Position numbers and translations under genes: made by a program. Shown one piece after another: positions 1 through 64,000 of a stretch of 64,000 nt of DNA. The notes below the pieces were generated by a model. The model ran no database searches. It was not told the origin of the DNA and saw only the letters and a program-made list of their open reading frames with translations. Numbering within the stretch: position 1 is the stretch's first letter; each line of letters begins with the position of its first letter. The stretch is from Nostoc sp. NMS7 (GTDB taxonomy: Bacteria; Cyanobacteriota; Cyanobacteriia; Cyanobacteriales; Nostocaceae), in the NCBI RefSeq assembly GCF_017115085.1, contig NZ_JABXKJ010000093.1, positions 1 to 64,000 of the forward strand, given 5' to 3'.

Positions 1-180
1 GTTTTTGAAGGTCATTTACTTCTATTATGTCCTAATCTATGCTTCGGTTGCTATAAATCAGGAAACCCGCTAACTCACTGACTCATCGGTGCGCGTCTAT
101 GGATGCAACAGACTTTAGGGACGCACAGATGTTCGCCCCCACAAGTTGATTATTTACGAGCCTTTATTGGAAGTTCCCAA

Positions 181-699
181 CTAAACCTTTGCTTCCAAAG
201 ACTTGAGTAACTCGGTATTCACACCCGACTCACGAGTCAGGGCAATTTTGCCAGTGCGGGCGATTTCTCTCAAACCAAATTTTTGCAACACCTGCACGAT
301 CGCTACCATTTTACCTGGATCTCCCACAACTTCTAAGGTAAGAGAATCTTCCGCCACATCCACGACTCGCGCCCGGAAAATCTGAGACAGTTCAATCACT
401 TCTGAGCGATTGCTGCTACTAGCATTCACCTTCAAAAGCATCAATTCCCGCTCGACGCAAGGGGTTTCGGTAATGTCCTGTACTTTCAGGACATTGACTA
501 ACTTGTACAGTTGCTTGGTGAGTTGCTCGATAATGCGATCGTCACCAGGTATAACCATCGTAATTCGGGAGACTCCTCCTTGTTCAGCAGGACCAACAGC
601 AAGGCTTTCAATATTAAAGCCGCGACGCGCAAATAAACCAGAAATGCGGGAAAGAACACCCGCCTCATCTTCTACCAGAACTGAAAGAGTATGTTTCAT
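181..699 (-). CDS. ilvH: Acetolactate synthase small (regulatory) subunit
   Basis: Regulatory subunit of acetohydroxyacid synthase, the first common enzyme of valine, leucine and isoleucine synthesis; it binds the catalytic IlvB subunit and confers valine feedback inhibition. The N-terminal ACT domain spans about residues 2-75 and starts with the family signature [18 protein letters not shown]; the C-terminal half (about 80-172) is the usual small-subunit domain with [14 protein letters not shown]. The ORF track begins at a TTG (708), but the family normally starts at MKHTLSV, so the ATG at 699 is chosen, giving 172 aa, the full family length. It stands alone here, with no ilvB in view. The 260-bp spacer upstream would hold its promoter. 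Function is certain at family level. Confidence 0.96.
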
Positions 700-968
700 C
701 TTCGCCAACAGAGGCTAGAGCAGGAATTGAGGAACGCAGACACTAGCTAAGGGCTACGCTAGACGTACTACCGCACTAAAAAAGTCAGTGCGACCTTCTA
801 TTCTAAACTTAATAGTTGCACTCATTGCATTTTCTAGAGAGAAATTGGCCAGAAATCATACTGCAAGCCGGAATTTCATTGATGCATATCTTTTCATTGG
901 CAGATGCGGCATTTTTGGAAAGCTTTTATAGTCAGATTTGATGAGCCTCTAATCGGAGAAAAGTTTAT

Positions 969-1334
969 ATGGGTTGGTTAAAAAGACTATTTGGAATGGA
1001 AAAACCTCAAAATGCAGAAGTAAATCCGACTGCACAGGCTACAGTAGAAGATAGTAGTACTAGTGTCGATACTGATACGCAATCGATACCGCCCGAACGT
1101 CTGGGATTAAACGGAGAATACGACCAAAGTGGTTTAGCAAAGCGGGTAGCGTTGGCATTTGATGAAGACCCCCAACTCGACGATGTTGATACCCTTTGGG
1201 TTGCTCAGACAGGCAGCACTGTAGTCTTGAAAGGTAAGGTTCCTAGTCAAGAAATTCTCAACCAAATGATTACTGTAGCTCGTTCTGTGAATGGTGCTAC
1301 AGATGTTGACATTAACCAAGCCGCGATTGACTAG
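969..1334 (+). CDS. BON-domain protein
   Basis: Small protein of 121 aa. Residues 1-45 are polar and low in complexity (Thr, Ser, Gln), with no signal peptide or membrane segment. About residues 50-118 look like a BON domain: a predicted helix (LAKRVALAFDEDPQLDD) followed by strand-type segments and the typical TVVLKGKVPSQEILNQMI and ARSVNGATDVDINQ. BON domains bind membranes or other proteins and occur in OsmY and LysM/BON proteins; what this one does in cyanobacteria is unknown. The short N-terminal MGWLKRLFGMEK is amphipathic and could attach to a membrane, which is inference. The start is the only ATG before the conserved part and the gene stands alone. Confidence 0.8.
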   Translation: MGWLKRLFGMEKPQNAEVNPTAQATVEDSSTSVDTDTQSIPPERLGLNGEYDQSGLAKRVALAFDEDPQLDDVDTLWVAQTGSTVVLKGKVPSQEILNQMITVARSVNGATDVDINQAAID

Positions 1335-1429
1335 GTGTTAAGGAATTAGAAATTAAAAAATTCAATCATGGCGATCGCACTGCTTACCCCATAGCACAGA
1401 AACTATCACATTTAGGGAATAACTAACGG

Positions 1430-2365
1430 TTAGCGATGCCTGCGGCGGGCTTCGCCTACGTCAATCCATCTCTCAATCCAATCTAAAATAGCTTGGTTGA
1501 CTTGTTTTGGACATTCATCATGGGGACAATGCCCTACATCCTCCAATTTCAGCAGTTCCAATTTCTCGTTGTATTGGGCGAATTGGCTAGCCAGGGCTGG
1601 AGGAACAAATCGATCTTTTTGTCCCCAAATTAACAGCATCGGAATTGTTAAGGTTGGTAATACTGTCTTGACACTAGGACTAAAGTTAATTCCGATCGCA
1701 GCTTTAAACAAAGCACTAAAAGCCCTCGCCGAACCTCTATCTTGGGCAGGCTGTGCTAAAATTTCGATCAGTTCATCGGTAATCGCCTCTGGGTTAGCGT
1801 AAGCAATACTAGCCCAGCGACGCAGCACCCCAGGACGGCGCACGAAGTTAAACACAGGTTTAAGAATCAACGGCGAAGCCACAATATTTTTAATTGCTCT
1901 GACAAGTGGTTGCAGCGCAGGGGGAATTGCTTCTTGCTCTAATGAGGGGTCGGGTAAACTCATCATCACCATACCCCGCACCATATCGGGGTGGGTGGCG
2001 GCGGCCGCCATAGAAATCAGTGAACCGTTGGAATTACCTATTAATATCGCTGGTTGACGGATAAATGTTTTCCAAAAGTCGTAAACCTGCTCTACCCAGA
2101 ACTCAATGCTGTAATTAGCTGCGGCTTTTTCCGAAGCGCCAAAACCCAACATATCTATGGCGTAAACTGTGTGATGTTCACCCAACACCTCTAAATTATG
2201 TCGCCAATGACCAATGGAAGCGCCAAAGCCATGTAGCAATATCAGGGGTGTTGTCTGGTGGTGATTTTGGCTAGGGCGAATATAAGTGTAGCGGGTTTGC
2301 CAGCCGCGCCAAACCCAATCCCTTTGATTACCAACCCGTTCTTGCCAGTGTACCGCAGTGGTCAC
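1430..2365 (-). CDS. Alpha/beta-fold hydrolase
   Basis: A soluble alpha/beta hydrolase of 311 aa. It has the oxyanion-loop motif LILLHGFGASIGHWR (about residue 40), the nucleophile elbow IGNSNGS (Ser at about 112), an acid in IWGQKDRFVPP (about 249) and the catalytic His in DVGHCPHDECP (about 279). Similar cyanobacterial and plastid proteins include the pheophytinase-like and Ycf-type hydrolases, but the substrate cannot be read from sequence. The start is a GTG: a clean GGAGG lies five bases before it and no in-frame ATG gives the full fold. The extreme C-terminus (GEARRRHR) is encoded by a copy of a short dispersed repeat (gcctgcggcgggcttcgcc), so the stop has probably moved by repeat insertion. 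Confidence 0.87.
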   Translation of the reverse strand: MTTAVHWQERVGNQRDWVWRGWQTRYTYIRPSQNHHQTTPLILLHGFGASIGHWRHNLEVLGEHHTVYAIDMLGFGASEKAAANYSIEFWVEQVYDFWKTFIRQPAILIGNSNGSLISMAAAATHPDMVRGMVMMSLPDPSLEQEAIPPALQPLVRAIKNIVASPLILKPVFNFVRRPGVLRRWASIAYANPEAITDELIEILAQPAQDRGSARAFSALFKAAIGINFSPSVKTVLPTLTIPMLLIWGQKDRFVPPALASQFAQYNEKLELLKLEDVGHCPHDECPKQVNQAILDWIERWIDVGEARRRHR

Positions 2366-2530
2366 ACTTACCTCCGATTTATCAGCGTGAAATTCTATTA
2401 TAAAACTTTGATTTTTCTACATTATATGAAAAACCTAACCCCCAGCCCCTTCCCTACATTCGCGCAGCGTCTCGAAGAGAGGGAATGGGAGTTAAAATTC
2501 AAAGCCTCTCGCCTCTGAGGCTATGGTGTA

Positions 2531-2744
2531 CACACAAGTCCTAAAAACCTAGTTTAATGAGCTTTTCCTCGTTTTTCCTCGTTCCCATACTCCGTATGGA
2601 AACGCATTCATTGAGTCTCTGACTCAATTAACTCGTAGGAATCTTCCATGAAATTGACCCAGTTAGCCTCAACACACACAAGTCCTAAAAACCTAGCTTG
2701 ATGAGGTTTTCCTCGTTCCCATACGAAGTATGGGAAGGCATTCA
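2531..2744. repeat. Pair of imperfect direct repeats of about 70 bp in the spacer before infC
   Basis: Two copies begin with cacacaagtcctaaaaacct (2531 and 2675), continue through ttttcctcgttcccata, and end near gcattcattg; each contains a small inverted repeat around the word cccatac/gtatgg. They fill most of the 845-bp spacer 2366-3211. The ORFs the track reports here (2258, 2608, 2698, 2783) run through these repeats and look spurious. The rest of the spacer is AT-rich and should contain the infC promoter and leader. Confidence 0.75.
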
Positions 2745-3211
2745 TTGCTTTCCCGAATCGCAGTATAAAGCGTCCGGCGAGATTGCTGCACCACCAAAAG
2801 CTGAATTTCAACTTGAGAGATTTCACCCAATCTTTGGATCAGGCGATCGCGCCAGCTGGCATAATTACCACCGTACCAAAATCAGCTGAAACTCCCCCAA
2901 ACTCCCCTCAATCCCCCAAGCCAATTGTTGCAGTGAGCTTAGGCCTAGCCCGCCTTACACTCAAGTGCAAGGCTAATAATTGTAATAATATTTAACATGA
3001 GTCGAGATTGTGTAATTTAGATTAAATATTGCAGAGAAATTCTCTCAGAGTCAGTAGAATGACAAATCCAACGATGCAACTGTTTTCTGAATTAGCTACC
3101 CTAGAAGTGTAGACTATTTTTTCACGTTCTGAGTTATTTCAGTATTTTGCCTCTGAGGCATACCAATTTAGACCACACCAAATCCTTCATTAACAGATCC
3201 CAGAAATCATA

Positions 3212-3745
3212 ATGGCTGTGATTGAGAAGAAAAGAACTCGCGAACTGCCCCAAATTAACGAACGAATTCGCTTCCCAAAAATTCGGGTCATTGACACTGA
3301 CGGTGCCCAACTGGGAATTATGCCCCCACAGGAAGCACTGCAACTAGCAGAAGAAAAACAGGTAGATTTGGTGCTAATCAGTGACAAAGCTGACCCGCCG
3401 GTTTGTCGGGTTATGGACTACGGGAAATACAAGTTTGAGCAGGAAAAAAAGGCGCGGGAAGCCCGGAAAAAGCAGCACACGGCTGATGTCAAAGAAGTTA
3501 AGATGCGCTACAAAATAGAAGAACACGACTATAACGTGCGTGTTAAGCAAGCAGAGCGCTTTTTAAAAGATGGCGATAAAGTCAAAGCCACTGTGATGTT
3601 CCGGGGTCGAGAAATTCAACACAGCGACTTAGCAGAAGAATTGCTCAAGCGAATGGCAACGGATTTGGAGCCTTATGGTGAGCTTCAGCAAGCGCCAAAA
3701 AAAGAAGGGCGAAACATGATGATGCTCATCTCACCTAAAAAATAA
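3212..3745 (+). CDS. infC: Translation initiation factor IF-3
   Basis: IF-3 binds the 30S subunit, keeps it apart from 50S and checks the start codon and initiator tRNA. The 177-aa product has the N-terminal domain (about 10-85: [17 protein letters not shown], then [16 protein letters not shown]), a lysine-rich linker (about 85-100), and the C-terminal domain (about 100-177: [30 protein letters not shown]). Length and both domains are complete. The gene starts at an ordinary ATG; the AUU start used in enterobacterial infC is not used here. It is monocistronic: a strong terminator follows within 40 bases, and rpmI and rplT are not adjacent, unlike in many bacteria. Confidence 0.98.
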
Positions 3746-3776
3746 TCCTCTAACTATTTAATAGACCAAGTTTGAA

Positions 3777-3807
3777 AATCCCCTGACTTCTAGCTAGGGG
3801 ATTTTTT
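3777..3807 (+). terminator. Rho-independent terminator of infC
   Basis: A stem of aatcccct paired with aggggatt around a short loop is followed by a run of six T. It lies 32 bases past the infC stop and faces the right way. The remaining spacer to 4083 contains short dispersed repeat pieces (for example catgaattgcccc) and no recognisable gene. Confidence 0.88.
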
Positions 3808-4083
3808 CATTTTTCGTTTGGATGCATGCAATATGCGTCCCTGCGGTCAGCTAAAGCTACATGAATTGCCCCAGAGCGCGTGTAGTTTTGCGTAATATCA
3901 TGTCCGAATAATTAGTTATGATTCCCACAGTCATTGCACCCCACCCTCAACCCCTCCCCGCAAGCTCTTAGGGGAGACGAAGCGTAGCTTTGGCTCTTTG
4001 GGGTTCTTCGGGTTTAATAAGTAATCAAGCGGACATGATATAAGTCCTATTACAGACGCGACAGCTTAATTAGGAATTAGAAA

Positions 4084-4602
4084 TTATTTCCGCACCACTA
4101 CTAAAGTTCCCGTTGAAGCCCATCTGTAAAGATTGTGAGCTTGTTTAACAGGTAAATTTACGCAACCATGACTGACTGGAGTCCCAAAACGGTTATGCCA
4201 GTAAGCACCGTGGATGGCATAGCCTCTGTAGAAATACATTGTGTAAGGAACGTCAGGAATGTTGTAGCCGCTACCTCGCATCCGGTGAGTGCGATACTTA
4301 GAATTAATCCGAAATCTACCTATGGGTGTAGGAGTCGATCGCTTACCTCCAGAAATTCGGTATGAATAAACAAGTTTTTTACCTTCCCACGCACGTAAGC
4401 GTTGCTCTGACAGGTCAATTTCAATCCAGCGAGGTTGGGATGTTTGCCTGATATTATCGATTGACGTGGCTGTTGCTGTAGTCGAGTTGGGTGTACCTGT
4501 TAACGGTGATGACCAAGAAAATAAAGTCACCACCATCAGCGCCACGCCTGTACAAAAAGTTCCAGAGGAACGAATTCCACCATTCTGAATCCAGGTTTGC
4601 AT
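4084..4602 (-). CDS. L,D-transpeptidase (YkuD fold), exported
   Basis: Forms 3-3 peptidoglycan crosslinks, or attaches proteins to peptidoglycan, in the periplasm. Residues 1-40 hold an export signal with a hydrophobic core ([15 protein letters not shown]). The YkuD domain runs from about 58 to 171: it opens with [20 protein letters not shown], has TPIGRFRI, and ends with the catalytic block, His in YAIHGAYWH and Cys in [10 protein letters not shown]. At 172 aa it is a minimal single-domain enzyme with no peptidoglycan-binding domain. A paralogue with the same layout lies about 570 bases upstream on the same strand (5169-5684). The spacing is too wide for a tight operon, so they are probably separately transcribed duplicates. 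Confidence 0.92.
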
Positions 4603-4814
4603 TATGCCTCATCTTCTAAACTACGCAAAAATCATCAAGTGAAGTAGTTTTCTGGAACACTACAAATTTCCAGATCGGCTACTCGCTTTCTGTGGAGGAT
4701 TTACGCAATTCATCCGCTAAGGCTTCTCAAGACAAGTTCTAAGCTAATCTGCGTCCAATTTGCACATTTGTCATTTGTTATTCACTAAGGAACACGGATT
4801 TAATCAAGAGCAAC

Positions 4815-4845
4815 TTTCGCAGGGTGCGTAACCCACCCTGCGAAA
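4815..4845. repeat. Hairpin-forming repeat in the spacer between two transpeptidase genes
   Basis: tttcgcagggtg and caccctgcgaaa are perfect inverted copies around a six-base loop. The word agggtgcgt also occurs at 56218, so this is probably a dispersed hairpin repeat. No T-run follows on either side, so it is unlikely to be a classical terminator. The rest of 4603-5168 is AT-rich; a second small hairpin (attcccagca/tgctgggaat, about 5083-5102) lies just past the 5169 gene and may help end its transcript. Confidence 0.6.
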
Positions 4846-5168
4846 TAGAAGTTTTGCATTTTGTTTAATCCACATTCCTAATGACTAATTACAAAGGACA
4901 ACTTTTACAAAAAATCTGTCATTTAAATACCTAAATGCAAACTTTTCCCGAATTCTTGTTTGCATTTGTAGTTTCACAGAGGAATTATCAGGATTTACGC
5001 TTATTTTCTTGGGCAAATTGTTTAATGCCCTTTTCTATATTTTATTTCAAGTTCAGTAATTCCGACTCCGAAGATTCCCAGCAAGATTTTATGCTGGGAA
5101 TTACTTAATTGTCTTGATTTGTTGTTATTTATGATTTTACCTAAATTGCTTTTTCGCTGCTTCACCTA

Positions 5169-5684
5169 CTATTTCTGGATAACTACTGGTGTCCCTACTG
5201 ATGCCCACTCGAATAGCCATTTAGCATGTTTAGGTGCTATATTCACACAGCCGTGGCTGACTGGAGTACCAAATGTCTTACGCCAGTAAGCTCCGTGAAT
5301 AGCGTAATTACCTTGGTAAAACATTGCATAAGGAACGTTGGGAACATTGTAGTTTTCTCCCTGCATCTGTGTAGTTTTGAACTTTGATTGAATCTTAAAA
5401 GTACCAATAAGAGTGGGAGTGGATTTTTTGCCAGAGGAAATAGCGCTTCCATAAACAACTCTGTCACCTTCCCAAGCTATTAATCGTTGCTTTGAAAGAT
5501 TAATTTGAATCCAGCGCTGATCCGATTGTTGTAATGTCTGGATTGTTTGTGCAATCACTTCATTTTTGGAATTCGCCCAAACTTCACTCGTTTCAGTAGT
5601 AGTAAAAACACTTAAGGACAGTGCTGTACCAGTAAAGAGTATTTGTAAGCGACGCACCCAGTCAGGATAAATCAGTATTTTCAT
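5169..5684 (-). CDS. L,D-transpeptidase (YkuD fold), exported, paralogue
   Basis: Second YkuD-type enzyme, about 171 aa. It has a signal segment (LQILFTGTALSLSVF), a domain start at WIQINLSKQRLIAWEGDRVV, TPTLIGTFKI, and the catalytic His and Cys in [13 protein letters not shown] and [11 protein letters not shown]. The same order and spacing as in the 4084 gene show a duplication, now clearly diverged. The ORF track starts at a TTG (5705); the ATG at 5684 (MKILIYPDW) leaves a better signal peptide and is chosen here. The role is expected to be peptidoglycan crosslinking in the periplasm. Why two copies are kept cannot be told from sequence. Confidence 0.9.
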   Translation of the reverse strand: MKILIYPDWVRRLQILFTGTALSLSVFTTTETSEVWANSKNEVIAQTIQTLQQSDQRWIQINLSKQRLIAWEGDRVVYGSAISSGKKSTPTLIGTFKIQSKFKTTQMQGENYNVPNVPYAMFYQGNYAIHGAYWRKTFGTPVSHGCVNIAPKHAKWLFEWASVGTPVVIQK

Positions 5685-5797
5685 TTTAGATACACTCACA
5701 CTCAAATCATCGGGTATTGGGAAACTTATCAGTTTTCACCTTTATTTCCCTATCTACTACTTTAATAGACGTGAGTTTTTGATGATTTGATTCTAAG

Positions 5798-6430
5798 TTA
5801 AGCTAACTGTTGCATTAGCTTTCTTGCCCCAGATGCGATCGCTTCCCAATTTCCCTCTGTGACAAGCTTTTTGGGAAATAATCCACCGCTCAAACCGACA
5901 GCGATCGCTCCGGCTTCTAAAAATTCTTTGGCATTTTCCAGAGTCACGCCGCCAGTAGGAATTAAGGGAATCTCACCCAGCGGCCCTTGCAAACTTTTGA
6001 TATAATCAGCCCCTCCCATAGCTTGCACAGGAAACACTTTTACACAACTAGCGCCCTGACTCCAGGCGGTAAAAATTTCTGTAGGAGTCAGCGATCCTGG
6101 GATGATCGGCACATCTTTTTGTTGTGCTGCTTGAATCATTGCCAAATCAAGGTGGGGTGTAAAGAGGAATTGCGCCCCAGATGCGATCGCAGATTGTAGC
6201 TGCTGCACATTGAATAGTGTACCAGTACCAATGGTACAGGTTGGTAATTGTGAGCGTAGTTGACTGATTAATTCCCCAGCGCGATCGCTATTCCAGGTAA
6301 TTTCAATTAACTGCATTCCCCCAGATGCTACAGCCATTGCCATTTGCTGTCCCAGTTCGATTTTCGGGGCGCGGATGACTGCGATCGCTCGATATTTTTG
6401 CAACTGTGATAACCAAATTTGATTAGGCAT
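5798..6430 (-). CDS. eda: KDPG/KHG aldolase (2-dehydro-3-deoxyphosphogluconate aldolase type)
   Basis: Class I aldolase of the Eda family, which splits 2-keto-3-deoxy-6-phosphogluconate into pyruvate and glyceraldehyde 3-phosphate (last step of the Entner-Doudoroff route), or the related 4-hydroxy-2-oxoglutarate. Its 210 aa form one TIM barrel: the active-site Glu is in IEITWN (about 40), the substrate loop is TIGTGTL, the Schiff-base Lys is in CVKVFPVQ (about 133), and the phosphate loop is IPTGGVTLENA (about 156). Family length is normal. It is a single gene with no edd next to it, so the exact physiological substrate stays open. In other cyanobacteria this family supports an Entner-Doudoroff shunt. 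Confidence 0.92.
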   Translation of the reverse strand: MPNQIWLSQLQKYRAIAVIRAPKIELGQQMAMAVASGGMQLIEITWNSDRAGELISQLRSQLPTCTIGTGTLFNVQQLQSAIASGAQFLFTPHLDLAMIQAAQQKDVPIIPGSLTPTEIFTAWSQGASCVKVFPVQAMGGADYIKSLQGPLGEIPLIPTGGVTLENAKEFLEAGAIAVGLSGGLFPKKLVTEGNWEAIASGARKLMQQLA

Positions 6431-6699
6431 TTTAACTGGGAATGGGGACTAGAGAATAGTTTTCCTAATACCTAATTTTCAATTATCCTGGCGATGCCCA
6501 AGTGGGGAATCCTGGTAAGAAGGTTGCTACAACTAAGTAGGTAAGAATTAATCAAACTAAGTTACGTAATGTAAAATACTTAAACTGGCTTGTAGTCAGG
6601 GCTTCAGCTTTTACTACAACCCTCTAATTATTCACGCCCATTTAAGAGCGCCCGTCGTAGATATCGCCTGATTTTGCTGACTTTACATTACTTTAGAGA

Positions 6700-6822
6700 C
6701 AGTCTTTGAAAATTAAGCTTAATTCTTCTAGTAGAGGAGCAACTTAATTAAAAGGCATATACTCCAATTACCAAGCAATAGTTTGATACGCTCCTAGTTG
6801 AAGACCTACTAGGAGCTTTTTT
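6700..6822 (+). ncRNA. Candidate small RNA ending in an orphan terminator
   Basis: A clear intrinsic terminator (gctcctagt, nine-base loop, actaggagc, then seven T) ends at about 6822 on the plus strand. The nearest upstream gene (5798-6430) is on the other strand, and no plus-strand ORF of credible quality lies in 6431-6790. A terminator with nothing in front of it suggests a small untranslated RNA transcribed from the AT-rich region before it. The 5' end given is a guess. No known RNA family was recognised. The rest of 6431-6985 shows only the promoter region of the next gene. Confidence 0.35.
6790..6822 (+). terminator. Rho-independent terminator without an upstream gene
   Basis: A nine-base-pair stem (gctcctagt/actaggagc) is followed by seven T. 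Its orientation suits a plus-strand transcript, and none is annotated upstream. Confidence 0.8.
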
Positions 6823-6985
6823 TAATTGATTATCTACCTCAATGGGAGCGGATATCAAAAAACCTAGTAGCAATTAGGGTATTCCTTATGGATATAAATA
6901 ATTAATTCTGATGGTAGATGTAGTCAACAGATTAAGATTGATAATATGTAGTCGTGGGTAAGAAAAGTCTACGAAATTAATAACA

Positions 6986-7258
6986 ATGAATATTATTGCT
7001 TGGATTGTTTTAGGTTTAATTGCTGGTGCGATCGCAAAAGCTATCTACCCCGGTCATCAAGGTGGCGGAATTCTAGGAACAATCTTGCTAGGAGTCATCG
7101 GTGCTTTTGTTGGCGGTAGTTTAGGTGTCTTCTTCAGTACGGGAACATTAACTTTAGCAGCCCCTACTCTTAGCATTCCTGGTATTGCGCTAGCAGTTCT
7201 TGGTGCAATTATTGCGGTTTTCGTGTGGAACTTAATAACTAACCGCAGTGCTGTATAA
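6986..7258 (+). CDS. GlsB/YeaQ/YmgE family small membrane protein
   Basis: Very hydrophobic 90-aa protein of the transglycosylase-associated (GlsB/YeaQ) family, found in many bacteria and often induced by stress. Three membrane segments are visible: residues 2-17 (IIAWIVLGLIAGAIAK), about 28-52 with GTILLGVIGAFVGGSLG, and about 62-84 with GIALAVLGAIIAVFVW. The family loop YPGHQGGGILGT sits between the first two. The biochemical role is unknown. The gene stands alone, and a strong terminator follows about 80 bases after the stop. Confidence 0.92.
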   Translation: MNIIAWIVLGLIAGAIAKAIYPGHQGGGILGTILLGVIGAFVGGSLGVFFSTGTLTLAAPTLSIPGIALAVLGAIIAVFVWNLITNRSAV

Positions 7259-7337
7259 AAACAAAGTCGCAGTTAATGAATCAGGAAGATTTAGCCAATT
7301 CATCTAACTATTGTTATTTCTGAATTAAATAAAAAAT

Positions 7338-7373
7338 AGCGCCAGCCTAATGACAGGCTGGCGCTGTTTTTTT
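7338..7373 (+). terminator. Strong Rho-independent terminator after the GlsB-like gene
   Basis: An eleven-base-pair GC-rich stem (agcgccagcct/aggctggcgct) with a five-base loop is followed by gttttttt. Confidence 0.92.
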
Positions 7374-7899
7374 AATGACTGATAAATCAAATAAGAATTA
7401 GTGGTAATCTAATGCCGTGCGATCGCTTAAAATAATATCCATTAATCGTAGGGTGTGTTAGCGCCAAGAGTACGGCATAGCGACAGATCAAGGTTGATGT
7501 CATTGCGTTACGACGTTCCGTCTAACCTCTCTATACCGTCAGGTTAGAGGGGAATTTTTGTATTAGGCTCGATTTTGGGACAGATATTACTAAAAATTTT
7601 ATGGGAAGATTAGCGATCGCTAAGTGTAGATTTTTCTATGTTTATAGCAGTAGTTTCTGACAGTGCGATCGCACTCTAAATTATACAGGAATCTGGAAAG
7701 CGATCGCACACCCAACCAAAAGCAAGTAGTATTTTTAACGTAAATTAATAGTAAATTTATTTTTGATTTAAACAAGTATAAATACACTAAAATTTCCAAC
7801 TTTCATGAAATTTTCAATAAGTTGCATTAGTCGCTACACACAAAGCGATAATGTTCAGTTAAGCTGTAAGCGCTATGATTAAGGTTTATTAAACGTCTT
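7374..7899. other. Non-coding spacer, rich in HIP1 sites
   Basis: No ORF with coding character was found. The stretch has several GCGATCGC or near copies, a small inverted repeat (taacctct...aggttaga, about 7530-7550) and a long AT-rich part before the metallophosphoesterase genes. The word aagctgtaagcgct near 7862 recurs, slightly changed, before the second copy (8850), so the duplication of those genes included part of their upstream region. Confidence 0.6.
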
Positions 7900-8754
7900 A
7901 TGCATTGGTTGTTATCTGGACCGTTGAGTATAGAAGAATTGACGGTTAACATTGCAGGGTTGCCTGCATCCTTACAAGGTAAGAAACTGGTGCAGTTGTC
8001 AGATTTTCACTACGATGGTTTGCGACTATCGGAAGATATGTTAGAAAAAGCGATCGCAGTTACTAACGAAGCTGAACCAGATTTAATTCTATTAACTGGT
8101 GACTACGTAACTGACGATCCGACACCGATTCACCAACTGGCACTTCGACTCAAACATCTGCAAAGTCGCAGTGGTATATATGCTGTTCTTGGCAATCACG
8201 ATATATATTACAGACACGCAAAAGCAGAAGTTACAGACGCCCTTACTAGCATTGGAATTCACGTACTTTGGAACGAAATTGCCTATCCACTAGGAAAAGA
8301 ATTGCCACTTGTTGGACTGGCGGATAGTTGGTCACGAGAATTTAATCCTGTACCAGTTATGAACCAGTTAAACCCCGACACCGCCTGCATCGTTTTATCC
8401 CATAACCCAGATACGGCGGAGATATTACAATCCTGGCGAGTCGATTTACAATTATCTGGTCATACTCACGGTGGTCAAATCGTGATTCCCGGAATTGGCC
8501 CTATGGCGTTCTTTTACGAAAAGCTTGTAAAAAAAATACCCAGAAAACTGCGGCGTCTAGTCCCTTTTTTGCAAGTAAATGTTTCTGTAGTCAGCCATTG
8601 GGAATGGGCACAGGGTTTCCATCGGCTAGGAAAAAATCAGCTATATGTCAATCGGGGTTTGGGAACTTACCTCCCAGGACGCTTATTTTGCCGCTCAGAA
8701 GTTACTATAATCACACTACAAGCTGAATCAGAAAGCAGAAGGAAAACCCGATAA
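7900..8754 (+). CDS. Metallophosphoesterase (YkuE-like), copy 1
   Basis: Calcineurin-like phosphoesterase of 284 aa with all five metal-site motifs in order: LSDFHYDG (about 38), LTGDYV (about 68), LGNHD (about 101), LSHNPD (about 167) and SGHTHGGQ (about 190). The family usually binds two metal ions (Fe/Mn/Zn). YkuE-type members act on phospholipid or lipid A headgroups and related phosphoesters, but the substrate here is unknown. There is no N-terminal membrane helix, though many relatives have one. The start MHWLLSGPLS is supported by the matching start of copy 2. A second, closely similar gene follows 115 bases later. Confidence 0.9.
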   Translation: MHWLLSGPLSIEELTVNIAGLPASLQGKKLVQLSDFHYDGLRLSEDMLEKAIAVTNEAEPDLILLTGDYVTDDPTPIHQLALRLKHLQSRSGIYAVLGNHDIYYRHAKAEVTDALTSIGIHVLWNEIAYPLGKELPLVGLADSWSREFNPVPVMNQLNPDTACIVLSHNPDTAEILQSWRVDLQLSGHTHGGQIVIPGIGPMAFFYEKLVKKIPRKLRRLVPFLQVNVSVVSHWEWAQGFHRLGKNQLYVNRGLGTYLPGRLFCRSEVTIITLQAESESRRKTR

Positions 8755-8890
8755 CTAAATTCAGGGATTTCAAATAAATCAATTAGTTAATTGTATCTGG
8801 ACTCTGTGACATAAATTATTGCAGTTACTCAAGTTGTATTTTAATTTTTGGTAAGCTGTAAACGCTGGTATGAGGAGTATCGGTTGCCTT

Positions 8891-9724
8891 ATGCATTGGT
8901 TGTTTACGGGACATTTAAGAGTAGATAAAATAACGGTTAAGATTGCGGAACTTCCAGCATCTTTACAAGGTACAACGTTAGTGCAGTTGTCAGATTTTCA
9001 CTACGATGGTTTGCGGCTGTCGGAAGATATGTTAGAAAAAGCGATCGCACTTACTAACGAAGCTGAACCAGATTTAATTCTATTAACTGGTGACTACGTA
9101 ACTGACGATCCGACGCCAATTCACCAATTGGTGCTTCGACTCAAACATCTGCAAAGTCGCTATGGTATCTACGCCGTACTTGGTAATCACGATATCTATT
9201 ACAGCCACTCAAAAGCAGAAGTTACACAGGCGTTAACTAGCATTGGGGTGCATGTGCTTTGGAATGAAATCGCCTATCCATTAGGAAAAGAATTACCATT
9301 AGTAGGACTAGCTGATTATTGGTCACGGGAATTCCAGCCCGCATCAGTCATGAATCAACTAGACTCGGTTACACCCCGCATCGTTTTATCCCATAACCCA
9401 GATACAGCCAAGATATTACAACAATGGCGCGTAGATTTGCAATTATCTGGTCATACCCACGGTGGTCACATCGTCATTCCGGGCATTGGCCCTGTAGTAT
9501 TCTATTATAAAAAGCTCCTCAAACAAATTCCCAAAAAATTACGGCGTTGGGTAATATTTTTCCTGGGAGACTGTTCTAAAGTAGTGCGATATTGGGAGTG
9601 GGCGCAAGGGTTTCACAAGGTGGAAAAAAATCAACTATATGTTAATCGGGGTTTAGGAACTTATAAACCAGGACGCCTATTTTGTCCGCCAGAAGTGACT
9701 GTAATTACCTTAATTAGTGATTAA
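8891..9724 (+). CDS. Metallophosphoesterase (YkuE-like), copy 2
   Basis: Tandem paralogue of the preceding gene, with long stretches nearly identical at the DNA level (for example residues from LVQLSDFHYDG through LTGDYVTDDPTPIHQL). All five metal-site motifs are intact, ending in SGHTHGGH, where copy 1 has SGHTHGGQ. The ORF track starts at 8870, but the ATG at 8891 (MHWLFTGHLRV) aligns exactly with copy 1 and is chosen. Differences cluster in the N-terminal 30 residues and in the region of about 210-240, which could change substrate or partner. A weak hairpin terminator follows the stop. Confidence 0.9.
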   Translation: MHWLFTGHLRVDKITVKIAELPASLQGTTLVQLSDFHYDGLRLSEDMLEKAIALTNEAEPDLILLTGDYVTDDPTPIHQLVLRLKHLQSRYGIYAVLGNHDIYYSHSKAEVTQALTSIGVHVLWNEIAYPLGKELPLVGLADYWSREFQPASVMNQLDSVTPRIVLSHNPDTAKILQQWRVDLQLSGHTHGGHIVIPGIGPVVFYYKKLLKQIPKKLRRWVIFFLGDCSKVVRYWEWAQGFHKVEKNQLYVNRGLGTYKPGRLFCPPEVTVITLISD

Positions 9725-9755
9725 CAATTCTGAACTTTTTAATTAACTCAAAGCA

Positions 9756-9806
9756 GAAACCGCCGGAAGCTACGATGGATAAATCTCAGCAGCTTGGGGC
9801 GGTTTC
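9756..9806 (+). terminator. Possible terminator hairpin after the phosphoesterase pair
   Basis: gaaaccgcc and ggcggtttc form a nine-base-pair stem with a long loop of about 33 bases. Only a short T-rich tail follows, so it may be a processing hairpin and not a full terminator. Confidence 0.45.
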
Positions 9807-10185
9807 TTGAAGATTGGAGAATTCAGAAGTAAATAACTCAACTAATTAAGGTGGACAGCATTCGCGCTCGCTATACTCAGAATTGCACATCCTGACATTT
9901 GAAGTTAGGCATTTTCGGGCTGTGCGTTCTCAAACCTCCAAAACAACTCATTGAACTCAAGGTAAAAATACATTCAATGGATGCCACAACTTCAGAGCGA
10001 TGTCTACGACGGGCTATGCCTACGCAACAATATTAGAGCAGGAGGCACAGGCTCTAACTTGAAAGTTTTTGTTTAACTTTTAACCTGTTTGTACCTTGCT
10101 CTTAATCTAGCCTATGTTTATTCAGCAACACCATATCTTTACTAAACTTAAATACCATTAATTTATCGCAACAATTCCCAAATAT

Positions 10186-10296
10186 TAGACCTCTTGCAAA
10201 AGTCCCTAACACCCCTCCCCGCAGGCTTTTAGGGGAGAATTTGACGTAAGTCAAAGGCGGGATGGGGTTCTTTTTTTGATTTATGCAAGAAGTCTA
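10186..10296. repeat. MITE-like element bounded by inverted tagac(c/t)tcttgca ends
   Basis: The left end tagacctcttgca and the right end tgcaagaagtcta are inverted copies with one mismatch, about 110 bp apart. Inside is an internal pair (cccctccccgcaggctttt, gggatggggttc) typical of spacer repeats in Nostoc-type genomes. A related end (agacctcttacaaaa) occurs at 14809. There is no coding capacity. No target-site duplication could be confirmed by eye. The rest of 9725-10313 is non-coding and contains another dispersed word, gcgatgtctacgacgggct, near 9998. Confidence 0.5.
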
Positions 10297-10313
10297 TTGT
10301 TTGACTGGTCTAC

Positions 10314-11063
10314 TTATTGAGGTGGAGTGGTTTTAGAGGTGTCACTTTTCGTACTTGGAGCGACAGTATTAGTAGAAGTATCGTCCTTGTTCTGCGGAGT
10401 CGGAGTAATACTAGTTGGACTCGTCGCCGGAGTTTCTGCCGCTTTCGGGGTTGGCTGGGTTACAGGTGCTTTTACTGCCGCAGGCTGCTGGGGTGGAACA
10501 GTAATGTTAATATTCGGTTGGCGAGGTGGAGATGAAGGTGTAACCTGCTGTTGTGGAACAGGAACAGGAACAACAACAGGTATTTCTCTGGTTCTTTCGA
10601 TGATTGTCGTTCGTGGTTGAGGAGATGCACTAGGGGTTAAACTACTCTTACTCGGTACAGGAACCGCGACTGGGACAATATTGTTAACCGGTGCGTTATT
10701 CTGCTGGCTGAAGTACCAGACCCCACCTATAACCAAAGCAAGCACGGAAGTAATAACAATACCCAACACCAAACCACCATTAGCATTGTTATTATCACGA
10801 TCAGCTAAATCAGCTTGCTGATTGGTATGCTCAGTATTTCGACCTTGTACGTAACCTTTTTGGTAAGAGTTGGGATCAGGTGTGTTGGTTTTAGATGTTT
10901 CAGTGCTTTGTGTCAGGTGGGTGTGAGTATTACCATTACTATCGGTGTAAGTATCTTTCTTAACTTCACTGTTTTCGCTTTCGCCTTTATTGGTAGGAAT
11001 AGGCATAGCTGTTGATTTCACTCCTTGATAAGATATTGACAAACTAAAGCTTTGTAAAAACAA
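10314..11063 (-). CDS. Pro/Thr-rich single-pass membrane protein of unknown function
   Basis: Not recognised as a known family. The 249-aa ORF has a polar N-terminal part rich in Thr, Asn and Gln (about 20-95), one membrane helix at about 97-118 (LVLGIVITSVLALVIGGVWYF), and a long C-terminal tail rich in Pro, Thr, Val and Ser (about 125-249) with runs such as VVVPVPVPQQQ. This suggests an extended periplasmic or cell-wall-spanning tail on a membrane anchor. The true start may be the ATG at 11006 (MPIPTNKGE), which removes 19 residues and follows AAGGAG at some distance. Plus-strand ORFs here (10317, 10327, 10815) are antisense shadows. Confidence 0.65.
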   Translation of the reverse strand: MFLQSFSLSISYQGVKSTAMPIPTNKGESENSEVKKDTYTDSNGNTHTHLTQSTETSKTNTPDPNSYQKGYVQGRNTEHTNQQADLADRDNNNANGGLVLGIVITSVLALVIGGVWYFSQQNNAPVNNIVPVAVPVPSKSSLTPSASPQPRTTIIERTREIPVVVPVPVPQQQVTPSSPPRQPNINITVPPQQPAAVKAPVTQPTPKAAETPATSPTSITPTPQNKDDTSTNTVAPSTKSDTSKTTPPQ

Positions 11064-11300
11064 GAGGTTTTAATCAGTCGAAAAATGTATGTTGCTGATA
11101 AATAGTGAGTTTAATTTGCTACTCAACTATCGAGACTTATCAGTATAACCTCTGTGATCAGCAAGTGGCTCTATCTCTAAGGAGTTAATACTTAATCTAA
11201 AGAAACAGTATCCCAAAGATGGATGTTCTTAAGCTGTTATCTAATTTTTTGAGACAAAATCTAGCAATTTACTGAAATCATCTAAATTTTCAATTTCTCG

Positions 11301-12758
11301 TTAGATATCGCATCGCCAAAGCTTGATTGTCCTGTCTCGACTACCACTAACCAAAGTTTTGCCATCAGGACTGAAAGTGACAGAGTGAACCCAATCTGAA
11401 TGGTTATCCAAAGTGTAAAGATTTTGTCCCGTGTTAACATCCCATAGTTTCACAGTATGATCTGCACTACCACTAGCAATATGCTGACCATCAGGGCTAA
11501 AAGCGATCGCACAAACATAATTATGATGTCCGGCAAGTGTGTTAATTAGCTTACCTGTATTAATGTTCCATAACTTGATAGTCTGGTCATAACTGCCACT
11601 AGCTAAAATTTGTCCATCAGGGCTAATGCCCACACAAGTCACGTAACCTGAATGCCCATTGATAGTTTGCAGCAGTTTTCTACTCTTCAAATTCCACATC
11701 TTAATGGTATTGTCTCCACTACCACTGATTAAAATCTGCTGCCTTGGGCAAATGGTAAGGGAGTAAACCAAGTAAGAATGACCTTTGAGGACGTGCAGCA
11801 ATTGTCCCATCTCTATATGGGAAATCTTGATAGTGGTGTCTCTACCGCCACTCAGGACAGTCTGACCATCTGGACTAATGATTACAGAAAAAACTGGGGT
11901 TGAATGTACTTTGAGGGTGTTAAGTAATTTACCTGTAGACACTTGCCAAATCTTGATGCTGCTGTCATCACTGCCACTAATCAGAGTTTGGCTATCTGGG
12001 CTAAAAGCTAGGCATCTTACCCATTTTGTATGTCCACTGATAGTATGTAGTAATTTACCTGTGTCGAGATCCCAAATTTTGATAGTATTATCACTACTTC
12101 CACTAGCCAAAGTTTGCCCATCTGGACTGATTGCAGTTGTAAAAACCCAGTTCAGATGAGTCAGGGTGTGTATACATTTCCACGGTGAAGGTTGAGACTG
12201 TGATTTAGGTGGTGGAGTTGCTGGCTTTGGCGGTGGCGATGTAGATTTGGGTGGTGGCGGTGGAGATGTAGGTTTGGGTGCTGCTTTTTTCTGTTTCAGT
12301 TCCAGTTGTATAGAATTTCTAAAATCAGACTCGGCTCTATTTTCATATCCCAGTTTCGAGCAAGCAAGCCCTCGATATTTATAGGCTTCAAAGTAGTTGG
12401 GGTTTAGACGAATTGCTTTGCTAAAGTCTTCAATTGCTTCAGTATATTTTCCTCTTTGAGCTTTATCTATGCCCAGTTTGTAGAAACTTTCAGCATTATA
12501 TGAAGTGAAATCAATTTTGGTCGAAGTGGAAGCAGATTGATTTATCTCACTTGGCTGATAAGATTTTAACCTTGCATAAGCTTGATTAATTTCTTTGATT
12601 TTTTCTTCTGCTTCTAGTTTTTGCTGCGGTTCGAGAAAACAATCTGGATGCCAAGTTTTAGCCATCTGACGATAAGCTTGTTTGACCTGATCAACAGATG
12701 CACCTGGTTTTAACCCAAGGATATTGTAAACATGATTTATATCGAAGCGATCGCTCAT
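11301..12758 (-). CDS. J-domain, TPR and WD40 fusion protein
   Basis: Multidomain protein of 485 aa. Residues about 5-68 are a J domain with the HPD motif in TWHPDCFLEP, so it should stimulate an Hsp70 ATPase. About 90-150 hold two TPR-type helices (YKLGIDKAQRGKYTEAIEDF). A proline-rich linker with PPPPPK runs from about 160 to 190. Seven WD40 repeats from about 192 to 485 (units ending in SGSSDNTIKIW and the like) make exactly one seven-blade propeller. The logical reading is a co-chaperone that brings a propeller-bound partner to DnaK. A shorter paralogue without the propeller lies just upstream (12878-13489), same strand, 119 bases apart. Confidence 0.88.
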   Translation of the reverse strand: MSDRFDINHVYNILGLKPGASVDQVKQAYRQMAKTWHPDCFLEPQQKLEAEEKIKEINQAYARLKSYQPSEINQSASTSTKIDFTSYNAESFYKLGIDKAQRGKYTEAIEDFSKAIRLNPNYFEAYKYRGLACSKLGYENRAESDFRNSIQLELKQKKAAPKPTSPPPPPKSTSPPPKPATPPPKSQSQPSPWKCIHTLTHLNWVFTTAISPDGQTLASGSSDNTIKIWDLDTGKLLHTISGHTKWVRCLAFSPDSQTLISGSDDSSIKIWQVSTGKLLNTLKVHSTPVFSVIISPDGQTVLSGGRDTTIKISHIEMGQLLHVLKGHSYLVYSLTICPRQQILISGSGDNTIKMWNLKSRKLLQTINGHSGYVTCVGISPDGQILASGSYDQTIKLWNINTGKLINTLAGHHNYVCAIAFSPDGQHIASGSADHTVKLWDVNTGQNLYTLDNHSDWVHSVTFSPDGKTLVSGSRDRTIKLWRCDI

Positions 12759-12877
12759 ACTAGGAATACTAAAAAATCAGCAGCAAATCTTACTACACTT
12801 AGTATTCCCAATTATAAGTACTATCTAACTCAAGATATGGTGTCGCCATCTGAAGCGTCTTAAATTATATTCGCTTT

Positions 12878-13489
12878 TTATCTCCAACGCCGATTTAGCC
12901 GCAGTAAACTTTTTATCCCTTGACAAAATCTTTTTACTAGAGGTCTAGGTTTAGATGTATATCTAACTGATCGTGATGTCCGCGCAGCGCCCGGATTTAT
13001 TAACTCTTGTTCGATTTGTGCAGCTTTATTTAAATCTGAAGCGGCTCTATATTCGTATCCCAGTTGAGAGCAAACTAGCCCACGATATTTATATGCGTCA
13101 ATATAGTGAGGATTGAGACGAATTGCATGGGTAAAATCTGCGATCGCATCTTCATATCTTTCTTTTGTAGCATTCTCTACTCCCAAAGTATAGAAAGTTT
13201 CTGCATCCCAACGATTGACAGATATTTTTGGGGGATTTATAGGCGAAGATGAGGATGGATTTTCACTAGTGGGAGGCTCAGATGGACTTTCAGATTTGAG
13301 TTTGTTGTAAGCTACGTTGATTGATTTGATTTTTTCTTCAGCTTCCTGTTTTTGCTTTGGCTCAAGAAAGCGATCGGGATGCCAAATTTTCACCAGTTTA
13401 CGGTAAGCTCGCTTCACTTGTACTGGCGATGCCCCAGGTTCTAGCCCCAGAATTTCATAAGCATAATTGATATCGAAGCGATCGCGCAT
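12878..13489 (-). CDS. J-domain and TPR protein, paralogue without WD40
   Basis: 203 aa. The J domain (about 5-68) carries HPD in IWHPDRFLEP, and a TPR-like region spans about 95-150 (FYTLGVENATKERYEDAIAD), both closely matching the 11301 gene. After the TPR the protein ends in a basic tail (TSRSVRYTSKPRPLVKRF). Part of the region after residue 165 (NPGAARTSRS) is encoded by the dispersed word gtccgcgcagcgcccgg. A likely reading is a duplicated co-chaperone that has lost, or never had, the propeller. Both genes have HIP1-like sites directly at their starts (gcgatcgc just after ATG). Confidence 0.82.
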   Translation of the reverse strand: MRDRFDINYAYEILGLEPGASPVQVKRAYRKLVKIWHPDRFLEPKQKQEAEEKIKSINVAYNKLKSESPSEPPTSENPSSSSPINPPKISVNRWDAETFYTLGVENATKERYEDAIADFTHAIRLNPHYIDAYKYRGLVCSQLGYEYRAASDLNKAAQIEQELINPGAARTSRSVRYTSKPRPLVKRFCQGIKSLLRLNRRWR

Positions 13490-13494
13490 ACTGA

Positions 13495-14616
<1,122 letters not shown>

Positions 14617-14649
14617 AACTACTGCTATGATTATATATGCTTCCTATTT

Positions 14650-14723
14650 GGGGCTGTAGCTCAGTTGGATAGAGCGGACGCCTCCTAAGCGTCAGGTCGT
14701 GCGTTCGAGCCGCACTAGTCCCG
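14650..14723 (+). tRNA. tRNA-Arg (anticodon CCT)
   Basis: A full cloverleaf can be drawn over 74 bases: acceptor GGGGCTG with TAGTCCC (two G-T pairs), D arm GCTC/GAGC, anticodon arm GACGC-CTCCTAA-GCGTC, five-base variable loop AGGTC, and T arm GTGCG-TTCGAGC-CGCAC. The anticodon is CCT, reading AGG as arginine. CCA is not encoded. A terminator-like hairpin follows. Confidence 0.95.
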
Positions 14724-14730
14724 TGATCAC

Positions 14731-14780
14731 AAAATCCCTAAGAGCTTGACTAATAGTAGGTCGTAGGGATTTTATTTTTT
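14731..14780 (+). terminator. Terminator after tRNA-Arg
   Basis: aaaatcccta pairs with tagggatttt across a loop of about 23 bases and is followed by a T-rich run (attttttta). Confidence 0.7.
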
Positions 14781-14870
14781 AGCATCTAAAATGTTGGATT
14801 ACATAATAGACCTCTTACAAAAAAGTTTTGTGGTATGATTTGAGACTAAAAATTTTCCAAAACGGAACGT

Positions 14871-15179
14871 TTATTCTCCGGTGAGTTCCCGCGCAATGTC
14901 CATGTTTGCTGCCAGAACTCGCACGATTTCAACAGGGTTTTCACCTCGGTATATCAGGAAATAACGAGGCTGTACTAACCAGAAGCGGACATGAAGGGGG
15001 GTCAGGTCATAACGATACTGTCCGATTCCGGGGCTGTCTGTCAGTAAATCACAGGCGGAAAGAAGCTTGTCCAGCATCCGTTCGGCGGCATCCGAATTAT
15101 CTCGCGCGATATAGGCATAAATTCCCGCGAGGTCATTTTCCGCTTGTGGCGAGAGAATATAAGATTTCCGGTTCGTCAC
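14871..15179 (-). CDS. ParE/RelE-type toxin
   Basis: 102-aa toxin of the RelE/ParE superfamily. Family marks are YILSPQAENDLAGIYAYIA at the N-terminus (typical of ParE-like members), the middle LTDSPGIGQYRYDL, and a C-terminal VRFWLVQPRYFLIYRG followed by VEIVRVLA. ParE members poison DNA gyrase and RelE members cut mRNA on the ribosome; the ParE-like N-terminus favours the former, but this is not certain. It starts at GTG (15179), whose bases overlap the TGA of the antitoxin by four (GTGA), showing translational coupling. Start and length fit the family. Confidence 0.9.
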   Translation of the reverse strand: MTNRKSYILSPQAENDLAGIYAYIARDNSDAAERMLDKLLSACDLLTDSPGIGQYRYDLTPLHVRFWLVQPRYFLIYRGENPVEIVRVLAANMDIARELTGE

Positions 15180-15442
15180 AACGGTTTTTTCATCAATTGT
15201 CGCGCCTTGTTGCGGATACGCTCCCGCGCACCTTCTTGGGGAAGACCTTGTGCATTATCAAGCTCGGAAAGACCGATAGCAATTTGCTCATTGAGCCACA
15301 ATTTATATTCCTCGGAATGGTCGTTAAAACGTTTCAAAAGACGCAATCCTTCCCGAATCACCTCACTTTGAGAATGGTACAAGCCGGACTCAACCTGTCT
15401 TTGGACGAATGCTTCCAACTCAGGAGTAAGGGAAATATTCAT
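15176..15442 (-). CDS. ParD-type antitoxin
   Basis: 88-aa antitoxin with an N-terminal ribbon-helix-helix DNA-binding domain (NISLTPELEAFVQRQVESG, then SQSEVIREGLRLL) and a C-terminal toxin-wrapping segment. It precedes the toxin and overlaps it by four bases, the standard order for parDE; the complex should repress its own promoter upstream of 15442. A second ParD-like gene of the same family lies at 60140 without a toxin. Together with the Uma2 gene and broken modules nearby, it marks this stretch as accessory. Confidence 0.92.
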   Translation of the reverse strand: MNISLTPELEAFVQRQVESGLYHSQSEVIREGLRLLKRFNDHSEEYKLWLNEQIAIGLSELDNAQGLPQEGARERIRNKARQLMKKPL

Positions 15443-15687
15443 GTATCTATTTCCTTATAACAAGAATAGACATCATAATAACAGTTTTTGTTACTGTTTG
15501 CCAGTGAAAACTTTCGCGGCGATCGCTTGACTCTTTCTAAAAAATAGAAAAGGTGCCGCAGCTACGCCCGTCGTAGACATCGCTCAATCTACAACCTGTG
15601 TAAATAATGTAGCTAGCTACACCACATTTGATTACCGTTGGGCGATCGTGGCGAGAAGACCACTAGAATAAATTTGTTCGTTGCTAA

Positions 15688-16311
15688 TCAGCGACTCATT
15701 GCAAAAATCTGTTCAGCCGTTAAGGGAATATTCGGAAACAATCTAAAATCAATTCGATCCTGCCCTCGAAATACCTTTGGGGGTAAATACTCTGCACCTT
15801 CAAGTTGGTAGATTGTAATGGTTGGCTGCTTCGGAGAGCCAATGAACCGAATGCCACCAAAAGCAGCGTAGTCCACAATGATGTACTCGAAAACGCCCAA
15901 ATCTTCATATTCAGCAAGTTTTGTCAGATAGTGGTCCTTCCAGTTGTTGCTAACGACCTCAATGATTCCGGGTGGTGGAATATATGCAGCAGCAGAACTA
16001 GAGCTAGTTTTCATCCTCTGCCATTCAACTCTTGCAAATATGACAATATCTGCTTTCCGGCTTTTTTCCTTTTCTGCTGGTGCTGTTTTGAGCCGAACCT
16101 GCTTGGACTGGCGCGACACGTAAGGCAGGTCATTTTCTTGGCAGTGATTTTCTAAGTAGGCACACAGTCGCTCGATCAAATCCTCATGATTTGCATTTGG
16201 TTCTGATAATGGCACAGGAATCCCATCCAATAGCTCAAACTCTCTGCCTGAACCATCATCCCAGGCAAGAAACTCTTCAAAAGTCAGTGGTTGTGTGACG
16301 GTTGCATACAT
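15688..16311 (-). CDS. Uma2-family putative nuclease
   Basis: Uma2 proteins are a large cyanobacterial family with a PD-(D/E)XK nuclease-like fold and no proven role. This 207-aa copy has the N-terminal LTFEEFLAWDDGSGREFELL and the likely active-site set: Asp in RKADIVIFA (about 107), Glu in GIIEVVSNNW (about 133) and Lys in YLTKLAEYEDLG (about 146), ending with FEYIIVDY. The ORF track start at 16356 adds 15 residues; the ATG at 16311 (MYATVTQPLTF) fits the family better. A second intact Uma2 gene (34840) and two Uma2 tails (31682, 35453) occur in this window. Confidence 0.85.
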   Translation of the reverse strand: MYATVTQPLTFEEFLAWDDGSGREFELLDGIPVPLSEPNANHEDLIERLCAYLENHCQENDLPYVSRQSKQVRLKTAPAEKEKSRKADIVIFARVEWQRMKTSSSSAAAYIPPPGIIEVVSNNWKDHYLTKLAEYEDLGVFEYIIVDYAAFGGIRFIGSPKQPTITIYQLEGAEYLPPKVFRGQDRIDFRLFPNIPLTAEQIFAMSR

Positions 16312-16356
16312 CGCCCTCGCTCCCTTGCTGACGGGTACTTGACTCAATGCTACCAA

Positions 16357-16702
16357 GATGTACAGCTTTGTCTATGAGTTCTGGCTGATTTTCCTGCCGT
16401 AGTTCTGAAACAACGGCTTGAGGTTGGGTAACAAAAGGCGATGTCTACGACGGGCTACGCCTACGCAATTGGTGATGTAGTGCGATGCGATCGCTTTTAA
16501 CTTCACTTGATCAGCCAAGCATTTTGTCGGATGTGATCGCGCCCTGCGCCTGCGAGACATTGCTACACTAAAAAGGACTTACGGTAATTACGCTATGGCT
16601 TCATTTCAATTGAGTTCCGAATAAAAAACAGGTGTTGTTAAGTTTACTTAATCTATCTGCGATTTACAAAGTTAGCTATCCAGGAAGTAAAGAATTAACC
16701 TT
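16357..16702. other. Spacer with dispersed short repeats
   Basis: No credible gene. The 62-aa ORF on the minus strand (16372-16560) is Arg- and His-rich because it reads through the word gcgatgtctacgacgggctac, which also occurs near 9998 and, in variants, inside several genes. A HIP1 site lies near 16490. The 140 bases before 16703 would hold the next gene's promoter. Confidence 0.55.
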
Positions 16703-17395
16703 ATGCTCTCTCCAGGCTTTTCTCAGAGACTACGAGATTTGGAAATACACATTAGCAAAGACCAAGAACTGCTTAAGGAGTTTGAAGAAGCATTGCGCTA
16801 CGAGACAAACCCTCGTGTCAAGGCTGGGTATCGCCAGGAAATTGAGCGGCAATGGGATTCACTTGCTCGCTACAAGCAAGAGTACGCTGAACTAGACCAA
16901 GAATTATCAAATACTCCAAATGCTCAGATGCAGAAAGTCGAAAGCCAATTGCAGCAGATGGATGCGAAGTTAAACGTTTTACTAAATGGTCAAATTGCCA
17001 TTTATGAAAATCAGAATCAAATGCGTCAAGCTCTATTAAACCGCTATGATGCTATCGAACGAGCCATAATTAGTGCTATTACTCAGCAACTAGACCAAAC
17101 ACAATTAGTTTTAATTCAGAACCTAATAGATGCACTGGAAGCAAACTTGATTTCAGAGCAACAAATGCAACAGATGTTAGCAGCATTAGAAGAACGAATT
17201 CCTACTTTGTCTCTCAATAGTGTAGCAGTAGCTGAAATCATCAAAGATCCTGAGCTAGATGCCAAACATAAATTAAAAATAACTCTACCGATTGTGCCGA
17301 TGCTTGTGGAGTATGAAGGTGAGTTGGAGTTTGGAAGTGGTTTCAACATTAAGTCTGCTTGGGAACAGTTAATTGCTAAGTTGCGGAGGAACTAA
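16703..17395 (+). CDS. Coiled-coil protein of unknown function (cyanobacterial adaptor-like)
   Basis: 230 aa, soluble, largely helical. The first 70 residues (LSPGFSQRLRDLEIHISK, then LLKEFEEALRYETNPRVKAG) resemble a coiled-coil module that in cyanobacteria is often found at the N-terminus of, or beside, STAND ATPases, TIR and caspase-like proteins. That link comes from memory of family patterns, not a search. Residues about 75-150 continue as helices (VESQLQQMDAKLNVLL). The C-terminal part (about 190-230: HKLKITLPIVPMLVEYEGEL) looks beta-rich and ends in a helix. The STAND pair 18160-24590 lies nearby on the other strand. Function unknown. Confidence 0.7.
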   Translation: MLSPGFSQRLRDLEIHISKDQELLKEFEEALRYETNPRVKAGYRQEIERQWDSLARYKQEYAELDQELSNTPNAQMQKVESQLQQMDAKLNVLLNGQIAIYENQNQMRQALLNRYDAIERAIISAITQQLDQTQLVLIQNLIDALEANLISEQQMQQMLAALEERIPTLSLNSVAVAEIIKDPELDAKHKLKITLPIVPMLVEYEGELEFGSGFNIKSAWEQLIAKLRRN

Positions 17396-17399
17396 GCTA

Positions 17400-17651
17400 T
17401 GGATGATCAGCTTAAATATCTCCAAGAGCAACTTGCAAAAGATAGGAAGCTATGGAATGAGCTATACAATCAGGAGAGCTAAGGGGGCTGATGAGAAAAA
17501 TTTTATCAAGTTTAAGAATGGTAATCGTAAAGAAGATAACGTTGAATTAACCAAAATTGTCAAGTCCAAGTGTTCTGAGTTTGGTTACAGTTTCGTTCCT
17601 GAAAAATATCAAGAACAGCAAATCAAACAGTTGGAGAGGAGTTGCAACTGA
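17400..17651 (+). pseudogene. Probable decayed small gene after the coiled-coil protein
   Basis: Five bases after the preceding stop, an ATG opens MDDQLKYLQEQLAKDRKLW, which looks like real coiled-coil coding, but it ends after 23 codons. A shifted frame then reads on with coding-like sequence (ADEKNFIKFKNGNRKED, then CSEFGYSFVPEKYQEQQIKQ) to 17651. The two halves in different frames suggest one gene broken by a frameshift near 17470. The family was not recognised. Alternatively the first part is a genuine 23-codon ORF and the second is chance. Confidence 0.35.
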
Positions 17652-17849
17652 TGATTGATTGAGTCATAGAATCATCACTTTAAGTCTGGTTCATCACTTA
17701 CGAGAATACAAGGCGCGATCGCGTTTTAATCGTCTCACAAGATAATTAAAATAGTGGGAAATATGGAAAATAGAAATGCAGGGGAGCTATTAGCTAAACA
17801 CTTCAACATTAACATGAGGACATAAGAACGCTTGAACAACAAACACACT

Positions 17850-18083
17850 ATGCGGATTACAGCTGACGGTCAGATTACCATCCCTTCTGAAATCCGAGAG
17901 GTGCTAAACATTTCTCCCGACGTAGAATTAGCGTTTGAAATCGAAGGCGATCGCCTCTACCTCAAGAAAATACAACCTGCCGATAAAATTTCAACATGGA
18001 TTGATACCATGCGGGGTTGCGCTGCTGGAAACCTCACCACTGAACAAATCATCACCCTCACCCGCAGCGACGACAATCCATGA
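17850..18083 (+). CDS. AbrB/MazE-type antitoxin
   Basis: About 77 aa with the swapped-hairpin AbrB fold at the N-terminus: MRITADGQITIPSEIREVL, then VELAFEIEGDRLYLKK. The C-terminal part (STWIDTMRGCAAGNLTTEQI) is the toxin-binding tail typical of antitoxins paired with PIN-domain (VapC) toxins. The track starts at a TTG (17832), but the ATG at 17850 fits the family. Its stop overlaps the ATG of the next reading frame (cATGA), the normal coupling with a toxin; here that toxin is cut short, so the antitoxin is an orphan. Confidence 0.85.
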   Translation: MRITADGQITIPSEIREVLNISPDVELAFEIEGDRLYLKKIQPADKISTWIDTMRGCAAGNLTTEQIITLTRSDDNP

Positions 18084-18205
18084 CCGTTTTGGTAGACAGC
18101 AACGTTATCCTCGACATTCTTACCGAAAAAGTAAATTCATTCGATAATCAAATAGGCTATCACCTACCAGAACACAAAGCGCGATCGCTTTTCATTACCT
18201 TCTGA
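18080..18205 (+). pseudogene. Truncated VapC-type PIN toxin
   Basis: The frame starting in the antitoxin stop codon reads MTVLVDSNVILDILTEK, the exact opening of PIN-domain toxins with the first catalytic Asp (VDSN). After about 24 residues family similarity stops and the frame ends at 18205, 41 codons in all against about 130 in the family. The missing acidic residues mean no nuclease activity. The break coincides with the 3' end of the minus-strand STAND gene (18160), which the remnant overlaps, so a rearrangement here removed the rest of the toxin. Confidence 0.75.
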
Positions 18206-21200
18206 TTAGTCTGCAAATAATCGTGTAGTAAATCGCAACTCCGTGTCAGTAATTTTTCCAGTTGGATATCCGCCAAATTCTGTAAAATCACCGTACCGTT
18301 AGCACTACCCGCAGCCAAAGTTTTACCGTCATGGCTGAAACTGACGCTGGTTAACTCATCCTTGTAACCTTTCAAAGCAATCAGCAATGTCCCTTCTCGG
18401 TTCCAAATCCTCACTTTGTCATCACTGGAGGCTGCTAGAGTCTTACCATCGGGGCTAAAGCTGACACTGATAAAACTATCGCCATCGCCAGCGAGATTAT
18501 TTAGCAAATCACCGTCTCGACTCCAAATCTTCACTGTGCTATCAATACTAACTGAAGCGATCGCCTGACTATCAGGCGACCAAGCAACCCCATTTACTCG
18601 GCGGCTATGACCAGTTAAGGTATATAGTAATTTACCATCTACACTCCAGATTTTCACGGTTTTGTCATCACTGGCTGAGGCTAGCAATTTACCATCAGGG
18701 CTAAAGCTTACCCAATTCACCGCGTCTTGATGTCCCTGCAAGGTATTAAGCAGTTTACCGTCCCGACTCCAAAGTTTTACTGTTTTATCTTTACTAGCCG
18801 AGGCAATTACTTTCCCATCAGGCGACCAAGCAACACCTAAGACGGCACCATTATGACCTTGCAAGGTGTTGAGTAGTTTACCGTCGAGACTCCAAAGCTT
18901 CACCGTTTTATCTTTACTAGCCGAGGCGATCGCTTGACCATCGGGGCTAAAACTCACGCCCCAAACTTGACCCTGATGCCCCGTGAAAATACGGATTAGT
19001 TTACCGTCTCGACTGAAAAGTTTTATAGTTTTGTCTCGACTCGCTGCTGCTAAGGTGCGATCGCCTGGGCTAAAACTGATGCTAGTTACCCAGTCATCAT
19101 TATCAGCTTTCGGCTTTCGCAATAACACATCATCCCAATACCAGAGTTTAATAGTTTTATCCCGACTTGCAGAAGCAAGGGTGCGACCGTCTGGGCTGAA
19201 ACTGACGCTATTCACCCAATTATTATGTCCCTTCAGGGTTCCCAGCAGCACACCTTCAAAACTCCAAAGTTTAATTGTCTCATCGGTACTTGCAGAAGCG
19301 ATCGTGTTACCATCAGGGCTAAAACTGACGCTGGTAACTCCAGCACTATGCCCCGATAAGGTTCGCAGTAGTTTACCTTCCAGATTCCATAGTTTGATTG
19401 TCTGGTCTAAACTAGCAGAAGCGATCGCTTGACCATCAGGCGACCAAGCTATACTTTTGACTGCATCATCATGTCCTTGGAAGGTTTTGAGCAGTTTACC
19501 ATCCCGACTCCACAATTTCACCGTCTTGTCAGCACTCCCGGAAGCAATAGTTTGACCATTGGGCGACCAAGCGACACTTAAGACTGCACCATCATGTCCC
19601 TGCAAAGTTTTGATCAGCTTGTTATCCCGACTCCAAAGTTTTATTGTCTTGTCTGAACTCGCCGAAGCAATAATTTGACCATCTGGGCTGAAACTAACAC
19701 TATTTACCACAGCTTGATGCCCTAATAGAGTAGCAAGCAGTTGACCGTCCCGATTCCACAGTTTTACTGTCTTGTCTTGACTGGCGGAAGCAATGATTTG
19801 ACTATCAGGACTAAAACTGACGCTATTAACTACATCATCATGTCCCGACAAGGTTTTAACCAAGCTACCATCGGGACGCCAGAGTTTAATTGTATTATCC
19901 GCACTGGCTGAAGCAATTAAAGTGCGATCGCGGCTAAATGTAACACTATTTACCCCAGAGATATGCCCTTCTAAGCGGTTATATTCTCTGACGCTGGAAA
20001 CTGCTTGATAAAGTGCTGTTTGTACTTCCTCTCTTGTATTGGAATCTACCCAGACTGTTTGTTGCAATTTTCTTCCTGCTTTTAAAGCTTCCTTTAAAGC
20101 ATCAATACCTTTTTGGGAAGCAAAAAGGGCTTCACTGGATGCACTCAGGGTTTTAATTTCGCTATCTACTGCTGTGACTATGGAAACACTTAATCCTAAT
20201 ATGGCGAGAACACAAGCAGTTAGTGCCATTTTCAACGAACGATTTAATTGAGCTTCACTAATCCTTTGTTTCTTTTGGCTTTCTGCGAGTTTAGCTGTTA
20301 ACTCTTTTTCTTTAAGTTCAGCTCGCAAATGCTCAATTTCTAACTGACTCAATTCTTCCCGTTTGTGTAACTCTCGCAATTCTGTTAATAAGTCCAAACC
20401 CGGTTGGGGATGAGAATCTACCAATTTAGAACGCTGTTTATTTTGACTAAGTTCGCTTTTAAGTCGTTCAATCTCAGCTTGACTCTGTTCTACTTTTTGG
20501 CGTAGCTGGTTCAGTTGTACCTGTAAGCTCGATTCTTGTTGTTGCAGGTAGCGAATCAACGATACTAAATAATCGTGAATCAGTTGATAGCGTTCTGGTA
20601 CATCAGGGAATAGTACCACTAAACCGGAACGCACTAAAATTTCTAATACTAAGTCTAATTTCTCAGCATCTTCTAACTCTGCTAGCTGCACCGCTAATTC
20701 AGCACGAGTTTTAAAAGGTCGGTTGTTACTTTCATCTGTTAATAAATATAAGACGAGTAACGCGGCTCGTTCATTCTCTGGGCCGCAGTCTTTAATCAGT
20801 TCCTTAATATATCGCTCAATGAGTTTATTCGGTCTATATGGCTGATATTCTTCTAGTGTAGTAATGCGCTCATCTTGAATTTGCGCTCCCACAACTTGTA
20901 ATTCAATCGGGCGGACTTCTCCAAATTCTGTTGATAAATCTTCGATTAAGGCATCAATTAAAGCCGATTCTAAATTGAACTGCGATCGCTCTGTTAATTT
21001 TCGGATAATTGCTTTCGCATATTCTGGCGTAAAGTTATTTAACTGGTAGCGAATATGCTTGTCGAGAATATTATGATTAATCGCTTCCAGTGCGGAAAGA
21101 TGTTTAAAATCTAATAAACGATGTAAATAATCTTCTCGCAAGGAAAGGATAACTTTCACAAAGGGGATTTTGAGACAGTCACTAATAAATTTATCAAACT

Positions 21201-23283
21201 CTTGCTTTTGATTGCGATCGCTATAACCAAAGAAAAATTCTTCAAACTGGTCAAAAATTAAAACTGTGATCAAATGCTGATCAGCATTTTCCTTTAGTTG
21301 CTGTAAAATTCTCAAGATCGTCATCGGTTGGGCATAGTAAGCTAAAGCTTCCGCTTCAATAGCTACTTCTGGCTTCATATCAGCATACACGGCAAGGGAT
21401 GCGTCACTAGACATCGCCTCACTTAGAGATTTTCCTAATTCTCGCGCCCAATCGGTGTAAACTTGCAATACCACAGGCACGGCTATTTGATCGCCAACGG
21501 CTCGATTTTGCAATGCTGGAACTAAACCCGCCGTGACAGTCGAACTCTTACCCACCCCTGATTGACCGTGAATTACCGTCAGCTTTTGATCAGCACGGCT
21601 GATTCTGCCAATTAAGTTATTAATATCACGCTCCCGACCAGAAGCGGCAATTTCTAAAGCAACGCTACTACTCCCAGAAGGTGACATTAATGCTGGATTT
21701 GTCGCCTGTCTTTGCGGTTGCAAGCGTCCTGCACCGATAAAAGCCCGAAAACCGTACTGTTGCTCAACAGAACGCCGTTTCTGTCGAATATAATAGGCTT
21801 CCAGATAGCGCCCTTCTTCAAAGTAGAGCGATCGCAGTCTCCGCAATAAGCGAATATAACGATGGGCATCGTATTGATGAGCGCTGCTTTCTAAGGCTGC
21901 TGGTAGTTCTTTTGTCGCCTTATCCAGGTATTCACGCGCTATTTTTAACTCACCTAAATTTCGCTGGGCTTTCGCCAAAATTAAATAGTAAATTTGCCCC
22001 AATAATAATGGAAATAAGCAGTTGTAAGGGTCGTTGTGCTTTTGCGCCTCACCTAATTTCAGCAGTGATACGTGTGCTAATATACTCGCCTGTACCCAGC
22101 GCGACTGCTGTACAGCCACTTGCGCCAGAAAACCGTAGTCACAAGCTAATTCAATTTGACTACCATAAGTTTGATGTAACTCCAGAGACTTTTGAGCAAC
22201 CGTCTGCAACTCTTCCCACTCTTGCAGATATTGCAAAACTTCAGCGAGTTGATTGATAAATCCAGCAACTATATCTAAACGTCCAGCCACTTGTAAAACA
22301 TTTAAGCATTGCTGAAAATAAGATTTAGCTGTGTACCAATGACGGCGGTTTTCGGTTTGATTTTGCTCTGCAAAACGGCAATAACACAGCCCAATATAAA
22401 ACAGTAAAATTCCCTGTCGTAAAAGTAGAGGAGATGGCCGATTAGGAGGCATAGGCAAAGAAAATACCCCCTCATCCCCCTCATCCCCCTCATCCCTTCC
22501 TTTTGCCAACTTTTGCCAAACTTCCAAGCTTTGCTGAAAATGCTTTAAAGCTGGATGAATGCGATCGCTAATATAATCATCTAGACCAAAAACAAATTCT
22601 AAACTAGCCTCTAATTCTGACTCTAAGGTAATACCACGATTGTGTAACTCTTTAATGGCAAAGTGGAGTTCATAGCTATGTTTCCAGACTTGCTCCACAG
22701 TAGAATAATGCTTTGCAACTTCAGGACGTTGGTGTTGTGCAGCATCGTTTGGTAACACCGTAGCAAATAAAGAGTCAGTTTCCTGTTGCAGAAATTGCAG
22801 CAATGCCTCAGTTGTCATTTCAAACTTAATCGGTGTCGCCGCCCAACTAGCAAAATCTGGTGCTAAACGCGCTACCTTTTGCAACACTTCCTCATTCACC
22901 CAGACAATCATCGGAAACGGATGACGTTTGCGAAATTCATCACGAATATGATTGATAGACCTCAGTAAATCATCAAGTCCATCTACTGACTCTAAACCCA
23001 AAATCATCAACGCCGATGGCAGATTCTTTTCAGTTAGCAGTTGTAAATGAATACTTGTGTAAAGACTTCTGGCATTATGCGGCAAAACTACCTTTTGAAT
23101 CTGATGTACTCCTGAAGAGAGTTCATCGAGTTGTTGCAGCATTTGCTCTTGCAAAACTCGATAATTGCAGCACACCAAAACCAGAGAGAATTGACCGTTA
23201 GAAAGGGCAATTGCTCTCCCCAAATTCCGTATAGCACGCTCGTTAGCTGCTGTTACATCTGCTTGTGGGTGTCGTTCAACCAT
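18160..23283 (-). CDS. Giant STAND ATPase with TPR region, membrane helix and 14 WD40 repeats
   Basis: 1707 aa. Order: residues about 1-170, an ATPase-like domain lacking a P-loop (FSLVLVCCNYRVLQEQMLQQ, ALMILGLESVDGLDDLL, FPMIVWVNEEVLQ); about 190-520, helical TPR-like repeats; about 560-900, a STAND ATPase with Walker A VIHGQSGVGKSSTV and Walker B TVLIFDQFEEFFFG; about 915-1020, a coiled coil (QLRQKVEQSQAEIERLKSEL); about 1027-1045, one hydrophobic helix (ALTACVLAILGLSVSIV); about 1095-1690, fourteen WD40 repeats, enough for two seven-blade propellers. STAND proteins act as switches that assemble after sensing a ligand, here probably through the propellers. The gene overlaps the AAA gene upstream by 31 bases. 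A DEGDEGDEG run near residue 268 comes from a spacer-type repeat. Confidence 0.92.
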   Translation of the reverse strand: MVERHPQADVTAANERAIRNLGRAIALSNGQFSLVLVCCNYRVLQEQMLQQLDELSSGVHQIQKVVLPHNARSLYTSIHLQLLTEKNLPSALMILGLESVDGLDDLLRSINHIRDEFRKRHPFPMIVWVNEEVLQKVARLAPDFASWAATPIKFEMTTEALLQFLQQETDSLFATVLPNDAAQHQRPEVAKHYSTVEQVWKHSYELHFAIKELHNRGITLESELEASLEFVFGLDDYISDRIHPALKHFQQSLEVWQKLAKGRDEGDEGDEGVFSLPMPPNRPSPLLLRQGILLFYIGLCYCRFAEQNQTENRRHWYTAKSYFQQCLNVLQVAGRLDIVAGFINQLAEVLQYLQEWEELQTVAQKSLELHQTYGSQIELACDYGFLAQVAVQQSRWVQASILAHVSLLKLGEAQKHNDPYNCLFPLLLGQIYYLILAKAQRNLGELKIAREYLDKATKELPAALESSAHQYDAHRYIRLLRRLRSLYFEEGRYLEAYYIRQKRRSVEQQYGFRAFIGAGRLQPQRQATNPALMSPSGSSSVALEIAASGRERDINNLIGRISRADQKLTVIHGQSGVGKSSTVTAGLVPALQNRAVGDQIAVPVVLQVYTDWARELGKSLSEAMSSDASLAVYADMKPEVAIEAEALAYYAQPMTILRILQQLKENADQHLITVLIFDQFEEFFFGYSDRNQKQEFDKFISDCLKIPFVKVILSLREDYLHRLLDFKHLSALEAINHNILDKHIRYQLNNFTPEYAKAIIRKLTERSQFNLESALIDALIEDLSTEFGEVRPIELQVVGAQIQDERITTLEEYQPYRPNKLIERYIKELIKDCGPENERAALLVLYLLTDESNNRPFKTRAELAVQLAELEDAEKLDLVLEILVRSGLVVLFPDVPERYQLIHDYLVSLIRYLQQQESSLQVQLNQLRQKVEQSQAEIERLKSELSQNKQRSKLVDSHPQPGLDLLTELRELHKREELSQLEIEHLRAELKEKELTAKLAESQKKQRISEAQLNRSLKMALTACVLAILGLSVSIVTAVDSEIKTLSASSEALFASQKGIDALKEALKAGRKLQQTVWVDSNTREEVQTALYQAVSSVREYNRLEGHISGVNSVTFSRDRTLIASASADNTIKLWRPDGSLVKTLSGHDDVVNSVSFSPDSQIIASASQDKTVKLWNRDGQLLATLLGHQAVVNSVSFSPDGQIIASASSDKTIKLWSRDNKLIKTLQGHDGAVLSVAWSPNGQTIASGSADKTVKLWSRDGKLLKTFQGHDDAVKSIAWSPDGQAIASASLDQTIKLWNLEGKLLRTLSGHSAGVTSVSFSPDGNTIASASTDETIKLWSFEGVLLGTLKGHNNWVNSVSFSPDGRTLASASRDKTIKLWYWDDVLLRKPKADNDDWVTSISFSPGDRTLAAASRDKTIKLFSRDGKLIRIFTGHQGQVWGVSFSPDGQAIASASKDKTVKLWSLDGKLLNTLQGHNGAVLGVAWSPDGKVIASASKDKTVKLWSRDGKLLNTLQGHQDAVNWVSFSPDGKLLASASDDKTVKIWSVDGKLLYTLTGHSRRVNGVAWSPDSQAIASVSIDSTVKIWSRDGDLLNNLAGDGDSFISVSFSPDGKTLAASSDDKVRIWNREGTLLIALKGYKDELTSVSFSHDGKTLAAGSANGTVILQNLADIQLEKLLTRSCDLLHDYLQTNQKVMKSDRALCSGR

Positions 23284-24590
23284 GACTTAAATTTTTCTGT
23301 CTCTGCTAAAACTGGGTTGACGGCAAACCAAGCTCCCTGATGATCGCGGTATTCAAATACAAATAAACTTCGCAATAAAGTATAGTATTCTATATCGCCT
23401 CTAACTCTCTGCTGTTGCACTACCTGAAAGATTAATTCCCACTCATGAGGGTCGATAGCATTAGTTCGGTAATCCCGTTGTCTTCGGATTACCAACTCGA
23501 CACACTCCCGGTCAAAAGGTGGATCTTGTTCTCGCAGACAGTCAAACAGTAACCCTAGCAAGTCGCGTACATGACCACCACTAATCAGGCACAATCGATC
23601 TAAGGTTTCCAAACTATCAAACACTTCTGTAATTAAGCCTAACCGATCGCTAGCTAAAATGTCGGGAAAAGCTCTAGCTAGCACCATTTGCCGCAACATT
23701 GTTAACCCTTGTGGGAAAATCCCCCCAGAGCGCAAACGCACAGGTATCATCGGTAACACTTTTGGCGCGACTCCTCCCCCCAAACGATGTTGAAGTTCGG
23801 CGCTATCGTTGGAGAAAGTCAGCGCTAAGGGAATAGTATAGACTACATGACAATTTAGTTTGCGTAACTGTTCACCACGCTGAATAAATAAATATTCTGG
23901 CAGCGATCGCCCCGATGGTAAAGGTCGAATTGCTACTCTATCTAAGTTATCAACAATTACCACCAATCCTTTTTTACCCCTGGCTTTCAGTTCCTTGGTG
24001 GCACGTTCTAGCAATTCTTGATTAATTGACTGTAAAATATTTGCTGTTCGCGGTTCCAAGTAATCTCTTAACCGCCGCCGCAATTGGGGGCTTTCTTTAG
24101 TTTTAGCTGTAATTTTGGCAATTCCCACAGATAATTCTGCTTCTACCCCAATGTCAATTGGCGTTTGCAAGAAATCGACAATTTCACCAAACAACTTGGT
24201 AAAGTAGGTAGGTTTGAGCCTAATTTTCATCGCTTCTAAGCTTTCGCTCACCTGGCCAGCGATCGCTAACAAAATATCAGTCACATCCACGTCGGCCATT
24301 TCTAAGACATGGGTAGACTCAAAATAAACTACATGAAATTGCTGTTCCTCTAACTCAGCTTTCAGGCGCAATAACTCCGTTGATTTTCCACAACCGAGAT
24401 GTCCTGTAAATAGCTGACAAGTTGGAGCATCTGGTGAGATGCGAGCGATCGTGCGCTGTAAAGCCTCAATGATTTTGCCACCCCGCACCGCAGCAAAATC
24501 GATATAGTATCTGCGATCGCTGGCATTTCCTATAATTAGAGGTCTGCTGGGATTGCAAGCCTGATAAAATCTTTCTAAATCTAGGAGCAT
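23253..24590 (-). CDS. AAA/STAND-type ATPase paired with the WD40 protein
   Basis: 445-aa P-loop ATPase. It opens with LLDLERFYQACNPSRPLIIG, has Walker A in FTGHLGCGKSTELLRLK (about 60-76) and Walker B in GLVVIVDNLDRVA (about 209-221), then an arginine-rich sensor region (LISGGHVRDLLGLLFDCLRE, about 335) and a winged-helix-like C-terminus (YYTLLRSLFVFEYRD). It resembles ORC/KAP-like AAA ATPases common in cyanobacteria beside STAND genes. It is the first gene of a two-gene unit: its 3' end overlaps the start of the 1707-aa gene by 31 bases, so the two are probably made together and interact. Role unknown; regulatory or immune-type sensing is inference. Confidence 0.82.
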   Translation of the reverse strand: MLLDLERFYQACNPSRPLIIGNASDRRYYIDFAAVRGGKIIEALQRTIARISPDAPTCQLFTGHLGCGKSTELLRLKAELEEQQFHVVYFESTHVLEMADVDVTDILLAIAGQVSESLEAMKIRLKPTYFTKLFGEIVDFLQTPIDIGVEAELSVGIAKITAKTKESPQLRRRLRDYLEPRTANILQSINQELLERATKELKARGKKGLVVIVDNLDRVAIRPLPSGRSLPEYLFIQRGEQLRKLNCHVVYTIPLALTFSNDSAELQHRLGGGVAPKVLPMIPVRLRSGGIFPQGLTMLRQMVLARAFPDILASDRLGLITEVFDSLETLDRLCLISGGHVRDLLGLLFDCLREQDPPFDRECVELVIRRQRDYRTNAIDPHEWELIFQVVQQQRVRGDIEYYTLLRSLFVFEYRDHQGAWFAVNPVLAETEKFKSWLNDTHKQM

Positions 24591-24957
24591 AACTAATCGA
24601 GTTCACTCAGGAATAGGGATGAAAAAATCTGTTGAATAAATATATTTGGTTTTAGGGAATTTCTTCCTTAATTTAAGTACATCTCACTCAAAATACTAGC
24701 TAAATTAGCAGTATTCGGGATGATTTTTTATATTTAGGTTTCATCTAGCACAAGGCAAGGCTGATATTTAATTTTAAGTAAGTAAAAATACTATTATAAG
24801 TACAAATAGCAAAAAGCTCCTTGACTAAATAAGGTACTCTTATCAATATTAAAAATATCCAGCACAAAAAAAGGTACTGTTAAGTACAGTTTGATAGCGC
24901 TCTTAAATATATAGCGGTTCTCAATTGCATATATCTTCTTTCCTTCTTCCTTCTCTG
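24591..24957. other. AT-rich spacer upstream of the STAND pair
   Basis: No gene seen. It should contain the promoter of the minus-strand ATPase gene (start 24590). The minus-strand ORF 24794-25015 reads partly through a dispersed repeat and has no family character. Confidence 0.5.
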
Positions 24958-25018
24958 CGAGACCCTTTTCTACGAGACGCTGCGCGTAGCTTGCTTCCAC
25001 GAAGTGGTACGGCAAGCT
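24958..25018. repeat. 61-bp dispersed repeat, copy A
   Basis: cgagaccctt(t/c)tctacgag followed by acgctgcgcgtagcttgc, ttccacgaagtggtacgg and caagct. It is nearly identical to 36274-36334, with shorter relatives at about 34727 and 39680-39735. It contains the inverted words ttccacgaagtgg and gcttgc...gcaagc, so it can form hairpins. It is an intergenic repeat family of Nostoc type without coding function. Confidence 0.85.
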
Positions 25019-25245
25019 CAGGGCATCGCGCTGCGCGAATGCGTTCTTTGCGTCCTTCTCCCAAGGGGAGACGCGAACGCGAACGCGGTCAGGGCTATTT
25101 CGTTCTAGACATAAACCGCCCAGAACTGAAGTTCAGAGGCTCATAGCTAAAGTCCGTTTTAACGGACTATAACCTTTTGTTAGTCGTCTTTAGACGACTT
25201 TCGCTATTAGACTCAGAATTCATTCTGAGGCGGACTAGATGACAG

Positions 25246-25333
25246 GACTTACGCAAACAATAGCCGAAACCCTTATTTTCAGGTAGGGGCAATTCATGAA
25301 TTGCCCCGGAGGGCGTCTACTTTTGCGTAAGTC
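25246..25333. repeat. Inverted-repeat element with a 22-bp perfect palindrome
   Basis: The ends gacttacgcaaa and tttgcgtaagtc are exact inverted copies 88 bp apart, and the centre is the perfect palindrome ggggcaattcatgaattg with cccc. Parts of the same element (cttacgcaaaactacacgcc, ccggggcaattcatgaa) recur at about 27450-27488, and a relative lies near 3858-3895. It is a small non-autonomous repeat family. Confidence 0.75.
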
Positions 25334-25576
25334 ATAGATGAGAATGAAATAGCCCTGCGAATGCGGTTCGTTCTTTTACCCTTCAAACTTCGCTTGACAG
25401 TAGGGGAAAAGCCATGCTAAACCCCTACGACAGATCCGGTTTTTTGCATCACAGATATTTGGTATTTTCTGTTAAGGCGTAAGCGCTAGATTTAGCCCTT
25501 AAAGAGATAATTTGTTCCTGAAAGCAATAATTTACTCCTGAAAGCGATGGGTTACGCCTTAACGCCATCATTTACT

Positions 25577-25773
25577 CCTTAAAAAGATGATTTTTTCTTA
25601 AAATGATGATTTTTTTCTTAAAATGATGATTTTTTTCTTAAAATGATGATTTTTTCTTAAAATGATGATTTCTTTCTTAAAATGATGATTTCTTTCTTAA
25701 AAAGATGACTTCTTTCTTAAAAAGATGACTTTTTTCTTAAAATGATGATTTTTTTCTTAAAATAATGACTTTT
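25577..25773. repeat. Tandem array of a 20-bp unit, TTCTTAAAATGATGATTTTT
   Basis: About ten head-to-tail units of 20 bp (one base longer or shorter in places) with consensus ttcttaaaatgatgattttt; variants carry aagatgac. Five or so more degenerate units (cctgaaagcaataatttact) precede it from about 25480. No spacers separate the units, so this is not CRISPR. A sister array with the same period and a near-identical unit lies at 63541-63680. The remaining bases to 25977 include repeat words such as ttggagagg. Confidence 0.9.
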
Positions 25774-25977
25774 AGGACTTACACATTGACAAGAAATATC
25801 AAATATGTCTCAGGTGAAAAACCACATCATTCGTAGGGGTTTAGCATGGCTTTTCCCCTACACGTGTATGAGTTTTGCTCTCACCCCCAGCCCCTCTCCC
25901 ATATTGGGAGAGGTGAGCAAATTCTCTAGTTCCCCTTCTCCCATATTGGGAGAAGGGGTTAGGGGATGAGGGCAACC

Positions 25978-26835
25978 CTACAACCCCATTGAGTATAAAA
26001 TTATCCGGTCATGCAGCTTATCCGGTAAAATATGCTTCAGCACAGCTCCAATTTTGGCATCTTGTCCAACAAGATAGCGTGTCTTAGGCTGCTTTGCAGT
26101 CAGCGCATGGACAACAGCCTGAGCGACAATATCGGCAGAAATTCCCCCAGATGCGAGATTCTGCATTTTCTTACGTACAATATTCATCGCCTGACCGTAG
26201 AGATTTTGTGCCGATTCTGGTAAATCCTCCTGTGCTATTTCCGATTGACTTAAAGACTTTTCCCAGATTGGAGTAGCGATCGCACCAGGTTCGATAATAG
26301 AAACCGAGATTCCCCAAGGTCGTAATTCCATCCGCATGACATCAGTGAGTCCTTCCAAAGCAAACTTTGATGCATTGTAAGCTCCCATGAACGGGGCAGG
26401 ACTTCTACCAGAAATCGAACCCATATTGACAATTCGCCCCCGACTCTGGCGTAATAGACCCAGAAATGCTTGTGTGACAGCTAATTGTCCGGTAACATTA
26501 ACCTGCATCTGGTATTGAAATTCTGCGATCGCTAATAATTCCAACGGGCCAGGGACAGCAATGCCGGCATTATTTACTAAACCGAAAATCCCCGCATCAC
26601 CGACAGCATTGGTTACCTGATCAACCGCAGCTGCGATCGACTCAGCCTCAGTAACATCTAAAAAAATCGGAATCAGCCTTTGTGACCCTTTCTGCTTCAG
26701 TGTTTGAGCATCAACATCTTGACGCACGCCAGCAAAAACAGAGAAGCCCAACTGGTCTAAAAGCAAAGCAGACGCCTGACCAATTCCTGTTGAAGCTCCT
26801 GTAACCACTACTGTGCGTTGATTTTCTGTAACCAT
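25978..26835 (-). CDS. Short-chain dehydrogenase/reductase (SDR)
   Basis: NAD(P)-dependent oxidoreductase of the classical SDR type, 285 aa. The dinucleotide motif is VVVTGASTGIGQA (about 9-21), NNAG occurs in GLVNNAGIAVPG (about 86), the catalytic Ser is in MGSISGR (about 139) and the Tyr/Lys pair in YNASKFALEGLTD (about 152-156). The tail (RKKMQNLASGGISADIVAQA, then YLVGQDAKIGAVLK) is like that of SDRs acting on lipids or retinoid-like substrates, but the substrate cannot be told. The gene stands alone and the heptamer repeat attacga follows upstream. Confidence 0.92.
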   Translation of the reverse strand: MVTENQRTVVVTGASTGIGQASALLLDQLGFSVFAGVRQDVDAQTLKQKGSQRLIPIFLDVTEAESIAAAVDQVTNAVGDAGIFGLVNNAGIAVPGPLELLAIAEFQYQMQVNVTGQLAVTQAFLGLLRQSRGRIVNMGSISGRSPAPFMGAYNASKFALEGLTDVMRMELRPWGISVSIIEPGAIATPIWEKSLSQSEIAQEDLPESAQNLYGQAMNIVRKKMQNLASGGISADIVAQAVVHALTAKQPKTRYLVGQDAKIGAVLKHILPDKLHDRIILYSMGL

Positions 26836-26869
26836 TAATTTTCTTTTTTTTTTATGATGGGACTGCCGT

Positions 26870-26895
26870 AATTACGAATTACGAATTACGAATTA
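26870..26895. repeat. Short tandem heptamer repeat (attacga)
   Basis: Three head-to-tail copies of attacga plus a partial one, in the 60-base spacer upstream of the SDR gene. The same word (aattacgaatta) starts both long direct repeats at 59997 and 60395. Confidence 0.7.
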
Positions 26896-26898
26896 GTA

Positions 26899-27129
26899 TC
26901 AATCTTTGCAAGTACCCGCGCGAAGGCAATCTTCGGTTTGGTCATCTCTAGCTGATATTTGCCACGGCAATATACATGACTGAGTATTTGTCCTGTAAAC
27001 AATTACAGCAGCCATCATCGGAAGCTGGTTTTTGACAATTGACACGTCACGACTACAAATATTGCCTAGCTCAACATTGTATAAATAAACAGGCAATGCC
27101 ATCAGGGCAATGCAAATTGTCCGGTTCAT
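26899..27129 (-). CDS. Small putative exported Cys-containing protein
   Basis: No family recognised. From the ATG at 27129, which is preceded by GAGG six bases upstream, the frame gives 76 aa: a short hydrophobic start (MNRTICIALMALPVYLY) that could be a signal peptide, and a polar mature part with four Cys (NICSRD, QSCILPW, EDCLRAGTCKD). The ribosome site and even Cys number argue for a real small exported protein. Against it stand its short length and the repeat-rich surroundings. The track start at 27141 is four codons earlier and lacks its own ribosome site. Confidence 0.4.
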   Translation of the reverse strand: MNRTICIALMALPVYLYNVELGNICSRDVSIVKNQLPMMAAVIVYRTNTQSCILPWQISARDDQTEDCLRAGTCKD

Positions 27130-27141
27130 ACCCAACCTCAA

Positions 27142-27671
27142 CTAAAAATTTCCGATTGCGCTATCTATATATAGATGCCACCTTGATGAACCGGATTTTT
27201 AAAACTGAATATTATATGTTGATGTTGTGTCAATTTACTCAGCGTTACTACCCGCAAAGACGTGATTGCTAAATTATCGGTTCCACCTCTTTTTAGGTTA
27301 GGCATTCCCTACAAGATGGCTTCCTACTAACTTATGCAGATGCAACCCCGAAAAACAGGACAAAAAACCCGCAACATCCAAAAACATATCTTGGTGGCTG
27401 CATTCCCCAGATAAAATAATGAAGAGTGCTGAGTTAAAAGTGCTGAGGACTTACGCAAAACTACACGCCCTCCGGGGCAATTCATGAACATTGGTGTCAA
27501 CTTAAGCCAAAACCCTTTTAAAATCTCGTTTCTAGACTCTGGCTGGAAATGCATCTCATTGCGGTGCCGCAAGTCTTGAGGCGGCAGCCCTCTCGGAATG
27601 CATTAAGAGTCAGAGACTGGGAACGAGACAATTGTTTTAAATTTTTAATTTTGAATTCGGAGCGAAGCGAC
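27142..27671. other. Repeat-rich spacer upstream of tatC
   Basis: No gene supported. It contains a copy of the element seen at 25246 (cttacgcaaaactacacgcc at about 27448) and the word ttgacacc/ggtgtcaa, which also occurs at 43768. The first 41 codons of the tatC ORF in the track (27549-27671) fall here and read through low-complexity repeat sequence (aatttttaattttgaatt). Confidence 0.55.
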
Positions 27672-28466
27672 GTGACGCCTTCACAAGACGTAGATACTGT
27701 AAACCTTCCCAACATCGACCCAGAAGGATATGACAACTCAGACACCGATCCTCTTGATGAGTTGCCAGGTGAAATCGAAATGTCCCTTTTCGATCACCTA
27801 GAAGAGTTGCGACAGCGAATTTTCTATTCGCTGATTGCCGTAGTAGTGGGCATTATCGGCTGTTTCTTTGCCGTTAAGCCCATTGTCCAGTTACTTGAGG
27901 TTCCAGCACAAGGAGTAAAATTTCTCCAACTTGCACCTGGAGAATATTTCTTTGTCTCCCTAAAAGTTGCAGCCTACACAGGCATCATACTTACTAGTCC
28001 TTTCATTCTTTACCAGATTATCCAGTTTGTGGTTCCAGGACTGACTCGCCGCGAACGCCGTTTACTGGGGCCTGTGGTTTTGGGTTCGAGTGTGCTGTTT
28101 GCGGGGGGATTAGTATTTGCCTATTTACTGCTTATCCCCGCAGCGTTGAAATTTTTCATCAGCTACGGAGCAGATGTTGTCGAACAACTTTGGTCAATTG
28201 ATAAATATTTTGAATTTGTGCTGTTACTGTTATTCAGCACTGGTTTAGCATTTCAAATTCCGATCATCCAACTGTTACTCGGTAATTTAAACATTGTCTC
28301 GTCTAAACAGATGGTTTCTGGTTGGCGTTACGTGATTATGGGAGCAGTGGTTTTAGGAGCCGTTCTGACACCTTCTACTGACCCTCTAACTCAAAGTCTC
28401 TTAGCGGGAGCAGTTTTAGCGCTTTACTTCGGTGGTGTTGGATTGGTTAAGCTCACAGGTAAATAA
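27672..28466 (+). CDS. tatC: Twin-arginine translocase subunit TatC
   Basis: Core receptor of the Tat pathway, which exports folded proteins across the thylakoid or plasma membrane. The product of about 264 aa has an acidic N-terminal tail, then the signature [20 protein letters not shown] and six membrane helices (for example [53 protein letters not shown]). The conserved Glu in HLEELR and the [10 protein letters not shown]-like loop ([12 protein letters not shown]) are present. The track ORF starts 41 codons earlier in repeat sequence; the GTG at 27672 (then TPSQDVD) is chosen because related proteins start with MTP. It lies 1.3 kb before petC, whose product is a Tat substrate. Confidence 0.95.
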
Positions 28467-28506
28467 CGATCGCACTGCTTTAATTGCAAATTCCCAAAAT
28501 CTCAAC

Positions 28507-29118
28507 TTAGTTGATGAGTGCAGTTAGTAAAATCCTAACCACTATTTCCAATTCGGTTACTCGATAAAGGTTAATTGCTTGCTCAATACACTGTGTCTGT
28601 CGATACAATCTGCCAAATTGCCAAACATTACCTGTTGTTACTGCTGCTAATATTTCTGTTTGAGTAGAATCAGTCCACCGATCAAGAGCTATCATCTCAA
28701 TTGCTAGTTGTGTAAATCCCCTATTTATATCTGCTTGCTTGGCTTCAATCATAATTAAATCAGTTTGTGTTTTAAGGAAATAATTAAAATTACCTTGAAG
28801 TCGGTGATCAACTTTAATGGTGTATTCAATTCGTAATTTAGCGCGGGAATAGTGAATTAAATCGGTAACAATTGGCGCAATTAGCATTTGGCGGCGTGTA
28901 GCTTCGTTCTCCAAATCTATGTATGGTAAAACTTCCTCAATTCGCTGTTTCAGGTGAGAAAATCGGTCTAATGTGCCAGAATATTGTGGTAAATCAATAA
29001 ATTTCCGCTCGAAGGAATAGCCAAATTCAGCAACTAAATCGTCAACTGCAAACCCTAACTCAAAGTAATTACTAAAAGTATAAGAACGATTTGGGTCTAG
29101 CAATGGTTGGCGGCTCAT
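28507..29118 (-). CDS. Cyanobacterial protein with nuclease-like PD-(D/E)XK signature
   Basis: 203 aa, no signal or membrane segment. The middle part has a plausible restriction-type core: an early acid in QMLIAPIVTDLIHYS (about 100), Asp in TQTDLIMIEAKQADINRG (about 139) with the Glu-x-Lys of IEAKQ (145-147), and a following helix FTQLAIEMIALDRW. This matches the D...ExK layout of N-terminal HsdR-like and other small nucleases, but it could equally be a non-catalytic relative. It is common as a stand-alone gene in cyanobacteria. Function unknown. It is convergent with tatC, 40 bases apart. Confidence 0.7.
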   Translation of the reverse strand: MSRQPLLDPNRSYTFSNYFELGFAVDDLVAEFGYSFERKFIDLPQYSGTLDRFSHLKQRIEEVLPYIDLENEATRRQMLIAPIVTDLIHYSRAKLRIEYTIKVDHRLQGNFNYFLKTQTDLIMIEAKQADINRGFTQLAIEMIALDRWTDSTQTEILAAVTTGNVWQFGRLYRQTQCIEQAINLYRVTELEIVVRILLTALIN

Positions 29119-29190
29119 GTCAATCCCCTATTTTTGGATAAAAAATACTGTAATTATTCAGAAATTTATTAATGTTAATCCAATAGTGGG

Positions 29191-29499
29191 TCATAATATC
29201 CATTCCGAAGCGCGATCGCCCAAATCGAGAGGAATGCTGACAGCTTTGCCGAGTCGGGGGCGATCGCGTGTTTGAGTAATAAATGTTTGTACTTGTGTTG
29301 ATCCACCCAAGGCATGAAGATAATTGGCAACGCTATCAAGATGCTCTTGGTACTCCGCTTCGCTCAAGGGAAAAGAAGCTTGCTCCAGATATTTCCACAT
29401 GACTTGCAAAAATATCTTTCCCTGTACCCGCCGCAACTGGACATCGTAAGAATATCCCCACTTATCAAGCAACATCTGACGTAATTCCTGTCCTGTCAT
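29191..29499 (-). CDS. DUF3067 family protein
   Basis: Conserved cyanobacterial and plastid protein of about 102 aa, starting MTGQELRQMLLDKWGYSYDV and continuing QLRRVQGKIFLQVMWKYLEQ, with the end QTRDRPRLGKAVSIPLDLG. The track adds four codons from a TTG; the ATG at 29499 fits the family. The function is not known; its presence in nearly all oxygenic phototrophs suggests a photosynthesis or plastid-type role. It is divergent from petC with a spacer of about 230 bases. Confident at family level only. Confidence 0.85.
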   Translation of the reverse strand: MTGQELRQMLLDKWGYSYDVQLRRVQGKIFLQVMWKYLEQASFPLSEAEYQEHLDSVANYLHALGGSTQVQTFITQTRDRPRLGKAVSIPLDLGDRASEWIL

Positions 29500-29728
29500 A
29501 GCTTTTCTCAATCAGATTTTACATTTAGTTATGATGTTAAGTTCCGTGACTCCAGTATGATAAGGATATAAAGAAATGTAATGCTAACAGAAAAGATGCT
29601 AAATATATCTTGGAATAGAGAAGTCTGGCATCGTTGTGAGCGCTAGCATTTCGACTTAGACAAGAGTTAGTCAAGCACTAGTACTTTTGTCAAAATGCTT
29701 AACAAAATACACAAAGAGCGCGTAGATT

Positions 29729-30268
29729 ATGGCTCAATTTTCTGAATCAGCAGACGTGCCCGATATGGGTCGGCGTCAGTTCATGAATCTGCTCACTTTT
29801 GGGACTGTGACTGGAGTAGCTCTGGGTGCATTGTATCCCGTTGTCAAGTACTTTATTCCACCCTCTAGTGGTGCTGCTGGTGGCGGTGCAACTGGAAAAG
29901 ACGAGTTGGGTAACGATGTTAGTGTTAGTAAATTTTTAGAAAGCCATAACCCAGGCGATCGCACCCTAGTCCAAGGACTAAAGGGAGATCCGACCTATAT
30001 TGTGGTAGACAGCAAAGAGGCGATCAGAGATTATGGCATTAACGCCATCTGCACTCACTTAGGTTGTGTCGTCCCTTGGAACATTGCTGAGAACAAGTTT
30101 AAATGCCCTTGTCACGGTTCTCAATACAACGAAACTGGTAAGGTTATTCGCGGCCCAGCACCTCTGTCTCTGCCTTTGGCCCATACCAATGTAAACGACG
30201 ACAAAATTGTCTTGACCCCTTGGACTGAAACCGACTTCCGCACTGGTGATGCCCCTTGGTGGTCTTAA
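29729..30268 (+). CDS. petC: Cytochrome b6f complex Rieske iron-sulfur subunit
   Basis: Carries electrons from plastoquinol to cytochrome f in the b6f complex. The 179-aa protein has a twin-arginine signal anchor ([20 protein letters not shown], about 12-31), a Gly-rich hinge (GAAGGGATG, about 50) and the Rieske domain with both [2Fe-2S] boxes: CTHLGC (about 109-114) and CPCHGS (about 127-132). Length is the standard one for cyanobacteria. It is the first gene of petC-petA, with petA starting 121 bases later after a heptamer repeat, and lies downstream of tatC, whose product inserts it. Confidence 0.98.
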
Positions 30269-30322
30269 TCAGTGCTGAGTGCTGAGTGCTGAGTAAGGGA
30301 GTGAGAGAGTTGGGAGAATAAC

Positions 30323-30358
30323 CAATGCCCAATGCCCAATGCCCAATGCCCAATGACT
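30323..30358. repeat. Heptamer tandem repeat (caatgcc) between petC and petA
   Basis: About five head-to-tail copies of caatgcc. It is the same repeat, on the other strand, as ttgggca at 48463-48512, and is typical of short tandemly repeated repetitive sequences in heterocyst-forming cyanobacteria. It sits inside the petCA transcript. The word gtgctgagt just before it is also repeated three times (30272-30293). Confidence 0.85.
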
Positions 30359-30389
30359 AATGACTAATTCAATCGTCGCCCTTATAGAG

Positions 30390-31394
30390 ATGAGAAATGC
30401 TTTGTTAATAGCGAGGTTAACTCGCAGTGCTAGAGCGATCGTCAAAATATTGCTCATAGCGATCGCTACCGTGACATTCTACTTCACCAGCGATCTCGCC
30501 CTTCCCCAATCTGCTGCCGCCTATCCCTTTTGGGCACAGGAAACCTATCCTGAAACCCCCCGCGAACCAACCGGGCGGATTGTTTGTGCCAACTGTCACC
30601 TAGCAGCCAAACCTACAGAAGTGGAAGTTCCCCAATCGGTGCTACCTGATACTGTATTCAAAGCTGTGGTGAAAATCCCTTACGATCTGGGCGCCCAGCA
30701 AGTTGGTGCTGACGGTTCCAAGGCTGGCTTGAACGTCGGTGCTGTCCTGATGCTACCTGAAGGCTTTAAGATTGCTCCTGAAGACCGTCTTTCCGAGGAA
30801 CTTAAAAAAGAAGTTGGCGATACTCCCTTCCAACCCTACAGCGAAGACAAAGAAAACATCGTCATCGTCGGACCTTTACCCGGTGAACAGTATCAGGAAA
30901 TCGTCTTCCCAGTTCTTTCTCCCAACCCCGCAACCGATAAAAACATCCACTTCGGTAAATATTCAGTTCACGTAGGTGCTAATCGGGGACGCGGACAAGT
31001 TTATCCCACTGGCGAAAAGAGCAACAACACTGTTTACAACGCTTCCGCTACTGGCACAATTACCAAGATTGCCAAAGAGGAAGATGCAGATGGTAACGTC
31101 AAATATCTAGTAAACATTCAACCGGAATCTGGTGATGTTGTCGTTGATCCGATTCCTTTAGGACCAGAACTGCTTGTTTCCGAAGGGCAAACAGTTAAGA
31201 CTGGTGATGCTTTGACCAACAACCCGAACGTCGTCGGTGGATTCGGTCAAAAAGATGCAGAAATCGTACTGCAAGACGCCTCTAGAGTCAAATGGATGAT
31301 TGCGTTCATCGCTCTTGTAATGTTGGCTCAAGTTATGCTAGTGCTGAAGAAGAAGCAGGTTGAGAAAGTTCAAGCTGCTGAGATGAATTTCTAA
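30390..31394 (+). CDS. petA: Cytochrome f (apoprotein)
   Basis: c-type cytochrome of the b6f complex that passes electrons to plastocyanin or cytochrome c6. From the ATG at 30390 ([19 protein letters not shown]) the protein has 334 aa: a signal peptide to about residue 44, a mature N-terminus [18 protein letters not shown] whose Tyr amino group ligates the heme, the heme site CANCH (about 65-69), the large beta domain, and a C-terminal membrane anchor ([20 protein letters not shown]) before the tail [12 protein letters not shown]. The track start at 30360 adds ten residues and does not match the family. It is co-transcribed with petC and ends at a strong terminator. Confidence 0.97.
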
Positions 31395-31420
31395 ATTCTC
31401 TGCTAAATCATTACTTGTAG

Positions 31421-31447
31421 GACAGGCTTGTTGCCTGTCTTTTTTTA
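31421..31447 (+). terminator. Terminator of the petC-petA operon
   Basis: gacaggc, a five-base loop and gcctgtc form the stem; a run of eight T follows directly. It lies 27 bases past the petA stop. Confidence 0.93.
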
Positions 31448-31492
31448 TATGTTAGAGTTTTAAGCTCAGTTCAAAGCGAAAAGAAACCGATA

Positions 31493-31654
31493 ATGTTGAT
31501 GAAGCTGATGAATGAAGATGAGAGCATTATAATGAGCCTTTTCCTTGATTTTCTGATGAAGGATGCTATGCATAACCCTTCTGAGCTAATTCCTTATACT
31601 CAAGAAATTAGCGATGATATGGATGATTTACTAGCTGATGTAGTTATAGATTAA
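31493..31654 (+). pseudogene. C-terminal remnant of a PrlF/SohA-type antitoxin
   Basis: An open frame of 53 codons reads MNEDESIIMSLFLDFLMKDA, then HNPSELIPYTQEISDDMDD and LLADVVID. This matches the C-terminal part of PrlF-type antitoxins (FLxFLxxDxxxxPxxLxP...VxxVxVD), but the N-terminal AbrB-like DNA-binding part is missing. No YhaV toxin follows: after the stop only a short frame, then a Uma2 tail. It is most likely the relic of a lost prlF-yhaV module. A short functional protein cannot be excluded. Confidence 0.5.
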
Positions 31655-31681
31655 TGGCTTTTTTATCAATTCATTAGATGA

Positions 31682-31786
31682 GGTAATCTAACAATTCTAG
31701 AGGAGGCTCGACAGCAAACTAAAGAAAAGGCGCAAAGATTAGCTGCTAAACTCCGAGAATTAAATATTGATCCAGATAACCTTTAG
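31682..31786 (+). pseudogene. 3' end remnant of a Uma2-family gene
   Basis: After a stop codon the frame reads ILEEARQQTKEKAQRLAAKL then RELNIDPDNL and stops. This is the typical coiled tail of Uma2 proteins (QRLAxKLRELGIxPD). No nuclease domain precedes it. With the antitoxin remnant just upstream it shows that 31.4-31.8 kb is a scar of lost accessory genes. The rest of 31395-31867 is non-coding. Confidence 0.55.
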
Positions 31787-31867
31787 CTAACCGAAAGTGT
31801 TAATAAAATAATCGGGTGAGTATAATTTACCCACCCTAATTATGATTACTGAACTTAGACAATAATC

Positions 31868-32065
31868 TCAAAGCTCTCCGTTAATCTTGCGCCTGATGAT
31901 TTCCATTTGGGCTTGCATATCAGCTTCTGTTAAAGGCATGGGATACTTTGGATAATTAGGGTCACGTTTGCTCATCAAAAAACGTAGAGCTTCAATGTCT
32001 TCGCGGTTTTCCACGACATAAGCTCTCAACTCTGAAAAACTCATTTGCTGATAATTCTGGTTCAT
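31868..32065 (-). CDS. Small cyanobacterial protein (DUF6887-like)
   Basis: 65 aa from the ATG at 32065: MNQNYQQMSFSELRAYVVEN, REDIEALRFLMSKRDPN and PMPLTEADMQAQMEIIRRKI. It resembles a family of tiny cyanobacterial proteins that I recall as DUF6887, usually encoded just after, and overlapping, a partner of the DUF6888 type, as here. The track start at 32152 adds residues that read through the partner gene in another frame. Function unknown. The two-gene overlapping layout is like a toxin-antitoxin pair, but there is no evidence of toxicity. Confidence 0.65.
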   Translation of the reverse strand: MNQNYQQMSFSELRAYVVENREDIEALRFLMSKRDPNYPKYPMPLTEADMQAQMEIIRRKINGEL

Positions 32066-32183
32066 TGACAAAATCCCATTCGCCATTGCGATAAACAATA
32101 ATTTGCAGTTCATCCGCAGATAGAATGTAAACTTCTCCGGTTTTGCCGTCAAATCGAAATAAGCGGATAGCTAAACCGTTCAC
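31992..32183 (-). CDS. Small cyanobacterial protein (DUF6888-like), possibly shortened at the N-terminus
   Basis: The core LAIRLFRFDGKTGEVYILSA, then DELQIIVYRNGEWDF, is the typical motif of a small family recalled as DUF6888, normally partnered with the gene that overlaps it downstream. Family members usually have some 20 more residues before LFRFD; here the frame opens at a GTG (32183), and further upstream only a few codons (SCFKVSV) precede a stop. The N-terminus may therefore be damaged. It overlaps the DUF6887-like gene by 74 bases. Confidence 0.5.
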   Translation of the reverse strand: MNGLAIRLFRFDGKTGEVYILSADELQIIVYRNGEWDFVNEPELSANEFFRVESLCRGKPRRH

Positions 32184-32284
32184 AGAAACTTTAAAGCAAG
32201 ATCAGTATCTTTGCTGTATCAGTGTTTAATAGCAATCAAGTATAAATGAAGTAACAACTTTTATTCTAGTAATCAGTATTTTTT

Positions 32285-32671
32285 ATGAAATTCTCGTCTA
32301 AAGTTTTGGCAGTTTTAACTTCTTCTTTAGGTTTATTTTCAATCAATTTTGCTGTTTCTCTGCCTGCTCAAGCGTCAATTGTATGTGAAGGTGGGACAAT
32401 TAGTAATTATGAAAATGGTTCGTTGGCAAGTTGTATTCTTGGTCAAGATATGAATGTACAGGTTTCCAGCCCCAGTTCCGGGTTATCTAATTTTGAGTGC
32501 CAAGCCGAAAAATCTATATCTTTTGATGATAAAGCACAGTTTAAAAGTTGCCAGCTTTCACAGGAAATCAAACTTATAAAAGGTAACTCAATTGAAACAT
32601 GCCCAGCAGAATATAAAGTAGATGTTTTAGTTTCAACTAATGGTATTCAATCCATTAGTTGTAGTCCCTAA
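32285..32671 (+). CDS. Exported Cys-containing protein of unknown function
   Basis: 128 aa with a clear signal peptide (FSSKVLAVLTSSLGLFSINF, cleaved after about PAQA, residue 30). The mature protein of about 98 aa contains six Cys in spaced positions (IVCEGG, LASCILG, FECQAE, KSCQLS, ETCPAE, ISCSP), enough for three disulfides, and is predicted to be mostly beta. This pattern suggests a small stable periplasmic or secreted protein. Short repeated words (VQVSSPSSGLSNFECQAEKS then FKSCQLSQEIKLIKGNSIET) hint at two related halves. The family was not recognised. It stands alone. Confidence 0.7.
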   Translation: MKFSSKVLAVLTSSLGLFSINFAVSLPAQASIVCEGGTISNYENGSLASCILGQDMNVQVSSPSSGLSNFECQAEKSISFDDKAQFKSCQLSQEIKLIKGNSIETCPAEYKVDVLVSTNGIQSISCSP

Positions 32672-32754
32672 GAGGATGTTTTAAAATTGTGGGGTTATTG
32701 GGTACTCATTTAACCCCTAGAAGGTGGGCATTGCCCACCCTAGTTTGTGTAAAA

Positions 32755-34344
32755 CTATAATGGACGGTAGACGCGATAGTTGATTTCGGGGAAGATATTA
32801 TCCATTAACTCGACTTTTTCTAGCCAACCACTGTCAATTTTGCCAATTTTAACGTCTTCGTAGAGCTTATTGAAGCGCATCAGGTGCGATCGCGTCCGTC
32901 TAACTGCATAGGGTACCATTGTTCCCGTCCGCATAATAAATGCCCAGTCAGAAGATTGTGCTAATAATAATTCTCGCGCCGCTTGGTTTAGTGCTTTCGC
33001 CGCCAACTCATCCTCTGGTTCCAGGTGGGAGATTTCAATCATCCGTTCTGCGGCTTTGTGTAAATGCGGATAAATCCACGCATTCGTTTCATTTAACCAA
33101 TACTCGTGGAAACCCTTGAAACCCCAACTCGATTGCGAAGGACGACAGACTTGCTGATTTGGCTGATCTCGCAAATAGTCTGCTAAATGGGTCATTTGAT
33201 ATGTTCCTTGGTCATACCACGACTTGCGGAATAGGTAATCGAGGAACCAGGGTCCTTCATACCACCAATGTCCAAATAACTCTGCGTCATAAGGCGAAAC
33301 GATAATTGGCGATCGCCCCATTATCGCATGGAGATTCTCCGATTGCCGCTCTCGGTTATACATAAAGTTAGCAGCGTGCTCTGCTGCCTTTTCCTTAGCC
33401 CAATACGGATCGTAGAGTGCCTTATCTGACAGCCCTAAACCACGTCCAGTAATTTTGTGATACTTAATCCCCGTATTTTTCCGTTGGCCATTGGGCATGA
33501 TGTAGGGCTTGATGTACTCATATTCTGCTTCCCAGCCCAAATCTTTGTAAAATTCTCGATATTCCGCCGCCCCAGGATAGCCTACCTCAGAAGACCATAC
33601 CTGTTGGGAAGATTCCTGATCTCGACCAAAGACAGCAACACCAGTTTCTGTATAAATTGGGGCATAAGTACCAAAGCGTGGACGCGGACGGGCGTAAAGG
33701 ATGCCATGCCCATCGGTGAGGAAGTAGCGTAACCCAGCATCGGCTAGCATCCGCTCTAAACCTTCATAATAGGCGCATTCCGGCAACCAAATACCTCTGG
33801 GTGCTTGTCCAAAGGTTTGTTCGTAATGTTCGCAGGCTACCTGAATTTGCGCCCACACTGCTTCTGGATACATTTTCATCAACGGCAAATAGCCGTGAGT
33901 AGCGCCGCAAGTGATGATATCCAGGTTGTTACTGTCTTGGAACTTCTTAAAAGCTGTCACTAAGTTACCGTTGTAGCGTTCCCATAGCTGACGCGCTTCC
34001 TTAAACTCAGTAATGTAATGTTCGGCTAAATAACGAAGATGTCCATTATTGACATTACGTTCTGCTTCTAGTTGTATAAGTTTTTCTAGTTGGGCTAAGT
34101 GTGCTTCATAGCGTTCTTGAAGCAGAGGATCACGAAGCATTGACACTAGAGGGGGTGTCATACTCATCGTGATTTTAAAGTCGATACCGTCTCGCTTTAA
34201 GCCTTCAAATACTTTCAATAAGGGGATGTAGGTTTCTGTGATGGCTTCATAGAGCCATTCTTCCTCCAGCACGTAGTCACTTTCCGGGTGACGAACGAAG
34301 GGCAGATGTGCGTGGAGTACAAGCGCGACGTAGCCGATAGCCAT
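32755..34344 (-). CDS. GH57-type 1,4-alpha-glucan branching enzyme
   Basis: Glycoside hydrolase family 57 protein of 529 aa, with DUF1957 in its C-terminal third. It opens with MAIGYVALVLHAHLPFVRHP, the GH57 start; the nucleophile Glu is in GIWLPECAYYEG (about 190) and the second acid in IIVSPYDAELFGHWWYEGP (about 355, Asp). The C-terminal helical domain (DYLRDQPNQQVCRPSQSSWG and onward) is the usual one. Such enzymes make alpha-1,6 branches in glycogen; some relatives are hydrolases. Cyanobacteria also carry a GH13 branching enzyme, so this would be a second one. It is monocistronic. Confidence 0.9.
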   Translation of the reverse strand: MAIGYVALVLHAHLPFVRHPESDYVLEEEWLYEAITETYIPLLKVFEGLKRDGIDFKITMSMTPPLVSMLRDPLLQERYEAHLAQLEKLIQLEAERNVNNGHLRYLAEHYITEFKEARQLWERYNGNLVTAFKKFQDSNNLDIITCGATHGYLPLMKMYPEAVWAQIQVACEHYEQTFGQAPRGIWLPECAYYEGLERMLADAGLRYFLTDGHGILYARPRPRFGTYAPIYTETGVAVFGRDQESSQQVWSSEVGYPGAAEYREFYKDLGWEAEYEYIKPYIMPNGQRKNTGIKYHKITGRGLGLSDKALYDPYWAKEKAAEHAANFMYNRERQSENLHAIMGRSPIIVSPYDAELFGHWWYEGPWFLDYLFRKSWYDQGTYQMTHLADYLRDQPNQQVCRPSQSSWGFKGFHEYWLNETNAWIYPHLHKAAERMIEISHLEPEDELAAKALNQAARELLLAQSSDWAFIMRTGTMVPYAVRRTRSHLMRFNKLYEDVKIGKIDSGWLEKVELMDNIFPEINYRVYRPL

Positions 34345-34839
34345 AGTGATTTTGGGGTGATACTTGTAAGTTGAAGGTCGAGAGGTTGGGCAGAAATCAA
34401 CAATATTCTAAGACTTTATGGCGATCGTCAGGTAGATATATAGCAGTTTTCAATTGAGTTAAAAGCCTTGTGCCAATTTTTGGACTAGTTGTCATTCAGT
34501 TCTAGTTTGTGGTTGGCTTGTTGCAGTAGAAAAATCGGGTTTCTAAGTTACAGTCCTTTTGTGAGCTTTGCGCCTTGGCAGTTTAATAATTAATTATTTT
34601 TGAGCCACCTTCGTCTAGCTTCAGTTACCCTGCGGGAAGCAAGCTACAGTCCTTCCCTGCGGGACGCTACGCGAACGACAAGCTCAGGAACCATCGGGGT
34701 TTAAATCCCTGCTTAAAACTCTCTTCTCTACGAGACGCTGCGCGAACGGCAAGGCTCAGTGACCACGCGAACAATGCGTGAATTTTGAATTTTGAATTAT
34801 ACCTTCTTTAATGAAGTTGAGTTTGAAGAGCGGCCAGAA
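34345..34839. repeat. Spacer with dispersed repeats between the GH57 and Uma2 genes
   Basis: No gene. It contains a short relative of the 61-bp repeat (cttctctacgagacgctgcg at about 34722), another palindromic word family (ccctgcgggaagcaagct, ccctgcgggacgctacgcg at 34630-34680), and the low-complexity attttgaattttgaatt (34780-34797) also seen before tatC. Confidence 0.6.
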
Positions 34840-35409
34840 TTATCCAAAAAAACGCTGAACTCGAACGCCGAAACCTGGTAACAGTGGTGATCTGATTTCG
34901 TCATCAGCCAGCAAGGTTGCGATCAGTTTTAATTGGGCAACTTCTCGGCGATATACTTCTAGCTGCTGTAATTGCCAATTTGCAATCCAATATTCTTGGA
35001 CTCCTGTGGATGAGTATAGTTTCAGCTTGGCTTCTCGATCTCGACGTTCGTTAGTTGTCCCAGGAGAAAGCACTTCGGCAATCAGTTCTGGCGCACCTCT
35101 CAAATGCCCTTCGTCATCTAGCAATTGTGCTAAACGCTCATGGCTGATCCAAACTACATCGGGTATGACATTATCGGCATCTGTAAAAATTATACCGGGA
35201 GTTTGACGGGTTTCCCCCAGCCCACTAGAGCGCGACCAAATTTGTAATTCTAAGCAGATATTACCCGCAGTCCCTTGATGTTTCCAGTGAGGCGCTCTAG
35301 TCACAAATAGTTCTCCGTCAATAATTTCATAGCGCTTCCATTCGTCAGTTTGGAGTAATTCTAAGTCTGAGGTTGTCCAACGGACTTGATCAGATATTGT
35401 TTGGTTCAT
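34840..35409 (-). CDS. Uma2-family putative nuclease
   Basis: 189 aa and complete: N-terminal TTSDLELLQTDEWKRYEIID, then GELFVTRAPHWKHQ, with acids in NVIPDVVWISHERL (about 91) and ELIAEVLSPGTTNERRDREA (Glu about 111), Lys in KLKLYSSTGVQEYWI (about 128), and a tail ending VQRFFG. This is the PD-(D/E)XK-like core of the Uma2 family. It belongs to a subtype different from the 15688 copy, lacking its long loop. Role unproven. Behind its start lies a remnant of another Uma2 tail (35453-35640). Confidence 0.87.
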   Translation of the reverse strand: MNQTISDQVRWTTSDLELLQTDEWKRYEIIDGELFVTRAPHWKHQGTAGNICLELQIWSRSSGLGETRQTPGIIFTDADNVIPDVVWISHERLAQLLDDEGHLRGAPELIAEVLSPGTTNERRDREAKLKLYSSTGVQEYWIANWQLQQLEVYRREVAQLKLIATLLADDEIRSPLLPGFGVRVQRFFG

Positions 35410-35452
35410 AGCACTATTTTCCCATGCCTAGTTTAGAAATAAAATTCTATTT

Positions 35453-35640
35453 TCAGAATATTTGCTCAGGATTAATACCTGCGGCTCGTAAGCGTTCTGC
35501 CAATTTTTCAGCCCGTTGACGTTCTTGTTCTAGTTGTTGGTTTGCTTGCTGTAACTGTTGGTTTGCTTCTTCTTCTGGCAATATTACCAGATGTCCATCT
35601 GGGGTAAAAAAGCGTAATTTACCAGATTCAACTCCTAGGC
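35453..35640 (-). pseudogene. 3' remnant of another Uma2-family gene
   Basis: The minus-strand frame reads RLGVESGKLRFFTPDGHLVI, then LPEEEANQQLQQANQQLEQE and RQRAEKLAERLRAAGINPEQ, ending IF and stop. That is the beta tail and coiled C-terminus of a long Uma2 protein, but the nuclease domain is gone: just upstream the frame runs into the VOC gene, whose last six bases overlap it. The breakpoint is thus at about 35640. No start codon or ribosome site makes it a gene of its own. Confidence 0.65.
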
Positions 35641-36024
35641 GACAGATAGATTTCTGTATGCCTTTACTTCAATCGCATTTCCACTCGGATCGCTTAATAG
35701 CATCTTCGCTTGCTCTGCGTCGGTACCCACACCAGAAACATTTGGCTTTACCTTGAACTGAACCCTCATTTCATCAAGGCGATTTGCAAGCGTCTCCCAA
35801 TCACTCCACGCTAAAACCGCACCGAAGTGACGCACGCCATGTTCTCTCATCGGTAAAACCTCAGAGGGTTGTTCATGCAAAGTAATCTGAGCTTCAAACA
35901 GAAATATGTCGAGCCACTTGTCACGGACACCACCTACCTTGGCACCGAAGGTGGTGACATAAAAGTTCTTAGATTCTTCTAAGTCTCGGACGGGGAAGGC
36001 AAGATGAAAAATTGGGTGAAACAT
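35635..36024 (-). CDS. VOC (glyoxalase-fold) protein
   Basis: 129 aa. Single vicinal-oxygen-chelate domain with paired beta-alpha-beta modules: MFHPIFHLAFPVRDLEESKN, then FYVTTFGAKVGGV, ITLHEQPSEVLP, HFGAVLAWSDWETLANRLDE, and the closing LLSDPSGNAIEVKAY. The likely metal ligands are His in FHLAFPV, the Glu/His pair in TLHEQ and Glu in AIEVK. Substrate unknown; members include glyoxalases, dioxygenases and antibiotic-binding proteins. The track start is a GTG one codon earlier. Its 3' end joins directly onto the Uma2 remnant, so it probably moved here by recombination. Confidence 0.85.
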   Translation of the reverse strand: MFHPIFHLAFPVRDLEESKNFYVTTFGAKVGGVRDKWLDIFLFEAQITLHEQPSEVLPMREHGVRHFGAVLAWSDWETLANRLDEMRVQFKVKPNVSGVGTDAEQAKMLLSDPSGNAIEVKAYRNLSVA

Positions 36025-36273
36025 CACGAGAGTTATTTTTGAGCAAAAGGCTTGGGGACTTATAAAAAACTATCACTAAATATTGATTAAGGTAAGTCAG
36101 ATTCCAAGGGGGGTTCGTCACTATAGATGTTGCCTGGTGAGAAAATTATACTCTCAGTGACATCTTCTAAACTAGGGGTGGCAGCAAGGGGCTGAGACAT
36201 ACAAGATAGTTTTTCTGTTTGTATCCATGCTATCGTGACAAACCTTTGCATAGGCGCAGCCCGTACTTCTCTA

Positions 36274-36334
36274 CGAGACCCTTCTCTACGAGACGCTGCG
36301 CGTAGCTTGCTTCCACGAAGTGGTACGGCAAGCT
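36274..36334. repeat. 61-bp dispersed repeat, copy B
   Basis: Almost identical to copy A at 24958 (cgagacccttctctacgaga, then cgctgcgcgtagcttgcttc and cacgaagtggtacggcaagc). It lies in the spacer 36025-36385, which otherwise holds no gene. The plus-strand ORF 36235-36522 reads through it and is not real. Confidence 0.85.
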
Positions 36335-36385
36335 ACCTCGGCTACGCTCGGCACAAGTCAGTAACCATCGTAGACATCGCACTCC

Positions 36386-37504
36386 TTAATCCTCATCCCG
36401 ATATAATTCCTGCAAGTCCTGTAACTGAGTCTTGCGGGAAATCCGGCGATATTTTTTACTTTCTAGCTTGGGTTCGTATTGACTTTGCCCTTTGCCTTTG
36501 CTTTTGCTTTTTAACTTCATAGTGGATTCTGGATCAGCTTGTTGGTGCAGCTGAGTTTCATGAGCGATCGCAGCGTCCAAAAATTCTAAATAATGTTGAT
36601 ATCGTTCCCAGTCTCCGCGCACCACGCACTCCGGCTCGTCTCGATGCAGACAATCACTAAACCGACAGCTAGCAACTGCTAACCGCTCTCTTGCTTCTGG
36701 GAAATAACGAATTAATTCTTCTGGGTTACAATCCATGTCAGGCTGATTAAAGCCGGGAGTGTCTGCAAGCATTCCACCGCTAGGCAACTCAAATAATTCT
36801 ATATGGCGAGTGGTATGACGACCACGAGCCAGTTTGCCAGAAACTTCTCCGACTCGCAGCTCAAGAGAGTCAATCAGCGAATTGATCAAGCTGGATTTGC
36901 CCACGCCGGAAGGGCCAGCAATTACAGTAATTTTATTGCTCAAATATCTGGCTGCTTGGTCAGTATTTATACCATTTTTGACGCTGATAAATATCGGTTG
37001 ATAGCCCCAACCAAGGAGGCGATCGCTAACTTTTTGTTGTTCTGGCGGTGAAATTAAATCACTTTTATTCAAGCATAAAAGCACATCTAAACCAGTAGAC
37101 TCAGCCTTAATTAGAAACCGACTCAACTGATAAGGTTCCAAAGGTGGATCAGCAACGGCAAATACCAATAGAATTTGGTTGACATTGGCGATCGCTGGAC
37201 GATCTAACTCACTTTGGCGGGTTAAAACCTCAGCGATCGCTCCGCGTCCTCCAGCCCAATCTGGCTCTTCTACGACAACGCGATCGCCTACCATCACCTG
37301 TTGCCCGATTTTTTTCAGGCGTGTTCTCCGGGTACAAAGCAGGAGAGGGGGATAAGGAAGATGAGAAAGATATTGCTCCCCCATCTCCCTTATCTCCCTC
37401 ATCTCCCCATCTTCTGCATCTAGCTGTACTCGGTAAAAATTAGCCTGTACAGCAACCACCGTACCCAACAACTGTCCAGTTGCGGCAAAATTTTCACCTG
37501 TCAT
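36386..37504 (-). CDS. rsgA: Small ribosomal subunit biogenesis GTPase RsgA
   Basis: Circularly permuted GTPase that helps mature the 30S subunit and leaves on GTP hydrolysis. In the 372-aa protein the motifs come in permuted order: LCLNKSDLI (G4, about 142), then IAGPSGVGKSSLINSL (G1, about 198), HTTRHIELF (G2, about 228) and LADTPGFNQPD (G3, about 246). The zinc site follows as C-x5-C-x-H-x5-C in SCRFSDCLHRDEPECVV (about 280). The N-terminal OB fold carries an unusual insert (GEMREIREMGEQYLSHLPYP, about 34-54) derived from a spacer repeat. A basic tail ends the protein. Its ATG overlaps the tusA stop by four bases. Confidence 0.95.
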   Translation of the reverse strand: MTGENFAATGQLLGTVVAVQANFYRVQLDAEDGEMREIREMGEQYLSHLPYPPLLLCTRRTRLKKIGQQVMVGDRVVVEEPDWAGGRGAIAEVLTRQSELDRPAIANVNQILLVFAVADPPLEPYQLSRFLIKAESTGLDVLLCLNKSDLISPPEQQKVSDRLLGWGYQPIFISVKNGINTDQAARYLSNKITVIAGPSGVGKSSLINSLIDSLELRVGEVSGKLARGRHTTRHIELFELPSGGMLADTPGFNQPDMDCNPEELIRYFPEARERLAVASCRFSDCLHRDEPECVVRGDWERYQHYLEFLDAAIAHETQLHQQADPESTMKLKSKSKGKGQSQYEPKLESKKYRRISRKTQLQDLQELYRDED

Positions 37505-37758
37505 TGGCTAGCAACTGGACGGCGCACTAACAGAGAAAAATAACTAGTGCAATCTGTAATTTGTTCCACCTGATAGCCTGCCATTGTCAGACTATCGGGA
37601 ACTTGCTCAATCGGCTCACCAGGGTCTAGCCAGACTTCTAGCAAATCTCCCAATGGCATTTTTTCTAGACGAAGTTTTGTCCGCACAAAATTAATTGGGC
37701 AAGGTGTGCCGCGTAAATCAAGTTGAGCATCAGGAGTTAAAACAACAGAGGGCTTCAT
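37501..37758 (-). CDS. TusA-family sulfur carrier protein
   Basis: 85 aa. The active-site motif LDLRGTPCPINFVRTKLRL (CPxP-type, Cys at about 20) is typical of TusA/SirA/YeeD proteins, which carry persulfide sulfur for tRNA thiolation, molybdopterin synthesis or other uses. The tail reads LEVWLDPGEPIEQVPDSLTM. It sits between dnaJ and rsgA, sharing one or four bases with each neighbour (TAATG with dnaJ, ATGA with rsgA), so the three are translationally coupled. This order recurs in other cyanobacteria. The exact sulfur acceptor is unknown. Confidence 0.88.
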   Translation of the reverse strand: MKPSVVLTPDAQLDLRGTPCPINFVRTKLRLEKMPLGDLLEVWLDPGEPIEQVPDSLTMAGYQVEQITDCTSYFSLLVRRPVASQ

Positions 37759-38885
37759 TACTTAAATAGATTTCCCAAGAATCCTTGACCGCCTTTACCA
37801 GTGCGATCTCCCTTAATTTTAGCTAGCTTCTCCAACAGTTCCCTCTCCTCTGGGGTTACTTTGTTAGGAATATCAATTAATACGTTCAGCATATGATCCC
37901 CACGACTGACGGGATTGCCCAAGCGGGGTACGCCGCGATTTTCCAACTTCATCACCGTATTGGGCTGGGTTCCTGCTGGAATTATCAGTTCCACCAGACC
38001 ATCTACCGTATCTACCTCTAACCGACAACCTAAAATCGCTTGCAGGTAGCTAACTTTGATTTCCGAGAGAATATTAATGCCATCCCGTTGGAATTCCTCG
38101 TCTTCATTCACGAACAAGTAAACGTACAAATCCCCAGCCGGTCCACTACGTTGACCTGCATCTCCTTCACTAGAAATCCGTAAGCGTGTGCCATTATCCA
38201 CCCCAGCTGGAATGGTAATTTTGAGTTTCTTTGTGACTTGATTTGCCCCCTTACCATCACAGGCATCACACTTATCTTCAATTACCATCCCTGTGCCATT
38301 ACAGGTGGGACAAGTCGAGACTTGGGTGAAACTGCCAAAGGGTGTTCTAGTGACACGGCGTACTTGACCCGAACCGGTACAAGTCGAACAAGTTCGAGGG
38401 CGAGTTCCAGGTTTAGCACCAGAACCGCTACAGACTTCACAATTTTCTAGATGCGAAATGCGAATTTCTTTTTCACCGCCAAATATCGCTTCCCGAAAGT
38501 CTAACTTCAGGTCTAGCCGCAGGTCATCACCTCTGGCAGGCCCACTGCGCCGTCTTTGTTGCGTGGGACTACCCATACCGCCACCAAAGCCACTAAAAAT
38601 GCTTTCAAAGATATCGGCAAAACCACCCATATCGCCGACATCTTGGAAGCCCGCGCCAGCAGCACCAGACACACCCTCTGGGCCAAAGCGATCGTAACGA
38701 CCGCGAGTTTCTGCTTCCGAGAGTACCTCATAAGCGCGGTTAATTTCTTTAAAGCGATCCTCCGCCCCCGGTTCTTTGTTCACATCTGGGTGATACTTCC
38801 GGGCTAAACGGCGATAGGCTTGTTTGATTTCTTCTTTGTCGGCGTCACGAGAGACACCCAGAATTTCATAATAGTCGCGGGCCAT
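37758..38885 (-). CDS. dnaJ: Chaperone protein DnaJ (Hsp40, type I)
   Basis: Full type I Hsp40 of 375 aa that delivers unfolded proteins to DnaK and triggers its ATPase. Residues 3-68 are the J domain with HPD in [11 protein letters not shown]; about 75-125 are the Gly-rich region ([17 protein letters not shown]); about 147-210 hold four CxxCxGxG zinc repeats ([32 protein letters not shown]); the rest is the client-binding beta domain. It is the third gene of grpE-dnaK-dnaJ, though an 870-bp spacer separates it from dnaK, so it may have its own promoter. Confidence 0.97.
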
Positions 38886-39757
38886 ATAGCAAAGGTAAAA
38901 GTTAGAAGGAAGAAAGCAGAAGGTGAGCTTGCGCGGGAATAGGGGGTTTCCACGCCACTTGCTTCACTTGGGAAGACCCCAAGACCGCAGTGGCTCCCCA
39001 TTAGCGACTGGCGTTAGCGCAGCGTTAGCGACGTTAGGAGCGTCACCCGTTCGCGTAGCGTCTCCGTCAGGAGAAGGGCAGTAGAACGTCACTCACGGTC
39101 AGTTGCTACCCTACGGGAAGGCGTTATTGCCTAAAGACTCTAGAAGAGCAATGCAGTGTCCTTCAGAGGGCGGCTTGGGAAATGTCAGGCAGAAGATAAA
39201 ATTAATTTTTGTTAATAACTGATTTTACCCTTTCCCTTTCACAAAAATCACCGACAAATCTTGAGCAACAGTTGATTTCCTCGTGGGAGACGACAAAAGC
39301 TATAGAAGTTTAGAGCTGGTTGTAAGCCTCTGCTGAAACTTCTCACTGCGGAGTCGGCTGTCTCTTTTACAATTGTGCTACGTACCAGAAGAAAACCCCG
39401 CCCATCAACCAGAGGAGCTAGCCGCACCATTAGGTGTGGAAAACCACCCATATGCTTTGGATTGTATCTGAACTGGCGCACTGCCTAGCCCAAAGTAATT
39501 TGCTTCTACAATCTAGCAAACTGCTGGGGTGTTGTGAAACTTCACTAAATTTATAATCAATTTTATGAGATGGGGAGTGGGAGATGAGGGAGATAAGGGG
39601 GACAAGGGGGACAAGGGGGACAAGGGGGACAAGGGGGACAAGGGGGACAAAGAGAAAATAACGAATGCCTAATGCCCAATACTTCTCTACCAGAGGCTGC
39701 GCCAACGACTTCTCTACGAGACGCTGTTCGCGTTCGCTCAGTACAAGTGCCCAACCC
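38886..39757. repeat. Long repeat-rich spacer between dnaK and dnaJ
   Basis: No gene of confidence. It includes palindromic words (gcgttagcgcagcgttagcg at about 39013; gttcgcgtagcgtctccgtc at about 39049), a ten-base tandem repeat gacaaggggg copied about six times (39600-39652), the block gatgagggagataaggg (39583) that also occurs inside the rsgA gene, and a partial 61-bp repeat (cttctctacgagacgctg at about 39709). A 77-codon minus-strand ORF (39248-39481) has an even composition but no recognised family and no good ribosome site. Confidence 0.7.
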
Positions 39758-41716
39758 CTAATCTATCGCCTCATAATCAGCCTGTGCGGTATTTTCTTCC
39801 TCAAAATCAAAGTTGAATTGTGCTATTAGTGTGCCATTCATTGGTGACTCCATTTCTGGTGTTAAGAGACTAGCTGAAGCCTCCTCACTGTCATCACTTT
39901 GGCTGTTAGCTCTATTGTAGACATCAGCACCAATTGCCAGCAGGGTTTGTTGGAAGTCGTCTAAGCGCTGTTTAAATTCCACTGTGGAAACACTGGAGTC
40001 AATCATGGCAGCTTGGAGTTGTGAAACTTTTTCACTGGCCAAGGTTTTCATCTGTTCACCGATAAGGTTGCCATTATCCTTGATGGTGGATTGGTAACTG
40101 AACAACAGATTATCTGCTTGGTTTTTGAGTTCAACCAGTTCTTTACGTTTTCTATCTTCTTCGGCAAACAGTTCGGCCTCTTGGCGCATCCGTTCGACTT
40201 CGTTGGTACTCAAGCCACCTGTATTGGTAATCCGAATACTCTGTTCTCTACCTGTACCTTTGTCTTGGGCAGAAACCTTCAGGATGCCGTTGACATCGAT
40301 TTCAAAGGCGACTTCAATTTGCGGCACACCACGGGGAGATGGGGGAATTCCGGCTAGCAAAAACTTGCCGAGACTCTTGTTATCTCGTGCCATTGCCCGT
40401 TCACCTTGGAGGATATGAATTTCGACTGAGGTTTGCCCATCAACTGCTGTGGAAAAAACTTGTGATCTACTCGTAGGAATTGTAGTGTTGCGTTCAATGA
40501 TTTTGGTCAACACTTCACCCAAGGTTTCAATTCCCAAGGACAGAGGGGTGACATCCAATAGTAAGAGATTATCGACTTCGCCACCCAACACACCTGCTTG
40601 GATCGCCGCTCCCAATGCTACAGCTTCGTCAGGGTTGATAGAGCGATCGGGAGCTTTGCCATTGAAAAACTTAATTAGCGCGTTTTGAACTGCGGGAATA
40701 CGGGTAGAACCACCTACCAAAATAATCCGATCTATCGCTGGTGGTTTGATATCCGCATCTTTGAGCGCTTGGATCATTGGTTCGATGGTCGCTTCAATTA
40801 ATTTTCCTGTGAGTTCTTCAAATTTAGAGCGGCTGAGTTCCATCTCCAGATGCTTTGGCCCGGTGTCATCAGCCGTGATAAAGGGCAAGTTGATGGAGGT
40901 ATTGACGGTGCTGGAGAGTTCAATTTTTGCCTTTTCTGCTGCCTCCCGCAGGCGTTGTAGTGCCATCTTATCTTGGGAAAGGTTGATTTTTTCCTCTTGC
41001 TCGAAGCGTTCCATCATCCAAAGCACGATCGCATTATCAAAGTCGTCTCCACCTAAGTGGTTGTTACCACAAGTCACCTTAACTTCAAAAACGCCATCCC
41101 CAAGTTGTAGGATCGAGACGTCGAAGGTACCGCCTCCCAAGTCAAATACTAAAATTAGCTGCTCTTGGTCTTGCTTTTCCAATCCGAAAGCTAAAGCCGC
41201 GGCTGTTGGTTCATTGATGATTCGCAGGACTTCTAACCCTGCAATCGTGCCAGCATCTTTAGTTGCTTGTCTTTGGGCATCTGTGAAATATGCGGGTACG
41301 GTGATCACTGCCTGAGTCACCTCCTCACCCAAGAAGTTTTCTGCATCCTGCTTGAGCTTTTGCAGGATCATGGCGGATAGTTCTTGTGGCGTGTAATTTT
41401 TGGAGCGAATTTGGACATCAACAGTATCATCTCGACCTTTGACACAGTTGTAGGGAACGCGATTGCGTTCTGTTTCAGTGTCTTCCCAACGCCGACCGAT
41501 GAATCGTTTAATACTGTAAATTGTGTTTTCGGCATTGGTTACGGCTTGGCGCTTTGCCAATTGACCAACCAAGCGATCGCCACTCTTGCCAAATCCCAAA
41601 ATACTAGGAGTAGTTCGTCCACCTTCAGAACTGGCGATCACAAGTGGTTGACCGCCCTCCAAAACTGCAACGCAACTGTTAGTAGTGCCTAAGTCGATCC
41701 CAATAATTTTTCCCAT
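39758..41716 (-). CDS. dnaK: Chaperone protein DnaK (Hsp70)
   Basis: 652-aa Hsp70: ATP-driven folding chaperone. The nucleotide domain (1-385) starts [20 protein letters not shown] and has [14 protein letters not shown] (about 190) and [12 protein letters not shown] (about 335); the linker [12 protein letters not shown]-type motif reads [17 protein letters not shown] (about 388); the substrate domain and helical lid follow. The C-terminus is acidic ([16 protein letters not shown]) and lacks the EEVD of cytosolic eukaryotic forms. Cyanobacteria have several DnaK copies; the grpE-dnaK-dnaJ context suggests DnaK2, the essential heat-inducible one. No CIRCE operator was seen upstream. Confidence 0.97.
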
Positions 41717-41942
41717 AATTACCAGTATTTTTACTGACTTTTTCTGCTGTAATCTGTCGCGGACTAAGTTTGTGGCTTTGAACCAAGGCTAGCGGATAAC
41801 GTCTGTGTAACCCCTGTTGCTGGTAGCAAAAGATAAGTTTAAACACACAGAGTTATCCAAAGCCTTGTCGTTGTTTAGATACGCGATGCTCGTTCTTGCT
41901 AGAACCCAGGCACTTTTGGTCAGAGAGGCGAACGACTACAGC

Positions 41943-42689
41943 TTAACTGAAGGCTTGACTCGACTGATCTTCTGGTGCAGAAAGTGTATCTTCCTTGGGA
42001 GCAGCTACTTTGACCATTGCATGGCGCAGCACGCGATCGCCCAAGTAATATCCGCGCACTAACTCTTCTAACACTCTTCCTTCAGGATGTTCATCCGTAG
42101 GTTCCCGCATTACTGCTTCATGCAGGTTAGGATCAAATTCTTCACCTTCAGGACGCATTGGTGCTACACCCAAGCGCTTCAGGCTATCTACTAATTGTTT
42201 GTAAACGCCTTGGTAACTTTTGTGCATGGTCATTTCGCCATCAGATTGCGGTTTGAGGTGCGATCGCGCCCGCTCAAAATTATCGACCACTGGCAGCAAT
42301 TCTAAAATCGTGTTCCGCTTCATCAGCGCTTCTAGTTCTTCTTTTTCTTTACTAGTGCGTTTCCGGTAATTCTCAAAATCAGCGGCAATCCGCATATATT
42401 GAGTACTACGCTCTTCTAATTGCGTTTTCAGGGACTCGATTTGTTGAGTCAATTCTGCCAAAGCTGCTGTTTCCACTTCAGTTTTCTCGGTTGCCGTGCC
42501 GCCATTTTCTGGATTGAAAGTAGCCGTATCCCCCGATACATTTGTTTGGGCTGCCACTTGCTCTGTAACCTCGTTACCAGATTCATTGAAATTAATTTGG
42601 GCTGGGGAGTCACTCTTCATTGCTTGCTTTACCTCTGTTGGTTCACCCAATTGCTGGCTTGTGTTGTTTATCTGTTTATTTTCATCCAT
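41943..42689 (-). CDS. grpE: Nucleotide exchange factor GrpE
   Basis: Releases ADP from DnaK so that it can rebind ATP. 248 aa: an unstructured polar N-terminal part of about 75 residues (longer than in E. coli, usual in cyanobacteria), a long coiled coil ([20 protein letters not shown]), the helix start [20 protein letters not shown], and the beta-wing domain with [20 protein letters not shown] and [20 protein letters not shown]. The C-terminal tail is acidic. It is the first gene of the grpE-dnaK-dnaJ chaperone set, with dnaK starting 226 bases downstream. Confidence 0.96.
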
Positions 42690-43076
42690 TATTGTCTACT
42701 CATTCCAGATGCTATTTATGGCAGTGTATCTCCACAGCTGGCGACCGTCGTCATCCACGACTTGCCACTGGGGCTGATTTTGTTGCCGACAAGTTCCTGG
42801 AAGTGATGTAACCGTCCTCTTATTGTGACAAATGCTGAACACCTTAGCCCAGACGCGACTAAGGCGGGAACCCGAACCAGTAGTGTACCCTCCAGTAGTC
42901 TGCCAAGGAAACTTGGCTCTTTAAAGGATAAAGATGTTTTACCTCTTGTCCTTTCCCCATTATCAAGCTATTTTTAGTTTTAAATATTACTTTAATTTTC
43001 TCAGATCGCAGCACTAACTATAAGGCCGATCGCACTCTGATATCTTAACTCAACGATTAAACAAATAAACTTAATA

Positions 43077-43663
43077 AAGCTTTCGCCGACCCTGATTGCA
43101 AGCTTTACAGTCAGAAGTTTGCAACTTCCTTTGAATATTGGACGCACCAGTTCCCAAAATACCGGAGTTACGCCAAATGCAGATGTGATTGTGGCTACTG
43201 ATCTCTGGAAGTGGGATTTAACGACCCAGAAGTTAGAGGTGTCATCCAGCACAAAGCATCGCGAGACATGGCCTCATTTCTGCAACGCAAGGGACGGGCG
43301 GGACGACGCAGAACTATGCGACCTTGGACGGTGGTAGTGCTTTCTGATTACGGACGGGACAGAATCGCCTATCAAAGCTACGATATGCTGTTTAACCCAA
43401 TTTTAGAAAAGCGATCGCTTCCCATCGCCAACCGCTATGTTATTCGCATTCAAGCGGTTTTCGCCTTTATGGATTGGGTTGGACGGCAATTAGCTGCAAC
43501 TAGAGAAAGTGTCTGGAGAGACTTTGCTACTACTGATTTATACTTAATTAACCGTCAGTGACTAGAAATAAAACTGATCAAAAACATCCTGGAAACAGAA
43601 GCAGGACAACGCAACTTAGAAACATATCTGCAATCAGCACTACACCTTACCAAAGATGACTAA
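43077..43663 (+). pseudogene. C-terminal remnant of a large defence-type helicase (DpdJ/DrmA-like)
   Basis: Open coding from about 43077 reads LNIGRTSSQNTGVTPNADVI, then VATD; after one missing base near 43202 the next frame continues SLEVGFNDPEVRGVIQHKA-like (LEVGFNDPEVRGVIQHKASR), then SFLQRKGRAGRRRTMRPWTV (helicase motif VI QRKGRAGR) and VVLSDYGRDRIAYQSYDMLF. An in-frame TGA at 43559 interrupts it, and it then resumes LEIKLIKNILETEAGQRNLE to a stop at 43663. The sequence resembles the end of very large SF2 helicases in phage-defence or DNA-modification islands, of which DpdJ seems closest to me. The N-terminal thousand or so residues are absent, so this is a dead fragment. The spacer before it (42690-43076) shows no other gene. 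Confidence 0.75.
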
Positions 43664-43876
43664 ATAATCTGAAAAGTCTTTAGTCTACTTCAGTAGACTT
43701 GGGCTAAAAGCCAAAGAAATTTATTTCTGGGCGGGCGTGGAAGTCAACAAGCGATTTCTAGCTTAAGTTGACACCAATGAGCATTGCTGTGCCCCTACTG
43801 ATCAGCATCTCCATTTTGAAACTCAACTTGCAAAATGTGTTCGGTGCGATCGCAGCCTATAGTCATACAATTTTGG

Positions 43877-43918
43877 ATTTTAGACTTCGGCGTGAGCGTT
43901 AATGCCGAAGTCTAAAAT
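43877..43918. repeat. Perfect 15-bp inverted repeat (hairpin)
   Basis: attttagacttcggc and gccgaagtctaaaat are exact inverted copies around a 12-base loop, followed by further aaaatctaaaatt. It lies in the non-coding stretch 43664-44020 after the helicase remnant. It could be a terminator-like structure or a small repeat; no gene is seen in the stretch. Confidence 0.65.
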
Positions 43919-44020
43919 TTAAAATCTAAAATTCGGTGAAAGTTCTCTATCTCGATAACTGTGAGATGAATAGTCAAACGATTATGAAAGTTCTCGCCGA
44001 AGATATATAAATAATTTTGC

Positions 44021-44317
44021 TTAATTAGTGAGTCCGTTATCACTATTAATTTTTAATGCGATAATCCCAATTAATACGGCAAGACCTAACGCTCTGCGAA
44101 AATAATTGACACCTTGAAATAACTCCAGCCAAGCCCAAGTAAACAAGGAGCCATTTGCCAGTACTTCTAATACTGTATTGATTTTGCCACTCGTAAAAAT
44201 TAGAGCTAGTAAACTGGTTACTGTCCAAACAATAATCGGTAGATTTGGCATCTGAGCTAAAACTATTTTGCCATCGCTGTCACGGAAGGTTTTATCAACT
44301 AATGTATTTTGCATCAT
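44021..44317 (-). CDS. Small membrane protein of unknown function
   Basis: 98 aa. The polar N-terminal part (about 1-25: NTLVDKTFRDSDGKIVLAQM) is followed by two or three hydrophobic segments: LPIIVWTVTSLLALIFT (about 27-43), a middle amphipathic part with ANGSLFTWAWLELFQGVNYF, and ALGLAVLIGIIALKI (about 76-90). The FRRALG motif between the segments looks conserved. It resembles short integral membrane proteins that are widespread in cyanobacteria without known role. It is 285 bases downstream of the hydrolase gene on the same strand and is probably not part of that cluster. Confidence 0.65.
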   Translation of the reverse strand: MMQNTLVDKTFRDSDGKIVLAQMPNLPIIVWTVTSLLALIFTSGKINTVLEVLANGSLFTWAWLELFQGVNYFRRALGLAVLIGIIALKINSDNGLTN

Positions 44318-44602
44318 TTGAAATTGCCACTTAGGTAGAAATTATTAATTTACCAAAATTACTAGGTTGCCTATTAAGAATAGGCTGACATATAAGTAAT
44401 CTTTTAATATCATTAAAACACTCAGGTAAATCTCTTTACAACCATCTAATTGCTGAGATGAGAGCGATAAAGCATATTCATATATGAGTATATCTAAAGG
44501 CATACTCACACTAAATCCGCCAATATATCTGCCATGCTCTCAATTGAGAATTGAGCTTAGTCGAACTCACGTTATGACAGTGCGACTGTTGAGCCGTCTC
44601 GT

Positions 44603-46276
44603 CTAATCTTGAGTCTTTTGTTGATAAATTTGCGGTGCAAGAATAACTTGAATTTGCTTTTCCTGGCATTTTTGAGAAAAAGCGCGAATTTGAGCTTCCT
44701 TATCTCCCTGAATTGATAAAGATTTTAAAAATCCCTGAAATCCTAAAAAAGCTAATTCGTAGATAGCTTTTTGACTAAAACCACCTTCAAAATAGCCTGT
44801 GTGGGTATCAACACCTTGAGGATCTCTATTGTTAATAGACTTCCGAATAAATGCCAAAGTTAGTAAAATATAATTCCCAAAATCTATCGCTGGCTGTTGG
44901 AGGGCAGAACTAACAACTCCTATCTGAAGACTTCGATCATCTTTATAATCTGTACAGTCAAAATATGTAAATAAATCTGCGGGTTGAACCTCATTTTCGG
45001 AAATTTCAGTTATCTCTTCAAGTCTTCTATGTTCGCTACTAGAAGAACGAATTTCTAAATAGTTATAAGGTTTATCAAGTGTGTAATCTTTCTCATAGTA
45101 TTGTTTCTGAAAATTCACAACTCCATATCTGGGTGTCTGACCAACTTTATCATTTTTGTTGTTGAAATGCTTAACTGTGATATTACCAAGCCTGTAGCCA
45201 CTTATACGAGTTCGCGCAGGGAAACTAAAGTAATTTGCAGCAGTGGAGGTAATTCGTAACGCTAAGTCTCCCTCATTACAAAAGATATAAGCTTCTTCAC
45301 ACCGACGTAAAGAAGAACGAAGAAAATTAGCTCGTCCTGGCAAGATGGTTTCTACAGGAATATCAGGTGCAACTAGCACAAGTCTGCCTAAGCGAAATAC
45401 ATTGCCAATATCTGAATTAGGTTCTTTATTAATAGATTTAACGTCAAAAACATCAGAGAGGATACGAATTACATCTGTAACTACAAAACACCCCATACTA
45501 TGACTAATAAATGACAATTTAATGCGTTTATTAGGGGGTAACTTTACTGTAACATCAAGCTGTCTGATCAATTCAACTAAGTCTGTTACACCATAATTAA
45601 CCGCTCTATAAGTATCACGAAAATAAGTAGATATTCTGAGAATAATTAATGTCAAAATAATTGAAGATACAATGCCAGATAAAATTAACAACACGGTGAA
45701 AAAGTGGACAGCGCTATTACTCAAAATATTTAGGAACAACAAAACTATGGTAGACCATATACTAATTGTCAGTCCCACAACTAAATTGATAGCTAGTAAA
45801 GTTGGTAGAGAATATAGGGCGTTCATTAGCTTTTGCCCAAAGGAACCAGATTCATCTGTTTTTATAGGATTTTCAGAAGGCCATCTATATCCTATAAAAA
45901 TATACTTATTTGGTTGCTGAATATGTGTATTGACATATTCATAAATCTTTTTGCAGCCTGTCTCTGTATCCGATGGTGTCGAACTATATCCATGAATGTT
46001 TATAATAATTTCTGGTTCTGGGCTTGATTGTAAGCTTTCAGCAATTTTCTCAAGCATCTCTTGGGCTGAAGGTTCAGCTTGTCCATCATTAATATTAAAA
46101 AAGTTTTGATTAATAACTTTTGATAAATAGTTGTTAGATTCTTCTGTCTCAACATTGAGTTTTGCAGTACTAACTACTAAATAACCAGATATTTTTTCTT
46201 GGTTGTTTTTCTTAAATTCATAAATTTTATACGGTTCATTATCTGCCAGATTCTTCTTATCAGGAGAGTTCGTCAT
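44603..46276 (-). CDS. Membrane-anchored alpha/beta hydrolase
   Basis: 557 aa from the ATG at 46276 (the track start is a TTG six codons earlier). About 95-130 holds the first hydrolase strand (PEIIINIHGYSSTPSDTETG) and about 265-280 the nucleophile elbow KLSFISHSMGCFVVTDVIRI (Ser in SHSMG), with an acid in VLVAPDIPVETILPG. Between them lie two hydrophobic helices (LLAINLVVGLTISIWSTIVL and HFFTVLLILSGIVSSIILTL), which would anchor the enzyme in a membrane. The C-terminal part (about 430-550) is of unknown type. This arrangement resembles DUF900/esterase-like proteins. As last gene of the lipoxygenase-P450 cluster it may release fatty acids from lipids; that is inference from context. Confidence 0.72.
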   Translation of the reverse strand: MTNSPDKKNLADNEPYKIYEFKKNNQEKISGYLVVSTAKLNVETEESNNYLSKVINQNFFNINDGQAEPSAQEMLEKIAESLQSSPEPEIIINIHGYSSTPSDTETGCKKIYEYVNTHIQQPNKYIFIGYRWPSENPIKTDESGSFGQKLMNALYSLPTLLAINLVVGLTISIWSTIVLLFLNILSNSAVHFFTVLLILSGIVSSIILTLIILRISTYFRDTYRAVNYGVTDLVELIRQLDVTVKLPPNKRIKLSFISHSMGCFVVTDVIRILSDVFDVKSINKEPNSDIGNVFRLGRLVLVAPDIPVETILPGRANFLRSSLRRCEEAYIFCNEGDLALRITSTAANYFSFPARTRISGYRLGNITVKHFNNKNDKVGQTPRYGVVNFQKQYYEKDYTLDKPYNYLEIRSSSSEHRRLEEITEISENEVQPADLFTYFDCTDYKDDRSLQIGVVSSALQQPAIDFGNYILLTLAFIRKSINNRDPQGVDTHTGYFEGGFSQKAIYELAFLGFQGFLKSLSIQGDKEAQIRAFSQKCQEKQIQVILAPQIYQQKTQD

Positions 46277-46416
46277 GTCTATTTTTCTTGACAACTTAGG
46301 TTAAGTATATCGCTTAGGGACTGCATCTGCTCACATTCCGAAGGTAAGGAATCAACGGATTTTATGAGACAATAAGCTAATTTAGATATCACTATCGGGA
46401 TTACTACTGCATTTTT

Positions 46417-47019
46417 TTACCTGAGCAATTGGCTGTTAATAATATTACTAGAGGCGTTGTCTTTTGAGTTTATTCCAATTACTAAACACTCATTTGGAAC
46501 TCTGGGGAGCATATCGTTAAAAGCTGGAGTGTAATGACCATTTTCATCAACAACCCTACGGAGAGTATACTCACCAGCGGGAGAAAGTCCGCCGAACCAA
46601 AGGTTTTTTCTGTGCCAAATATCTCCATTGAGAGAATTTTTGTCTTGGGACATTGTAAAATTTACAATCGATCTTGAAATTGGTATTCCTAGCAAAATAG
46701 GTATGATTTGAGCTTGCTGCAAAGTTTCATCTTCAAACTGAATTTTGTAACTTACCTCAAACCATTGAACTAAACGTAGTAATATCCACCCAGGAATCGA
46801 GTTATGAAAAGTCCACTGCAACGGTGCAAAGACTGGTAATACCAAAGCTCTGTTGTATGTATCCCATTCTAAATTGTACATAGTGATACAAGTATCTGGC
46901 AGTGGATTGCCATCCAAAAAAAACACACCTTTAAGGACAGATGGCAAGTTTGTTTGTTTGATTGGAATCATCCAGGTTGCAATATTATTGAGTTGTTTTT
47001 TCTCGATTAATTCACTCAT
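46417..47019 (-). CDS. Unknown 200-aa protein in the lipoxygenase-P450 cluster
   Basis: Not recognised. It has a compact, Trp-rich sequence without signal peptide: PSVLKGVFFLDGNPLPDTCI, then MYNLEWDTYNRALVLPVFAP, HNSIPGWILLRLVQWFEVSY and LWFGGLSPAGEYTLRRVVDE. The hydrophobic middle (GWILLRLVQW) is too short and interrupted for a firm membrane helix. It may be a small lipid-binding or single-domain enzyme. It lies 76 bases after the P450 gene and 140 bases before the hydrolase gene on the same strand, so it is probably co-transcribed. A role in handling oxylipins is a guess from this position only. Confidence 0.65.
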   Translation of the reverse strand: MSELIEKKQLNNIATWMIPIKQTNLPSVLKGVFFLDGNPLPDTCITMYNLEWDTYNRALVLPVFAPLQWTFHNSIPGWILLRLVQWFEVSYKIQFEDETLQQAQIIPILLGIPISRSIVNFTMSQDKNSLNGDIWHRKNLWFGGLSPAGEYTLRRVVDENGHYTPAFNDMLPRVPNECLVIGINSKDNASSNIINSQLLR

Positions 47020-47095
47020 ACTAATTTGTAATTTGTAATTAAGACAAACTCAAAAAGCCATAACAATTACCAACTCATAATTCAGCACTAACTAC

Positions 47096-48445
47096 TCACA
47101 ATCGTTGAGCAAAACCTTGTAACACTAAACTATTAGGAGTAACGGCAGTCACTTTTTCAAAATCCCACTTGACTTCTGTAATTGAGTCCCATTGATAGTT
47201 ATTGAACAGATGTAAACAGAAAATCTTGATAAAGCCAATTGATAAGGATTTACCAGGACAGGCTCGCTCATGCCCTTCACCGTTCCAAGATAAGATATCG
47301 GAAAAATTTCGTGTTACGTCAAAATTATCTGGATTTTGGTATCTATTGGTATCCCGATTAGCTGTAAAAATAGAGCCAAGCAAGCGAGTACCTTTTTGGA
47401 ATGGACATTTTTGTTCTGCAATCTCAACTTCACCCGCTTCAGTGGTGAGTTGGCTAACAAATCGCACAGGTGGATAGAGACGAGCCGTTTCCAGAATCAC
47501 TTGATTGAGAAGTGTTGACTGTTCTAGAGCGTCTGAGTCTAAACTTTCCTTGCCATTCCAAACTGCATTGACTTCTGATACTACATTATTTCTGAGGGCA
47601 TTATCCAAGCATAAAACACCAATAACAGATCCCAAAAGCCCACTCGTACCAGCAGTACCGGCAAGATGAATCATATCGAAAAGGCTATTAGCGATTTGGT
47701 GTTCGTTCAACTGATACTGAGCGCCTGTTTCAAAGTAAGATGCCCATTTAGTAGATTGTTGATATCGCTTGGTTAAATATTGACGATGGTGAATTTTTGG
47801 CGCTGTTAATATTGCCAGCAGATACTTGCTAATAAAATTTGGTAATGATGCCAGAGGCATACCTTTAATGTAATTACTTGATGCTGTGATTTCTTCCTCA
47901 GATAAAGATATCTGAAAAACCAGTTGGTGCAAAATCGACAGCATGATCTTTGGCAAATCGTTGCCGATGTGTAATTTACCCTGTCTAGCAGCCTCTAACA
48001 GGCTTTGCTCAACTAGATAGCTTAAAAAGTCTATCTGCTCTGACGGTTCTGGTAAGGCTTGTAAGAACACAGTACGGAGTCCTGTGTGTTCGTTACCGTT
48101 CGTCCCCAAGCTCAGAGGATTATCGAGTAGGTAACTAGGAGCTAATATTCTGATGATGCCTAAATCATTTCCCCGCAGTTGTGGTTGGGTTTGCATTAGT
48201 TCCCTCACCTGGGCGTGAGAGGAATGCATAATTGCTTGGTCTACTGCAAAATACTTGTCGCCAATATTGTCCTTACGGATGTAGAGAAAGTCCCGCCATG
48301 CGTTGAGCATGATTAATGCATCCATGTAATAGAAAATCAAGCGTAGAAACTTACCGATCGCAGTGTCATAACCTACTTTGGCTAGTATAGGTGCAAGCCA
48401 GAGCTGGCGATCGTGACCTTTGAGAACTTTATCTTTAAGTGTCAT
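47096..48445 (-). CDS. Cytochrome P450 with an atypical I-helix (candidate hydroperoxide-processing P450)
   Basis: 449 aa, soluble. P450 landmarks: the C-helix-like NEHTGLRTVF (about 120), the I-helix MIHLAGTAGTSGLLGSV (about 259-275), the K-helix ExxR in ILETARLYPPVRF (about 317), and the heme loop GHERACPGKSLSIGF with the Cys ligand at about 399. The I-helix normally reads (A/G)Gx(D/E)T(T/S) and delivers protons for O2 activation. Here it reads AGTAGT, so both the acid and the first Thr are gone. P450s that act on ready-made hydroperoxides (allene oxide synthase, hydroperoxide lyase; CYP74-type and relatives) also lack this pair. A lipoxygenase gene lies directly upstream, which fits. Exact reaction unknown. 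Confidence 0.85.
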   Translation of the reverse strand: MTLKDKVLKGHDRQLWLAPILAKVGYDTAIGKFLRLIFYYMDALIMLNAWRDFLYIRKDNIGDKYFAVDQAIMHSSHAQVRELMQTQPQLRGNDLGIIRILAPSYLLDNPLSLGTNGNEHTGLRTVFLQALPEPSEQIDFLSYLVEQSLLEAARQGKLHIGNDLPKIMLSILHQLVFQISLSEEEITASSNYIKGMPLASLPNFISKYLLAILTAPKIHHRQYLTKRYQQSTKWASYFETGAQYQLNEHQIANSLFDMIHLAGTAGTSGLLGSVIGVLCLDNALRNNVVSEVNAVWNGKESLDSDALEQSTLLNQVILETARLYPPVRFVSQLTTEAGEVEIAEQKCPFQKGTRLLGSIFTANRDTNRYQNPDNFDVTRNFSDILSWNGEGHERACPGKSLSIGFIKIFCLHLFNNYQWDSITEVKWDFEKVTAVTPNSLVLQGFAQRL

Positions 48446-48462
48446 AATATTTACTTTGAGTC

Positions 48463-48512
48463 ATTGGGCATTGGGCATTGGGCATTGGGCATTGGGCATT
48501 GGGCATTGGGCA
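48463..48512. repeat. Heptamer tandem repeat (ttgggca) between lipoxygenase and P450 genes
   Basis: About seven head-to-tail copies of ttgggca, the same repeat family as at 30323 (opposite strand). It is followed by ctcccttgtctcccttgt-type nine-base repeats (48520-48550). It fills the 110-bp spacer between the two genes and would lie in their common transcript. Confidence 0.9.
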
Positions 48513-48555
48513 TAAAGTTATTCTCCCTTGTCTCCCTTGTCCCCTTGTCCCCAAT

Positions 48556-50448
48556 TTAGATATTGATGCTCTGAGGAATTTTAGAAGGAAGCAGATACTC
48601 ATAAGTTGGACGGTGCAAATTACGTTGCTTAATAGTATTTTCCACCTGCTGAAGATTACTCTGGAATGCATGTAAGAATGGTTTTACTTTCTGGTCTATA
48701 AAGTATCCTTGCTGATATTCGCCCAGCTTGTTGTAGTATACAGACCCTAACAAGCTGAGTATGTTGTATTGCCGTTGCGCCTGATCTAAAGGGGGGAGCA
48801 AATTGAGGTAGTCTTGCTCAGTAACTTCTCTTTTGAGAGTTGAGGCTGGTAAATAACCTGCCGTTGGTATGGCTGCGGCATAACTCATCAAATCTTTTTG
48901 GGGAAAGTTAACGGCTGCGTGTTGAGCGCTGGCAGTGAAAATAATCAGTGTAGTGGCATCAATTAGGTAATTGAACGTTTTGATACTCCCATCTTCGCCA
49001 AAATCGCGGATGCGACCACCATCATAAGCTGAGATTTCGGCTGCCCAAGCTTGCAGGGCTGTGTCTTGCTGAATGTCTTCATCTGTGATGTAATAAAGGT
49101 TCAGGTAGTCTGAAACCCATTTAGTAATGGCATCCCAGACTAATAGTGCATCATCGCGGTAAGGATAAATAGGCAATAGGTTGGGATCATCCACACCGCG
49201 CTGTTGGAATTGCTTGGGTAAGATGGCACTATTGAAACCATAGCTTTGTAACCCAAGCACTGCGAAAACGCGAGCGTTATCGATTGATGCTGAGAGTAAT
49301 CTATCGACGCCACCGCCTGGAGCAATGAGAATCCGTTGGGCGGCATCGTTAATTGCTAAGGTGCTGTCAAAATGCGGGTGCAGCAGAATTCTTAGAGGAT
49401 GGGTAAGCGGCAGTTGTCGATAGGTGGCGATCGCAAAAGCACCAACAAACAGGTGAGTTCTTCCTAAATGAGTAATCGCTTCGTGGAAGTTGGCATCTGC
49501 TATTTGGACAATTGTTTTGGCAAATAGCCAAGGGTATTTACCGGAGTTAGGGGTAATGATGGGATAATCTGATCCTGGGGTTTGACCGCATTGAATGGCG
49601 ATCGCCCGCAATAGACGGGTGGAGTCTGAGCCTTTGGGTAAGGCAAACAGTGCTAGGGGAGCATAGACATATTTTTGCTCATTCGGGTATGTACCGTTGA
49701 TCGCACCGTCTAACATTTTATAGTCAGCTAAGTAGAGCCTTCCTTCAAGTCCTGCTGCTGCTAATGAATCGTCATTTCCCATCACTGCTTGGTAATGTTC
49801 GTCTGTGACTGGGAAGCGATCGCCTGGAGTGGTTACTCGCTCGATCATCACGGGATTGTAGCCAGCTACTCGCATGTAGGCAAATACTTCATCTTCGTGG
49901 TAAGTTTTGGCGATCGCTGGTACACCAATCACCGGAAACAAATTTTCGTAGTCCTTGAGACTGGTTGCGTGTCCTGTGGGCTGTCCTTCATATAGAAGGG
50001 TAATTACCCGATTTAGAGTATCTCTAAGGATCACAAGTCCGTTTTCTTTAAGAATATGAAAGAAAAGATCGTCGAGTTCTCTAACATCCTTGGATATCGC
50101 TTTAAGTAAAAACTGGGGGATAATTTGCAGGATTCTCGCCAGAATACTGATTCGGACTGGGATTGCTCCCTTGAGCAAGGCTTCTAAAATAAACTTTTCG
50201 ACATCATCACGAATCGATTTAGAACCCTGATTGCCTCGGTTGACGATCAGGGTATTAATAAAAATAACTCGTAACTGCTGGGCTAATAAAAAATACCAGT
50301 TAGTGGCGAACTCTTCCGCAAGAGAAAGCTGATCCACCATAGCAATAGATGGAATATGAGTGTAGTTATATTGATACTCTTGCCTAGCTATATCTAGAGT
50401 ATGAGTGCTTGAGGAACTGATCAAATTATCTGGTAATGAAGCAGTCAT
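48556..50448 (-). CDS. Lipoxygenase
   Basis: Non-heme iron dioxygenase that adds O2 to polyunsaturated fatty acids to give hydroperoxides. 630 aa, the catalytic domain only, without an N-terminal PLAT domain, as usual in bacteria. Iron ligands are visible: H-x4-H in EAITHLGRTHLFV (about 330), the third His and the Asn in SAQHAAVNFPQ (about 508-512), and the C-terminal Ile of the final QSINI. Other family marks are PLTHPLRILLHPHFDSTLAI and ILPKQFQQRGV. No fusion with a catalase-like allene oxide synthase is present, unlike in some Nostoc strains. First gene of a minus-strand cluster with P450, unknown and hydrolase genes. Confidence 0.95.
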   Translation of the reverse strand: MTASLPDNLISSSSTHTLDIARQEYQYNYTHIPSIAMVDQLSLAEEFATNWYFLLAQQLRVIFINTLIVNRGNQGSKSIRDDVEKFILEALLKGAIPVRISILARILQIIPQFLLKAISKDVRELDDLFFHILKENGLVILRDTLNRVITLLYEGQPTGHATSLKDYENLFPVIGVPAIAKTYHEDEVFAYMRVAGYNPVMIERVTTPGDRFPVTDEHYQAVMGNDDSLAAAGLEGRLYLADYKMLDGAINGTYPNEQKYVYAPLALFALPKGSDSTRLLRAIAIQCGQTPGSDYPIITPNSGKYPWLFAKTIVQIADANFHEAITHLGRTHLFVGAFAIATYRQLPLTHPLRILLHPHFDSTLAINDAAQRILIAPGGGVDRLLSASIDNARVFAVLGLQSYGFNSAILPKQFQQRGVDDPNLLPIYPYRDDALLVWDAITKWVSDYLNLYYITDEDIQQDTALQAWAAEISAYDGGRIRDFGEDGSIKTFNYLIDATTLIIFTASAQHAAVNFPQKDLMSYAAAIPTAGYLPASTLKREVTEQDYLNLLPPLDQAQRQYNILSLLGSVYYNKLGEYQQGYFIDQKVKPFLHAFQSNLQQVENTIKQRNLHRPTYEYLLPSKIPQSINI

Positions 50449-50634
50449 TGACCCTACTCGCTTGTAGTACGGGGAACTTTAACACTCTTAGGATAAACAG
50501 GTTTGAGTTAGCTAAACGTATTATCGCAATCAAGTTTAAAATTTTGATTTTTCTCAAAGAAATTTTATAGAAACACTCGACTTCTGAACACAGGGTAAGC
50601 GCATCTGCCCCTACCGCGTGTTGCTAAATCTAAT

Positions 50635-50820
50635 TTACATTTCGGTAATTTTGTCAATCTGCCAATAATCAGAAATAATCGCAGGGGCTTGGTCAAATTG
50701 GCTGATGGGAGCGGGTTTCATGTCCCGATAGTCCAGCAGTTGGACTAGGATAAGGTAGGCGATCGCTAAAATGATCGAAATCGCACCTGTAAGAATGGCA
50801 ATTATTTTCGAGCGGTTCAT
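50635..50820 (-). CDS. Small single-pass membrane protein
   Basis: 61 aa: one hydrophobic helix near the start (IIAILTGAISIILAIAYLIL, about 6-26) followed by a short polar tail (LDYRDMKPAPISQFDQAP). The pattern KIIAxxTGAISxxLAIAYLILVQLLD is one I associate with a small conserved cyanobacterial membrane protein of unknown role. It opens with a normal ATG. It lies upstream of the lipoxygenase gene on the same strand, 186 bases away, and divergent from the TonB-like gene, so it may have its own promoter. Confidence 0.7.
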   Translation of the reverse strand: MNRSKIIAILTGAISIILAIAYLILVQLLDYRDMKPAPISQFDQAPAIISDYWQIDKITEM

Positions 50821-50973
50821 CAGTAGTTCCTATAATGCAAGTTATTGTACTGTGCCTATATCCACATTAATACTTGAGACAGACAACACACACTTACTGA
50901 TGTTTTCAGGAGTGCTGAATGAATTAAAAATAACTCATTGAAGCTGTTATCTATCACGCGAAAGCATAATAAT

Positions 50974-52266
50974 ATGGCTTTTTCTCATGAATTTCAGCGT
51001 TATCGGAGCGTGCGTCCAGGGCAGATGCTCCAAGGTCTAGTTATTTCAATCCTCCTACACTGTACTTTAATGATTGGGAGCAAATATTGGCTCAGAGCTT
51101 TTACGCCTGAGCCTAAGGAAGAGATTCCAGTTGAGGTAGTTGAAGTTTATCCTAATGAAACACACATACCCCAAAAAACCTCATTCCGGGCTACTAAAGA
51201 TTCAATTGCAGGTGGTAAAGCTTTACCGAAAAGACCTGTTTCGGCTGTAAAGTCAACTAATTCTGATGCACATAAAGCCTCTAGCAAGAGTCCTCTTGAC
51301 TCAACAGCTTTATCTCCAGCAAAGATATTGCAACCAGAACCAAGGCAACAGAAAGCGGAATCACCAAATCTATCTCCTGAACAACCCAAGCCACAGCCAA
51401 CAGCGATCGCACCTGCGATTAAATCACCAGCACCCAAGCCAGAGCCAACAGCGATCGCACCTGCGATTAAATCACCAGTACTCAAGCCAGAGCCAACAGC
51501 GATCGCACCTGCGATTAGATCACCAATACTCAAGCCACAGCCAACAGCGATCGCACCTGCGATTAGATCACCAATACTCAAGCCACAGCCAATAGCGATC
51601 GCACCTGCGATTAGATCACCAGCACCCAAACCAAAAAAAATAGCAGTAGTGCCTAATATTACACCATCACCAGCCCTACCGCGAAAAACAGCGATGTCTA
51701 CCAGGGGCGTAGCTGCGGCACCTGCAACTATACCACCAGTACCCAATCCTAAGAACTTAGGCCAGTCGGGAACTAGATTAAATAGTGGACAAACACGATC
51801 TCAAGCTCATTCATCTCGGAAAACAGGTGGAGCAAGCTTGCTGGGTGGTACTGTGGGTGTATCTAGTCGGAATTTTAGCGGTGATTATCTGGCAGCCTTA
51901 CCTAATTCCAACCGCGATCGTCAAGCCACTTCTGGTATTGATGCCAGCAGTCAAAATATAGATATCACCTCTTACTTAAACCAACTTCAGCAACGAGTCA
52001 AGCAGCAGTGGCTACCAGAAGTGAGCCAGTCTTCCCGGCGAACAGTGCTTAACTTCACTATTAACCGTTCCGGGCAACTAAGCAATCTCGAGCTCGCACA
52101 AACTTCTGGATTCAGCCTCACTGATAAAGCGGCGCTCAACGCTATACAACGAGCTGCACCTTTTGCACCTTTGCCCACAGGATATACGAACAACCACATC
52201 GATATTCAATTTACATTTAATATCAATGTCTATGGGCAGCTAAATTTATCGGGAGATGGTGGCTAA
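50974..52266 (+). CDS. TonB-like protein with a long Pro-rich repeat region
   Basis: 430 aa from the ATG at 50974. It has a membrane anchor near the N-terminus (MLQGLVISILLHCTLMIGSK, about 17-36), a periplasmic Pro/Ala-rich stretch (about 60-290) that includes five 16-residue repeats of the type TAIAPAIKSPAPKPEP, and a C-terminal TonB-fold domain (about 335-420: YLNQLQQRVKQQWLPEVSQS, then VLNFTINRSGQLSNLELAQT). TonB proteins carry energy from ExbB/ExbD to outer-membrane transporters; exbBD are not in this window. Each DNA repeat unit is exactly 48 bp and contains the octamer GCGATCGC. The track start (50938) is a TTG. Confidence 0.87.
   Translation: MAFSHEFQRYRSVRPGQMLQGLVISILLHCTLMIGSKYWLRAFTPEPKEEIPVEVVEVYPNETHIPQKTSFRATKDSIAGGKALPKRPVSAVKSTNSDAHKASSKSPLDSTALSPAKILQPEPRQQKAESPNLSPEQPKPQPTAIAPAIKSPAPKPEPTAIAPAIKSPVLKPEPTAIAPAIRSPILKPQPTAIAPAIRSPILKPQPIAIAPAIRSPAPKPKKIAVVPNITPSPALPRKTAMSTRGVAAAPATIPPVPNPKNLGQSGTRLNSGQTRSQAHSSRKTGGASLLGGTVGVSSRNFSGDYLAALPNSNRDRQATSGIDASSQNIDITSYLNQLQQRVKQQWLPEVSQSSRRTVLNFTINRSGQLSNLELAQTSGFSLTDKAALNAIQRAAPFAPLPTGYTNNHIDIQFTFNINVYGQLNLSGDGG
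51397..51636 (+). repeat. Five 48-bp tandem repeats inside the TonB-like gene
   Basis: Units start with ccaacagcgatcgcacctgc and run through gattaaatcaccagcaccca to agccagag; copies are nearly identical, pointing to recent slippage. The unit length is a multiple of three, so copy-number change keeps the frame. The antisense ORF 51147-51746 is a by-product of the repeat. Confidence 0.92.
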
Positions 52267-52499
52267 CAACAGGCAAGCAATTAAAGAAGTCGGAAGCGGT
52301 GCCCTGAGCTACGCCGAAGGGTCGGAAGTTGGAAGCGATGACCACCAAGGGTGCTGAGAAGGAACCGGAACGAGCGAATCAGAGTCGCAGTGGTATTTTC
52401 TTTTTAGTTTGAAGCATGATCAGGATCTTCGATGTATTTTCTGACAGCCTCACTACATATATTAGGATGACTCTAACAATAGCGATCGCACTCATAACT
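52267..52499. other. Spacer upstream of acs
   Basis: No gene. It holds a short palindromic word (gccctgagctacgccgaagg) and the likely acs promoter. The 28 codons that the track adds before acs (52416-52499) read through a HIP1 site and lack coding character. Confidence 0.5.
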
Positions 52500-54473
52500 A
52501 TGTCTCAACCAACTATAGAATCAATCCTACAAGAGAACCGCCTCTTTCATCCTAGTTCTGAATTCTCAAAAAACGCCCATATCAAAAGCTTGGATGACTA
52601 TCAGCGTATCTACGCTCAAGCCAAAGCCGATCCGCAGCAATTTTGGGCAGATTTGGCTGAAACCGAATTAGAATGGTTCCAAAAATGGGACACAGTATTA
52701 GATTGGCAACCGCCTTTTGCTAAGTGGTTTGTTGGCGGTAAAATTAATATTTCTTACAATTGCCTTGACAGACATCTCACTACTTGGCGCAAAAATAAAG
52801 CAGCATTGATTTGGGAAGGAGAACCAGGTGATTCGCGTACCCTCACATACTCCCAACTGCACCGGGAAGTTTGCCAGTTCGCCAATGTATTGAAGCAACT
52901 AGGTGTAAAAAAAGGCGATCGCGTTGGTATTTATCTGCCAATGATTCCCGAAGCTGCGATCGCTATGTTAGCTTGTGCGAGAATTGGCGCACCCCACACT
53001 GTCGTATTTGGTGGTTTTAGTGCCGAAGCTTTGCGCGATCGCTTAATCGATGTTCAAGCTAAAGTGGTAATCACGGCTGATGGTGGTTGGCGCAAAGATG
53101 TGATCGTTCCTCTCAAGCAACAGGTAGACAAAGCCTTAGCTGATGGTGCTGTTCCCAGTCTCGAAAATGTCCTAGTTGTCAAGCGTACTGGACAAGAAAC
53201 TGATATGCAGTTGGGGGGACGCGATCATTGGTGGCATGATTTACAAAAAGGTGTATCAGCCGATTGTCCCGCCGAACCGATGGACAGCGAAGATATGCTA
53301 TTTGTCCTCTACACTTCTGGCAGCACCGGCAAACCGAAGGGTGTAGTACATACAACTGCTGGTTATAATTTATATACCCATATAACCAGCAAGTGGATAT
53401 TCGATCTGCAAGATACAGATGTATATTGGTGTACTGCGGATGTAGGTTGGATTACTGGACACAGCTACATTGTCTACGGTCCCCTTTCCAACGGTGCAAC
53501 AACCTTAATGTATGAAGGTGTGTCCCGTGCTTCTAATCCTGGTTGTACATGGGATGTAATTGAAAAATATGGCGTTAATATTTTTTATACTGCACCTACG
53601 GCAATTCGCGCATTTATTAAGATGGGAGAACAACATCCGAATGCGCGAAACCTGTCTTCATTGCGTTTGCTGGGAACCGTCGGCGAACCGATTAACCCAG
53701 AAGCTTGGATGTGGTATCACAAAGTAATTGGTGGCGATCGCTGTCCAATTGTTGATACTTGGTGGCAAACAGAAACCGGCGGTATCATGATTACACCACT
53801 ACCAGGAGCAATTCCCACCAAACCCGGTTCAGCAACTCTTCCATTCCCTGGAATTATCGCAGATATCGTAGATTTATCAGGAAACACCGTACCCAATAAG
53901 GAAGGCGGTTATCTAGCGGTGCGACATCCTTGGCCAGGAATGATGCGGACAGTCTACGGCGATCCAGAACGCTTCCGCCGCACCTATTGGGAACATATTC
54001 CTCCCAAGGATGGTAACTATATTTACTTTGCTGGTGATGGCGCAAGACTTGATGAAGACGGCTATTTCTGGGTAATGGGTCGGGTAGATGATGTAGTGAA
54101 TGTATCAGGACATCGCCTCGGTACAATGGAAGTAGAATCAGCCTTGGTTTCTCACCCAGCAGTTGCAGAAGCGGCGGTAGTGGGTAAACCGGATGAACTC
54201 AAGGGTGAAGAAATAGTTGCTTTTGTAACTTTAGAAGGCAGTTATCAGGAAAGTGAGGAACTGAATAGAGAACTCAAACAGCACGTTGTCAAAGAAATTG
54301 GTGCGATCGCGCGTCCGGGAGAAATTCGCTTTACAGAGGCTTTGCCGAAAACGCGATCGGGTAAGATTATGCGCCGCTTATTGCGGAATCTAGCTGCTGG
54401 AGAAGAAGTATCTGGGGATACTTCCACATTAGAAGATCGAAGCGTGTTGGATAAATTGCGGGGAGGTGCGTAG
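52500..54473 (+). CDS. acs: Acetyl-CoA synthetase (AMP-forming)
   Basis: Activates acetate to acetyl-CoA by way of acetyl-AMP. From the ATG at 52500 ([16 protein letters not shown]) the protein has 657 aa, the normal family length. Marks: the P-loop-like adenylation motif [20 protein letters not shown] (about 265), [18 protein letters not shown] (about 310), [18 protein letters not shown] (about 418), the hinge [16 protein letters not shown] (about 525), and the C-terminal acetylation-site motif [15 protein letters not shown] with the catalytic Lys (about 620). That Lys is the usual target for reversible acetylation. The gene is single. Its 29-residue upstream extension in the track is not conserved. 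Confidence 0.97.
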
Positions 54474-54659
54474 CAATTTTAGGTATTTCGCCGTAAACTT
54501 CCCCTGATGTTTAGTTTTAGCGATGGCTGCGCCCGCCGTTGGCATCGCAACTTTATACCTAACCTCAACTGGGTTAAAACTGCGATCGCTGTACCCTGAA
54601 AAAACAGCATAAATTTTTAACCCCCTTGCTCTGAGATACAACCAAGGTGCTACACTACA

Positions 54660-56135
<1,476 letters not shown>

Positions 56136-56276
56136 TTGACGCTCTTACGCTGGGCATGGGGCATGGGGCATGGGGAATTGGAGACTCGATAAGTCACCAG
56201 TTTTGTAGGGTGCGTTACGCTTGGGGGTAACGCATTCTTAACCACTGCGCCGCCTATTTATTAAGAGTTACTAAGG
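56136..56276. repeat. Spacer with gcatggg repeats after thiC
   Basis: About three copies of gcatggg in a row (56154-56174), followed by the word agggtgcgttacgcttgggg. No gene seen. Confidence 0.6.
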
Positions 56277-56288
56277 ATGGGAGGAGCG

Positions 56289-56921
56289 ATGGTGGGACAG
56301 ACACAGGAGCTAGGACAGATTATCATCCTGAATGGTACCCCGCGATCAGGGAAGTCGAGCATTGTGGCACTGATCCAGGAGACGTTTGATGGCGTATGGA
56401 TGAACTTGGGTGTCGATAGATTTATGCAAATGACTCCTGCACGATACCTGCCTGGGATTGGTTTGCGGCCAGGGGGAGAACGCCAGGATCTCGAACCCCT
56501 CGTTCCCATTCTGTACAGCGCCATGTATGAATCCATCGCCGCCCATAGCCGCTTGGGACTGAATGTCGTGGTTGATGTCGGACACCATGACGCATACGCA
56601 ATGGAACGGGGCATTCTAACCGATAGTGCCCGACGTTTAAACGGATTGCCGGTCTTGTTCGTAGGCGTTCGCTGCCCCATCGAGATAATTATGAAAAGAC
56701 GACAAAATACGGAGTGGAACGTAGTAAGTGCAGCCGACTCCCCGGTGCCACCTCCGGTTGAGTTATGGCAACGTGAAGTCCACATCCCTGGTATCTATGA
56801 CCTTGAAGTCGATACCTCGTTGTTAAGTCCGGGGGTGTGTGCCGAGGTGATACGCCAGCACCTCGCAAATAGTCCAGTACCATCGGCATTCCAACGACTG
56901 GCTGCACTGTCTCCCAATTAA
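56289..56921 (+). CDS. Chloramphenicol 3-O-phosphotransferase-like kinase
   Basis: 210 aa from the ATG at 56289, which a GGAGG precedes by five bases; the track ATG at 56277 has no such site. The P-loop is IILNGTPRSGKSSIVALIQE (about 11-30), followed by VWMNLGVDRFMQMTPARYLP, where the Asp is the likely catalytic base, then VVVDVGHHDAY (about 94), VLFVGVRCPIEIIMKRR and EWNVVSAADSPVPPPVELWQ. This is the layout of the chloramphenicol phosphotransferase family of Streptomyces, which inactivates the drug, but many environmental members have unknown substrates. Resistance is therefore not implied. Its stop overlaps the 3' end of the convergent protease gene by four bases. Confidence 0.83.
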   Translation: MVGQTQELGQIIILNGTPRSGKSSIVALIQETFDGVWMNLGVDRFMQMTPARYLPGIGLRPGGERQDLEPLVPILYSAMYESIAAHSRLGLNVVVDVGHHDAYAMERGILTDSARRLNGLPVLFVGVRCPIEIIMKRRQNTEWNVVSAADSPVPPPVELWQREVHIPGIYDLEVDTSLLSPGVCAEVIRQHLANSPVPSAFQRLAALSPN

Positions 56922-58906
56922 AATTCAATTTCAATGGTCAAGCTGCGAATCTTTCCTGTATCTGTCTCAGCTTTATCTGCAACTTCCAGAGTCCAGGTTC
57001 CTTGGGGATTTTTACCTTTAAAGGCAGCAAGTTTAAGGGTGTTTACCTCATCATAAGTTGTTTTAATATTATCTGTACCTCCACCCTGACGATCGTGCAG
57101 AATGATCGGAAGTACGCCTATTTGCACTGGGGGAAGGAGAGTAACTACAAGATCACCAATAAAAGTATGCTCAATGTCTACATTAACTTTGATGGATTTG
57201 ACAAGGCTGGTATTAGCGATCGCCAACGATAATGTTGATGTTTGTAAGTCGTTAATCGGGATATCTTGGACTGCTTTGAATATGCTAATGGGCGATCTCT
57301 GAGTCGGCTTGGCCAATTCTACAGCTTTGAGAGCATTCATTCGACCGTAACCGTAGAAAGGGCTGCGACCATTTGTATCATATTTACCTCCAGATGGATC
57401 AATGCGATCGCTAGAGCGTTTAATAATATCTCGCACTTCCTCCCAACGCAGATTTGGGTTTCTGGCAATAATCAGGGCTGCTACACCGGCTGCACCTGGA
57501 CAAGAACTAGAAGTTCCGCCGAATTCGTTTGTGTAGTTACCTGCGGCCTCACCCAGATTCCGATTACCGGAATTATAACCCAGTACACCAGAGCGATCGC
57601 TTGTCCAAATTCCAGGGGTTTGAGAACTATCGCCATTGTTGCTGGGGAAGGCGCACCACACCGCCTGACCAAAGTCACTGTAAGGGCTTCTGGTACCGAA
57701 GTCGTTACAAGCTGCCACCGCAATCACCTTTTGGTAGCTGGCGTAGCCGTCGTTATCCACGCTTTCGTTACCATTGCCAGCCGCGAATAAAATTACACAG
57801 CCTTTGCCGTTACGCCCTTTATTGATTGCAAAATCTATAGCAAGTCGTGTAGAGTCAGGCAGAGGTACTTTCTGGTTATGTACAGGATCGTTTGGTTCAA
57901 ACCAAACACCATCTGCTGGCCCCCAGCTACAAGAAATCACATCAGCACCATTTTGAGCCGCCCAAATAAAAGCATCTGCTTCATCCTGCGAACCCAGCGC
58001 CGAAGCTAAACGAATCGGCATCAGCTTTGCCCCCGGTGCCACACCAGATGCACCAAAGTTCCCGTTTGCACAAGCTACTCCTGCACAGGCTGTCCCGTGG
58101 TTATTGTCGTTTCCCGGCGTGGGATTGTTAGTTTTACGTGTGACATCACGCGGGGCAACAATTTTTCCAGAGGAACGGAACTCTTCATGATCCAGATCCA
58201 CACCGTCGTCAATTATTGCAATTATCGTCCCTGTGCCGTCGCTTAACTTCCAAGCTGCCTCGACGTTGGCATGGGCGTTGATTACCTTACCATTAATTGT
58301 TGTTTGCTTTAAGTGCCACTGCTGCGGGAAAACCTGCCGTTGGCGTGATTCACGCACTAGTTCAGGATGGCACAGTTCAACCGATTCTTGATTCAGAAGT
58401 CTCTCGGCGATGTCAAAGACGGCTATACCAGTATTTGCAGGTGCATTGACAAAGTAAGCATTTCGTGCATATTCAAGTTGGCGTTTAATTGTTAAGCCGT
58501 AACGTCCTAATACCTCCTCGTAGACGCTTAACTCCTCTTGGTTATCGAATTTAACAAAGAGGTTTTCGGTGTAGACTACAGGTTGTTTGGATAGTGGATC
58601 GATCAGAACACGTCCGGCAAATTGGACTTCAGACTCTTGATTGAGAATTTCACGGGCGCGATCGCGCAAAGCGACATCCTCAGTCGGAACTTTCGCTCGC
58701 AAAATTTCCACACCCGCTTGCCGAAACCGCGTTACTAACTCGAATTGATTAAGGATACTACGAGCTGGGGGTGACATCGGTGCAACTTCAAATGGTCTGC
58801 CACCGACAAGATTACTGCGGCTTTCGGTACGCACTACAACGTGTTCGTTACTAATCGCAAGTTCATACTGTTGGCCGTTCTGTCCACCATAGCGAACCTG
58901 AACCAT
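56918..58906 (-). CDS. prcA: Calcium-dependent subtilisin-like protease (PrcA type)
   Basis: 662-aa serine protease of family S8, the length of the Anabaena PrcA protein. About 1-200 is a prodomain-like region of unknown fold. The catalytic triad reads Asp in GTIIAIIDDGVDLDHEE (about 231), His in NNHGTACAGVACA (about 268) and Ser in FGGTSSSCPGAAGVAAL (about 470). About 555-660 is a P/Homo-B domain (LSLAIANTSLVKSIKVNVDI, then TFIGDLVVTLLPP), as in proprotein convertases, which usually binds Ca. No signal peptide is visible, matching an intracellular or unusually exported enzyme. PrcA is known from heterocyst-forming strains. The symbol rests on overall similarity and length. Confidence 0.88.
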   Translation of the reverse strand: MVQVRYGGQNGQQYELAISNEHVVVRTESRSNLVGGRPFEVAPMSPPARSILNQFELVTRFRQAGVEILRAKVPTEDVALRDRAREILNQESEVQFAGRVLIDPLSKQPVVYTENLFVKFDNQEELSVYEEVLGRYGLTIKRQLEYARNAYFVNAPANTGIAVFDIAERLLNQESVELCHPELVRESRQRQVFPQQWHLKQTTINGKVINAHANVEAAWKLSDGTGTIIAIIDDGVDLDHEEFRSSGKIVAPRDVTRKTNNPTPGNDNNHGTACAGVACANGNFGASGVAPGAKLMPIRLASALGSQDEADAFIWAAQNGADVISCSWGPADGVWFEPNDPVHNQKVPLPDSTRLAIDFAINKGRNGKGCVILFAAGNGNESVDNDGYASYQKVIAVAACNDFGTRSPYSDFGQAVWCAFPSNNGDSSQTPGIWTSDRSGVLGYNSGNRNLGEAAGNYTNEFGGTSSSCPGAAGVAALIIARNPNLRWEEVRDIIKRSSDRIDPSGGKYDTNGRSPFYGYGRMNALKAVELAKPTQRSPISIFKAVQDIPINDLQTSTLSLAIANTSLVKSIKVNVDIEHTFIGDLVVTLLPPVQIGVLPIILHDRQGGGTDNIKTTYDEVNTLKLAAFKGKNPQGTWTLEVADKAETDTGKIRSLTIEIEF

Positions 58907-58997
58907 AATTTAATCTCCTGGGATATTAAAATAATAGGTCATCGCCACAAGACTAAAGAATGCGATTATAGTAGAAAATTTGCCTATTTTTTGCTCA

Positions 58998-59489
58998 TTA
59001 GTCTATTAATTCTCCTGTTTGTCGTAAGACTTGTTCATGAAGACTGCGACTCACCCAATATTGAGCAGTATTAATCATGGCATCTAGTAGGGGTTGCACT
59101 TGTGTAATTATCTTTCTATTTTTTGCTAATAAGAGAATACCTAGAGTACCACTTGCTTGTAATCCCAAACTTTGAGCTACTTGGCGTGCTTCACGTTCAT
59201 CTAACAAAATTTGTCCTTCTTCAGTTTCTAGTGCTAAGGCAATTGCTTCGCGTTCACCGTTATCTAATTCTGACGGTATATTGAGTGTTATTGTTGAAAC
59301 TGAGACAACTTGCAACCATCTGTCAGCGATCGCTTGCAATACAAATTCCGATCCGGGAAAACCTGCAACAGTCGTTTCATTATAGACAGCTTGGGGAATA
59401 ACAATTTGCCTAAATGCAGCCTGCAAGATATCAAGGCGATTAATAGCTGCAAAATTTATCAAAGGCGTAGCGTTACAAACAACGGTCAC
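58998..59489 (-). CDS. DUF3368 PIN-like toxin
   Basis: 163 aa of the DUF3368 family, PIN-fold putative RNases. Marks: TVVCNATPLINFAAINRLDI (first acid replaced by Asn-Ala in this family), VIPQAVYNETTV (Glu), LDNGEREAIALALETEEG and the acid pair in QILLDEREARQVAQSLGL. The start is a GTG at 59489, five bases after the UPF0175 stop, in the usual antitoxin-then-toxin order. The catalytic mechanism is expected to be RNA cleavage by analogy to VapC, but DUF3368 members are less well studied. Confidence 0.88.
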   Translation of the reverse strand: MTVVCNATPLINFAAINRLDILQAAFRQIVIPQAVYNETTVAGFPGSEFVLQAIADRWLQVVSVSTITLNIPSELDNGEREAIALALETEEGQILLDEREARQVAQSLGLQASGTLGILLLAKNRKIITQVQPLLDAMINTAQYWVSRSLHEQVLRQTGELID

Positions 59490-59494
59490 AATAT

Positions 59495-59746
59495 CTAAAA
59501 ACCTGCTTCAATTATCTCAATATCTTGAGCTAAATCTGCTTCATTGTAATGACGCTCAATTTTGTTTTGTCCTAAAAGTTTCTGAAATTCCCATACAGAC
59601 AAGTTAGCTAAGTGACGTGCTTGACTAAAGGTAAAAATATTCTGTGCGTACAGATGTAAAGCTAATTCCTGGCGGATAGCTTCTTCACCTTGATTTAAAG
59701 AATCAGGTGATATTTGCAAGTTTATGGGTTGGATAAATTGACTCAT
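59495..59746 (-). CDS. UPF0175 antitoxin
   Basis: 83 aa from the ATG at 59746 (the track adds two codons from a TTG). Family marks: EEAIRQELALHLYAQNIFTF, then SQARHLANLSVWEFQKLLGQ, a helix-turn-helix-like centre, and a tail NEADLAQDIEII. UPF0175 proteins pair with DUF3368 toxins throughout cyanobacteria. The promoter region lies in 59753-60000 and contains several HIP1 sites. Confidence 0.9.
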   Translation of the reverse strand: MSQFIQPINLQISPDSLNQGEEAIRQELALHLYAQNIFTFSQARHLANLSVWEFQKLLGQNKIERHYNEADLAQDIEIIEAGF

Positions 59747-59752
59747 TACCAA

Positions 59753-59996
59753 CTCGTGTTAAGTAGGGTTTATTAGTTTTATCATCAGAGTCACACTCAA
59801 GCGATCGCTACGACGGGCGTAGATGCAGCACTGGTCATACTGATTGAGTTTTGCAGTATTTTTCTTAAAGTAGCACAGTATTAATTGATCAGCGATCGCT
59901 CAAGGTTAGTAGATCGCAAACTTTCGTCAAAAGTGCGATCGCCTCACAAAATCTAGAATACAGTTGAGGCAAAAATGCCTAGACGCAAAGCCAATG
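59753..59996. other. Spacer upstream of the UPF0175/DUF3368 pair
   Basis: No gene. It contains three HIP1-type sites and the word cgctacgacgggcgtagatg, related to the dispersed word at 9998 and 16440. It should hold the toxin-antitoxin promoter. Confidence 0.5.
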
Positions 59997-60055
59997 TTTT
60001 AATTACGAATTAGTCGTTTAAGCGATCGCCACAGCAAGGAAAACGGTAGAATTGC
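59997..60055. repeat. 59-bp direct repeat, left copy (flanks orphan parD)
   Basis: ttttaattacgaattagt, cgtttaagcgatcgccacag and caaggaaaacggtagaattg match 60395-60453 with only about six differences. On the minus strand the left copy encodes AILPFSLLWRSLKRLIRN and a stop, almost exactly the C-terminal end (AILPFSRLWRSLKQLIRN) of the NB-ARC-TPR protein. It is therefore a duplicated 3' end of that gene, now separated from any reading frame upstream. Confidence 0.85.
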
Positions 60056-60139
60056 TCCGGCGTAGCCCATCGTAGACATTGCAATCTTAACTTTTGGTAT
60101 GAATCGTTTGCTACTTTAAAATAAAAAGGATGCCCAGCC

Positions 60140-60400
60140 ATGCCTAACGTCGAGAAAATAAGTGTTGCTCTCACACCAGAAATGGCTGCTTTTGTGCATG
60201 ATGCGGTGGAATCTGGCAAATATGCCAGCAGCAGTGAAGTTATCCGCGAAGCACTACGCGACTGGAAGCAAAAACGCTTGTTGCAGTTGCAGAATATTGA
60301 TGAATTACGCCGTCTTTGGCAAGAAGGAATTGACAGTAGTGCTGGGCAGTATACAGATATTGAAGCTATTAAGCAGGAAGCGCGTAGGCGTTTATTTTAA
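60140..60400 (+). CDS. Orphan ParD-type antitoxin
   Basis: 86 aa: the ribbon-helix-helix start KISVALTPEMAAFVHDAVES, then SSSEVIREALRDWKQKRLLQ, and a C-terminal tail INSSAGQYTD-like (DSSAGQYTDIEAIKQEARRR). Family length is complete. No ParE toxin follows; the stop lies inside the right copy of the 59-bp direct repeat, and behind it comes the 3' end of the convergent NLR-like gene. The toxin was probably lost, or it acts with a toxin encoded elsewhere. It is related to the ParD at 15176. Confidence 0.85.
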   Translation: MPNVEKISVALTPEMAAFVHDAVESGKYASSSEVIREALRDWKQKRLLQLQNIDELRRLWQEGIDSSAGQYTDIEAIKQEARRRLF

Positions 60401-60453
60401 TTACGAATTAGTTGTTTAAGCGATCGCCACAGCCGGGAAAACGGTAGGATTGC
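60395..60453. repeat. 59-bp direct repeat, right copy
   Basis: Partner of 59997-60055. Covers the parD stop codon and the last 18 codons of the NB-ARC-TPR gene on the minus strand. Together the copies bracket a segment of about 340 bp containing parD. Confidence 0.85.
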
Positions 60454-62784
60454 AATCGCTAACAAGCTTTGGACAAACTGACCTAACCGATGTTTCCAGA
60501 TAGCGCGAGGAGTAGACTGGCGTTGCAGGATTGCTAGATTTTCTCGAATTGTTGCTGTAGTGGGATGATTAACTCCTAACACCCTTTGGCATATTGCCAA
60601 AGCTTGGGTCAAGAGGGGTTCGGCTTCGCTGTACTGCCCTTGGCTATTGTAGAGTGCTGCTAAATTGTTCAAGCTAGTAGCGACATCGGGATGGTCGCCA
60701 GCAAACAGCCGCTTTCTCATCTCCAAGGCTTGGGTCAAGAGGGGTTCGGCTTCGCTGTACCGCCCTTGGCTTTGGTAGAGTAAAGCTAAATTGTTCAAGC
60801 TAGTAGCGACATCGGGATGGTCGCCAGCAAACAGCCGCTTTCTCATCTCCAAGGCTTGGGTCAAGAGGGGTTCGGCTTCGCTGTACCGCCCTTGGCTTTG
60901 GTAGAGTAAAGCTAAATTGTTCAAGCTAGTAGCGACATCGGGATGGTCGCCAGCAAACAGCCGCTTTCTCATCTCCAAGGCTTGGGTGTAGAGGGGTTCG
61001 GCTTCGCTGTACCGCCCTTGGCTTTTGTAGAGGAATGCTAAATTGTTCAAGCTACCAGCCACATGGGGATGGTCGCCATCAAACAGCCGCTTATACATCT
61101 CCAAGGCTTGGGTGTAGAGGGGTTCGGCTTCGCTGTACTGCCCTTGGTAATCGTAGAGTGTTGCTAAATTGTTCAAGCTAGTAGCGACATCGGGATGGTC
61201 GCCAGCAAACAGAGCTTGGCAAACAACATTTACGCATTGTTCACACCAGGGTTCTGCTAATTTATATAATCCTTGTCCCTTATAAAATTTTCCTATCCCC
61301 ATAAATACCAAAATTACTTGATCATTGGGGACTGATGCTAGAGAAATTATATGTGCCTCTCTTGCTTCCTTTATCTCTGCAATTATACGTTTACCCAGGT
61401 CTTCAAGATGGGGAACGACATCTTTGAAGAATTCGATATCCTCAAAGGTGGGTGAATCGGAAATATTTTGAGCAAGGGCTATCATAGCGGTGGCAAACTT
61501 TATTTCTAAAACTGATTTGGTTCCGCTAAAGGCCGTTATAAAATTGCGTTTAAATATTGTACCAATCACCCATTTGAAGCCTAACAATAGAAACTGTAGA
61601 GGTGGGATTTTATTTTGATGCAAGACCCTTAACTGCTCTTGCAAAAACCACCGCACTAAGGCATGAATTTTATAACATCCTTCTCTTTGTTCTACCTGTT
61701 GCAGCAAGTTGCGCCCGTAGAGTTGCATTTTAGCTTCGTTTAATTCATTTTCTGACCAAGTTAGCTGTCTTTCTTCCTGATTTTCTGCTTCCTCTCCACC
61801 TATCGCCACCCAAATAACCAAATCCCAAAGAATCAGGGCAGGAGAAAATAAACTCAAAAATCTTCCTAGTTGTTGCGCTAGTGGGTCGAGTTCTTTCCAA
61901 GTTAAAGCAAACGCGGCTTTGACTCCCAGTTGAGTTGAGTTGAGAGTTTCCCGGTGTTGTAAAGCTGACTCTTCTAATTTACGTTCTTGCAATTGCTCAA
62001 ACATCTTATCTAAAGACATTTCCGGGTCGCGTACTAAATAACCTCCAACTAACTCTATCCCCAAGGGCAAATATTCCAGACATTCACAGATTTCAGTTGC
62101 GGCTTGTGGTTTGTTGTCAACTCGCTTATCTTTTTCCCCCAACAGTCCTTTTAACAGTTCTAAGGCTTTCCCTGGTTCTTTTTGGGGCGAGAGAACATCT
62201 AAAGGAATCTCTTGAATAAAATTCGGGTCTAAATGCCGCAGTCGAGTAGTAACTAAGACTCGGAAGCGGTGAACATCGGGTACCACTTCGCGGAGGTTAG
62301 CTAGGTCGGTTACGTCATCTAACACAATTAAAATAGGCAAGGCGGAGTTAGGATATTTAGACCAACACCAGGCAACTTGTTCTTTAAGGCTTAAAAGTCT
62401 TCCTCCTAATTCTTGGGGAATCTCAAAACCAAACTGCAACCGGAAAAACTCTAAAACTTCGGCGGCGAGATTGGTTTCTCTGTCGTTAAACCAGACAATG
62501 CCGCCATAATCTTCTTGATATCGTCTCGCGTATTGGGTGGCTAATTCAGTTTTGCCCACGCCACCCATTCCCGCTATTGCTACATAGTCTCTGCGCTGCA
62601 AGTCTTCATGCAGCATTGTCAGTTCGATTTCTCGCCCGACGAAATGAATAGAACCGCGAGGGATAAATTTTGTGGGAGTTAGCTGTTTCTGCCCGTTAAT
62701 AATTTGAGTGCCAATGGAAGCTTGACCACCAGGGGCAACGTAAACACCAATTTTCTCGGCAAACTTCCCAAAGTCTTCAGGCAT
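60397..62784 (-). CDS. NB-ARC ATPase with TPR repeats (NLR-like)
   Basis: 795 aa. Residues about 5-32 form a short N-terminal segment (FAEKIGVYVAPGGQASIGTQ, then IING) instead of an enzyme domain. About 45-330 is the NB-ARC ATPase: FVGREIELTMLHEDL, P-loop VAIAGMGGVGKTELATQYAR (about 71), Walker B ALPILIVLDDVTDL (about 146), RVLVTTRLRHLDP, and PLGIELVGGYLV, the GLPL-type motif. About 340-500 is a helical region. About 510-745 holds six kinesin-light-chain-type TPR units of 42 residues, several nearly identical (SLNNLALLYQSQGRYSEAEP, LLTQALEMRKRLFAGDHPDV). A C-terminal basic and hydrophobic tail follows. NLR-type proteins oligomerise after sensing a ligand through the repeats; effector function probably lies in the neighbouring 132-aa protein. 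Confidence 0.92.
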   Translation of the reverse strand: MPEDFGKFAEKIGVYVAPGGQASIGTQIINGQKQLTPTKFIPRGSIHFVGREIELTMLHEDLQRRDYVAIAGMGGVGKTELATQYARRYQEDYGGIVWFNDRETNLAAEVLEFFRLQFGFEIPQELGGRLLSLKEQVAWCWSKYPNSALPILIVLDDVTDLANLREVVPDVHRFRVLVTTRLRHLDPNFIQEIPLDVLSPQKEPGKALELLKGLLGEKDKRVDNKPQAATEICECLEYLPLGIELVGGYLVRDPEMSLDKMFEQLQERKLEESALQHRETLNSTQLGVKAAFALTWKELDPLAQQLGRFLSLFSPALILWDLVIWVAIGGEEAENQEERQLTWSENELNEAKMQLYGRNLLQQVEQREGCYKIHALVRWFLQEQLRVLHQNKIPPLQFLLLGFKWVIGTIFKRNFITAFSGTKSVLEIKFATAMIALAQNISDSPTFEDIEFFKDVVPHLEDLGKRIIAEIKEAREAHIISLASVPNDQVILVFMGIGKFYKGQGLYKLAEPWCEQCVNVVCQALFAGDHPDVATSLNNLATLYDYQGQYSEAEPLYTQALEMYKRLFDGDHPHVAGSLNNLAFLYKSQGRYSEAEPLYTQALEMRKRLFAGDHPDVATSLNNLALLYQSQGRYSEAEPLLTQALEMRKRLFAGDHPDVATSLNNLALLYQSQGRYSEAEPLLTQALEMRKRLFAGDHPDVATSLNNLAALYNSQGQYSEAEPLLTQALAICQRVLGVNHPTTATIRENLAILQRQSTPRAIWKHRLGQFVQSLLAIAILPFSRLWRSLKQLIRN
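60600..61215 (-). repeat. Near-identical 126-bp repeats coding for TPR units
   Basis: About five units of 126 bp (42 codons) within the NB-ARC-TPR gene; the central copies (about 60720-60980) appear identical over long stretches, for example gcttgggtcaagaggggttc and ggtcgccagcaaacagccgc. Such DNA identity points to recent duplication or gene conversion, so unit number may vary between strains. Confidence 0.9.
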
Positions 62785-62942
62785 ACATAGTTAAATCTTG
62801 CTGTTCACGAGAGAACTAAAAAACCTCTCTCCAAACCTCTCTCCGTTGGCGTCAGCCTGTCGTCAGACAAGCGGAGAGAGGCTTTGAATCTTACTCCCCT
62901 TCCCTTGTAGGGAAGGGGCTGGGGGTTAGGTCACACGATAAT
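62785..62942. repeat. Hairpin-rich spacer between the NLR-like gene and its partner
   Basis: 158 bases with the inverted words aacctctctccgttgg and aagcggagagaggctt, followed by ccccttcccttgtagggaag, a common spacer repeat in these genomes. It could lower expression of the NLR gene relative to the upstream effector-like gene. No gene. Confidence 0.6.
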
Positions 62943-63341
62943 TTAAAAAGACTGATTTTGAATATTTCCTGTCCCTCCTGGCATGACAACCTGACCAATT
63001 TTATCTGCCAATTTCTCTAGGTTAGGCATAGCCAGAATTTCAGCAAGTTTAGGATTTGGTTCCGCTTTAGCTGCTGCGGCCAATTCCTGTGCAGCTTGTG
63101 CCACTTCAGGATTAGCTTTAGCAGCCGATTCAACCTCTAGTACAGCTTTGCCATAATCAAGTGGTTGCTCTGGTGCTTTCTCTATAGCAGCTACAGTATG
63201 AGGAGAATGTTTTTTGAGCGTAACGAGAAACTTGCCAGTCTTATCCAATAAAGTGCCTGTTACGTTTTCGGTTGTTTTTTCTAAGGCTTTAGTGGCAATT
63301 ATAGAGCCGATCGCGATCGCCGCAGTAGTTAAAGGTTCCAT
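62943..63341 (-). CDS. Small helical protein with a C-terminal motif shared with the NLR-like protein (effector candidate)
   Basis: 132 aa. An N-terminal hydrophobic helix (MEPLTTAAIAIGSIIATKAL, about 1-20) leads into a helical, Ala/Glu/Lys-rich body (TENVTGTLLDKTGKFLVTLK; QPLDYGKAVLEVESAAKANP; EVAQAAQELAAAAKAEPNPK). The last 24 residues read LEKLADKIGQVVMPGGTGNI and QNQSF. The N-terminal part of the downstream NLR-like protein has FAEKIGVYVAPGGQASIGTQ: the shared pattern is K.A.KIG..V.PGG...I..Q. A helical, membrane-seeking domain with a C-terminal motif mirrored at the N-terminus of an adjacent NLR is the layout of bacterial amyloid-signalling (BASS/Bell) pairs. It is the first gene of a two-gene unit. 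Function is inference. Confidence 0.7.
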   Translation of the reverse strand: MEPLTTAAIAIGSIIATKALEKTTENVTGTLLDKTGKFLVTLKKHSPHTVAAIEKAPEQPLDYGKAVLEVESAAKANPEVAQAAQELAAAAKAEPNPKLAEILAMPNLEKLADKIGQVVMPGGTGNIQNQSF

Positions 63342-63540
63342 CTGCTACTTTGACTATGTGTATCTTCTTTAGTTATTAACACACAGCTTTGGTTCTAAGC
63401 CCATGTACTTTTAAGTTTCGTAATCTGACTGTGCATTATGGCAATTAAGTTAAAAAATTGAGATTTATCTAAATATTTTCGATTTTAGACACCCCAACGT
63501 CGCTTTTCCAACTCATTGCGTCTTAACTCTAAGTTTTACG
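63342..63540. other. Spacer upstream of the effector-NLR pair
   Basis: AT-rich, no gene; should contain the promoter of the minus-strand pair (start 63341). It runs into the 20-bp array. Confidence 0.5.
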
Positions 63541-63680
63541 TCTTAAAATCACGATTTTTTTCTTAAAATCGTGATTTTTTTGTTAAAGTCATGATTTTTT
63601 TCTTAAAGTCGTGATTTTTTTGTTAAAGTCACGATTTTTTTCTTAAAATCATGATTTTTTTCTTAAAATCATGATTTTTT
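63541..63680. repeat. Tandem array of a 20-bp unit, TCTTAAAATCATGATTTTTT
   Basis: Seven exact-length head-to-tail units; variants have aagtc, gtgat or acgat in the middle, and t(c/g)tt at the start. The core aaatcatgattt is a palindrome. Same period and nearly the same unit as the array at 25577-25773. No spacers. The following 63681-63866 is non-coding and carries the word cagcattgctgtgcccctac, also seen at 43780. Confidence 0.92.
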
Positions 63681-63866
63681 GTTAAGTAAGTGGGTTAAAT
63701 TAACCACATCTGTCGTAGAGGCACAGCATTGCTGTGCCCCTACCGCGTGGTCTATTTACCTAAAAATAGCTGTAAACAAAATTTAATCTCTCTAAATACA
63801 ACATTTAATTAATTTGTAGCGAATTCTCTGCGCCCTGCCCTGCGGGAAGGTGAAGCGCTTATGCGT

Positions 63867-64000
63867 TTAAATAACATTATTAGAAGTTGAGAAAGATGTT
63901 TTATTTTCCGGCTGAGTATTTTCCCCAACTCTACTCTTTACCCCTGATTCCTGAAGTGAGATTTCAAAAAGACTACTTTTCTGAGTATCCTGAACAAATT
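63867..64000 (-). CDS. Partial ORF running off the right edge (C-terminal end)
   Basis: The minus-strand frame open at the window edge reads FVQDTQKSSLFEISLQESGV, then KSRVGENTQPENKTSFSTSN and a stop at 63867, 43 residues in all. It is polar and Ser/Gln-rich, like the disordered end of a longer protein. No family can be named and the start lies outside the window. It might be chance. Confidence 0.35.
   Translation of the reverse strand, partial: FVQDTQKSSLFEISLQESGVKSRVGENTQPENKTSFSTSNNVI

Follow-up and report, generated by a model that had tools for sequence, protein, structure and literature searches.

Most descriptions of P450-type hydroperoxide metabolism come from plants, animals, fungi, algae and a few Proteobacteria. 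The CYP152 fatty-acid peroxygenases lack the acid-alcohol pair of the P450 I-helix and have a Cys-Pro-Gly heme loop; their Arg-Pro pair binds the carboxylate and directs H2O2. Prostacyclin synthase (CYP8A1) and thromboxane synthase (CYP5A1) are self-sufficient P450 isomerases that act on an endoperoxide, and prostacyclin synthase is also without the acid (Gly286) and the Thr (Asn287). The CYP74 clan, which includes the plant allene oxide synthases, hydroperoxide lyases, divinyl ether synthases and epoxyalcohol synthases as well as the metazoan CYP440 and CYP443 enzymes, combines a P450 fold with loss of the acid-alcohol pair, a PPV sequence after the ExxR motif and coupling to a lipoxygenase. 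Its I-helix carries an Asn at the Thr position (PMC8124189, PMC13049297), and its heme loop contains a nine-residue insertion (PMC10813956).

An Asn at this position is found both in plant allene oxide synthase and in the Gly-Asn motif of prostacyclin synthase, but Thr, Val or Ile takes its place in thromboxane synthase and in the 8R/9R and 8S/9S allene oxide synthases of fungi, and thus the Asn is not required (PMC13049297). In the fungal dioxygenase-P450 fusions (8R/9R-AOS, linoleate diol synthase and 10R-epoxyalcohol synthase), the P450 is joined to a COX-like heme dioxygenase dedicated to making the hydroperoxide that it rearranges; their I-helix motifs are NQxQ, TQxQ and TPxG, and the Asn is dispensable in the AOS members. 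Finally, the heme partners named in reviews for cyanobacteria are catalase-related proteins (PMC10813956, PMC13049297). These allene oxide synthases/hydroperoxide lyases, known from cyanobacteria (Acaryochloris marina and Nostoc punctiforme) and corals, also pair a heme enzyme with a fatty-acid dioxygenase, but have a catalase fold instead of the P450 fold of the protein described here.

The window that we analyzed, i.e. the whole 64,000-nucleotide stretch of Nostoc sp. NMS7 DNA, encodes a cytochrome P450 of 449 residues (449 codons) at positions 47096-48445. The gene is read from the minus strand, a point absent from the preliminary description of this DNA, and an open reading frame check showed its bounds to be exact from ATG to stop. 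The protein is a divergent member of the P450 superfamily, since its match to the Pfam p450 model (E = 2.8e-16) is limited to residues 244-426 and its best single-sequence match in the PDB reaches 4e-7. The top 50 Foldseek matches for its predicted structure are all P450s. The model has a mean pLDDT of 65, falling below 50 in the heme loop and also at residues 46-114, where SRS-1 with the position of the CYP74 F/L toggle lies; such low confidence precludes a reading of the active site.

The preliminary description had claimed that the proton-relay acid and the first Thr of the I-helix are replaced by Ala and Gly in the sequence AGTAGT (residues 262-267; 47645-47662, minus strand; within the segment IHLAGTAGTSG). 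To fix the register, we used ten P450 loci of the same genome, from which eight sequences were extracted, and aligned the family profiles by hhalign. Over 299 columns and at a probability of 98%, A262-G263-T264-A265-G266-T267-S268 falls on A-G-H-E-T-T-T of the ordinary P450s, which bears the claim out: Ala265 occupies the acid position and Gly266 that of the oxygen-binding Thr, while the second Thr (T267) is kept. The same register argues against the case that a different segment, with acid and Thr intact, forms the I-helix. We then compared 35 relatives of the P450, some of which share a genome and whose overall identity goes down to 63%. All 35 have an identical H[IL]AGTAGT, His260 is invariant among them, and the canonical (A/G)Gx(D/E)(T/S) was not found in the I-helix region of any; where an ordinary monooxygenase has (A/G)Gx(D/E)T, the Nostoc protein has AGTAG. 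Given this identity over such a range, together with purifying selection at a dN/dS of about 0.15-0.19 against close orthologs, the change is neither a chance event nor a sequencing error. A shifted register, in which G263-T264 would fall on Gly286-Asn287 of prostacyclin synthase, looked attractive at first sight, but alignment to the same-genome P450s and to a second P450 family (see below) gives AGTAGT over AGxETT. The shift would also place His260 over the heme, at what is normally an Ala position.

The remaining hallmarks of the superfamily are intact, as had been stated for the ExxR motif and the heme Cys: E319, R322, R379 (the PERF-type Arg) and the thiolate Cys396 are invariant among the relatives. 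The ExxR motif (E319-T-A-R322; 47480-47491, minus strand) lies in the segment ETARLYPPV and is followed by an equally invariant P325-P326-V327. In the heme loop (E393-R-A-C396-P-G-K within GHERACPGK; motif at 47249-47269, minus strand), H392, E393, R394, P397 and G398 are invariant in addition to the Cys. The usual Phe seven residues before the Cys is missing, and the PROSITE signature PS00086, which asks for Phe or Trp there, is found in none of 35 family members vs. 6 of 8 ordinary P450 sequences of the same genome. According to hhalign, the loop is only two residues longer than that of ordinary P450s. These data also bear on the idea that the protein is a decayed or non-catalytic P450 kept as a scaffold or for regulation. 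Pseudo-P450s do exist, e.g. the P450-derived activators of glycosyltransferases, which appear among the weak matches of our protein; the invariance of Cys396, ExxR and PPV, the low dN/dS and the inheritance of the gene together with an intact lipoxygenase nevertheless make this idea very improbable.

We compared the P450 with the CYP74, CYP8A1 and CYP152 enzymes at the level of motifs, as the preliminary description had proposed, and none of the three matched; the structure prediction that was to accompany the comparison confirmed the P450 fold and left the active site unreadable. Two of the less specific CYP74 traits are present, namely PPV and the ERR triad (E319, R322 and R379), the latter being common to P450s generally. 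On the other hand, the clan's I-helix Asn corresponds to G266 in all members of the Nostoc P450 family, and its nine-residue heme-loop insertion is missing. Membership in CYP74 was also tried by a profile search of the PDB and rejected: CYP74A2 ranks only sixth (E = 9e-6), over the C-terminal part only, and scores no better than ordinary P450s. Prostacyclin synthase differs by having Gly-Asn where the Nostoc P450 has Ala-Gly (A265-G266), its substrate is an endoperoxide whereas the predicted one here is a hydroperoxide, and we found no close sequence relation to either CYP8A1 or CYP5A1. The fungal fusions differ in their I-helix motifs and in gene arrangement, since the Nostoc P450 is encoded separately, beside a non-heme iron lipoxygenase. 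Judged by the absence of the catalytic Asn, the heme-loop insertion and the Arg-Pro pair, the P450 is not a member of CYP74, CYP8A1 or CYP152, but may well act like these enzymes, and its nearest description would be an uncharacterised bacterial P450 family with the anatomy of a hydroperoxide-metabolising enzyme. Gly266 would extend the series of Asn-less enzymes to one in which this position lacks a side chain altogether.

Loss of the acid-alcohol pair is shared with peroxygenases too, and the P450 might use a fatty-acid hydroperoxide or H2O2 as the oxidant for a second molecule, as CYP152 and plant peroxygenases do. CYP152 enzymes are among its weak sequence matches and have the Cys-Pro-Gly loop in common with it, but CYP74A, CYP51 and other ordinary P450 chains match it at least as well, and Ala-Gly stands where CYP152 has its Arg-Pro pair. 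A dedicated lipoxygenase next to the gene points, moreover, to the hydroperoxide as substrate. We thus consider a peroxygenase quite unlikely.

That a lipoxygenase lies next door proved correct. It is the first gene of what appears in many genomes as a three-gene set (see below), encodes 630 residues (48556-50448, minus strand; Pfam PF00305, E = 2.4e-58) and is located 110 bp upstream of the P450. Its iron ligands H327, H332, H510, N514 and the C-terminal I630 are invariant in 11 orthologs, and it aligns to bacterial 15-LOX structures with E values of 1e-138 to 1e-150. The Coffa-site position aligns as Ala370. Ala at this site usually predicts S stereochemistry, with known exceptions, and an S-configured product is suggested for the Nostoc enzyme.

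The third gene of the set, which the preliminary description did not include, starts 76 bp downstream of the P450 and encodes a small conserved protein of 200 residues that we call P0003 (46417-47019, minus strand). It has no match in Pfam (E up to 10), in NCBIfam or, by sequence, in the PDB. Its structural model is beta-rich with a pLDDT of 81, and Foldseek returns only weak nitrophorin/lipocalin-like matches (TM 0.35, rmsd about 9 A). Identification of P0003 as an allene oxide cyclase was considered and rejected on these search results. Its invariant polar residues are D36, N38, D42, D53, Q68, D97, N131, R137, N139 and R154, and it persists beside the P450 after loss of the lipoxygenase. The next co-directional gene (44603-46294, minus strand) encodes a DUF900 alpha/beta hydrolase (Pfam PF05990, 1.8e-10), which could be a lipase that frees the substrate for the lipoxygenase; five of 23 public loci have it (L010, L015, L017, L018 and L019), all from Nostoc or close relatives. 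We identified no redox-partner gene among the annotated neighbours of the P450. The same window also contains a 1707-residue open reading frame (18160-23283, minus strand).

In order to determine how closely these genes are linked, we scanned whole genomes for the P450 and obtained 23 public loci, hosted by Nostoc, Desmonostoc, Atlanticothrix, Calothrix, Iningainema, Leptothoe and another member of the Leptolyngbyaceae. In all 23, P0003 comes after the P450 and has the same orientation. One contig begins just upstream of the P450 and was left out of the lipoxygenase count; in 21 of the 22 testable loci, the lipoxygenase is immediately upstream, so that the order lipoxygenase-P450-P0003 and the strand are the same, with most gaps between tens and a few hundred bp. 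The sole real exception is L025, which has P450-P0003 without an adjoining lipoxygenase and two lipoxygenases elsewhere in the genome. A substitute dioxygenase was sought upstream of the P450 in L025, and the gene there encodes an aminoacyl-tRNA synthetase. An IS605-type OrfB/TnpB-like transposase gene (L025:3289-4497; Calothrix brevissima NIES-22) lies near the site of the lost lipoxygenase.

The linkage also holds in genome samples. Nine of 386 genomes sampled across the phylum have the P450, each with an adjoining lipoxygenase and P0003. Among 53 genomes of the window's genus, 22 have the P450, and 21 of these also encode an orthologous lipoxygenase (identity at least 73%) vs. 0 of the 31 P450-negative genomes; the single P450-positive genome without it is explained by a contig edge. 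Paralogous lipoxygenases (35-52% identity) are present regardless of the P450. P0003 is encoded in 22/22 P450-positive genomes of the genus, and a 57-residue remnant is found in one P450-negative genome. The corresponding Fisher tests give 7e-14 for the lipoxygenase and 5e-14 for P0003, p values that are indicative because the genomes are related. Lipoxygenase, P450 and P0003 are therefore one inherited module. In one strain (L020/G428), the P450 is interrupted by a stop codon and the lipoxygenase is truncated, which suggests that the pathway decays as a whole. Tandem P450 copies, about 67% and 63% identical to the Nostoc P450, are found between one lipoxygenase and one P0003 at another locus (L039/L041; G024:C45:30136-32908). 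A search of plasmids returned generic P450s only.

Five genomes of another family in the order carry P0003 homologs and no AGTAGT-type P450. In four of them, the P0003 homolog adjoins a different open reading frame of about 450 residues with the segments IAGLQGPLHLG, LLECARL and AGRICPGK. This second P450 family, with an AGLQGP I-helix and a RICPGK loop (L087:3451-4812, L104:2135-3499 and L090-L096), is usually missed by the Pfam p450 model (0.12 or no score), and its matches in the PDB are at chance level only. hhalign aligns it to the first family (97%, E = 3e-11) with AGTAGT over AGLQGP, i.e. the acid is replaced by Gln and the Thr by Gly. A third genus has members of this family as well: in three of its genomes (G245, G149 and G155), one lies 21 bp upstream of another lipoxygenase, which is 39% identical to that of the Nostoc module and has intact ligand motifs. 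The two P450 families are about 20% identical, and each is tied to the lipoxygenase, P0003 or both. Such a shared loss of the acid, with Gly at the Thr position and the same linkage, in families this divergent argues that the I-helix change and the link to a lipoxygenase belong together, keeping in mind that the two families are related and hence not fully independent evidence.

The second family is also relevant to the idea that the Nostoc P450 is a monooxygenase after all, hydroxylating or epoxidising the lipoxygenase product or its alcohol with O2 and electrons from cyanobacterial ferredoxin, and obtaining protons via substrate, water or another residue. Some P450s without the conserved Thr or acid still act as monooxygenases, which makes loss of the pair alone the weaker evidence for peroxide use. 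The second Thr and the invariant His260 are retained, reduced ferredoxin is abundant in cyanobacteria, and the P450 could draw on ferredoxins whose genes lie elsewhere in the genome. Against this, acid and Thr are both gone, and invariantly so; in a second family beside another lipoxygenase they have likewise been lost, with Gln rather than Ala replacing the acid; and the heme-loop Phe has disappeared along with the PROSITE signature. A monooxygenase is unlikely on this evidence.

We consider it likely that the P450 is instead a lipoxygenase-coupled hydroperoxide isomerase, lyase or allene oxide synthase that needs no redox partner. The peroxide-using, lipoxygenase-coupled enzyme foreseen in the preliminary description is thereby supported, mainly by strict co-inheritance with one lipoxygenase clade and by the second family. 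Its more specific prediction of an allene oxide synthase, hydroperoxide lyase or epoxyalcohol synthase is supported as far as the hydroperoxide-metabolising class; sequence does not separate these three, and a diol synthase would fit it equally well. Roughly, we would give about one third each to an allene oxide, an epoxyalcohol or diol, and a lyase product.

In the proposed pathway, the lipoxygenase would convert a polyunsaturated fatty acid and O2 to a hydroperoxide, as its family and intact ligands suggest. The ferric heme of the P450 would then bind the hydroperoxide and, needing neither O2 nor NAD(P)H nor a reductase, split its O-O bond, as CYP5A1, CYP8A1, CYP74 and the fungal fusions do; a radical or Compound I/II intermediate would rearrange to the allene oxide, epoxyalcohol, diol or, in the lyase case, hemiacetal. 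We propose that the I-helix has neither proton-relay acid nor Thr because none would be needed, and that Gly266 may provide space for the hydroperoxide group. It should be noted that the P450 has no counterpart of the Asn by which CYP74 and CYP8A1 position the hydroperoxide; the mechanism of O-O cleavage would thus not be the textbook one. More speculatively, P0003 may bind or convert the P450 product. The three-gene set probably makes plant-like oxylipins from fatty-acid hydroperoxides, without a supply of O2 or electrons for that conversion. A much bolder and rather doubtful extension is a complete prokaryotic octadecanoid line of an origin independent of CYP74, in which P0003, a novel lipocalin-like protein, would act after the lipoxygenase and an Asn-less allene-oxide-synthase-type P450 and either cyclise or carry the unstable product. 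The end products would be cyclopentenones resembling jasmonates, or related signals, in cyanobacteria that include plant and lichen symbionts.

We found no published report of a P450-lipoxygenase pair of this kind in the literature searched, which lay largely outside subscription journals, and the words lipoxygenase, hydroperoxide and peroxygenase do not appear in the text of a survey on the P450s of cyanobacteria (PMC7014017). If our reading is true, cyanobacteria have a lipoxygenase-tied P450 lineage whose active site is unlike that of CYP74, which would represent a second origin of this chemistry and would test which residues O-O bond cleavage really needs. P0003 is a concrete candidate for a new family of oxylipin-processing proteins. 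An ancient origin of the plant enzymes has been suggested, as many of them sit in chloroplasts (PMC10813956), and a cyanobacterial P450 lineage of this type would bear on that suggestion.
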